Source: Candidatus Magnetocorallium paracelense (lineage in GTDB: Bacteria; Nitrospirota; Thermodesulfovibrionia; Thermodesulfovibrionales; Magnetobacteriaceae). Taken from it: a stretch of 33,348 nucleotides of DNA. Positions 1 to 33,348 of this stretch are shown piece by piece. Every line of letters starts with the position of its first letter. Within the stretch, counting starts at the first letter, position 1. The notes below the pieces were generated by a model that saw only the letters and a list, made by a program, of their open reading frames with translations, did no database searches and was not told the DNA's origin. A program made the position numbers and the translations under genes. The DNA is taken from contig JAREWP010000008.1 of the NCBI GenBank assembly GCA_029001845.1, positions 1 to 33,348 of the forward strand, read 5' to 3'.

Positions 1-329
1 TTAGTCGCTTATAAATGAAATTGTGGGCAAAAAAGCACTAATATTTTTGATTGTCACAGTTTTAGCTTTTATTTATAAGGCTTTTAAGCATATAGAAATA
101 TGCACTGACTTTTAAAATAAAGCTGCGAAAGCAGCGATTTACTCCCTCTCCCCTTTTGAAGGGTGAGAGGGTTGGGGTGAGGGGGTGCGGTAAGGTACAC
201 GATAGGGTAACGCTTCTCCACCGTCACCCCTCACCTTAATCCTCTCCCCTCAAGGGGAGAGGAGACTTGAAGGGAATTTCTTCGAAATTCCCCAAACCTC
301 TTTGGTTCCGGCTATGCCGGGTTAGGTGT
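1..329 (+). repeat. Dispersed composite intergenic repeat, copy 1 (family A)
   Basis: The stretch begins with TTAGTCGCTTATAAATGAAA, continues with an AT-rich section and then a GC-rich inverted section of the CCCTCTCCCC / GGGGAGAGG type, and ends near CCGGGTTAGGTGT. Nearly the same series recurs at 25446-25792. Partial copies lie at 8936-9120 (the 3' part), at 28139-28219 on the minus strand (the 5' part) and at 33015-33096 on the minus strand (the 3' part). The repeat may extend left of the window. It encodes no convincing protein. The GC-rich section resembles the very common CCCTCACCCCAACCCTCTCCC-type intergenic repeats of many bacteria. Confidence 0.85.
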
Positions 330-669
330 TAGCGGTTAGCTTTTAGCTTAGGGATTTCCATAATTCTTATCCACCTTCAGGGTGAATAGCTTTTTCAATG
401 CGAAGCATTGAGTTTTCTTAGCTAATGCCCAATACCTAACTGCTAAATGCTGTTTTTAGTTTAAATATTACAAACTTCATGCCAATTTAAGAAGATCTCT
501 CTTGAATTAAAAAATGATATATCGGGATATCTTCTGAGCCTGTAAAGTCAAGACATCATTGAGGTTATTAGGTTTCAGAAGAGTGCTCATTGTCAAAGCT
601 TTGTTACTTTGGGCAATCGGTCAATATGTCTTATTGGATGCCATCAAACGGGTCATTTTGACCTGATTA
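330..669. other. Intergenic stretch, no gene recognised
   Basis: This 340-base stretch has no convincing coding region. It begins with degenerate GTTAGC/TTAGCTT words and contains CTAACTGCTAAATGCTG, which resembles the right side of the short repeat at 13402-13545 (CTGCTAAATGCTG). From about 475 to 669 nothing can be assigned. Open frames there are short and could be remnants of the gene that once preceded the ATPase fragment at 670. Confidence 0.5.
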
Positions 670-1404
670 ATGAGGATTAGTGAACTAAATCACTTTTCAA
701 AAAGTTTCCGACTTGACTGTTTTGGCAGGTATTAATGGGGTGGGAAAGTCAACGGTTATTCAGGTTCTGTTATTATCCCGCTTAACCATTGAGGATTTAA
801 GAGTAAAAGGTAATAAGCAAAGAATTTCTCTGAATAGCGAATGTCTCAGCCTTGGAAGCTCCAAAAAGATAATATCCGCCCTGTCTGATAGCGATATCGT
901 AAAATTCGAATTTGAAAGAATCATATCCGACTCAAAAAATACTCCACTCTCTTTCACTTTTACTGCTAATTCCAATATGCCGGATAATTATATCACTCTC
1001 ACAGACTATTCAGACAATGAAGATATCAATCATAAAGAGTTTTTCTATTTGATGGCTGAAAGAATAGGACCCAGGGATTATTATACATATTCTGACTATA
1101 ATACTCACATCGGATACAGTGGAGAATATGTAGCTTATGTACTTGACCGTATAGGAAAAAGAAAAGTTGATTCAAAGCGCTGTTTAGATGAAAAAGAAAA
1201 CACTTCTTTTTTGAGACAACAAACTGAGGTCTGGATGGATACGATCATACCAGGGATTGAACTGAATACGGATATTAATGAAAAATCCAATACCCTATCC
1301 GTGGAGTTTCGTAAGAGAAAGCTCGAAACCAGTTTTTTACAACCCAGTAATATCGGTTGTGGTCGATAACTTATACAGGACATTCCTGTCTACAATCGGC
1401 TTGA
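670..1404 (+). pseudogene. Truncated, frameshifted AAA ATPase (DUF3696/RecF-like) remnant
   Basis: The central frame (713-1369) encodes LTVLAGINGVGKSTVIQ, a P-loop Walker A motif in the context typical of DUF3696-type AAA ATPases, followed later by AERIGPRDYY and LQPSNIG, both typical of that family. The natural N-terminus, MRISELNHFSKSFRL, starts at ATG 670 in a different frame, so a small indel lies near 700-712. After PSNIG the frame reads CGR-stop, while the next frame from 1363 reads SITYT, the expected continuation, and stops at 1402. The Walker B and His-containing C-terminal half of the family is absent. I read this as a decayed gene with at least two frameshifts and a 3' truncation. 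The intact parent would be an ATPase of the kind often found in defence or nuclease contexts, but no partner is visible here. Confidence 0.75.
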
Positions 1405-1473
1405 GGTGCGTACGTTAAGTTGTAATTATGTATCTATTTGAGTAACAATAGATGAAGCAGGAGATAAGCCATA

Positions 1474-1500
1474 ATGCAAAACACAAAATATGATAATTAA
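1474..1500 (+). other. Eight-codon micro-ORF duplicating the next start site
   Basis: ATGCAAAACACAAA at 1474 is repeated at 1511, where it opens the large downstream gene. The upstream copy has its own AGGAG at 1459-1463 and reads MQNTKYDN-stop, ending 10 bases before the real start codon. It is either a short tandem duplication of a translation start or a leader ORF. There is no evidence of function beyond the ribosome-site arrangement. Confidence 0.4.
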
Positions 1501-1510
1501 GGGGGATGAA

Positions 1511-4500
1511 ATGCAAAACACAAACATTTCCGGTAAGTCATGTAATATTAAAAAGAGAGAAGAATTCTTGTTTAAATTTTTGTTGTGTCATCTGATTCTA
1601 TTGTTTATTTTTATTTGCCACATGAAAGTTGCGACAGCCATGGAACATGAAAGGGATCGAACAGGTATTGAATACAAGACGAGTAGTTTTGGCGGGGAGT
1701 GCGATGCTGTTCAATTCGGGCATCATAAAGACAGCCAAATTATTTTCGCTAAATATCCACTCGATTTATCGGGCGCGTATGAGGGCTTAACCTTTTGGTT
1801 TGAGGTTACTTCAGGAGCATCCCCGGAAAATTTCGAACCTATTTTCACCCCGCCTCAAAAACTCAGTTTGAATTTAACGGAAATGGTACGTGGGTATGAG
1901 GAATCTTTTGATGCGACTTACCCCTATGTGGAACAACACTACACAGGGACATTCCATTTTCCTCTTTTAATGTGGGATTATTGCAGCGAAACGGATGACG
2001 ATGCAAGCTCTTCTTACTACAGAAATGAAACAAAAAGCTACACCCATGAATTACCCGTTGAAGTGAAGCTCTGGTGGTACTACTGTTCCGATAGCGGTGT
2101 TTGGATTCTCCATCACGATTCCTGGATCAAGGATACGACATTGGAATATATATATGACGAAGAAGACAATCTGACCCCCACCTTTACGCTTGCCGGAGAA
2201 AGCGAATGCTTCGATAATATTTATATGGAATATTACGCTCAGAGCGACGATGGTTCTCTCTATGGCGATAACATAGAGTTTAGTGATGATTGTTCCATAA
2301 AATACACCTACTATGATGCAAGAGAGTACTGTGAAATACAAGGAGGTGTTTATGTCTGTAATAAGCAAGACAAGCTCGAAGAGGTTCTCCCGATACCTGC
2401 TTACCTGGGAAACGGGTGCTTATCTTTAAACGTTACCAATAAAACGGTTAATAACGATTTGCCCCAATACTACGATTACTACTCTTATACCTACGATTCC
2501 GTAAACAATGAGGAAGGCGACTGGGAGTCTACCAAATGCCCTGACCCTCCGATGCTGCTTTGTGTTAATCCGGGACGTGACTGGAAAGTTGGAGACAACG
2601 AATACCATACCGATGATTCCTATTTTTTTTCCAGAAATGTGATCGACGGCACAGTTTACGACACATATATCGACGATCAGGAAAATACCGTCAAGACTCT
2701 GATGCGGGGGATCCCCATGTTCAATGTAAGGTCATCCGAGATACCTGATTTAGAAGGCTATATCAAAGGCAGGTTATATTCAAGAGAAGATATATATACG
2801 GAAGAGAATATAATGGAAGATTTGAAAGATAACGACATACATAAGGCCTATGCAGAGTTGTACAGACTTAAAGACGGCTATCTAAGAAGTCAATACGACG
2901 ATGAATCCGATGACGATTACAAGGCGTTTGTCAATTCTCAATTGGAATCCACAGGAATCGTAGCTAAGATAACCCCTAACGATTATGGCGAATTTTCATT
3001 CGAAAATATTCCATATGATGAGTTTGCGACAGAGGGCAGAATTACAACTTATAAGCGTATTTATTATACTGTCAGGATTACAAGGGCCCGGTCGGAGGAG
3101 GTGAAAATCAGTTCTCCTGATTATGATGTTCTTAATCCGAATATCGATGAAGTGGGGACCAGTACAATATACTTTTATAATTCTGACAAACACAATCTGA
3201 GGGCCTCCCTGTATGAGGAAAACAAAGAAGAGACTGTGCACTCTATATACCTTGATCGGGCCGATGATATTGCCTGGAAGCTGGCGATAGCAAAGGATTT
3301 ACAAAAATTTTCAAAAAATTATAGTGAAGAGGAAACCAAAGTGCTGGCCTACCTTGAGACACTTCTTGAAGATACGGATGAATTAACGCCTGAAAAGGTC
3401 GAAGGTGTTAAAAGAGCATTTTGGGCCGAGAAAGTAGTTCTTGATTCCGCCCAAATTTCAAAAATTTTGTTAAAAATAGTGATTGATTCACTTGCTAAAA
3501 TTATCACAGACTTCTGGTCAGACTTTTCAATCAAAAAAGATAAGATGCTGTCCGACCAACTGGACAGATTACAAAATCTTCGTAATGCAAAGGCTTTGCA
3601 GCAAAATGCCGATAAAATTGATGATATAAAAGAGGCCATCCAGAAGATTTATAAAGAAACCGGCGGTGCAAATGCAATGACTTCCGAAATGGTTAGCATG
3701 ATCAGGCAAACCTTCAATGTTTTAATGGCGACGATTGAGCAGCATTTTAAAGATAAGAAGGCTGCTGACGAGGATACGAAAAAAGCGATAGATGCTTTTA
3801 GCGCGACCTTTAGAACTATTTTAGAGACCCTGGAAAATATCTCTCTTACCGGAGCCCTGAAGACCCCTGTAAGCGAGGCCATTAAATTTGGCGCATCTAA
3901 GGCGCACGGTGAGGCATTTGACTCAAGTCTCGAACTGGGTTACTCATATTGTGAGATCACCGACGACCTGCTCGACAGCTCTTATACCTATATGCAGGCA
4001 TGGAACAGCGAGGATGACAATGTGTACAGAAAGGACATTGATAAAGTTACGGATATGCTCTCTCTTATATACGATGAACATACAGAGGTTCAAGTTATGG
4101 ACGATTATTCAAAAGAGTTCGCCACAGCCTTTGGCACGGCTGAAGATATATTTGGTATGTTATCTACTACTGGAATCCCCTGGTTTAAATATGCGGAAAA
4201 GTTCTCCCAAATTATGGAATATGCCTTAACAGGAATAAATGGAAACCATGCCGCCTGGACCGTTTTTATAACGCTTCCCGACTTGACGGACAAAGGAGTG
4301 TGCTATGCATATGGCAAAAAGGAAACTTGTAACGAAGAGACTTCTACCGCAAACAGCTATTCGCTCGCTGCAAAAGGGGAGACTCTCTTCAGCACAGGTT
4401 TGCTATCCGATATAGAAGCATCCAGGGATTCGTTAAACCTTGCTTTGGATCAGTTGACAGGAAATCTGAATGACAATAATGTCGCAAATGCGTTGATAAC

Positions 4501-5920
4501 CTTTAGCGGCGTATCCAATAACAGTTTTGTAAGCAGTTTTGATGATTTTAATGTAAAGGTTTCTCGTCTATTGAGTCAGGCCGCAGCCGCAGCGGGAGGT
4601 AATAATTTTGCCGAGAACCTGACTTACAGCAACATCAGAAGTGTGTCGCTTATAGCCTACTACTATGGATTGCTGGAATCAAGCTTTGATTTGTATTACA
4701 AAGTTGCAATGGAGGAATACGACGGTTTCGATGACCCTCTGTATTTAGCGGAACGTAACGACCTTCTGTATCATTTGAATTACTTCAAAACATCGGTTAC
4801 AGTGTTATTTGCATACCTGGAGGAGCTCTCCAATGAAATGGGAGATATCTCTGCCTATCCCGCTGTCCTTGTGGAAAATATTTCCGTCATATCCGATATA
4901 ACCGGCAATGACACTGTCACCAAATCGCCTGAAGATTTCACAATCAATGCCCGTATAAAGAATATCAGCCCATCTACAATATCGGATTTAACGGCAAAGT
5001 TGAATATAATCACCTCCTATGATATATCCGATACAGGAGAGATGGTTTATGGAGAAAGCGCTTTTATTGCAACCACTCCTTTGGAGGCGATCATAGGAAA
5101 CGGGTATCTCGCACCTGACGACAGAGTGGATAACTCAGGAGAGGATGAAGCGAATGTCTCTTGGAGGCTGCAATACAACGGCTACTTTTCAATGGAAGAT
5201 AATGTTGTACTGCAAATAGAGATACTGGAAGGCGGAGAAACTCCCTCTACCTTTTACACTGAGCAGGAGTCGATTATAATGAGTATGGATCACAAACTGC
5301 TCGATAAGGACCTTGACGGCATTCCCGATGACTATGAAGTTTTATATGGCATGGACACAGCAAGAGACGACTCCCTGGATGACATCGACGGCGACGGCCT
5401 TCCAAATAAACAGGAATATGTCCTGGAAACGAGGCCGGATGTAACGGACACCGATTACGACGGATTATCGGACAGAGAAGAGGTGACAGGAGGAACTGAC
5501 GGCTATATAACCGATCCGCTTGAAGCCGATACAGACGGCGATGAAGTTCCGGACAATATTGACGGCAATCCGATTGACGGAGGGACAAGCGAATATGGAG
5601 AAAAGCCTGAAGAACCTGTAATCGAGTTAGATAAGACCGAGGTAATTCTCACAAAGAGCGAAAGCTCTGCAATGGTTACGGTTTCCAATTCAGGAGCAGG
5701 AACTCTGGTCTGGACTGCGCTCTCCGATAACGAGGCCGTTGCTAAGACAATGCCCTCTTTTCCTTCTCTGCACAGTAAAGACGGAACACTGTTTATTATG
5801 ACGCCCCATGACTATGATTTCGAAGCTTCCGGTACAACTCAGTCAACAGTGAAGGTAATCGACGCCGGCGGCAATACAAAGGAATATAAGAAAATAACAG
5901 TAAAGGTAATAGGCCAATAG
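1511..5920 (+). CDS. Large secreted protein with C-terminal calcium-binding TSP3-type repeats
   Basis: This encodes 1469 aa from ATG 1511, chosen because AAGGGGG (1499-1505) sits 5 bases upstream; an in-frame ATG at 1490 lacks such a site. Residues about 20-45 form a signal peptide (LLCHLILLFIFICHMKVATA). The N-terminal half is acidic and Tyr-rich with scattered Cys. The middle (about 640-790) is helical, probably coiled coil. Residues about 1265-1360 carry DxDxDG motifs (DKDLDGIPDDYE, DIDGDGLPNKQE, DTDYDGLSDREE, DTDGDEVPDNID), the signature of thrombospondin type 3 / EF-hand-like calcium-binding repeats. The last ~100 residues resemble a BACON/Ig-like beta-sandwich (LDKTEVILTKSESSAMVTVS). 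It is probably exported to the periplasm or cell surface. I recognise no family for the first 1200 residues. It is followed by another secreted-protein gene at 6037. Confidence 0.85.
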   Translation: MQNTNISGKSCNIKKREEFLFKFLLCHLILLFIFICHMKVATAMEHERDRTGIEYKTSSFGGECDAVQFGHHKDSQIIFAKYPLDLSGAYEGLTFWFEVTSGASPENFEPIFTPPQKLSLNLTEMVRGYEESFDATYPYVEQHYTGTFHFPLLMWDYCSETDDDASSSYYRNETKSYTHELPVEVKLWWYYCSDSGVWILHHDSWIKDTTLEYIYDEEDNLTPTFTLAGESECFDNIYMEYYAQSDDGSLYGDNIEFSDDCSIKYTYYDAREYCEIQGGVYVCNKQDKLEEVLPIPAYLGNGCLSLNVTNKTVNNDLPQYYDYYSYTYDSVNNEEGDWESTKCPDPPMLLCVNPGRDWKVGDNEYHTDDSYFFSRNVIDGTVYDTYIDDQENTVKTLMRGIPMFNVRSSEIPDLEGYIKGRLYSREDIYTEENIMEDLKDNDIHKAYAELYRLKDGYLRSQYDDESDDDYKAFVNSQLESTGIVAKITPNDYGEFSFENIPYDEFATEGRITTYKRIYYTVRITRARSEEVKISSPDYDVLNPNIDEVGTSTIYFYNSDKHNLRASLYEENKEETVHSIYLDRADDIAWKLAIAKDLQKFSKNYSEEETKVLAYLETLLEDTDELTPEKVEGVKRAFWAEKVVLDSAQISKILLKIVIDSLAKIITDFWSDFSIKKDKMLSDQLDRLQNLRNAKALQQNADKIDDIKEAIQKIYKETGGANAMTSEMVSMIRQTFNVLMATIEQHFKDKKAADEDTKKAIDAFSATFRTILETLENISLTGALKTPVSEAIKFGASKAHGEAFDSSLELGYSYCEITDDLLDSSYTYMQAWNSEDDNVYRKDIDKVTDMLSLIYDEHTEVQVMDDYSKEFATAFGTAEDIFGMLSTTGIPWFKYAEKFSQIMEYALTGINGNHAAWTVFITLPDLTDKGVCYAYGKKETCNEETSTANSYSLAAKGETLFSTGLLSDIEASRDSLNLALDQLTGNLNDNNVANALITFSGVSNNSFVSSFDDFNVKVSRLLSQAAAAAGGNNFAENLTYSNIRSVSLIAYYYGLLESSFDLYYKVAMEEYDGFDDPLYLAERNDLLYHLNYFKTSVTVLFAYLEELSNEMGDISAYPAVLVENISVISDITGNDTVTKSPEDFTINARIKNISPSTISDLTAKLNIITSYDISDTGEMVYGESAFIATTPLEAIIGNGYLAPDDRVDNSGEDEANVSWRLQYNGYFSMEDNVVLQIEILEGGETPSTFYTEQESIIMSMDHKLLDKDLDGIPDDYEVLYGMDTARDDSLDDIDGDGLPNKQEYVLETRPDVTDTDYDGLSDREEVTGGTDGYITDPLEADTDGDEVPDNIDGNPIDGGTSEYGEKPEEPVIELDKTEVILTKSESSAMVTVSNSGAGTLVWTALSDNEAVAKTMPSFPSLHSKDGTLFIMTPHDYDFEASGTTQSTVKVIDAGGNTKEYKKITVKVIGQ

Positions 5921-5943
5921 TCATATGGATTTTAAGACAATTG

Positions 5944-5997
5944 ATGAAGGAGGAAAAGAAACTATGGTTGAATAAAGTTTTTATCCAAAATAATTAA
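5944..5997 (+). other. Possible 17-codon leader ORF
   Basis: ATG 5944 opens a 17-codon frame (MKEEKKLWLNKVFIQNN). Inside it, a strong AAGGAGG (5947-5953) precedes another ATG at 5964 that reads only MVE-stop. A perfect ribosome site serving a three-codon ORF suggests either the remnant of a deleted gene or a translated leader upstream of the gene at 6037. Confidence 0.3.
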
Positions 5998-6036
5998 TTC
6001 AAAATGTAAAATTCTATATTACAGGAGGAACAGATT

Positions 6037-7527
6037 ATGAAAAAGTACACTATCTTGTTGTTGGTAACGGCGGTTTTATTAACATCATTGTTATCTTTTG
6101 TTTCATTGACAGAGGCGGATGACTGGCGGATTAAGTGGACTACTTTATCGTATAGCAGTAACAGACCGGCTGTAGGTACTGACGGAACGATTTATTCAAC
6201 AGGAGGCTATTTCGGCGTCTACGGCGACTCTGCTGAATACAGTCAACTAAGAGCCTTTAATCAGGAAGGCGAGATGTTGTGGGCCTATACTGGTGGTGAT
6301 AATACAGCTTCACCGTCTTCTGTAAGCTCGGACGGGATGATCTATTATGGCGATTATAGCGGTATTCTCTATGCCATATATCCGGACGGTACGGAAAGAT
6401 GGACATATGATATTTGGAGCACTATTTATAATGCACCCACCATAGGAACGGATGGAACTTTTTATACAGGTAATGCAAATGGTGTCTTTGCCATAAAGCC
6501 TGACAGTACATTTATATGGTGGGCCAAAGATCCCTATATGTCGAATACTTCGCCGGCAATCGGATCGGACGGTACAATTTATGTCGTCTCCGGCGCATAT
6601 CCCCAGGACGAACAATTCTATCTCTATGCAATAAACAACGGTGACGGCTCTGTAAAATGGACCTCTCCAATCCCTGTAGGATATGCTTATCACACACCTG
6701 CAATAGGCACAGATGGCTCGATTTATGTAAAATCGAGTGGCGATAATGTTTTATATGCATTTAATTCCAATGGTACGGAAAATTGGACTTATACATTTGG
6801 GGAGTCCATGTCCGGTTATCCGGCAGAAAAGTCTGATCCTCTGGTCGGATCGGACGGCACGATATATGTAGGCGCCGAGGATGCCAAACTGTACGCAATA
6901 AATCCTGACGGAACGAAAAAGTGGGTCTATGATCCTGATCCCGATTGCACATCTCTTTGTGATCTAGGTTCACCGGTGCAAGCAGCAGACGGAACAATCT
7001 ATATTGTCAAGGGTTCTTATCTTTATGCAGTAAATCCGAATGGCTCGACAAAGTGGGTGTTTGATTCCTGGGACTATCGAACCAGTCACGGAGCTACTCC
7101 TGCAATAGGCCCTGACGGTACGATCTATATACAAAGCAGTTACTATGGCCTGATGGCGATAACGGACAACCAATCAGTCTCATGCGAAGAAGCCACTATT
7201 TTCGAGGATATTTCCATGGATATACCCTATGTCAAATATATGTCAGGTTCTGAGGAGTCCTGGTTCAGCTTCCATCTGGAGTATGCATACTTTGAAGGAG
7301 ACGACAATTTATATTTTATGCTTTCTCAGTATGAGTTGCTTGACAGCGGAGCATCCGATTGCGACTATGCGACTTTAACAGAATATCTTGAAATACTGAT
7401 TCCGCACATAAAATATGAGTACGGATCGGCTGAGTTTTGGTTTTCTCTTGAAATGGGATATACATATATTGAAGGAGACGATGATATCTATTTTATGCTT
7501 ACAGGTTATGAGGAACTGGACGGGTAG
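6037..7527 (+). CDS. Secreted PQQ-like beta-propeller protein with duplicated C-terminal module
   Basis: This encodes 496 aa; AGGAGG at 6023-6028 fixes the ATG at 6037. The N-terminal hydrophobic stretch (ILLLVTAVLLTSLLSFVSL) is a signal peptide. Residues about 30-380 are repeats of the form IGTDGTIY...LYAINPDGTxKWxY, which is the PQQ/WD40-like beta-propeller repeat used by outer-membrane and periplasmic scaffolds such as BamB. No enzyme active site is evident. The C-terminus (about 381-496) is a tandem duplication of a ~57-residue module: xIPYVKY...SWFSFHLEY.YFEGDDNLYFML..YELL, then xIPHIKY...FWFSLEMGYTYIEGDDDIYFML.GYEEL. Each copy has a Cys near its start. It is probably extracellular or periplasmic, and its ligand is unknown. 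Confidence 0.85.
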   Translation: MKKYTILLLVTAVLLTSLLSFVSLTEADDWRIKWTTLSYSSNRPAVGTDGTIYSTGGYFGVYGDSAEYSQLRAFNQEGEMLWAYTGGDNTASPSSVSSDGMIYYGDYSGILYAIYPDGTERWTYDIWSTIYNAPTIGTDGTFYTGNANGVFAIKPDSTFIWWAKDPYMSNTSPAIGSDGTIYVVSGAYPQDEQFYLYAINNGDGSVKWTSPIPVGYAYHTPAIGTDGSIYVKSSGDNVLYAFNSNGTENWTYTFGESMSGYPAEKSDPLVGSDGTIYVGAEDAKLYAINPDGTKKWVYDPDPDCTSLCDLGSPVQAADGTIYIVKGSYLYAVNPNGSTKWVFDSWDYRTSHGATPAIGPDGTIYIQSSYYGLMAITDNQSVSCEEATIFEDISMDIPYVKYMSGSEESWFSFHLEYAYFEGDDNLYFMLSQYELLDSGASDCDYATLTEYLEILIPHIKYEYGSAEFWFSLEMGYTYIEGDDDIYFMLTGYEELDG

Positions 7528-7544
7528 TTAATGTCAATATCAAA

Positions 7545-7710
7545 GTAGGGGCAGACCTGTGTGTCTGCCCCTACACGGAAGCAAGCACAACCGGGAACCG
7601 GGCGAACACATAGGTTCGCCCCTACTACCATAGATAAGGGGGTCGGGCCATGGAAAATCCTTTAAAAACAAGGACTTCTGTTAAAAACAAGGACTTCTGT
7701 CCGACCCCGA
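7545..7710. repeat. Composite hairpin repeat (family D) with internal tandem duplication
   Basis: A perfect 12-bp stem GTAGGGGCAGAC / GTCTGCCCCTAC (7545-7574, 6-base loop) is followed by GGGCGAAC / GTTCGCCC (7600-7621). A third pair, GGGGTCGGGC...GTCCGACCCC, then encloses two exact tandem copies of a 19-mer at 7662-7680 and 7681-7699. The first two hairpins, with their spacer, recur in reverse orientation at 28288-28382. The first hairpin begins 18 bases after the stop codon at 7527 and could act as a transcript end, although it lacks a T run. Confidence 0.8.
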
Positions 7711-7744
7711 TTTCCCCTACTTCTGAACACACAACACGTTTTCT

Positions 7745-8089
7745 TTATAAAGACAATGAATGAATCTCTTTCTCTACCGACTTCTGTATAAACTTATTAA
7801 GACTAATACCTAACGACAGGGCAGCCTGAAAACTTTTCCGGTGCAGTTCGGGAGTCATTCTGATATTAAAACTGCCTTTGAAGGATTTTAAAGGCTCTTT
7901 ATCTACCTCTTTACAAAGCTGAAGATAATCTTCAACAGCTTCATGAAAAGAGCTAACCAATTCATCGACACTTGTACCTTCAAAGCTTATTAAGTCATCA
8001 ATTCCTTCAATTTTTCCGTAAAACACCTTGTCTTTAGGACTAAAGCGCACCGAACCAATGAATCCTTTATGTTCTATAATATTAGTCAT
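7745..8089 (-). CDS. hicB: HicB-family antitoxin
   Basis: This encodes 114 aa. The N-terminal half is a partly degraded RNase H-like HicB fold (FYGKIEGIDDLISFEGTSVDELVSSF, then HEAVEDYLQLC). The C-terminal part (SFNIRMTPELHRKSFQAALSLGISLN) is a ribbon-helix-helix DNA-binding segment, as in chromosomal HicB proteins. It neutralises HicA and autoregulates the operon. It lies downstream of hicA and overlaps it by 8 bases, the usual toxin-first order. The promoter palindrome at 8382-8399 is its likely operator. Confidence 0.85.
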   Translation of the reverse strand: MTNIIEHKGFIGSVRFSPKDKVFYGKIEGIDDLISFEGTSVDELVSSFHEAVEDYLQLCKEVDKEPLKSFKGSFNIRMTPELHRKSFQAALSLGISLNKFIQKSVEKEIHSLSL

Positions 8090-8351
8090 CGTTTATCACC
8101 TCTGTTCTGGTTAATTCATCAATAACAAGATTAATTTGATAATCCTTCAGACTGTCTCCGCGATGGTGAGGTCTGTGTAATCGTACAGTACATCTAGTCT
8201 GCTTGTTTATAAAGCATACTTTTGATCCGGATGTCTTACCAAGGTTTGATTTTATATAACCTAAGCCCGACAGGAGAGTCTCCAATTCACTAAATGTAAA
8301 ATCGTTAGGTTTGGACAGTAATCGTTCTAATAGCTTGTCTGCCTGACTCAT
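8082..8351 (-). CDS. hicA: HicA-family mRNA interferase toxin
   Basis: This encodes 89 aa. Visible features are FTFSELETLLSGLGY, then GKTSGSKVCFIN and the closing LHRPHHRGDSLKDYQI, which match the dsRBD-like HicA fold (usual form SGSRV.F...HRPHP...LK.YQ). HicA cleaves mRNA when free of HicB. The protein has the SGS-Lys/Arg type strand rather than the GSHH of short HicA proteins. The proposed transcription start falls at or next to the ATG, so the message may be leaderless. Confidence 0.85.
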   Translation of the reverse strand: MSQADKLLERLLSKPNDFTFSELETLLSGLGYIKSNLGKTSGSKVCFINKQTRCTVRLHRPHHRGDSLKDYQINLVIDELTRTEVINDD

Positions 8352-8356
8352 TAATC

Positions 8357-8399
8357 ATCATAACATAAGTCAGACACTAAAGCAACTATAAATAGTTGC
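8357..8399 (-). promoter_or_regulatory. hicAB promoter with overlapping palindromic operator
   Basis: On the minus strand, TTGCTT (8385-8380) is separated by 17 bp from TATGAT (8362-8357), a good sigma-70 promoter. GCAACTATAAATAGTTGC (8382-8399) is a perfect palindrome with 8-bp arms and covers the -35 box. Its position fits a binding site for the HicB ribbon-helix-helix domain. The expected start point, about 7 bases after the -10 box, coincides with the hicA ATG at 8351. Confidence 0.65.
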
Positions 8400-8935
8400 A
8401 TGACAGTTTAGGTCACTTCACAATTGATCTTTTGCAGAAATGGAAAAATATAAAATCACCATATCTAAATTTCTCTCTCATCTGCTTAGCTCACTCTCTT
8501 TGTTCAGTAATAACTGTAGGTAAAGATTAGAGCATAGTCGCGAATTTAGTTCAAAAGTTAAGATAGGTGTGATTTGTGTTACATACTTTTTTATTGTGAT
8601 GCCTTTATCTTAACTTCTCCATCAGGATTATAAACATGGATATAAAACAGATTCCTCAAGTTATGCTTATGACCATGTGACCTGAATGACCTGTGGTGGA
8701 TAGAATGAAAGAGATAATCACCCACTGCACCCTTTTTTTAACTTAATGTATCCCACATTTTTACCGAACACCGTGGGTGAGAGGAGCCAATAGTTTCAAA
8801 AAGGTATCGAATTCGTAAAAAAGAGTCGTCATTCCAGCGAAAGCCGGAATGACTCCAAACACTGTAGATTCAAGAGTTTGACTTTTTTATATAATTACCC
8901 CCGGTACTCAGTAATAAATGCGGGTAAAGATAAGC
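8400..8935. other. Intergenic stretch with one short dispersed palindrome
   Basis: No convincing coding region is seen. At 8828-8853 lies GTCATTCCAGC-GAAA-GCCGGAATGAC, an imperfect hairpin of the widespread GTCATTCC...GGAATGAC intergenic repeat type. The remainder is AT-rich and unassigned. Confidence 0.6.
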
Positions 8936-9120
8936 CCTTTGAAGAGGGAGAGGGTTGGGGTGAGGGGGTGCGGTACAATACTCGTTACGGTCACGCTTCT
9001 CCGCCTTCACCCCTCACCTTAGTCCTCTCCCCTCAAGGGGAGAGGAGATTGAAAGGGAATTTCTTTGAAATTCCCAAACGTCAAAATCAAACCTGTTTCA
9101 TTCCGGCTACGTCGGGTTAG
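8936..9120 (+). repeat. Family A repeat, 3' part (copy 2)
   Basis: It matches the GC-rich and 3' portions of the repeat at 1-329 (GAGGGAGAGGGTTGGGGTGA through GTCGGGTTAG), without the 5' AT-rich section. It ends directly on the AGGAGGG ribosome site of the gene at 9131, so the repeat forms the whole upstream leader of that gene. Confidence 0.8.
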
Positions 9121-9130
9121 GAGGGAAAAC

Positions 9131-11362
9131 ATGATGTATCGATGGAGTAAAGAAGTTCTTAGAGCCATCTTTTTCTTATTGACTTTGTCTGTTATGGTTG
9201 GTTCCGTTTTATTTTACAAAGACCTTGCAGAAGCGGCGAACAAGACCTACTACGTATCCGGCAGCAGTGGAAACGACGCATTCGACGGTCTTACGGTTCA
9301 AACTCCGCTAAAAAGCATAACCCGTGTAAACGAGTTGCAGCTTTTCGAAGGTGACAGCGTGTTGTTCAAATGCGGAGATACCTGGCAGGGGGAAATGCTT
9401 CGTATCGAGCACTCCGGAACGGAAAACAATCCGATTTTATTTGGTTATTACAGCGACAACGACAGGTGCAACGTAAAACCGGTTATATCCGGTTCCCTTC
9501 CCCTTGCCGGCTGGACATCCTATAGTAACAATATTTATGTTGCCAACCTCTCTTCCGGAGACAATGCAGGAAAGTTCGCCAATGGAATCAACCAGCTTTT
9601 TAAGAACGGCGAACGTTTGATGCTCGGCAGATGGCCCAATCTCGACGACGATGCCTATGACAACGGATATACAATCGCCGACGGCCACGACGCAGCGGCT
9701 GTACAAATCATTGACAATGAACTTCCCGCAATGGACTGGACAGGCGCGGTTATGCACATGAAAGGCAGACAGTGGTACATTATGAACCGTGAAGTGGAAA
9801 TATCCGGTACAGGGACGCTTACTCTCAATGTAAATCCTGTTTGCCTAAACACATACGACTGTACGGGCTGGGGATATTTTATAAACAGCCATTTAAACAC
9901 CCTTGACCGGGAGGGCGAATGGTATTACGACAGCAACACAAACCATGTTTACCTCTATACCCTTCAGGGACCACCTGCGGACAACACACTGGAGGGCTCT
10001 GTAATTATAGAGGGAAAGCATGAATACGACACGACACTTGGCGGTATTATAGTAGGAGAAACAAGTCTTAGTGAGGTTTCCAACGTGATAATTGACGGAT
10101 TCCACATAAAAAACTGGTTTGACAACGGCATAACCACTCCAACCAGCCTGGAGATCAACGACAACAGCAATCTTATTATTCGAAACAACCGAATCGATGA
10201 CGTCAATGGAATTGGAATCAATTTAAGAAGCGCCATTTGGAACCTTGATGGCGGTAAAATTCTGGGAGGGGAAAATATAACGGTCAGAAATAACGAAATC
10301 AACGGACCAAATGAGTATGGAATTCAGACGTACACCATAAACTCCTTTTTTTTAGATAATAAAATAAAAAATATAGGTCTTATTGAAAATCTGGGCAGAG
10401 ACGGTATGGGCTGTGAATTCGACCAGGACGAGGCATGTACGCCCAATGGCAGCGGCATACTCCTTTCCACTCACCATGGCGTGAACTCCGGTTACGGTAA
10501 TGTTTTTTCAGGGAATCATTTGCAGCGCATCGGCTATACGGGAATCGAGCAGTACGCACCGGAGAATGTCATTATAAGAAATTTAATCGAAGAACCCTGT
10601 CATGCAAAGGCCGACTGCTCCGGCATACACGCCTATTCAGAGGATTCTTTTGAATATTCTACGGTATATGACGCCATAATAGCGGAAAACATCATTATCG
10701 ACAGTATCGGAAATACGGACGGATGCAGGTATGACTATAAATTACCGCTATTTGGATTTGGAATCAATTTCGAGCATTATTCCAGGAACATGAAGGTCAC
10801 AGGCAATACGATCATCAATTCCAATGCCGCCGGAATCCTGTTCTGGTGGCGCAGCACCGGCACGATAGCAGGAAACACCCTTTACGGTAATGGCGCTTCG
10901 GAAGCGAGCGAATATCGCAGCGCAAACGGACAAATAGAGGTGTGGGACGATGACAGCGATCCCGGTACGGAAGCAACTGTAGTGGATAATATTTTATTCG
11001 CCACTGAATATGACCAATATTTGTTAAAGGTAACTTCTTCGGACAACATTTTATTTGCCGACAATAACTACTACTTCAATCCCTTTGAAGAGAGCGCATT
11101 CCATATCACATCTCCGAACTATAGGGACCTCACCTTTGCTCAGTGGCGGGACTACAGCGGACAGGACGCTAATTCAATTACCACCTGGTACAAACAGTCA
11201 CCGGGCGAAGAACCATTGTCCGAAATATTCTACAATGCCTCGAACACTCTCCGGACCATTGACCTGGGAAACGATATTTATTATGACCTGGACCAAAACA
11301 TGATTACCGGAAGTATCGATTTATCACCCTATAAGTCCAGAATTCTCATAAAAAGCCGATAA
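9131..11362 (+). CDS. Secreted right-handed parallel beta-helix protein
   Basis: This encodes 743 aa from ATG 9131, 5 bases after TAGGAGGG (9118-9125); an in-frame start at 9065 lies inside the repeat and lacks a site. Residues about 10-35 are a signal peptide (AIFFLLTLSVMVGSVLFY...AEA). The mature protein opens with TYYVSGSSGNDAFDGLTVQT, the standard entry of DUF1565/pectate-lyase-like beta-helices. It continues with many NNxI / IxNNxI rungs such as NLIIRNNRIDDVNGIGI and NITVRNNEINGPNEYGI. Such proteins bind or cleave polysaccharides. No catalytic set can be assigned with confidence, so substrate and activity are open. It is followed after 75 bases by another exported protein. Confidence 0.85.
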   Translation: MMYRWSKEVLRAIFFLLTLSVMVGSVLFYKDLAEAANKTYYVSGSSGNDAFDGLTVQTPLKSITRVNELQLFEGDSVLFKCGDTWQGEMLRIEHSGTENNPILFGYYSDNDRCNVKPVISGSLPLAGWTSYSNNIYVANLSSGDNAGKFANGINQLFKNGERLMLGRWPNLDDDAYDNGYTIADGHDAAAVQIIDNELPAMDWTGAVMHMKGRQWYIMNREVEISGTGTLTLNVNPVCLNTYDCTGWGYFINSHLNTLDREGEWYYDSNTNHVYLYTLQGPPADNTLEGSVIIEGKHEYDTTLGGIIVGETSLSEVSNVIIDGFHIKNWFDNGITTPTSLEINDNSNLIIRNNRIDDVNGIGINLRSAIWNLDGGKILGGENITVRNNEINGPNEYGIQTYTINSFFLDNKIKNIGLIENLGRDGMGCEFDQDEACTPNGSGILLSTHHGVNSGYGNVFSGNHLQRIGYTGIEQYAPENVIIRNLIEEPCHAKADCSGIHAYSEDSFEYSTVYDAIIAENIIIDSIGNTDGCRYDYKLPLFGFGINFEHYSRNMKVTGNTIINSNAAGILFWWRSTGTIAGNTLYGNGASEASEYRSANGQIEVWDDDSDPGTEATVVDNILFATEYDQYLLKVTSSDNILFADNNYYFNPFEESAFHITSPNYRDLTFAQWRDYSGQDANSITTWYKQSPGEEPLSEIFYNASNTLRTIDLGNDIYYDLDQNMITGSIDLSPYKSRILIKSR

Positions 11363-11437
11363 TTTCCGTCTGGATACTTAATCAAATATTGAGCAGAATA
11401 AATTATAATGAGACGATTTCGCAAAAGGAGGATTGTC

Positions 11438-13168
11438 ATGAAAGTTTTTATGAGAAAGTCGTTACTAAACATTCTTTTTGGAGGTTTAATACTTTTTTTT
11501 GCGGGATTCTTTGGCTCTGCCGTGGCGCAACAGGGAGATGAGGATTCCGGTGAAACAGTAAGTGTCGATTTAGGCGGGTTTGACTGGGCAATGATGTTTA
11601 AGGGAGATGAAGGGGGTATTGCAATTGAATCCGATGATTCAGGCAACGATAATTTGTGGGCCGTCGGCTATATGGACATAGGAATTCATGTAGATTTAGC
11701 TGAGACTCCTTCCGCCAATATCGACATTAAGACGATTTTTCTCAAGCCTGACGATTCGTCTGTCTACGCTATTACCGGTATTGCTGCCGGAGATTCAATG
11801 AAAGGGGGTGGTTATAGAAGAGAGAATGAAATTTGGAAACCTCTTATTATTGAGATGGAGAATGGAGTAACAAGAGAAGCGTCAGTCAGTGATTACGAGG
11901 TGGAAACCGTCACCATAAGCTCGGAGAGCGATTATGACATTATTACGGATGTCGTTTTTTTAAGTGATGGCCGTCATTATGTCGTTACCGGCATTACCAC
12001 TGGAGATGTGACAACAGGTAAAAGCAATATCACCCCCGTTGCAGGCGGCTCCAATGCAGGGTGGGCGGATATTTTTCTGGCTCTGTACGACAGTAACAAT
12101 AATATTCAATGGGTCCAACAAATCGGCGGGGCAGGCGAAGACAGCTCTACAGCTATTGCCGTTGACTCACGAGACAATATTTACATTGCCGGATTGACAT
12201 ACGGACACTTTGACGGTAATGTCAACCTTGGGGCCAACAGTTGGATTCCCGATGCTCTTCTTGTAAAATATAACAGCGAGGGCATAAAGCAGTGGTCAAA
12301 GCTTCTTGGTACTGAGTACACGGACGGAGCTTACGGGGTTGCCGTTGATTCGCAGGACAATGTATATATGGCAGGCCAGACTGTGGGAGACCTGTACGGC
12401 TATGTTTATAGCGGGTCAAGCAATGCTTTTGTCGCCAAGTATGATAGTGACGGAAACATCCTGTGGGTAGAGCGACTGGAAGGAGACGGTTACGATCAGG
12501 CCAACGATATTGTTGTCGATACTAATAATAATGTCTATATTACAGGAACTACCAACAGTAATTTAGAAGGTAATACAAGTTACGGTGGTTCAGACATCTT
12601 TATAGCTAAGTTAGATAGCGACGGAAATAATAAGTGGATAACACAAACTGGAACATCTGATAATGATGAAGGGAATCATATCGCCATAGATTCAAAAAAC
12701 AATATTTATATATCTGGAACTACAGGCGTAAAAGGATCGTATGCCTTTTATGGCAAGCCGGAGATCGAAAGCGATTCCACACCTGTACCTGACATTCGGG
12801 CGAACGATTTAAACAGTTCGGTAACTATAAGCAGTGACGAGACACTGTTCATCTCTCTGGGACTGGATTCAGGGAGTTATGAGGGCGCCAATGCGGACTG
12901 GTGGCTGGCTGAGTCGGCACCAGACGGCTCATGGTATTTTCTGAATGAAAGCACTTTCGACTGGGACCTTATAACAACGGAGTTTTACACTTTATATCAA
13001 AAACCGCTCTTCAGTTTTGATTTAGGAGAGGAGTCATCTTTGATATTTGAAATGACAGACCTGGATAAAGGCTTATATGCATTTTATTTTGCCGTGGATT
13101 TAACAATGGATGGCGCTTTAACATGGGAGAATTTATATTTTGACTATGTGATGGTAGAGGTGGAATAG
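11438..13168 (+). CDS. Secreted SBBP-repeat beta-propeller protein
   Basis: This encodes 576 aa from ATG 11438, chosen because AGGAGG (11426-11431) precedes it by 6 bases; the in-frame ATG at 11408 has no site. A TATAAT lies at 11404-11409, but no good -35 box does. The signal peptide is ILFGGLILFFAGFFGSAVAQ. Four clear SBBP (beta-propeller) repeats of the form W...G....D.A.AIAVDSxDNIYIAGxTxG occupy residues about 225-430. The last ~105 residues form a module with WWLAESAPDGSWYF, LFSFDLG and GLYAFYFAVDLTMDG. This module also ends the broken gene at 29610-31501. The protein is probably surface-exposed; no enzyme motif is seen. Confidence 0.85.
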   Translation: MKVFMRKSLLNILFGGLILFFAGFFGSAVAQQGDEDSGETVSVDLGGFDWAMMFKGDEGGIAIESDDSGNDNLWAVGYMDIGIHVDLAETPSANIDIKTIFLKPDDSSVYAITGIAAGDSMKGGGYRRENEIWKPLIIEMENGVTREASVSDYEVETVTISSESDYDIITDVVFLSDGRHYVVTGITTGDVTTGKSNITPVAGGSNAGWADIFLALYDSNNNIQWVQQIGGAGEDSSTAIAVDSRDNIYIAGLTYGHFDGNVNLGANSWIPDALLVKYNSEGIKQWSKLLGTEYTDGAYGVAVDSQDNVYMAGQTVGDLYGYVYSGSSNAFVAKYDSDGNILWVERLEGDGYDQANDIVVDTNNNVYITGTTNSNLEGNTSYGGSDIFIAKLDSDGNNKWITQTGTSDNDEGNHIAIDSKNNIYISGTTGVKGSYAFYGKPEIESDSTPVPDIRANDLNSSVTISSDETLFISLGLDSGSYEGANADWWLAESAPDGSWYFLNESTFDWDLITTEFYTLYQKPLFSFDLGEESSLIFEMTDLDKGLYAFYFAVDLTMDGALTWENLYFDYVMVEVE

Positions 13169-13630
13169 GAAGCTGATTGCAAGCAAAATTAAGAACACCT
13201 TTTATCGCTTTCTCCGGCATAACCCGGGAGTTACTAATAAGAAAAATCCAACCTTTTGCCTAATCGGTTCGCTGTATATAACAAAGTGCCGCTGTCGTAC
13301 TAAGAATTACATTAACAAAGCCTCATTGACTCTTATTCTCCGCGTTGAAAGAAATTTACACAATATCCTAAAATAGTACCACGTCAAAACAGTTAACCTA
13401 TAAACAGCAGTCAGCTATCAGCGGTCAGCCTTCAACTAAGGAAAGCATTGATGTTACGCTTATAATTAGCTACACCTTATAGGTGAATCTGTTTTGAACC
13501 ATAAAATGTTGCAATTAAAGAGCTGACAGATGATGGCTGACTGCTAAATGCTGTTATTAAGGTTAAACCAAAATTCATTCAGAATTACAATTTTAACTCG
13601 ACCTTAAAGAGTCAGGGAGTGTTTACGGTA
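13169..13630. other. Intergenic stretch upstream of cstA
   Basis: This is a 460-base gene-free stretch. Apart from the inverted-repeat element at 13402-13545, nothing could be assigned. No sigma-54 (-24/-12) promoter was found ahead of the CstA gene, although a sigma-54 activator lies just downstream of that gene. Confidence 0.5.
13402..13545. repeat. MITE-like inverted-repeat element (family C)
   Basis: The left arm at 13406-13429 (AGCAGTCAGCTATCAGCGG + TCAGC) and the right arm at 13522-13545 are imperfect reverse complements, with about 90 bases between them. The left half with its continuation (TTCAACTAAGGAAA) recurs at 32944-32985. No coding capacity is seen. Related SCAGTCAGCNATCAGC words are common intergenic repeats in some environmental bacteria. 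Confidence 0.65.
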
Positions 13631-15376
13631 ATGAACTCACTTTATATCGTTATCGGAACGGCAGGGTTATATCTTCTTGCCTACCACACATACGGCAAAT
13701 TCCTTGCCGGAAAAATCTTTAAAATCGATCCCTCTTTTATTTGCCCAAGCAAATCCATGAGGGATGAACACGACTATGTGCCTGCTAAAAAAGAGGTGCT
13801 CTTTGGTCATCATTTTACATCGATTGCAGGAACGGGACCTATCGTAGGCCCTGCAATCGCAGTTATATGGGGATGGGTTCCGGCCCTGATATGGATCGTA
13901 TTTGGTTCGATTTTTATGGGAGCTGTCCACGATTTCGGTGCGCTTGTCGTCTCCCTGAGAAATGAAGGACGCTCCATCGGAGACATAGCAGGAAATGTTA
14001 TCAATAAGAGGATTCGCATTCTTTTTCTGCTGATCATTTTTTTCAGCCTCTGGATTATACTGGCAATATTCGGAGTCGTTATCGCCGTTGTCTTTAATAT
14101 GTTTCCCCAGGCCGTTATTCCGGTTTGGTTCGAAATCCCGCTGGCTCTGTGGCTCGGTTACATGGTGTATAAAAAAGGCGCTCCCCTTCTGCCTTACAGT
14201 GTTGTGGCAGTAATTATAATGTATATTACCATTGTCATAGGGGCCTTTATCCCAATTAAGATGCCTTCTTTTTGGGGGATCGATTCCACGGGATGGTGGG
14301 TAATCCTGCTCTTGTTGTATACCTATATTGTATCGACACTGCCCGTGCAAGTGCTGCTCCAGCCAAGGGATTATATCAACTCTCACCAGCTCTTTATAGC
14401 AATGGCTTTATTATCCCTGGGGGTTCTCTTTTCAAGACCTGAGATGATCGCCCCGGCTGTGAATTTCTCGCCAAAGGGCGCCCCCGCTTTATGGCCTATG
14501 CTCTTTGTCGTTATTGCCTGCGGTTCCATATCGGGATTTCATGGTCTTGTCTCTTCAGGCACGACATCCAAACAATGCGATTGCGAAAGCAATTCTCTCT
14601 CCATAGGATATGGCGGAATGCTTCTCGAGGCAATGCTTGCAATTTTCGTCCTCGTGGCCTGTTGCGCCGGAATCGGTATGGGTTTAACAGAAAATGACGA
14701 GATATTCACAGGAATCGCAGCATTCAATCATCACTATGAGAGCTGGAATGCGGCATCCGGTCTTGGCTCAAAAATAAGCGCCTTTGTAATAGGCTCGGCC
14801 AATATGATTGAAATTACAGGCATTCCCAAAGATATCCTTATCACGATTATGGGAGTATTTGTCGTATCCTTTGCCGCCACAACGCTTGACACTGCCACGC
14901 GTCTTCAAAAATTTATTGTCGGAGAACTGACAAAAACATGTGGCTACCCATCTCTTTCCGGACGACACGCTGCTACATCGATTGCCGTTTTGTCCGCTCT
15001 TATTCTTGCATTCTATAACGGAAGCGGTAAAGGCGCTCTAACCTTATGGCCGCTCTTTGGTGCTTTAAACCAGCTGCTTGCGGCCCTCATTCTCCTGGTT
15101 ATTACAGTGTATTTACTGAGAAATAAAGTATCTGTTATCTATACATTTATTCCGATGCTCCTCATGACAGTAATGACGGCATGGGCTCAGATTATCAATC
15201 TGAGAAAATTCTATTCAGATACAAACAGACTACTTTTCTGGATTGGCATGACAGTCTTTATACTGGAAATATGGATGATAATTGAAAGCCTTATCATAAT
15301 GAAAAAAATAGAGGTATCGGATCAGTCCGTTCCGGTGCAGGCAGTATCAGAAAACAAATCAATACCATTCACTTAA
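13631..15376 (+). CDS. cstA: CstA-family carbon starvation / peptide transporter
   Basis: This encodes 581 aa from ATG 13631, about ten bases after CAGGGAG; an in-frame GTG at 13619 overlaps that site and is less likely. The protein is polytopic, with about 15 hydrophobic segments. Family motifs include DEHDYVPA, GHHFTSIAGTGPIVGPAIA, GAVHDFGALVVSLRNEGRSI, VSSGTTSKQ and AATTLDTATRLQKFIVGEL. CstA proteins import peptides or pyruvate in starvation. This is the short form, lacking the extended C-terminus of the ~700-aa Escherichia coli protein. Its last codons (SIPFT) and stop lie inside the palindromic element at 15360-15493. The following sigma-54 activator suggests local regulation, but no promoter supports this. 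Confidence 0.9.
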   Translation: MNSLYIVIGTAGLYLLAYHTYGKFLAGKIFKIDPSFICPSKSMRDEHDYVPAKKEVLFGHHFTSIAGTGPIVGPAIAVIWGWVPALIWIVFGSIFMGAVHDFGALVVSLRNEGRSIGDIAGNVINKRIRILFLLIIFFSLWIILAIFGVVIAVVFNMFPQAVIPVWFEIPLALWLGYMVYKKGAPLLPYSVVAVIIMYITIVIGAFIPIKMPSFWGIDSTGWWVILLLLYTYIVSTLPVQVLLQPRDYINSHQLFIAMALLSLGVLFSRPEMIAPAVNFSPKGAPALWPMLFVVIACGSISGFHGLVSSGTTSKQCDCESNSLSIGYGGMLLEAMLAIFVLVACCAGIGMGLTENDEIFTGIAAFNHHYESWNAASGLGSKISAFVIGSANMIEITGIPKDILITIMGVFVVSFAATTLDTATRLQKFIVGELTKTCGYPSLSGRHAATSIAVLSALILAFYNGSGKGALTLWPLFGALNQLLAALILLVITVYLLRNKVSVIYTFIPMLLMTVMTAWAQIINLRKFYSDTNRLLFWIGMTVFILEIWMIIESLIIMKKIEVSDQSVPVQAVSENKSIPFT

Positions 15377-15493
15377 TGGGTGAAACACCTTCCTACGGAA
15401 GCGGGTCATGTCTGAGAAGGCGCAGCGAAGCGGAGCCTTCGAGTTTGGCCGGTAAAGACGGAAGGTGCTTTGCTCCTTAAGTGAATGACATTG
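15360..15493 (+). repeat. 134-bp palindromic structured element, copy 1 (family B)
   Basis: The outer arms CATTCACTTAA (15364-15374) and TTAAGTGAATG pair perfectly. Inner sections pair too, including GAAGGC...GCCTTC around a conserved core (GAAGCGGGTCATGT, then GAGAAGGCGCAGCGAAGC). An element of exactly the same length lies at 26804-26937. Its outer arms read CATTAACTTAA / TTAAGTTAATG, so both arms changed together. The copy contains the stop codon of the CstA gene and ends 11 bases before the proposed start of the sigma-54 activator gene. Confidence 0.85.
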
Positions 15494-15504
15494 GAATACA
15501 AATA

Positions 15505-17025
15505 ATGAATCACCAGGGAATAAAACCGAGAAATATATTAAAGCTCTTTCTCAAAACACTGCTTGAATTGCAAAACGTAGACAGGGGATCGATCTGGGTA
15601 AAAAAGGGAAATCAGTACTCCTGCGTCGAGGCAATGGGAGATGAAAGTGAAAAGATAAAAGGAATCAATATTGAGAGCGACCGTCAAAGCATTGTCGGAT
15701 GGGTCATAGAAAACGGGGAAAAGGCGATTGGCAAGGCAGGAGAGGACTGGCGGCACTTTAAAGAGATGGAAGAAGACTTACGAATCAAAAGCAGAATAAT
15801 CATGTGCTTTCCGCTTATTCTCGAAACAGGTGAGGTTTACGGCGCCGTTCAACTCATAGAAACACTCGATTCATCGATAAAAATCAATACAGAGAAAGAT
15901 AATCTCAGGTTGATAGAGAATATCGTTAATATTTGCGCTATAGCAATCAGCAATTATACCTCCTACGCTCTTCAACTGGAAGAGAATAAGCAGTTAAGCA
16001 AAACACTTGAGTTACTAATCGAAAGAAATGTCATTATAGGAAAGAGTCAATCTTTCATTAATGAACTCTCTAAAGCACAAAGCTATGCTCAGGTAGATTT
16101 TCCTGTTCTCATAAGAGGTGAAAGCGGTACAGGTAAAGAACTGATAGCCAGGGAGATACACAGGTTGAGTAAACGAAGCAGCAGCCCCTATTTGGTTCAA
16201 AATTGCAGTTCCATACCTGAGACACTCCTTGAGAGCGAACTGTTTGGTCACAAAAAGGGCGCCTTTACAGGCGCCCTTTCAGACAAAAAAGGGCTCTTTG
16301 AATCGGCGAGCAAAGGAACCGTGTTTCTCGACGAGATAGGAGATATGCCGTTTAATCTCCAAAGTAAAATCCTTCGTGTCATTCAGGAGGGAGAGATAAA
16401 ACCTCTGGGCAGCACGAAAACACAAAAAATAGATGTAAGAATTGTAGCAGCTACGAACATCGATCTGGAGGAGGCGATAGCCAGGAAACAATTCAGGGAG
16501 GATCTCTTTTATCGACTCAATGTGCTCCCGGTACATTTACCTCCTCTAAGAGAGAGAAAGGACGACGTCCCTCTGTTTCTGGATTTCTTCATAGCCAGAG
16601 ATTCGAAGGCCCTGGGAATCAAAGTAAAAGAATTGTCGCAAAGAGCCCTTGAACACTTAACCGATTATTCCTGGAAAGGCAACATTAGGGAGTTGGAAAA
16701 TTTCGTAAGGTACACAATCGTTACCAACACAAAAAATACGATCACATCAAATGACCTTCCTGACATTTATAAAATCAAAGACTCCACCGAAAGGTCTCCG
16801 GTCTCAGAGATAATCTCCCCTTCGTTACATGCATCGCCTGACAATAGAATCAATGAAGTGTTACTATCTAAATACTCCTGGCAGGAACTGGAGAGAGTAT
16901 ATATCATCTCCCTCCTGGATCGTTATAAATGGAATATTACGAAAGCTGCAAAGCAGGCGGGGCTTAACAGGTCCACCTTCGATTCGAGGATGAAAAAAAT
17001 AGGGTTAACAAAGAAAGCAGAATAG
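15505..17025 (+). CDS. GAF-AAA+-Fis sigma-54-dependent transcriptional activator
   Basis: This encodes 506 aa from ATG 15505; an in-frame GTG at 15481 lies within the palindromic element and is less likely. Residues about 10-165 are a GAF sensor domain (DRGSIWVKKGNQYSCVEAMG). The AAA+ domain has Walker A GESGTGKE (205-212), the sigma-54-contacting GAFTGA loop (252-257), Walker B TVFLDEIGD (about 273-281), and R-finger/sensor motifs FREDLFYRLNVLPV and WKGNIRELEN. The C-terminus is a Fis-type helix-turn-helix (WNITKAAKQAGLNRSTF). It is NorR/NifA-like in layout, with a cytosolic small-molecule or redox-sensing GAF. It has no receiver domain, so it is not a standard two-component regulator. Its targets are unknown; the CstA gene is the nearest candidate. 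Confidence 0.92.
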   Translation: MNHQGIKPRNILKLFLKTLLELQNVDRGSIWVKKGNQYSCVEAMGDESEKIKGINIESDRQSIVGWVIENGEKAIGKAGEDWRHFKEMEEDLRIKSRIIMCFPLILETGEVYGAVQLIETLDSSIKINTEKDNLRLIENIVNICAIAISNYTSYALQLEENKQLSKTLELLIERNVIIGKSQSFINELSKAQSYAQVDFPVLIRGESGTGKELIAREIHRLSKRSSSPYLVQNCSSIPETLLESELFGHKKGAFTGALSDKKGLFESASKGTVFLDEIGDMPFNLQSKILRVIQEGEIKPLGSTKTQKIDVRIVAATNIDLEEAIARKQFREDLFYRLNVLPVHLPPLRERKDDVPLFLDFFIARDSKALGIKVKELSQRALEHLTDYSWKGNIRELENFVRYTIVTNTKNTITSNDLPDIYKIKDSTERSPVSEIISPSLHASPDNRINEVLLSKYSWQELERVYIISLLDRYKWNITKAAKQAGLNRSTFDSRMKKIGLTKKAE

Positions 17026-17313
17026 GTAGTAATAAATTAGATTGAAAAAATAACGGCAAATCCTTTAAAATTAATCACTCGTAAACAATGACATTGCACT
17101 CGTAATAGTTTAGTTACAACTGATACAGCAATTACTCGAGTTATTTGCACAAACAGTTACCTCTCAAAGGCGCTCAAATTTTTGACAATAAAAGGACTCA
17201 GGCGAGTTTTTACAGCTTCCGCCTGTTATCTTATGTAGCTGTATATGTGCAAGCCCTTTCTTAAACTACGCTCTTTTGTCCGCGCATTTATGTAATCGGA
17301 TACTGAATATACA

Positions 17314-19368
17314 ATGTTTGAAGGAAGAAAAATAAAAAAACTTTTATCAGAGCTGATTAAGTCTTATAACGAATCAGATTCCTTGAGGATCATGGAAGAG
17401 CTCTCCGAGTTCGGGAAAACAGCCATGCCCATCGTCGTCAGATCAATAAGATCGAGAGAACTTAATTCGGTAAAAGGTATGAAACTCGTTGAAAAGATCC
17501 TAAACGAATATGATATTTCAGACCTTCTCCCCCTTACTGCCGATGAATTCGATATCGTCAGAGGACTTGCAAAAAAAATAACAGTAACAAAATGGAAAGA
17601 AGAGGCGATACCGAAACTCCTTGAAAACCTTCAGCACAAAGACGCCTTTATCAGAGCCAGTGCAACGGAGATATTGACTGAAATGAGGAACCAGTCGACA
17701 GTACTGAAGCTTGTCTCTCTGTTTAACGAAAACGACATCGAACTCAAGAAAAACATTATAAAAATTTTAAGCGCAACCGGCGGACAGGTAGCAACCAAGC
17801 TCTTGATAACCGCATTAAAGGAGAAAGACAGGTCCATCAGATTCCAGGCCGTGCGGGGACTAAGCAAAATGAAAGACCCTTCCAGCGTAGAGCCTATTAT
17901 AGAAATACTCAATGACGATGACGTCCAGATAAAAAAATGCGCCCTCGATACATTGTGGGCCATAGGAGACAGTCAGGCAGCTATTGCCATTGTACCCCAT
18001 CTTAATGACAAAGATCTCCTTGTACGTCAGAAAGCAGTGGACTGTATAATAAAGATCGGTGATTCTTCGATAGTCTCGCAAATCTACCATCTTCTCAAAG
18101 ACCCCGATGTGAATGTCAGGCGCTGTACCGTAGAGATACTCAATAATCTGAACGATCCCAGAACAGGAGAAGAACTTATTAAAGTAATGAAGGATTCCGA
18201 CTGGTGGGTGCGGCAGCGTGCAACAGATGCACTGGCAGAGTTAAAGGGCAGCAATGTAGTTAAGTATATCATCGTCATGCTCAACGAATCGGACGAAGCC
18301 ATGAGACGCTGTGCTGTGGAATTTTTTAATAAAGTATCCGATCCCTCATCATTTGAACCACTGGTCCAGGCCCTTAAAGATGACGACTGGTGGGTGAGGG
18401 AAAAGGCGATTACAGCTCTGGGTAAACTAAAAGATCCCCGCGCTCTGGAACCACTTATGTCCATGATGGGCGATGAAGAAATCAAATGGGTGCTTCCTTC
18501 AGCATTTGCCGATATTGGTGGCGAAAAAGCCATTGAGGAGATCGGGAAACTGCTTAAAGACAGTCAGAAACTGGTTCGCCTGGAGTCTTTAAAAGCAATA
18601 GAAAAATTAAAAGAGCTTTCTCTTGTCGATGATATAAAGGATTTGCTCAACGATTGCGATGATGAGGTTTGTAATGCCGCAATAAAAGTTCTTAAAGAAG
18701 TCACCGGAAAGACCTTCCAACCGGAGGAGGAGTCCCCTAAGGCCACGCAGCCTCTTGATAAGATGATGGGTTCGGTTTTTCCCGAAGGCTCAATACTGAC
18801 AGAAGCCATTGTGGTTGTCGATCTCTGTAATTCGACCGGCATAGCCAACAAATACGGAGACCAGTTCGCTCTGAACTTGACTAAAATATTAACGGACGCA
18901 GTACGCTCCATAATAGATAAAGAAGGTTTTCAGTTTATGAAGAGCACGGGGGACGGATTTCTTATTACTTTTACTACAATAGAAATCGCAATAAGATTCT
19001 CTCTCACCCTTACAAATATAATAGGGAAGTACAACCAGACAGCAGACAAAAGATCGGTTATCGATCTGAGATTTGCAATAAACCTTGGAGAAACACGAAT
19101 CGATGCAAAGGGAGACAGGCTGGGAGTCGCAGTTAACATGACTTTCAGGGTCGAAGGCGTTAAGCCCGACGATATGATAGAGATCGAGGGCGGGATTAAA
19201 AAGGAGCAAATGCCTGTTGTCAACAGAATTCTCGTAACCGAAAATGTCGCTGAAGAAGTCAGAAAATATAATAATATCAGTGTAACGCTGCTGGGTCTCT
19301 TTGAATTGAAGGGAATTACAGGTCTGCATCGGGTTTTCGAACTTAAGACAGCTTCAAAGGAGGGGTAG
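17314..19368 (+). CDS. HEAT-repeat protein fused to class III nucleotidyl cyclase
   Basis: This encodes 684 aa with no signal peptide or membrane segment, so it is cytosolic. Residues about 1-470 are roughly a dozen HEAT/PBS-lyase-type helical repeats (for example DPSSVEPIIEILNDDDVQIK and DPRALEPLMSMMGDEE), including two near-identical SDWWVRQRATDALAELK / DDWWVREKAITALGKLK units. Residues about 490-680 are a class III adenylate/guanylate cyclase domain. The two metal Asp residues are D503 (VVVDLCNST) and D547 (KSTGDGF), 44 apart. K543, GDRLG and the VNMTFR Asn/Arg pair are present, so the domain looks catalytically competent. The HEAT array probably senses or binds a protein partner. The cyclic-nucleotide-binding protein begins 5 bases downstream. 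cAMP versus cGMP cannot be decided from the sequence. Confidence 0.9.
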   Translation: MFEGRKIKKLLSELIKSYNESDSLRIMEELSEFGKTAMPIVVRSIRSRELNSVKGMKLVEKILNEYDISDLLPLTADEFDIVRGLAKKITVTKWKEEAIPKLLENLQHKDAFIRASATEILTEMRNQSTVLKLVSLFNENDIELKKNIIKILSATGGQVATKLLITALKEKDRSIRFQAVRGLSKMKDPSSVEPIIEILNDDDVQIKKCALDTLWAIGDSQAAIAIVPHLNDKDLLVRQKAVDCIIKIGDSSIVSQIYHLLKDPDVNVRRCTVEILNNLNDPRTGEELIKVMKDSDWWVRQRATDALAELKGSNVVKYIIVMLNESDEAMRRCAVEFFNKVSDPSSFEPLVQALKDDDWWVREKAITALGKLKDPRALEPLMSMMGDEEIKWVLPSAFADIGGEKAIEEIGKLLKDSQKLVRLESLKAIEKLKELSLVDDIKDLLNDCDDEVCNAAIKVLKEVTGKTFQPEEESPKATQPLDKMMGSVFPEGSILTEAIVVVDLCNSTGIANKYGDQFALNLTKILTDAVRSIIDKEGFQFMKSTGDGFLITFTTIEIAIRFSLTLTNIIGKYNQTADKRSVIDLRFAINLGETRIDAKGDRLGVAVNMTFRVEGVKPDDMIEIEGGIKKEQMPVVNRILVTENVAEEVRKYNNISVTLLGLFELKGITGLHRVFELKTASKEG

Positions 19369-19373
19369 ACGTA

Positions 19374-19835
19374 ATGGAGGATATAAATTATTCCAGAGTA
19401 AAAAATATCCTGAAGGAGATTCCTTTTTTCGAGGATTTCAATGAAGAAGATCTCGATTATCTTTCAGGCCAACTGAGTCTCAGATCGTTTGGCGACGGAA
19501 CAGAGCTTTTTAAGAAAGGAGATATAGGAGATTATCTTTTTTTTATTGTTGAGGGAAACGTTAAGATACAACTGGAATCTCCTTTTTATAAAAGTATCTA
19601 TGCCACAGTGGGAAGAGGCAACAGTATCGGGGAGATGTCTCTGATAGATGAGTTTCCCAGGTCAGCGACTATCGTGGTTACCGAATCGGCGGAACTGTTA
19701 ATACTGACAAAAAACCGTTTTGAATCCATAAATGAAGAAAACCCGGCAGTTGGGATTAAATTGTTAAAGGGGCTGGCCAGGAGTCTTAGTAAGAGAATAA
19801 GAGGACTTTCAGGCAGATTCGCCGATCTGGCTTAA
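19374..19835 (+). CDS. Stand-alone cyclic-nucleotide-binding domain protein
   Basis: This encodes 153 aa. GGAGGGG (19360-19366), overlapping the end of the cyclase gene, supplies the ribosome site. The cyclic-nucleotide-binding fold runs from FFEDFNEEDLDYLSG to the C-terminal helix. The phosphate-binding cassette (GEMSLIDEFPRSATI, residues 86-100) is intact, with E87 and R96, the residues that bind the ribose and phosphate of cAMP/cGMP. There is no DNA-binding helix-turn-helix as in Crp, nor any kinase or channel domain. It therefore looks like a regulatory subunit that acts through protein contact. Its stop codon overlaps that of the convergent minus-strand operon. Confidence 0.9.
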   Translation: MEDINYSRVKNILKEIPFFEDFNEEDLDYLSGQLSLRSFGDGTELFKKGDIGDYLFFIVEGNVKIQLESPFYKSIYATVGRGNSIGEMSLIDEFPRSATIVVTESAELLILTKNRFESINEENPAVGIKLLKGLARSLSKRIRGLSGRFADLA

Positions 19836-21646
19836 CGATATTTCTCTATAACTCTGTTTTTCTGCTTTCCCCCTTTCGATGCGACGGAATCAATGTGTCG
19901 TATATCGATCTTTCCAAGATTCAGACCTTTCCTTGTCACAAAAATTCTTGACACTCCGGAACTCTTCCCGAAAAGATACTCATAAGGTATCGACTCACCA
20001 GGCTCAATACGAATCTTCCCTTCTTTGTGAGACGATGAAGAAAGAAAAATCATTACCCCCCTATTATCTTGTACATTGGTTTTTACATCTACGACTTCTA
20101 ACCTGTCATGGGTGCTTATCGTTATTACTTCATCTTTTGAATACCACCTCTTCCCGCCTATATTCTGATTGAAAACAATATACTCCATTTCAGGCTCCTC
20201 TATCTCCACAACCAGGCTCCCTATAAGACGATCGTTTTCCGTTACGGTGATTTTATATTTCATACCTCTTTTATCGGTTGAGTATTTTACCCATAGATCT
20301 TCAGCCGTATTGATAAGAGCCCCCCTGTCTTCTCCGTTATTATTTAATACATCGGAGACGAACCCTACAAAATTCACCTTTACATCTCTGCCGTCGATTC
20401 CGTCCGACAAGGCTTCCACAAGTTTAATCGTATCGCCCCTTACAACGCTCAGGTGTTCGTTGTTTTGCAGCACTCTTCTTATACCGTTTACCTCTACGAT
20501 AAGATATTTGAATCTCTTTTCAACCTGTTTTACACTTGGTTGAATACCTCTTGCTCCTGTTGCAGAAAAACGGACCTCTCCACATTTAAAATTATCCTTT
20601 CTTACGATCGCCTTAACAGATGAGTGAATCGTAAATTCTCTGCCTATATCGTTTGCAGTACCCAGGCCGATTAAATCAAGACTGAGACCGCGTTTATAGT
20701 TGGCCTCCACACCGGTAACAGAAACTCTGTCACCTTTCTTTACATCAAGAGTATCACCGTTGTTCAGCAGGATCGACGAATCATTGAGAGAAACAATGAC
20801 ATATTTTAATTCAGGAGGATCGAGAGCTATTTTAGGGCTCTCCGGTATGATGTCAAACTCATTGAGAAAGGAATTTACAACAAGGGTTTGATATCTCACT
20901 TTACCCTTGATATCTTTTATCTCTTTTGACGTCTCTATGCCAAAACTCGGCATATGGTGCCTGGAGAGAGCGAAAAAAGTAGCCGACCCTCTTTGCTCAG
21001 GGTGTTTTGTATTATTGGCGAATGTATTATGGTTGCTGAACTTGAAGTGGTGATCTCTGTTTGCAATACTCCTGTTCGCTCTTTTGGCGACTCTTACAGC
21101 GATATCACCTAAAGGGATTACCTCTCCGTCAGATGTTTCGAAAACATTTGCGTCTGCGATTATTGATTGTCCGTATCTCATGGGATTAACAAGATGACTT
21201 TCCCATTTATGGGAATAGAACCCGGAACCTTCGTGAAGATTCAGCAGGAAATCGCTTTCCGATATAAGCTCTTTTAATATTTCGACAACTCTGTCTTCAT
21301 AAAAAACATTACTGTTGGCAGGGTCGAACCGCCTGTTCATATCGTCATTAATAAGTCTTTTATTTCTTATAATAGACAAAAAATTGGCTCTGGGCACAAC
21401 GATCATGTTTCCCTTCCTCAATGCCATGTCTGCATACAAATCCGCAGCAAGATAAGCACCGGGCTCGTCTCCCTGAATGCCGCCTATAATCATCAAGGTT
21501 TGTCCTTCCTCTATACCGTATATTTTATATACATGGAGTTCATAATCTGTGTTTTCGAAATAAACCAGATGTTTCGTTCCGGACAGTGCTGTAGCGGGAA
21601 GGAGAAAGAATAAAATAAAAAACAAAATTATTAAATTGATTTTCAT
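19832..21646 (-). CDS. csd4: Csd4/M99-like zinc carboxypeptidase (peptidoglycan shape enzyme)
   Basis: This encodes 604 aa. A signal peptide (LIILFFILFFLLPATALS) directs it to the periplasm. Residues about 28-265 are an M14-type carboxypeptidase fold. The zinc motif is GGIQGDEPG: Gln58 replaces the usual His, with Glu61 and His138 (NLHEGSGFYS), while Glu238 (GIETSK) is the likely catalytic base. RNKRLINDDMNRRF also fits. The Gln ligand is the reported hallmark of Helicobacter pylori Csd4, a D,L-carboxypeptidase that trims peptidoglycan tripeptides and is needed for helical shape. Residues about 275-595 contain three tandem beta-domains, each opening with a K/EYxIVxLN-like strand and a GDxLxVxxGD-type turn. 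This is longer than Csd4 (~440 aa). It is the last gene of a six-gene operon and overlaps the preceding gene by 4 bases (ATGA). Confidence 0.82.
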   Translation of the reverse strand: MKINLIILFFILFFLLPATALSGTKHLVYFENTDYELHVYKIYGIEEGQTLMIIGGIQGDEPGAYLAADLYADMALRKGNMIVVPRANFLSIIRNKRLINDDMNRRFDPANSNVFYEDRVVEILKELISESDFLLNLHEGSGFYSHKWESHLVNPMRYGQSIIADANVFETSDGEVIPLGDIAVRVAKRANRSIANRDHHFKFSNHNTFANNTKHPEQRGSATFFALSRHHMPSFGIETSKEIKDIKGKVRYQTLVVNSFLNEFDIIPESPKIALDPPELKYVIVSLNDSSILLNNGDTLDVKKGDRVSVTGVEANYKRGLSLDLIGLGTANDIGREFTIHSSVKAIVRKDNFKCGEVRFSATGARGIQPSVKQVEKRFKYLIVEVNGIRRVLQNNEHLSVVRGDTIKLVEALSDGIDGRDVKVNFVGFVSDVLNNNGEDRGALINTAEDLWVKYSTDKRGMKYKITVTENDRLIGSLVVEIEEPEMEYIVFNQNIGGKRWYSKDEVITISTHDRLEVVDVKTNVQDNRGVMIFLSSSSHKEGKIRIEPGESIPYEYLFGKSSGVSRIFVTRKGLNLGKIDIRHIDSVASKGGKQKNRVIEKYR

Positions 21647-22479
21647 GATAAAGCCCGCTCCATATCAATTTCCTTCTTTATAACGACTTTACCCTTATCA
21701 TCGTACACAAAGATAAAAATCTCCTCTATCGTTTCGACTTTGTCAGTGATTGTCATTGTAAAAGGCCGTCTGTACTTAATAATAAAGTTATCTCCCCGTT
21801 TATAATTAAGAGGAAGACCGTTCATAATGCCCACTGTTTTCGGATAAGTATTATATCGCCCTCCGGCTCTCCATATCAGAATGACATAACCACTTGCCTT
21901 TTCCCGATCTGCAATATTTTTTGCAACATTGAAACGCACTTTCACTCCTCTGTCTCCAGAGAGTTTTTCGGCCACCAGGTTTTCAATAATGACAGCCTGA
22001 TGGTTCGCATACTCAACTTTGGACTCTGATGAAAGCCCGGCAGTACTGCTGAATGAGGGTTCGTCCAGGTGCTCATTGGGAGTACTCGATTTCGAATTGC
22101 CGGCAGAGAAGAACTTTGCCTTTGTCGTCAGTTGAGGGATTTTATCGTCTGCTCTCTCTTCATTCTTTTCAGCGGGAAAAGAGTCTTCAGAAGTTTCTAT
22201 CCCCTCTTGAATGACTGTCAGCATGTGACGATTTTCAGCACCGAGCAATTGCATTTCAAGAGCCTTTTTCTCTGTAGAAAGGGCCAGCAGATCTTCCTTT
22301 AATGTCATATTCTCATAATAGTATTTCGACGTAAAAAAGCCGAATCCCCCTGAGCACAGAATCAGCATAAAAAAAGTAAGCACCAAAAGAGACAATGATC
22401 TCGAAGTCGTGGTTAATGTACGGACTTTCCCTGTTCTGTTTTTAAAATAGATAAATGTAATCATCTTGTGATTTTTCAT
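21643..22479 (-). CDS. Single-pass membrane protein with coiled coil and C-terminal beta domain, unknown family
   Basis: This encodes 278 aa. A short cytoplasmic basic N-terminus (about 1-27) precedes one membrane segment (SLLVLTFFMLILCSGGFGFF, residues about 30-49). Next come a short coiled coil (about 56-85), a Ser/Glu-rich linker (about 95-155) and a folded beta-rich domain (about 165-278; GVKVRFNVAKNIADREKASG, RYNTYPKTVGIMNGLPLNY). The arrangement predicts a periplasmic domain tethered to the inner membrane. I do not recognise the family. It overlaps the Csd4-like gene by 4 bases and follows the L,D-transpeptidase gene by 27 bases, so it is almost certainly part of the same machine. It could be a scaffold comparable in role to Csd5 or Csd7, but sequence similarity to these is not evident by eye. 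No clear ribosome site is seen. Confidence 0.85.
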   Translation of the reverse strand: MKNHKMITFIYFKNRTGKVRTLTTTSRSLSLLVLTFFMLILCSGGFGFFTSKYYYENMTLKEDLLALSTEKKALEMQLLGAENRHMLTVIQEGIETSEDSFPAEKNEERADDKIPQLTTKAKFFSAGNSKSSTPNEHLDEPSFSSTAGLSSESKVEYANHQAVIIENLVAEKLSGDRGVKVRFNVAKNIADREKASGYVILIWRAGGRYNTYPKTVGIMNGLPLNYKRGDNFIIKYRRPFTMTITDKVETIEEIFIFVYDDKGKVVIKKEIDMERALS

Positions 22480-22506
22480 AGAATAATTGAGGAAAGCAGA
22501 GGGAAG

Positions 22507-23616
22507 TTACAGACCTGAGGCTCCGGAATCGGATTTGTTTTCTTCTGAAGCAGTAAGTCTTTCAGAGTCCCCCTTCCGGGTCGGCAGCGATTTCTTTTTC
22601 ATCACCATGGCCTTTTTTCTCATTAAATTGGCTGTCGCAATAACCCTGGAATTTTTAACAGGTAATCCTACCCACTCTTCTCCGAATATCTTCCATTTAC
22701 CGGCTTCATCAACAAGATATAGCCTCTTCAGGCCGGAGTCCTCATACAAATCGCTCCTGTAGTTTTGCAGGAATGAGACAACAGTATATTCATCGAACTT
22801 AATAATCTTGATATCGCTCGTCTTTACAACTATTTCATCGTACGTGTCGTTAAGACCCATTTTATATTCCTTCCATGCATGAATATCCATACCTCTTGAA
22901 TAAAAGCTCTTTGAATAAGCCGATACATATGTATCAATATCCTTTCCTGTCCATGCCTTTCTCCATAGTTCCAGGAGGGCAAGTATTTTTTTACGTTCAG
23001 AATCGAGTTTGTCTTTCGTTGTGTACCTGATATCGGCTACGATAATTAAAGGGGTCGATTGAAGATCGACGTATTTCGCTATTTCAAGCATATCGTTGTT
23101 TAAGGCGACGACACAACCTCTTGTATCATAAGGTTTAAGAAGCCTGTCAGGAGTATTTGTAGCATGAAGCCATATGCCTTTACCGTTTTTATTAACAGCT
23201 CTGTCTGCAAGGTTCGGATAATTGGTAGTCAGAGCCATGACGCCATACTCCGGCAGGAGGTCTTTCTCTTCCATAATATCCGAAAAAAAATATACTCCTT
23301 CAGGTGTCTTTTTATCTCCGCTTACCATCTTATCTCCCGACTTCTTTCCTGTAGTAACATTAAAGAGGCTTTTCTTTCTGTATTTGTCATCATATACATA
23401 CAGCGTTTGTGACGACTTTTCGACGATCAAAGCAAAACCGTTATTATCGCCAAGTTTTATAAAAGTATCGGGCAGCAAAGAATAATATGATTTGGATTTC
23501 TCATTTTCCAAAGCACTCAAATCCTTTGTAAACAGAATGACAACAAAGAAAATAAAAAGAGCCACACAAAAAAACGTATGTAATTTCTTTGTAATTTTTA
23601 CAATTTTACTTGTCAT
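22507..23616 (-). CDS. L,D-transpeptidase-fold protein with NTF2-like C-terminus (Csd6-like)
   Basis: This encodes 369 aa. An N-terminal membrane anchor or signal (FFCVALFIFFVVILF) leads into a YkuD domain (about 58-198). It has FALIVEKSSQTLYVY, KKTPEGVYFFSD, catalytic-site His151 (GIWLHATN) and nucleophile Cys168 (YDTRGCVVALN). Residues about 208-318 (ILALLELWRKAWTGKDIDTY ... YLVDEAGKWKIFGEEW) form an NTF2/SnoaL-like domain. This YkuD-plus-NTF2 order is that of Helicobacter pylori Csd6, which acts as an L,D-carboxypeptidase on tetrapeptides, the step before Csd4. True crosslinking L,D-transpeptidase activity is the alternative. The start overlaps the end of the second bactofilin gene by 11 bases. 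The C-terminus is a short basic, Ser-rich tail. Confidence 0.85.
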   Translation of the reverse strand: MTSKIVKITKKLHTFFCVALFIFFVVILFTKDLSALENEKSKSYYSLLPDTFIKLGDNNGFALIVEKSSQTLYVYDDKYRKKSLFNVTTGKKSGDKMVSGDKKTPEGVYFFSDIMEEKDLLPEYGVMALTTNYPNLADRAVNKNGKGIWLHATNTPDRLLKPYDTRGCVVALNNDMLEIAKYVDLQSTPLIIVADIRYTTKDKLDSERKKILALLELWRKAWTGKDIDTYVSAYSKSFYSRGMDIHAWKEYKMGLNDTYDEIVVKTSDIKIIKFDEYTVVSFLQNYRSDLYEDSGLKRLYLVDEAGKWKIFGEEWVGLPVKNSRVIATANLMRKKAMVMKKKSLPTRKGDSERLTASEENKSDSGASGL

Positions 23617-23947
23617 TGTTCGACTCGCTCATTTCGCATTTTCCCTCAAAAACAGTACCTTCGCCTATCAGGAGGTCTTTTGTTTTAATATCTCCGTAAA
23701 CTTTACCGGCGCCGATCAGCTCAACTTTTGTAGAGGCTTCTATCATACCGCGCACCAGACCGGATATAACGGCAATATCCACCTTAATAGTAGATTCGAC
23801 CAAACCGTTTTCTCCGATAATAAGCATACCCTTTGCATCTATATCTCCGGTAAACTTGCCATCTATTCTTACAATACCCTCAAAAGACAGCGTTCCGCTT
23901 AATCGGGCGTCTTCATGTATATACCCGCTTATATCCCCCGGTTTCAT
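23606..23947 (-). CDS. Bactofilin (second, short)
   Basis: This encodes 113 aa, a bactofilin (DUF583) beta-helix with short tails. The typical rungs LSFEGIVRIDGKFTGDIDAK, GMLIIGENGLVESTIKV and GKVYGDIKTKDLLIGEGTVF are visible. Bactofilins polymerise without nucleotide into filaments that position cell-wall enzymes; CcmA is the member required for helical shape in Helicobacter. It begins 3 bases after the first bactofilin gene ends. The two proteins are clearly diverged, so they could copolymerise. Confidence 0.92.
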   Translation of the reverse strand: MKPGDISGYIHEDARLSGTLSFEGIVRIDGKFTGDIDAKGMLIIGENGLVESTIKVDIAVISGLVRGMIEASTKVELIGAGKVYGDIKTKDLLIGEGTVFEGKCEMSESNNDK

Positions 23948-23950
23948 TTG

Positions 23951-24376
23951 TTACCCGCCCTGAGGCGAAATCGCTCCTTCATTGATCATCGTCATTGTAT
24001 TTTCTACAGAGACGGTTACATCATCTGAAGACTTTTCCCTCAGCTCCCTCTCCATAATGGCCGTGCCTTCAAGTATTCCGCCTTCAAGGACAATCAGTTT
24101 AAGTGCGCTGATACTTCCAAAGACCCTGCCTTTTGTGTTTATCTCAATAGAATCGGAAGCATTAATCATTCCTTTAACGGTTCCTCCTATCAGAACCGAT
24201 TGAGCATGAATATTACCCTCAAATGCACCCTTTTCGCCAAGTATGACTCTATCGGCCCGAACATCGCCTTCAAAGCGACCGTCTATTCTCAGGGTCCCCT
24301 TTGTGTCGATCTCACCTTTCACTGCAGAATCGACTCCCACAAAGGATTCTATTATAGTAGATTTTCTAGTACTCAC
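23951..24376 (-). CDS. Bactofilin (first, longer)
   Basis: This encodes 141 aa from GTG 24376, or 146 aa from TTG 24391; neither has a strong ribosome site and both overlap the end of the M23 gene, implying translational coupling. The core (GTLRIDGRFEGDVRADRVIL, GAFEGNIHAQSVLIGGTVKG, GRVFGSISALKLIVLEGGIL) is a standard bactofilin beta-helix. The N-terminal tail is basic and Ser/Thr-rich, as in membrane-associating bactofilins. A C-terminal tail of about 40 residues is absent from the second copy. It is a likely scaffold for the M23 peptidase next door, a pairing well known for bactofilin loci. Confidence 0.9.
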   Translation of the reverse strand: MSTRKSTIIESFVGVDSAVKGEIDTKGTLRIDGRFEGDVRADRVILGEKGAFEGNIHAQSVLIGGTVKGMINASDSIEINTKGRVFGSISALKLIVLEGGILEGTAIMERELREKSSDDVTVSVENTMTMINEGAISPQGG

Positions 24377-25247
24377 CCTTTTGCTTTTCAAGAAAAGGCC
24401 GGGGATTGACAGCCCTCTTATCTATCCAGACCTCATAATGCACATGAGGCCCGGTTGTATTTCCCGTGGAACCGACATATCCTATGATATCGCCTCTCTT
24501 TACTTTGCCGCCAACTTTTGCATTTAGCTTTTTATTATGGGCGTAACAGGTTGTAAAACCGAAACCGTGCTCAAGAACGACCAGCTTACCGCTGCCTCCA
24601 CCCCAGCCGGAAAAGCTGACAATACCATCGGCAGTCGCTTTTATCGGAGTACCCGGCCAGGCAGCTATATCGACACCTGAATGAAAATTTCTCTTCCCCG
24701 ACTTCGGATGTTTTCTCCACCCGAAACTGGAACTCTCATAACCCTCTATAACAGGCGACCCCATCGGCGTAGCAAAATAGATGTCCCGCTCCTGTCTGAG
24801 ATAATCCTTTATGCCGCCCACATTGTCAATGGCTTTCTCGATCTGCTTCTTAACCGAATCCATATCCAGGGAGCCAAGATCCGACACGTCGAGAGAATCA
24901 AAAATATCCTCCTTCGTTTCAAGCGAAAAGAGCTGTTTAAACTCGGTTTCCGCTTTTTTCAATGAATTGATTGTTGCATTTAAATTCATAAACTGATTGT
25001 GATGAAAATCCAGTTTATCCTTTGCCTCATTGTATTTTCTTGTTGTAATTTCGATAGTCTCTTTATATTCCCTGGTTGTTATTCTCACTGAAATAATGTA
25101 AGCAGAGTAAGAAAACCAGGCGATAACGAAAAGCAGGATTATCGGTATCGGAAGTTTTAGAGAGACAGGCTTCTTTTCGTTATGAGGGATGAGTAAAATG
25201 GTAATAGGTGTGAAAATACGAGATAAGATTCGTTTTATTCTATCCAT
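24366..25247 (-). CDS. Membrane-anchored M23 (LytM) peptidoglycan endopeptidase
   Basis: This encodes 293 aa. A cytoplasmic basic N-terminus and one membrane segment (IPIILLFVIAWFSYSAYIIS, residues about 34-53) are followed by a coiled coil (about 57-110). The LytM domain (about 168-285) keeps the zinc and catalytic residues: His189 and Asp193 (HSGVDIA), His237 (CYAHN) and His268/His270 (GPHVHYEV). It should cleave stem-peptide crosslinks in the periplasm, like Csd1/Csd3. It is the first gene of the operon, directly behind the promoter at 25298-25326. The start at 25247 has no clear Shine-Dalgarno. Confidence 0.92.
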   Translation of the reverse strand: MDRIKRILSRIFTPITILLIPHNEKKPVSLKLPIPIILLFVIAWFSYSAYIISVRITTREYKETIEITTRKYNEAKDKLDFHHNQFMNLNATINSLKKAETEFKQLFSLETKEDIFDSLDVSDLGSLDMDSVKKQIEKAIDNVGGIKDYLRQERDIYFATPMGSPVIEGYESSSFGWRKHPKSGKRNFHSGVDIAAWPGTPIKATADGIVSFSGWGGGSGKLVVLEHGFGFTTCYAHNKKLNAKVGGKVKRGDIIGYVGSTGNTTGPHVHYEVWIDKRAVNPRPFLEKQKGEY

Positions 25248-25297
25248 ATTCTATTGATTGTGCAATTCAGAAGCTGATCTGTATTTTATCGCGTAAT

Positions 25298-25326
25298 ACT
25301 ATAACATATAAAAGCTAACCAGTCAA
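25298..25326 (-). promoter_or_regulatory. Sigma-70 promoter of the cell-shape operon
   Basis: On the minus strand, TTGACT (25326-25321), a 17-bp spacer and TATAGT (25303-25298) form a near-consensus housekeeping promoter. The expected start is near 25291, giving a leader of about 44 bases before the M23 start codon. No other promoter of this quality was seen within the six genes. Confidence 0.75.
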
Positions 25327-25445
25327 TAACAAACGAAATTCGAAAGAAAATTAACAGAAATGTAAAATTTTGTATTAATCAATCGAAAATTACCATACAT
25401 TGCAAAAAAAAAGTATATGTGATACATTATTTATAAAGTAACTAC

Positions 25446-25792
25446 TTAGTCGCTTATAAATGAAATTGTGCGCAAAAAAGCACCGATATTTTTGATTACC
25501 ACTGTTTAAGCTGCTATTGATAAGGATTTTGAGCATTTAGAAATGTGCTCTGACTTTTCAGCGAAAGCTGCTAAAGCAGCAATTATTCTTTTACTCCCTC
25601 TCCCCCATTGAAGGGGGAGAGGGTTGGGGTGAGGGAGCGCGGTATGGTGCTCGATACGATTACGTTTCTCCACCGTCACCCCTCACCTTAGTCCTCTCCC
25701 CTCAAGGGGAGAGAAGACTTGAAGGGAATTTCTTCGAAATTCCCAGACGTTAAATCAAACCTTTTTGGTTCCGGCTGTGCCGGGTTAGGTGT
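25446..25792 (+). repeat. Family A repeat, full-length copy
   Basis: It matches the element at 1-329 from TTAGTCGCTTATAAATGAAA through CCGGGTTAGGTGT with scattered substitutions. Together with the copy at 1, it defines a unit of about 340 bp. It lies between the promoter of the cell-shape operon and the AmmeMemoRadiSam gene and contains no credible gene. Confidence 0.85.
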
Positions 25793-25949
25793 ATAGAGGT
25801 GTATAGACTGAAGGCTGTCAGATAAAACATGGGTAATCGATAAAAACTTAAGTTTTTTATTGGCTGACATTCCCAAACCTTTTGATTTTTTTCTTCAGCC
25901 CAAATATCTGAGTCCTTACATTATATAAACATATAAGGAGGTATTTCAT

Positions 25950-26798
25950 ATGACAACAAGGCGGGCTTTTGCAGAGCAATTTTATTTCGGTGATTGCAGC
26001 ACAAACATAAAGGCCTTTTTAAAGGACTATAATCCCCCCAAGATCGAGGGAGACCCTGTTGCCGGCGTCGTTCCACATGCAGGATGGTTCTTTTCCGGTC
26101 GAGTCGCTGCAAGAACATTAAAAACAATGGGATATGACAACTCACCTGACACATTTATCGTTCTTGGCGCTGTTCATTATATGAATTCTCCCAAGAATGC
26201 TGTTTACGCCAAAGGCGCCTGGAAAACTCCTTTCGGCGATCTATCTGTTGACGAAGAGATGGCGTCTCTTGTTATTGACGCACTTGGCGATGACGCGGTT
26301 GAGGATCCTTTGGCTCATAACTACGAACACTCTATCGAAGTTCAACTGCCTTTCATTAAATATCTGTATCCTGACTCCAAAATCGTTCCTATTTCCGTTC
26401 ATCCCGGATCTTCGGCTCATGAAATCGGCGTTAAGCTGGGTAAAGCGATTTCACAACAGGAGAAAAATATCAAAGTCATTGGCAGCACGGATTTGACCCA
26501 CTATGGAGACAATTACGGCTTCACTCCCTTTGGTTACGGCAGGCAGGCAAAGGAGATGATGCAAAAAAACGATTTCAGAATCATAAACCTGGCAGTGGAG
26601 ATGAAGTCAGACAGAATTGTACATGAAGCTGCGACGAATCACAATGCCTGCGGCTCGGGTGCTCTTGCCGCCACAGTAGCCGCTGCAGAGACTCTGGGAG
26701 CCGACAAAGGTGTCCTTGTCGAGTATACGACAAGCTACGATACGCTGCCTGAAGGAGATTTCTCTATGGCTGTCGGTTACGCGGGGATTGTTTTTTAA
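25950..26798 (+). CDS. amrB: AmmeMemoRadiSam system protein B (MEMO1 family)
   Basis: This encodes 282 aa; AAGGAGG (25934-25940) fixes the start. Family motifs are VVPHAGWFFSGRVAA, VLGAVHYMNS, HNYEHSIEVQLPF, GSTDLTHYGDNYGF and NHNACGSGALAATVAAAE. Conserved His residues in the first two motifs and the Cys of ACGSG match the metal-binding site of MEMO1 (related to LigB-type dioxygenases). In bacteria and archaea the protein usually sits with an AMMECR1 protein and a radical SAM enzyme. Neither is present within this window, so this gene stands alone. The reaction is not established. Confidence 0.92.
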   Translation: MTTRRAFAEQFYFGDCSTNIKAFLKDYNPPKIEGDPVAGVVPHAGWFFSGRVAARTLKTMGYDNSPDTFIVLGAVHYMNSPKNAVYAKGAWKTPFGDLSVDEEMASLVIDALGDDAVEDPLAHNYEHSIEVQLPFIKYLYPDSKIVPISVHPGSSAHEIGVKLGKAISQQEKNIKVIGSTDLTHYGDNYGFTPFGYGRQAKEMMQKNDFRIINLAVEMKSDRIVHEAATNHNACGSGALAATVAAAETLGADKGVLVEYTTSYDTLPEGDFSMAVGYAGIVF

Positions 26799-26803
26799 AG
26801 CCT

Positions 26804-26937
26804 CAATACCATTAACTTAAGGAGTGAAGCGCTTTCCGACAGAAGCGGGTCATGTTTGAGAAGGCGCAGCGAAGCAGAGCCTTCGAGTTTAGCCGCTGAA
26901 GGCGGAGGTCGCTTTGCTCCTTAAGTTAATGATATTG
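26804..26937 (+). repeat. 134-bp palindromic structured element, copy 2 (family B)
   Basis: It begins 5 bases after the stop at 26798. Outer arms CATTAACTTAAGGAG and CTCCTTAAGTTAATG pair perfectly over 15 bp. The core (GAAGCGGGTCATGT, then GAGAAGGCGCAGCGAAGC, then GCCTTCGAGTTT) is shared with the copy at 15360-15493. Differences in the arms are compensated on the opposite side. It separates two convergent genes (ends at 26798 and 26953) and may serve as a bidirectional transcription end. Confidence 0.85.
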
Positions 26938-26952
26938 TTTTAAGCCTGTAAA

Positions 26953-27138
26953 TTATCCGGTTTTCCAAAAAGAGTCGTAAAGGGCAAAACTGCCAAAAAC
27001 GGACATTACCATGAGAAAGGTCAATGCGCCGTATATTAAAGCCTTATACCTCCAGGGCAACACTCTTTTCATAACCAAGAAAAGCGAGGAGAGATAGACA
27101 ACCACGATCCCGACGATAGAGAGTAAGAGATAAATCAC
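26953..27138 (-). CDS. Small two-span membrane protein coupled to ABC permease
   Basis: This encodes 61 aa from GTG 27138, whose GTGA overlaps the stop of the permease gene; AAAGGA lies a few bases upstream within that gene. Two hydrophobic segments (IYLLLSIVGIVVVYLSSLFL and LIYGALTFLMVMSVFGSFAL) are separated by a basic loop (MKRVLPWRYK). No family is recognised. Translational coupling suggests it acts with the permease, perhaps as an accessory subunit. Confidence 0.65.
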   Translation of the reverse strand: MIYLLLSIVGIVVVYLSSLFLVMKRVLPWRYKALIYGALTFLMVMSVFGSFALYDSFWKTG

Positions 27139-27911
27139 AGGAAATCCTTTACATCCGATTCCAGTCTGCTATAAATGAAGTAAGCCGTACCCAACAACAA
27201 AAAGGTAACTGACGTAATGATCATAAGATTCCCTATATCGGGCAGGCTGTTTCGTAAAAAAATATGTTGGTAACTGTCGGAAAAAATATAGGCCGGATTA
27301 AATATAATTAATTTTTCCACCTCGTCGGGCAGGATATCTTTTACATATACAATAGGAGTAAACCAGAACCACAGTTGCAGGGTTATACCGACAACCTCCT
27401 TCAAATCCCTCAGAAAAATGGTGAGAACGGCAAGAATAAGGCCCAGTGCATAGGCGAAAAGCTGTTGAACCAGAAAAATGAAGGGCAGCATAATGTGGTA
27501 AACAGAAAAACCATGACCGATTATCAGAAGAAAAACATAATAGCAGAGTATGGATATAAAAAGGGTGATCGTCTCCGATATATTTATATAAAAGGGCATT
27601 AAAGGCAGTGTAATATTCAGTTTCGTGATGAGCGATTTTTTATCGGAAAATACGGTGGTGCTTCTTGACAGTGTTGTTGCAAAGGCGGACCAGGGCAATA
27701 GAGCTGCGATAAGGTAAATGCTGTAAGAAAACTTATTGTCAATGCCTGATATGCGAGATCCCATTACATTGGAAAAAATAATCACATATATCAGTACATT
27801 GGCGAATGGCCAGATAAAGGACCACAAACTTCCCAAAACCGAGCCTGCAAATCTCTCGATAAAATCTCTTTTAACAAATTCTACGACTAACTCAATATTT
27901 AACCATTTCAT
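27135..27911 (-). CDS. ABC-2 type permease, polysaccharide/polyol-phosphate export type
   Basis: This encodes 258 aa; TAGGAG lies a few bases before the ATG at 27911. Six hydrophobic segments and the motifs FVKRDFIERFAGSVLGSLWS, LPWSAFATTLSRS and LWFWFTPIVYVKDILP identify a Wzm/TagG/KpsM-type permease that exports O-antigen, teichoic-acid-like or capsular glycans. The partner ATPase (Wzt/TagH) and glycosyltransferases are absent from the window, which is unusual because they are normally adjacent. It could use an ATPase encoded elsewhere or be a remnant of a longer cluster. Confidence 0.9.
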   Translation of the reverse strand: MKWLNIELVVEFVKRDFIERFAGSVLGSLWSFIWPFANVLIYVIIFSNVMGSRISGIDNKFSYSIYLIAALLPWSAFATTLSRSTTVFSDKKSLITKLNITLPLMPFYINISETITLFISILCYYVFLLIIGHGFSVYHIMLPFIFLVQQLFAYALGLILAVLTIFLRDLKEVVGITLQLWFWFTPIVYVKDILPDEVEKLIIFNPAYIFSDSYQHIFLRNSLPDIGNLMIITSVTFLLLGTAYFIYSRLESDVKDFL

Positions 27912-28138
27912 TTTTACTCCTAAAACCGAACTCCCCCAAAAAACTGAAAACTTTCAACCAGGCGCTTAGTTTATCATATTAGCCGGGTAAAAGTGGATTT
28001 TAACCAAAGCATTCACATTATCTTATTGATAAATTCCAAATTTACCTGATAAAATCATCGATATTCGTAACTACTCAAGGTAGATAGACTGAAGGCTGAA
28101 GACTATCAGGTAAGAACAAAAGTATTGACAAATATTGT

Positions 28139-28219
28139 GCCTTATAAAGAAAAGCTAAAACTGTGATACTCAAAAATATTAGTGCTTTTTTGCGCACAAT
28201 TTCATTTATAAGCAACTAA
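28139..28219 (-). repeat. Family A repeat, 5' part, inverted
   Basis: Read on the minus strand it starts TTAGTTGCTTATAAATGAAA and follows the first ~80 bases of the repeat at 1 and 25446, then diverges. With the copy at 25446 it forms an inverted pair enclosing the AmmeMemoRadiSam and permease genes. Confidence 0.8.
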
Positions 28220-28287
28220 TACATCAAAATAAAAGTCCATGATCCTCCGGATCACTATAAAGCAATGAAAATTATTCATGATGGTTG

Positions 28288-28382
28288 GTAGGGGCGAACC
28301 TGTGTGTTCGCCCCGGCCGCGTGCCGTTCTCCGGTGCGTTTGTTCGTTAGCCACCGCCGGGCAGACACGCAGGTCTGCCCCT
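28288..28382 (-). repeat. Composite hairpin repeat (family D), inverted copy
   Basis: GGGGCGAAC-CTGTGT-GTTCGCCCC (28291-28314) and GGGCAGAC-ACGCAG-GTCTGCCC (28359-28380) are separated by a ~45-base spacer. Order and orientation are the reverse complement of the pair at 7545-7621, and the spacers are also partly alike. Confidence 0.75.
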
Positions 28383-28490
28383 ATATTTTTTGTGGTTGTC
28401 TATTTTCGGAGCAAACGCCCGTGATCCTTCAAGGCGCTACTACGTATAAAAATTATTTATCAACCGTTTTCGATTTTTTACAGGTGACTC

Positions 28491-29399
28491 ATCAAAAAAG
28501 TAATTTTTGTATTCATCGATGGTATAGGATTAGGAGAAAGAAATCGCAATAATCCCTTTTGTCTGTCTCCCATGCCCTTTCTCCACCATCTTTTTGGTAT
28601 CGACATTGCTAAAGATTCCTTCTTAAATAAAGAAGGACTATTATTAAAAGGGATCGACGCCTGTCTCGGAGTAGAGGGTGTTCCTCAAAGCGCAACCGGG
28701 CAAACAACGCTCTTTACAGGAATAAACGCTGCAAAATCGATTGGTTATCACAGACCGGCTTTCCCTAATCAAGCCTTGATAAAACTGATAAATAAAGCGT
28801 CCATACTTAAGCTTGCAATAGAAAACGGCCTGACAAGCACATTCGCCAATGCATACACTCCCGAGTATTTTAAAATGGCCGAAAGGGGATTGCGCACGCA
28901 CAGCGCCACCACTCTCTGCGTCATGGCAGCTGATCGAAGATTCAGAAATTTGAAAGAGCTGCTGAAAGGAGACGCCATATATTGGGATATAACCAACCAA
29001 AACCTGCAAAACAGAACAGACGATATAGTCCCCCTACTCTCTCCCTATGTGGCCGGAGAACGCCTGGCCAAACTATCACGTTGTTACGACCTGGTTTTGT
29101 ATGAGTGTTTTTTGCCGGATCTGATCGGCCATGAGATGAGCATGAAAAAGGCTGTCCACTGCCTTGAGACGTTAGATCTTTTTTTAAAGGGCATTGTAGA
29201 AAACTTATTACCTGAAGACTCCCTGGTACTAACGAGCGATCACGGCAATATGGAAGACCTTTCCACAGGAATTCACACAAAAAACCCGGTGCCGCTCCTG
29301 GTATCGGGACCGATAGCGGAATACGCAGTAAAAATCGAATCTCTTACCAACGTTACCCCTGCAATTATCTCATGGTTGAAACAAGGAGTCCCGGCATAA
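28491..29399 (+). CDS. Alkaline-phosphatase-superfamily metalloenzyme (phosphoglycerate-mutase-like), anomalous start
   Basis: The protein is about 302 aa. The metal-site motifs of the superfamily are all visible: VFIDGIGLGE (Asp of site 1), VPQSATGQTTLFTGINA (nucleophile region), YECFLPDLIGHE (Asp/His), TSDHGNMED (Asp/His) and HTKNPVPLL (His). The first of these lies upstream of the first in-frame ATG (28572), so that ATG cannot be the true start. The frame upstream reads (ATC)KKVIFVFIDGIGLG, with AGGTGA (28482-28487) placed correctly before ATC 28491, and a stop at 28485. The start is therefore either a non-standard ATC, a mutated ATG, or GTG 28484 with a one-base slip in the A6 run at 28494-28499. 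The family includes cofactor-independent phosphoglycerate mutase and phosphopentomutase. The substrate is unknown. Confidence 0.8.
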   Translation: MKKVIFVFIDGIGLGERNRNNPFCLSPMPFLHHLFGIDIAKDSFLNKEGLLLKGIDACLGVEGVPQSATGQTTLFTGINAAKSIGYHRPAFPNQALIKLINKASILKLAIENGLTSTFANAYTPEYFKMAERGLRTHSATTLCVMAADRRFRNLKELLKGDAIYWDITNQNLQNRTDDIVPLLSPYVAGERLAKLSRCYDLVLYECFLPDLIGHEMSMKKAVHCLETLDLFLKGIVENLLPEDSLVLTSDHGNMEDLSTGIHTKNPVPLLVSGPIAEYAVKIESLTNVTPAIISWLKQGVPA

Positions 29400-29490
29400 T
29401 CGGAAATTTTTAGTTTGTTTCCTGTTGTCGTCTATTTTCAGAGCAAACGTCCATGAACCGCCGGTTCACCACATAGCATGAAAATCGTTA

Positions 29491-29576
29491 GAAGTAGCAG
29501 TGATGTCCTGCCAAAACAAGGTGGTGTTTGAGTTTACGAGTTTCAGCTTGTTTTAGCAGGACATTGCTGCTGCTTC
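29491..29576. repeat. Long imperfect hairpin, 30-bp arms
   Basis: GAAGTAGCAGTGATGTCCTG (continuing CCAAAACAAG, 29491-29520) is almost exactly complementary to 29547-29576 (CTTGTTTTAGCAGGACATTG + CTGCTGCTTC), with a 26-base loop. It lies between the metalloenzyme gene and the broken secreted-protein gene, whose reading ends converge here. It may act as a terminator or be a mobile palindromic repeat. Confidence 0.8.
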
Positions 29577-29609
29577 CGGTGCGCATTCGTTTATTTACGG
29601 AGCAAATGC

Positions 29610-31501
29610 CTAATTCACAACATCGACAACGACAGAGTCCATAAAAAAAACGCCCGACCCATCACTGTCGTCCATCATTCCGTTCATTATTAAATCCACC
29701 ATAAAGTAGAAAATATACTCACCGATATGAAGACCTTCGGGATGTGTGCCGTCTATAGTATTACTCAACACAATTAAAGGCGTATCTATTGGAAAAAGCA
29801 TGCCCTGCCAGGACGGATAAAAATCATCCTTCCATAAGCCGGACCACTCGCTGCTAATATCATCGTACTCCATATCAAATGAGTACCAGCCGTAAGGCCC
29901 CTCATAGATCACCCACAAATCGGCATACTTGTCTTGTGCAAAACCCGGATCCAAAGTAACAGCCACTTCCAGATCACCGTGAACATTAATTACCATATCA
30001 ACATTTCTTCTAAAACCGTTTATTAAAATTTCAGGTTCCGGGTCTCCTGTTGGTGCTTCGTCAAGAGTAAATGCAGCTGTAATTTCAATATCATTATTCA
30101 TGGTTATCGCACACGTATCCGTACCACGACATAATTCTGTCGACCATCCGTCAAAACTGCTCCCAATATCTGCTTCAGCAGTAAGGTGTAACTCTGTCTC
30201 TGCAGGAAATACAACAGAACAGGATTCCGTACAAAGCATATCTTCTCCGTTCATTACAGAGCCTGTTCCGGAACCGTCCATATTTATAGTAAGAGTGTAT
30301 TCATCAGTACTTAATATTCCCGTTCTCTTCAGAGTAATTTTGCCTGTTGCACCGATATAATTCGTACCGATAGAGATCATTCCATCCTTCTCTCCGCCTG
30401 TCGGAGTAAAGGTTATCATAAAAGTACAGGATTCTCCCAAATCATATTACCCAAACCATCTGTCTTTACAATATAAAGATCGTCAGAACCTTCAGAGTCG
30501 CCAACTTGTCCGACAACGACAAAACCACCTTCTGCTGTCTCTTGAACAGAACCTGCCGAGTCGACATAATTGCTTCCATAGGTTTTAAAACCGCCCCAAT
30601 TTTCATTTACTTCACCATTACTATCTATTTTCAACAAAAAATAATCTAAGTTCCCGCTATTGTTTTGATTAAGAGTTCCTCCAAGGATATATCCATTATC
30701 AGAAGTCGGACTTATTGTCTTCAGTGATACAATCCCCTGTAAACTCGATATCGTCTTTTCCAAAACGATCTTGAATTCAGGATAAGTTGTGTCAGGGACA
30801 ATTTCAACCAGATATATACCACCTCTACCGGTCGTTGTTTGAGAGCGGTTTCCTGCAATGATAAATCCTCCTTTAGCAGTCTCAATGATTGAGATGGCCT
30901 TTTGATTACAATCACGTTGCAATTGAATTGCCCATCCCTCAACAATATTATTAGCATTCTTATTATAAATGAGTTGTTGTATATAAATATCTCCGGACCT
31001 GTCAGAAAGATTATGAATACTTCCCGTTACGACAAAGTAAGGGGCATTTCCCTCATCCTTTACTTCAATCAACGAACTGAACAGGCGGGAGATTCCGGAA
31101 GTATAATCACACGTAAAATCACCTGAACTATTGACAATAGCCACATAACCTAAAAACGGACCGTTTACCTGCTCAGCACCTGCAATCACATAATTTCCAT
31201 CTGAAGCACGAATTATATCAGAAGCGCTTTGATGAATATTATCCGAGGCAACAGCCTTGCCCCATGAAAAGACACCATCCTTATCAGTCTTAACCAGATA
31301 GATATCAAAACTTGTAAACCTGCCGGTTCTTATTGCAATGTATCCCTCGTTTTCGCTTATCAGTAACACTTTTCTGAATTCAATAATGGTATCATCCTGA
31401 TATGGCTAACCTGCCTCTATATCGGGTGCAGTTATTGCGTTTGCCCTGATTGTGGGTAAAACAAATAAAATAAACATCAGCAATATAAATTTTCTCATCA
31501 T
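29610..31501 (-). pseudogene. Broken gene for a secreted repeat protein (nonsense codon and frameshift)
   Basis: Translation would start at ATG 31501 behind AAGGAG, giving a signal peptide (KFILLMFILFVLPTIRANA). An in-frame TAG at 31408-31406 interrupts it. The same frame then continues (31405-30416) through six or more repeats of the D.YLVKTDxxGxxxW / GGFIIAG type and stops within IWENPVLL-stop. The next frame (30440-29610) resumes in the middle of an ASH-like domain (SCTFMITFTPTGG). It goes on through an InlB B-repeat-like domain (YTLTINMDGSGTGSV ... SFDGWS ... CAITMNNDIEITAAF) and ends in the same C-terminal module as the protein at 11438-13168. The mid-domain join suggests an internal deletion plus frameshift. 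The long intact frames mean the decay is recent. Two separately translated pieces are a less likely alternative. Confidence 0.75.
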
Positions 31502-31585
31502 ATCAGCTCCTTATATAGCGGAATTACTGTTAAAGTCTGAAAATCACATTAACATATATGAAAGAAAAAAATCATTAGAATTATT

Positions 31586-31614
31586 ATTAACATAAATTAG
31601 AATAGTATTGCAAA
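31586..31614 (-). promoter_or_regulatory. Possible promoter of the broken secreted-protein gene
   Basis: On the minus strand, TTGCAA (31614-31609), 17 bp and TTAATA (31591-31586) lie about 85 bases before the start codon at 31501. The surroundings are AT-rich, so chance matches are likely. Confidence 0.3.
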
Positions 31615-31729
31615 AAAAACAATAATATTCAGGGAAAATATTTAATAGGTTTAATACTCTCTGTAGCAAAGACAGGGAATTTTGTGGTTGCATCTTTTAC
31701 AACAATAATCACTGCGATTCATAATCAGC

Positions 31730-31758
31730 TTGCTTTTTTTCAAAAAATAACTTATCAT
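31730..31758 (+). promoter_or_regulatory. Probable promoter of the histidine kinase gene
   Basis: TTGCTT (31730-31735), a 17-bp spacer containing an A/T tract and TATCAT (31753-31758) fit a sigma-70 promoter. The leader would be about 35 bases, up to the TTG start at 31800. The rest of the 31502-31799 intergenic region shows no other feature. Confidence 0.5.
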
Positions 31759-31799
31759 ACCAATTAGTTACAAAAATCGTTCACCTGTAAAAAAATCAC

Positions 31800-32873
31800 T
31801 TGATTGAAGATATATACATCTTACTTATCTTTGCCGGCCTTACAATAATAACCGTTCTCTTCTATTTAAGAAGACTTGCCAATAAAACTCTTAAAGTAAT
31901 CCTTGAAATCATAGAACTGCATACATCTCTGAGCAACGACACTGACGATTTCCCGTGCAGGGCTTTTGAAAAACTCAAGTCAGTCGGAATATCGGACTAT
32001 TCTTACAGAATCGAGTACTTCGATTCAATAAGGGAGAGAAAAAAAAACGTCTCAGGCAAGGGCATATCCAAGTCTTATAAAGATGACGACAGTAGTATTT
32101 TTATAGAAATAATACCTGAAAGTATTGGGGGAGAAAACAGATACGTAAGCCTTATTATACTGGAAGTCATCTTTCTGCTCATTAAAAGCAATGTCCTGAT
32201 TAAAACCAAGAGTATTCACGAAACATTTTCCAATATATCTAAGGTTCAGACCTATATCATCCATGACGTAAAAAATATTGCGCAATTCATTCAGGCCTGC
32301 TCGTATAATATGAAAAAGGCGAAGACAGCAGAAGAAGAACACCGTCTTTTTATGTATCTTAAAGATTCCTTAAGCGCTCTTCAATTAAGGGCCGATCGTA
32401 TTATTGGCGCTCTGGAAATAAACGCACAAACAAAAACAGATAACTCCTTTGAACTTGACATTAGAAGCACAATAGAAGACCTTCTGAATATCTACAAGCT
32501 TGATTCCAAAGTCAGTGGTAAGGCGCTGTTTTACGGAGACAGCGGAACATTAATCACTGTACTGGACAATCTGATTAAAAACATTTACGATAAGTCCATG
32601 TCCGAATCTCTCGATTCATCTGTAGAGATATCGCAAGATAACGAAATGATTCGTATTATAATCTCTGATACAGGTAAACAGATCGATTCACTTGACAGAA
32701 TATTCGAGCCCTTTTACACAACAAAGCAGGGAGGCATGGGACTGGGACTCTTTTATGTTAGAAAGACAGTGAAAAACATAGGAGGTTCTATAACGGTTGG
32801 AAATACCGACAAAGGTGTCTTTTTCGCCCTGAACATTCCCCGATCTGCAAATACATCTTATATACATGAGTAA
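31800..32873 (+). CDS. Membrane-anchored histidine kinase, PrsK-like H-box
   Basis: This encodes 357 aa from a TTG start with a weak ribosome site. One N-terminal membrane segment (IYILLIFAGLTIITVLFYL) precedes a region of about 110 residues without a recognised domain. The kinase has the H-box YIIHDVKN (His155), N-box DNLIKNIYDKS (about 255-265), and G-boxes ISDTGKQID and GGMGLGLFYVRK. The HD.KN H-box resembles that of PrsK, the kinase tied to PEP-CTERM/exosortase and exopolysaccharide regulation in environmental Gram-negatives. PrsK itself is much larger, with several membrane spans and a GAF domain. No response regulator lies in the window. A strong terminator overlaps the stop codon, so none is co-transcribed downstream. 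Confidence 0.88.
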   Translation: MIEDIYILLIFAGLTIITVLFYLRRLANKTLKVILEIIELHTSLSNDTDDFPCRAFEKLKSVGISDYSYRIEYFDSIRERKKNVSGKGISKSYKDDDSSIFIEIIPESIGGENRYVSLIILEVIFLLIKSNVLIKTKSIHETFSNISKVQTYIIHDVKNIAQFIQACSYNMKKAKTAEEEHRLFMYLKDSLSALQLRADRIIGALEINAQTKTDNSFELDIRSTIEDLLNIYKLDSKVSGKALFYGDSGTLITVLDNLIKNIYDKSMSESLDSSVEISQDNEMIRIIISDTGKQIDSLDRIFEPFYTTKQGGMGLGLFYVRKTVKNIGGSITVGNTDKGVFFALNIPRSANTSYIHE

Positions 32874-32899
32874 AATCGTTTTACTCATGTAAAAGTTTT
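32863..32899 (+). terminator. Intrinsic terminator overlapping the kinase stop codon
   Basis: TACATGAGTAAAA and TTTTACTCATGTA (32863-32875 and 32879-32891) form a perfect 13-bp stem with a TCG loop, followed by GTTTTTT within a few bases. The stop codon TAA (32871-32873) is inside the stem. Confidence 0.7.
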
Positions 32900-32943
32900 T
32901 TACATCTTGACGCTCCTTTTAACCTCATTTATAATAATAAATA

Positions 32944-32990
32944 AAAACAGCAGTCAGCTATCAGCTGTCAGCCTTCAGCTAAGGAAAATA
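32944..32990 (+). repeat. Family C repeat, left half only
   Basis: AAACAGCAGTCAGCTATCAG and the following TCAGCCTTCA-CTAAGGAAA match 13402-13445 almost exactly. The right arm is missing, and the family A fragment at 33015 follows. Confidence 0.7.
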
Positions 32991-33014
32991 GTGATATCAA
33001 GCTTAAAAAGAGCA

Positions 33015-33096
33015 TCACCTAACCCGGCATAGCCGTAACCAAAGAGGTTTGGGGAATTTCGAAGAAATTCCCTTCAAGTCTCCTCTCCCCTTGAGG
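33015..33096 (-). repeat. Family A repeat, 3' part, interrupted by the mobile element
   Basis: Read on the minus strand it matches the end of the repeat at 1-329 back to the CCTCAAGGGG hairpin. Similarity stops abruptly after TTGAGG at 33096, in the middle of the palindrome, where the insertion element begins. Confidence 0.8.
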
Positions 33097-33348
33097 ATGA
33101 ACATAATACACACTTGACTCCGCGATCGATAATCAGTATACTAAAGAGATGCGAGTATGCGGTCAAGAATTTACGAATAATATAATAGAGCAAATAAACA
33201 ATAAAATAATAGAAAAACCGGATATATCGAGACGAGCGTTGTCGAGAGAAGTCTGTAAATGGCTTGATTGGCGAACAAGCAAAGGAGGTTTTCAGGAAGG
33301 CAGTTGCCGAAAAGCATTGGCTGAATTGAATCGGAGAGGAGTGTTGAG
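33097..33348 (+). mobile_element. Left end of an insertion element (truncated by the window)
   Basis: The family A repeat is broken at 33096/33097. From there to the transposase start is a 52-base AT-rich end (ATGAACATAATACACACTTG and onward). The right end is outside the window, so terminal repeats and target duplication cannot be read. Confidence 0.65.
33149..33348 (+). CDS. Transposase N-terminus (IS4-type with DruA/DUF4338-like start), partial
   Basis: Sixty-six codons are open to the window edge, starting ATG 33149. The sequence contains ISRRALSREVCKWLDWR and GSCRKALAELNRRGVL. This pattern (SRxxLSxxVCxWLxWR, then SCRxALxxLxRRG) is the N-terminal domain shared by a group of IS4-family transposases and by DUF4338/DruA proteins. 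The catalytic DDE region lies beyond the window. Its position in a dispersed repeat favours a transposase over a defence gene. Confidence 0.7.
   Translation, partial: MRVCGQEFTNNIIEQINNKIIEKPDISRRALSREVCKWLDWRTSKGGFQEGSCRKALAELNRRGVL

Follow-up and report, generated by a model that had tools for sequence, protein, structure and literature searches.

Six adjacent genes on the minus strand of the window (the whole 33,348-nucleotide stretch analysed) are understood, with good though not overwhelming likelihood, as one functional module for the local editing of peptidoglycan, setting cell curvature or another departure from the plain rod. Their products are an M23 endopeptidase, a pair of bactofilins, a YkuD protein with an NTF2-like (Cds6_C) domain, a membrane protein here named MemX and a Peptidase_M99 carboxypeptidase. 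The undescribed MemX probably ties the cassette proteins together. The M23-bactofilin pair is already known; searches of the open-access literature returned neither the six-part assembly nor MemX, and, for Deltaproteobacteria and Desulfo- species, no cluster of Csd4/M99 with a bactofilin.

Gene layout and wall enzymes of the cassette

The cassette's host is an uncultured bacterium of a magnetotactic Nitrospirota family (Magnetobacteriaceae). By ORF calling the run spans window positions 19832-25247. Read along the minus strand, it begins with the gene of the M23 (LmdC/Csd1-like) endopeptidase (24366..25247; PF01551, 3e-34), which overlaps that of bactofilin 1 (23951..24391; PF04519, 3e-23; 146 residues from TTG) by 26 bases from the TTG start at 24391, or by 11 from a possible alternative GTG start 15 bases further inside. 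A gap of 3 bases separates bactofilin 1 from bactofilin 2 (23606..23947; 113 residues; PF04519, 3.9e-26), whose gene overlaps by 11 bases that of the YkuD + NTF2-like (Cds6_C) protein (22507..23616; PF03734, 3e-18; PF24125, 7e-23). After 27 bases there follows the gene of MemX, a predicted single-pass membrane protein outside any Pfam family (21643..22479), and this in turn overlaps by 4 bases the gene of a putative Peptidase_M99 (Csd4/Pgp1-like) D,L-carboxypeptidase (19832..21646; PF17033, 1.9e-28). Both bactofilins carry the beta-helix domain of PF04519. The six reading frames and the gene overlaps (26 or 11, 11 and 4 bases) proposed in the first-pass annotation were confirmed by ORF calling, and Pfam profile searches of each protein bore out the gene identities. 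Its "one good promoter" fared less well. A putative sigma-70-type site lies 5' of the M23 gene on the minus strand (25298..25326, read from 25326 to 25298; TTGACT-17-TATAGT, matching the consensus in 10 of 12 positions, with TG preceding the second hexamer), but the same scan gave 22 promoter-like sites across the region, where shuffled sequence yielded 15.0 +/- 4.4. Since this density is not clearly above that of the shuffles, the site is taken as a mere consensus match and was dropped as evidence. An Rfam search of the window gave no match.

In the catalytic LytM domain of the M23 protein, H189xxxD193 and H268xH270 are invariant among the relatives aligned, to which the protein is 49-59% identical. 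Its predicted layout is an N-terminal helix, a cytoplasmic beta-hairpin, a membrane helix/coiled coil and the LytM domain; the AF2 model, with a mean pLDDT of only 66, places the hairpin at 14-19/28-33 and the helix at 34-106. A predicted bitopic M23 protein with intact HxxxD/HxH, encoded next to a bactofilin gene, has the features of the LmdC type. In the BacA-LmdC systems of Hyphomonas neptunium and Rhodospirillum rubrum, the M23 enzyme is likewise bitopic, its cytoplasmic beta-hairpin, of the kind predicted here, is needed for bactofilin binding, and its gene likewise overlaps that of the bactofilin (PMC10945521). The cassette differs in having one more bactofilin, a pair of carboxypeptidases and, in addition, MemX, which appears to bear the same kind of N-terminal module as the M23 protein.

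The YkuD protein consists of a YkuD domain, with catalytic residues H151 and C168, followed by the Cds6_C NTF2-like domain, and by sequence comparison is probably an LD-carboxypeptidase of the Bd1075/Csd6/Pgp2 type. Its best solved relative is Bdellovibrio Bd1075 (7o21; 180 bits, compared with 100 for Pgp2 and 88 for Csd6), with which it has H-A, C-V-V and the C-terminal Trp in common: W315 aligns with W303 of Bd1075 (EEW). Bd1075 is an LD-carboxypeptidase required for Bdellovibrio curvature; its NTF2 domain, including W303, targets the enzyme, and the type is marked by an NTF2 extension at the C-terminus that includes the equivalent of Trp303 (PMC8938487). The alignment starts at chain residue 67 of Csd6 and residue 11 of Pgp2, which bears on the question of the N-terminal dimerisation domain. 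Unlike the monocistronic bd1075, the cassette gene lies inside a bactofilin operon.

For the last gene, an identity as AstE/AspA desuccinylase was considered and ruled out, and the earlier assignment to M99 holds. The protein scores 100 bits (100.1; cut-off 27) with PF17033 as against 33 with AstE_AspA_cat, and a profile search matches it to the Csd4 structures 4q6m/4wck at 2.6e-43 with the motif in register. A QxxE...H metal motif in place of HxxE...H, together with a catalytic Glu, distinguishes Csd4 of H. pylori and Pgp1 of C. jejuni (PMC4220969). The aligned residues here are Q58, E61 and H138 as metal ligands and E238 as general base; QxxE recurs in 85 of 87 relatives and HxxE in none of the 87. 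Compared to Csd4/Pgp1, the cassette protein is longer (604 residues) and has an extra C-terminal region; M99_C (PF17129), the Ig-like C-terminus of the three-domain build typical of M99 proteins, scores 15.5 bits, under the cut-off of 27. The three wall-cutting enzymes of the cassette are of the kinds that bend the cells of Helicobacter, Campylobacter and Bdellovibrio.

MemX as candidate bactofilin adaptor

The AF2 model of MemX comprises a cytoplasmic beta-hairpin (6-12, 19-25), a membrane helix/coiled coil (26-91), a disordered linker and an Ig-like beta-sandwich (163-278). A PDB fold search returned generic Ig-like/beta-sandwich matches alone (best Z 10.9 over 94 residues, rmsd 2.5), with no clear single relative. 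Pfam searches with MemX and ten orthologues gave no convincing family and no SH3 match, although proteins may be related even where matches are weak or missing. Orthologues occur in 10 other members of Magnetobacteriaceae and in many metagenome-assembled genomes (MAGs) of other phyla; over 296 Nitrospirota genomes, strong matches to the MemX profile (E<1e-40) were confined to M99 carriers.

MemX and the M23 proteins appear to have a similar N-terminal module, as judged from profile alignments and from predicted structures of which that of the M23 protein is poor (pLDDT 66). Among the 24 next-best matches to the MemX profile that were fetched, 17 were M23 peptidases aligned across hairpin, membrane helix and coil; the remaining seven aligned only from profile position 36 onward. 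A profile of the hairpin alone (25 residues) placed M23 proteins at ranks 9-866 of 977, not clearly apart from background, and an hhalign comparison between MemX and the M23 N-termini gave a weak match (probability 23%). Because the hairpin by itself fails to separate the M23 proteins, the proposal of a shared module depends on the hairpin together with the membrane helix and coil, along with the predicted structures. At the other end of MemX, six loci show its Ig-like domain joined to the YkuD protein in a fusion (E down to 5e-28). In H. pylori, Csd5 and Csd7 are non-enzymatic membrane linkers from bactofilin to periplasmic enzymes or wall. They are compared with MemX as functional analogues; Csd5 has an SH3 domain where MemX has a predicted Ig-like one.

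Whether MemX is the founder of an undescribed family of bactofilin adaptors, docking by an LmdC-type hairpin and holding LD-/DL-carboxypeptidases by its Ig-like domain within a self-contained shape cassette that has passed among Thermodesulfobacteriota, Nitrospirota and further phyla, we regard as an evenly balanced proposition.

Conservation and distribution

In 11 of the 12 Magnetobacteriaceae M99 carriers, the genes lie on one strand in the order M23-bac-(bac)-(YkuD)-MemX-M99. Many MAGs of Thermodesulfobacteriota and "Deltaproteobacteria", and some of other phyla, show YkuD-MemX-M99-bactofilin. At the 58 M99 loci with room on both sides, an adjacent YkuD gene was found in 47, MemX in 42 and a bactofilin in 34; the MemX/M99 overlap in the surveyed loci is most often 4 bases, and in some M99-MemX loci no bactofilin was detected. 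The conserved clustering anticipated in the first-pass annotation is thus seen both among relatives within the family and in phyla beyond it, and with this recurrence it is not due to chance. The idea that gene order follows reaction order had to be given up, because orders differ among relatives, some of which place a bactofilin or M23 gene 3' of M99, and because the YkuD gene sits outside the operon in most of Magnetobacteriaceae.

Within the family, the cassette is mostly retained or lost as a block. In one genus (two genomes 99-100% complete, a third 91%) the M23 orthologue, every bactofilin and M99 are missing, and the MemX profile gave no strong match in the two genomes of this genus surveyed with it; a YkuD-Cds6_C protein is kept elsewhere in the genome. 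One other Magnetobacteriaceae genome has retained M99 but has neither a bactofilin nor the M23 orthologue nor MemX, from which M99 appears able to work alone. Across Nitrospirota, M99 exceeds the Pfam cut-off in 10 of 296 genomes, and the M99 tree has two separate branches, a patchy spread that fits the suggested mobility between lineages.

Proposed function and its alternatives

In the proposed mechanism, the M23 endopeptidase and MemX would dock on the bactofilin filament through their N-terminal cytoplasmic beta-hairpins just before the membrane helices. In the periplasm, cross-links would be cleaved by the M23 enzyme, tetrapeptides would be shortened to tripeptides by the YkuD-NTF2 protein and tripeptides to dipeptides by the M99 protein, and the Ig-like domain of MemX would keep the carboxypeptidases, at least the YkuD enzyme, at the bactofilin-marked strip of wall. 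An effect on shape is suggested by the characterisation of M99 and Bd1075/Csd6-type proteins as determinants of curvature or helix, by the Bd1075-type W315, and by the carriers, which include the vibrio-shaped Desulfocarbo indianensis (PMC4559730) and the Magnetomonas clade (PMC9376291). These observations weigh against a wall-editing module without specificity for curvature, with bactofilins organising division, polar growth, appendage placement or rod width and hydrolases serving turnover. We consider that reading possible, if distinctly the less probable: rod-shaped Ca. Magnetobacterium is among the carriers (PMC9376291), bactofilins elsewhere serve motility and chromosome segregation (PMC4627819, PMC5703909), and the window genome also holds MreB and six further M23 matches. 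Another carrier, MYbin6, is placed in the ovoid Magnetominusculus clade (PMC9376291), which also counts against the curvature reading; for Desulfobotulus alkaliphilus no description of shape was found in the literature searched.

The helical shape originally suggested is not borne out, the YkuD protein being closest to Bd1075, an enzyme of vibrioid curvature, and carriers of known shape being vibrios and rods. That a true Csd/CcmA system moved as a unit from Campylobacterota is very improbable. The enzyme families are the same and the Nitrospirota distribution is patchy, and the H. pylori system (Csd1-7, CcmA; PMC9448923) likewise combines M23, bactofilin, M99 (Csd4), YkuD-NTF2 (Csd6) and a single-pass membrane linker (cf. 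Csd5/Csd7). However, the cassette is one operon of unlike gene order; its YkuD protein resembles Bd1075 more closely than Csd6, the latter matching from chain residue 67 only; MemX, with its predicted Ig-like domain, shows no SH3 or other Pfam domain; and no Campylobacterota appeared among the titles of the 80 best M99 relatives. Least credible of all is a coincidental operon of general wall enzymes lacking joint function. The window genome does have other M23 genes and, on two further contigs, other bactofilin matches, and one family member keeps M99 alone; against this stand the linkage across phyla in differing gene orders, the absence of the block from one Magnetobacteriaceae genus and the MemX-YkuD domain fusion.

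Lastly, the module for local wall editing has importance for a question left by Helicobacter, where it is still unclear how cytoplasmic bactofilin cooperates with periplasmic trimming enzymes. All parts are together in one cassette, whose carriers include at least one vibrioid sulfate reducer in culture, and MemX physically fits the missing link, which makes the question directly testable. The cassette is also suggested as a candidate genomic marker of non-rod shape in many uncultured lineages, including magnetotactic bacteria.

Gene content and enzymes of the cassette

ORF calling recovers the six minus-strand genes that the first-pass annotation had read as a single helical cell-shape operon (M23, two bactofilins, YkuD-NTF2, MemX and M99; window 19832-25247), with overlaps of 26 (or 11), 11 and 4 bases as described there; the bactofilin genes lie 3 bases apart, and a 27-base gap precedes the MemX gene. 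The promoter proposed alongside does match 10 of 12 consensus positions, but such matches occur in that region at about chance density. Pfam families are assigned to the M23 protein, both bactofilins, the YkuD protein (with an NTF2-like Cds6_C domain) and the M99 protein (Peptidase_M99), and none is matched by MemX. The source genome comprises 6.0 Mb in 103 contigs, of which the window is contig 21.

The M99 protein is distinct from AstE-type enzymes (Peptidase_M99 100 bits vs AstE_AspA 33), and its catalytic domain aligns to H. pylori Csd4, with Q58, E61, H138 and E238 placed on Csd4 Q46, E49, H128 and E222, whose roles are established (PMC4220969). The QxxE form is kept in 85 of 87 relatives, HxxE in none of the 87. 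Among solved relatives, the YkuD protein scores highest with Bd1075 (180 bits; Pgp2 100, Csd6 88), sharing with it the H-A pair, C-V-V and a C-terminal Trp (W315 here); in Bd1075 the NTF2 domain directs the enzyme to the convex face and is required for curvature (PMC8938487). Both HxxxD and HxH are intact in the M23 protein. M99 and YkuD-NTF2 enzymes are already known as shape determinants; for the full one-locus assembly and for MemX, no description was found in the open-access PMC papers searched.

Several neighbouring features were recorded. The M99 gene converges on a gene for a cNMP-binding protein (19374-19835), the two sharing 4 bases at their stop ends; next to the latter is a gene (17314-19368) for a 684-aa protein with at least nine HEAT repeats followed by a weak adenylate/guanylate cyclase domain match. 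In genus g3 (L022, L026, L027, L028) the M23 gene is directly preceded, on its own strand, by a gene for a cNMP-binding protein, a hint that cyclic nucleotides have some connection with the cassette. The intergenic stretch upstream of the cassette (25570-25730) holds many CCCTCTCCCC/GGGGAGAGG inverted motifs and has the look of a dispersed repeat. Elsewhere, a 1476-aa ORF (1490-5920) lacking a Pfam match at 1e-5 stands ahead of genes for beta-propeller and beta-helix proteins and may form with them a locus for surface proteins.

MemX as a candidate adaptor

The MemX gene occupies 21643..22479 (minus strand). The AlphaFold2 model, built with 11 orthologues, shows a hairpin (6-12/19-25) and then a long helix (26-91) in which the membrane segment lies; a disordered linker leads on to an Ig-like beta-sandwich (163-278; best Z 10.9), which is predicted with confidence. 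Across phyla the N-terminal pattern hThhhh..GKh.sh and the membrane helix are kept. With a 32-row profile searched against 296 Nitrospirota genomes, all six strong matches fall in M99 carriers. Among the next 24 matches fetched are 17 M23 peptidases whose alignments begin between profile positions 12 and 22 and run through the hairpin; those of the other seven begin at position 36 or later. The window's M23 protein is modelled, at low confidence, as a helix-hairpin-helix of the same build. Hairpin-only comparisons are too short for significance. In LmdC, the hairpin is required for recruitment by bactofilin (PMC10945521). The Ig-like domain recurs at the C-terminus of YkuD-NTF2 proteins in six loci (L067, L068, L069, L070, L072 and L032; E 1.6e-22 to 4.9e-28), and no separate MemX was detected in L068 and L069. 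Based on the M23-like N-terminal module and the Ig-like domain fused to YkuD, MemX has one end in common with a bactofilin client of known type and the other with the carboxypeptidase.

A mechanism can be proposed in which the hairpins of the M23 protein and MemX would serve as points of recruitment by bactofilin filaments. The M23 enzyme would open cross-links, and MemX would hold the YkuD enzyme, perhaps M99 too, at the same wall strip, where tetrapeptides would be trimmed to tri- and then dipeptides and the cell would bend through uneven relaxation.

Conserved linkage and phylum-level distribution

The co-localisation anticipated for the cassette is borne out in the family and beyond. M99 is present in 12 of 19 family genomes, the source genome counted, and 11 of these 12 have the order M23-bac-(bac)-(YkuD)-MemX-M99 (bac, bactofilin gene). 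Only in the window and L032 does the operon include YkuD; other family members encode a YkuD-Cds6_C protein elsewhere (1.56 Mb off in G008), mostly with two NTF2 domains. The family is Ca. Magnetobacteriaceae (Nitrospirota; PMC9376291), and its members in the set include Ca. Magnetobacterium casense MYR-1 (G007 = L084), MYbinv3, nDJH13bin3 and nDJH6bin1; the genomes searched hold no second member of the window's genus. Around M99 in 58 contig loci with enough flank, picked by M99 peptides alone, are found YkuD (47), MemX (42), bactofilin (34), these three together (24) and an M23 gene (8), counts that express linkage rather than prevalence because they derive from the best 80 of 165 and some family members are repeated. 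The usual order in Thermodesulfobacteriota is YkuD-MemX-M99-bactofilin.

Within Nitrospirota, M99 exceeds the cut-off in 10 of 296 genomes, confined to two families. In an M99 tree the window groups with its own family and GWC2_42_11-like "Deltaproteobacteria" (17 rows, SH-aLRT 99), and the second family lies on a distant branch. In this quick, midpoint-rooted tree the two branches fit separate acquisitions, loss being the alternative.

Gain, loss and cell shape in the family

All seven family genomes without M99 fall in genus g4. No bactofilin was found in the four g4 genomes examined (G003 and G009, 99-100% complete; G012, 91%; G015, 84%), nor an M23 orthologue (best M23 91 bits vs 508-524 in carriers); the MemX profile gave no match in G003 and only a weak one in G009. 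The separate YkuD-Cds6_C protein is retained in these genomes. The joint absence of M99, bactofilin and the M23 orthologue, with no strong MemX match in the two surveyed for it, indicates that the block is mostly kept or lost as a unit in the family. The exception is G006 (L030, G006:C36), which has M99 alone: searches of its genome turned up neither a bactofilin nor an M23 orthologue nor MemX, and M99 may thus act without the bactofilin scaffold.

MYbin6 (L071) bears the cassette although its closest relatives belong to g4 (63-68% for a tRNA nucleotidyltransferase, at most 50% elsewhere). It has been placed in the Ca. Magnetominusculus clade, described as ovoid; Magnetobacterium are rods and Magnetomonas (the nDJH6bin1 clade) vibrios (PMC9376291). 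With the identity of g4 inferred and three genera compared, it is suggestive that the block occurs in the rod-shaped and vibrioid genera and is missing from most of a probably ovoid one.
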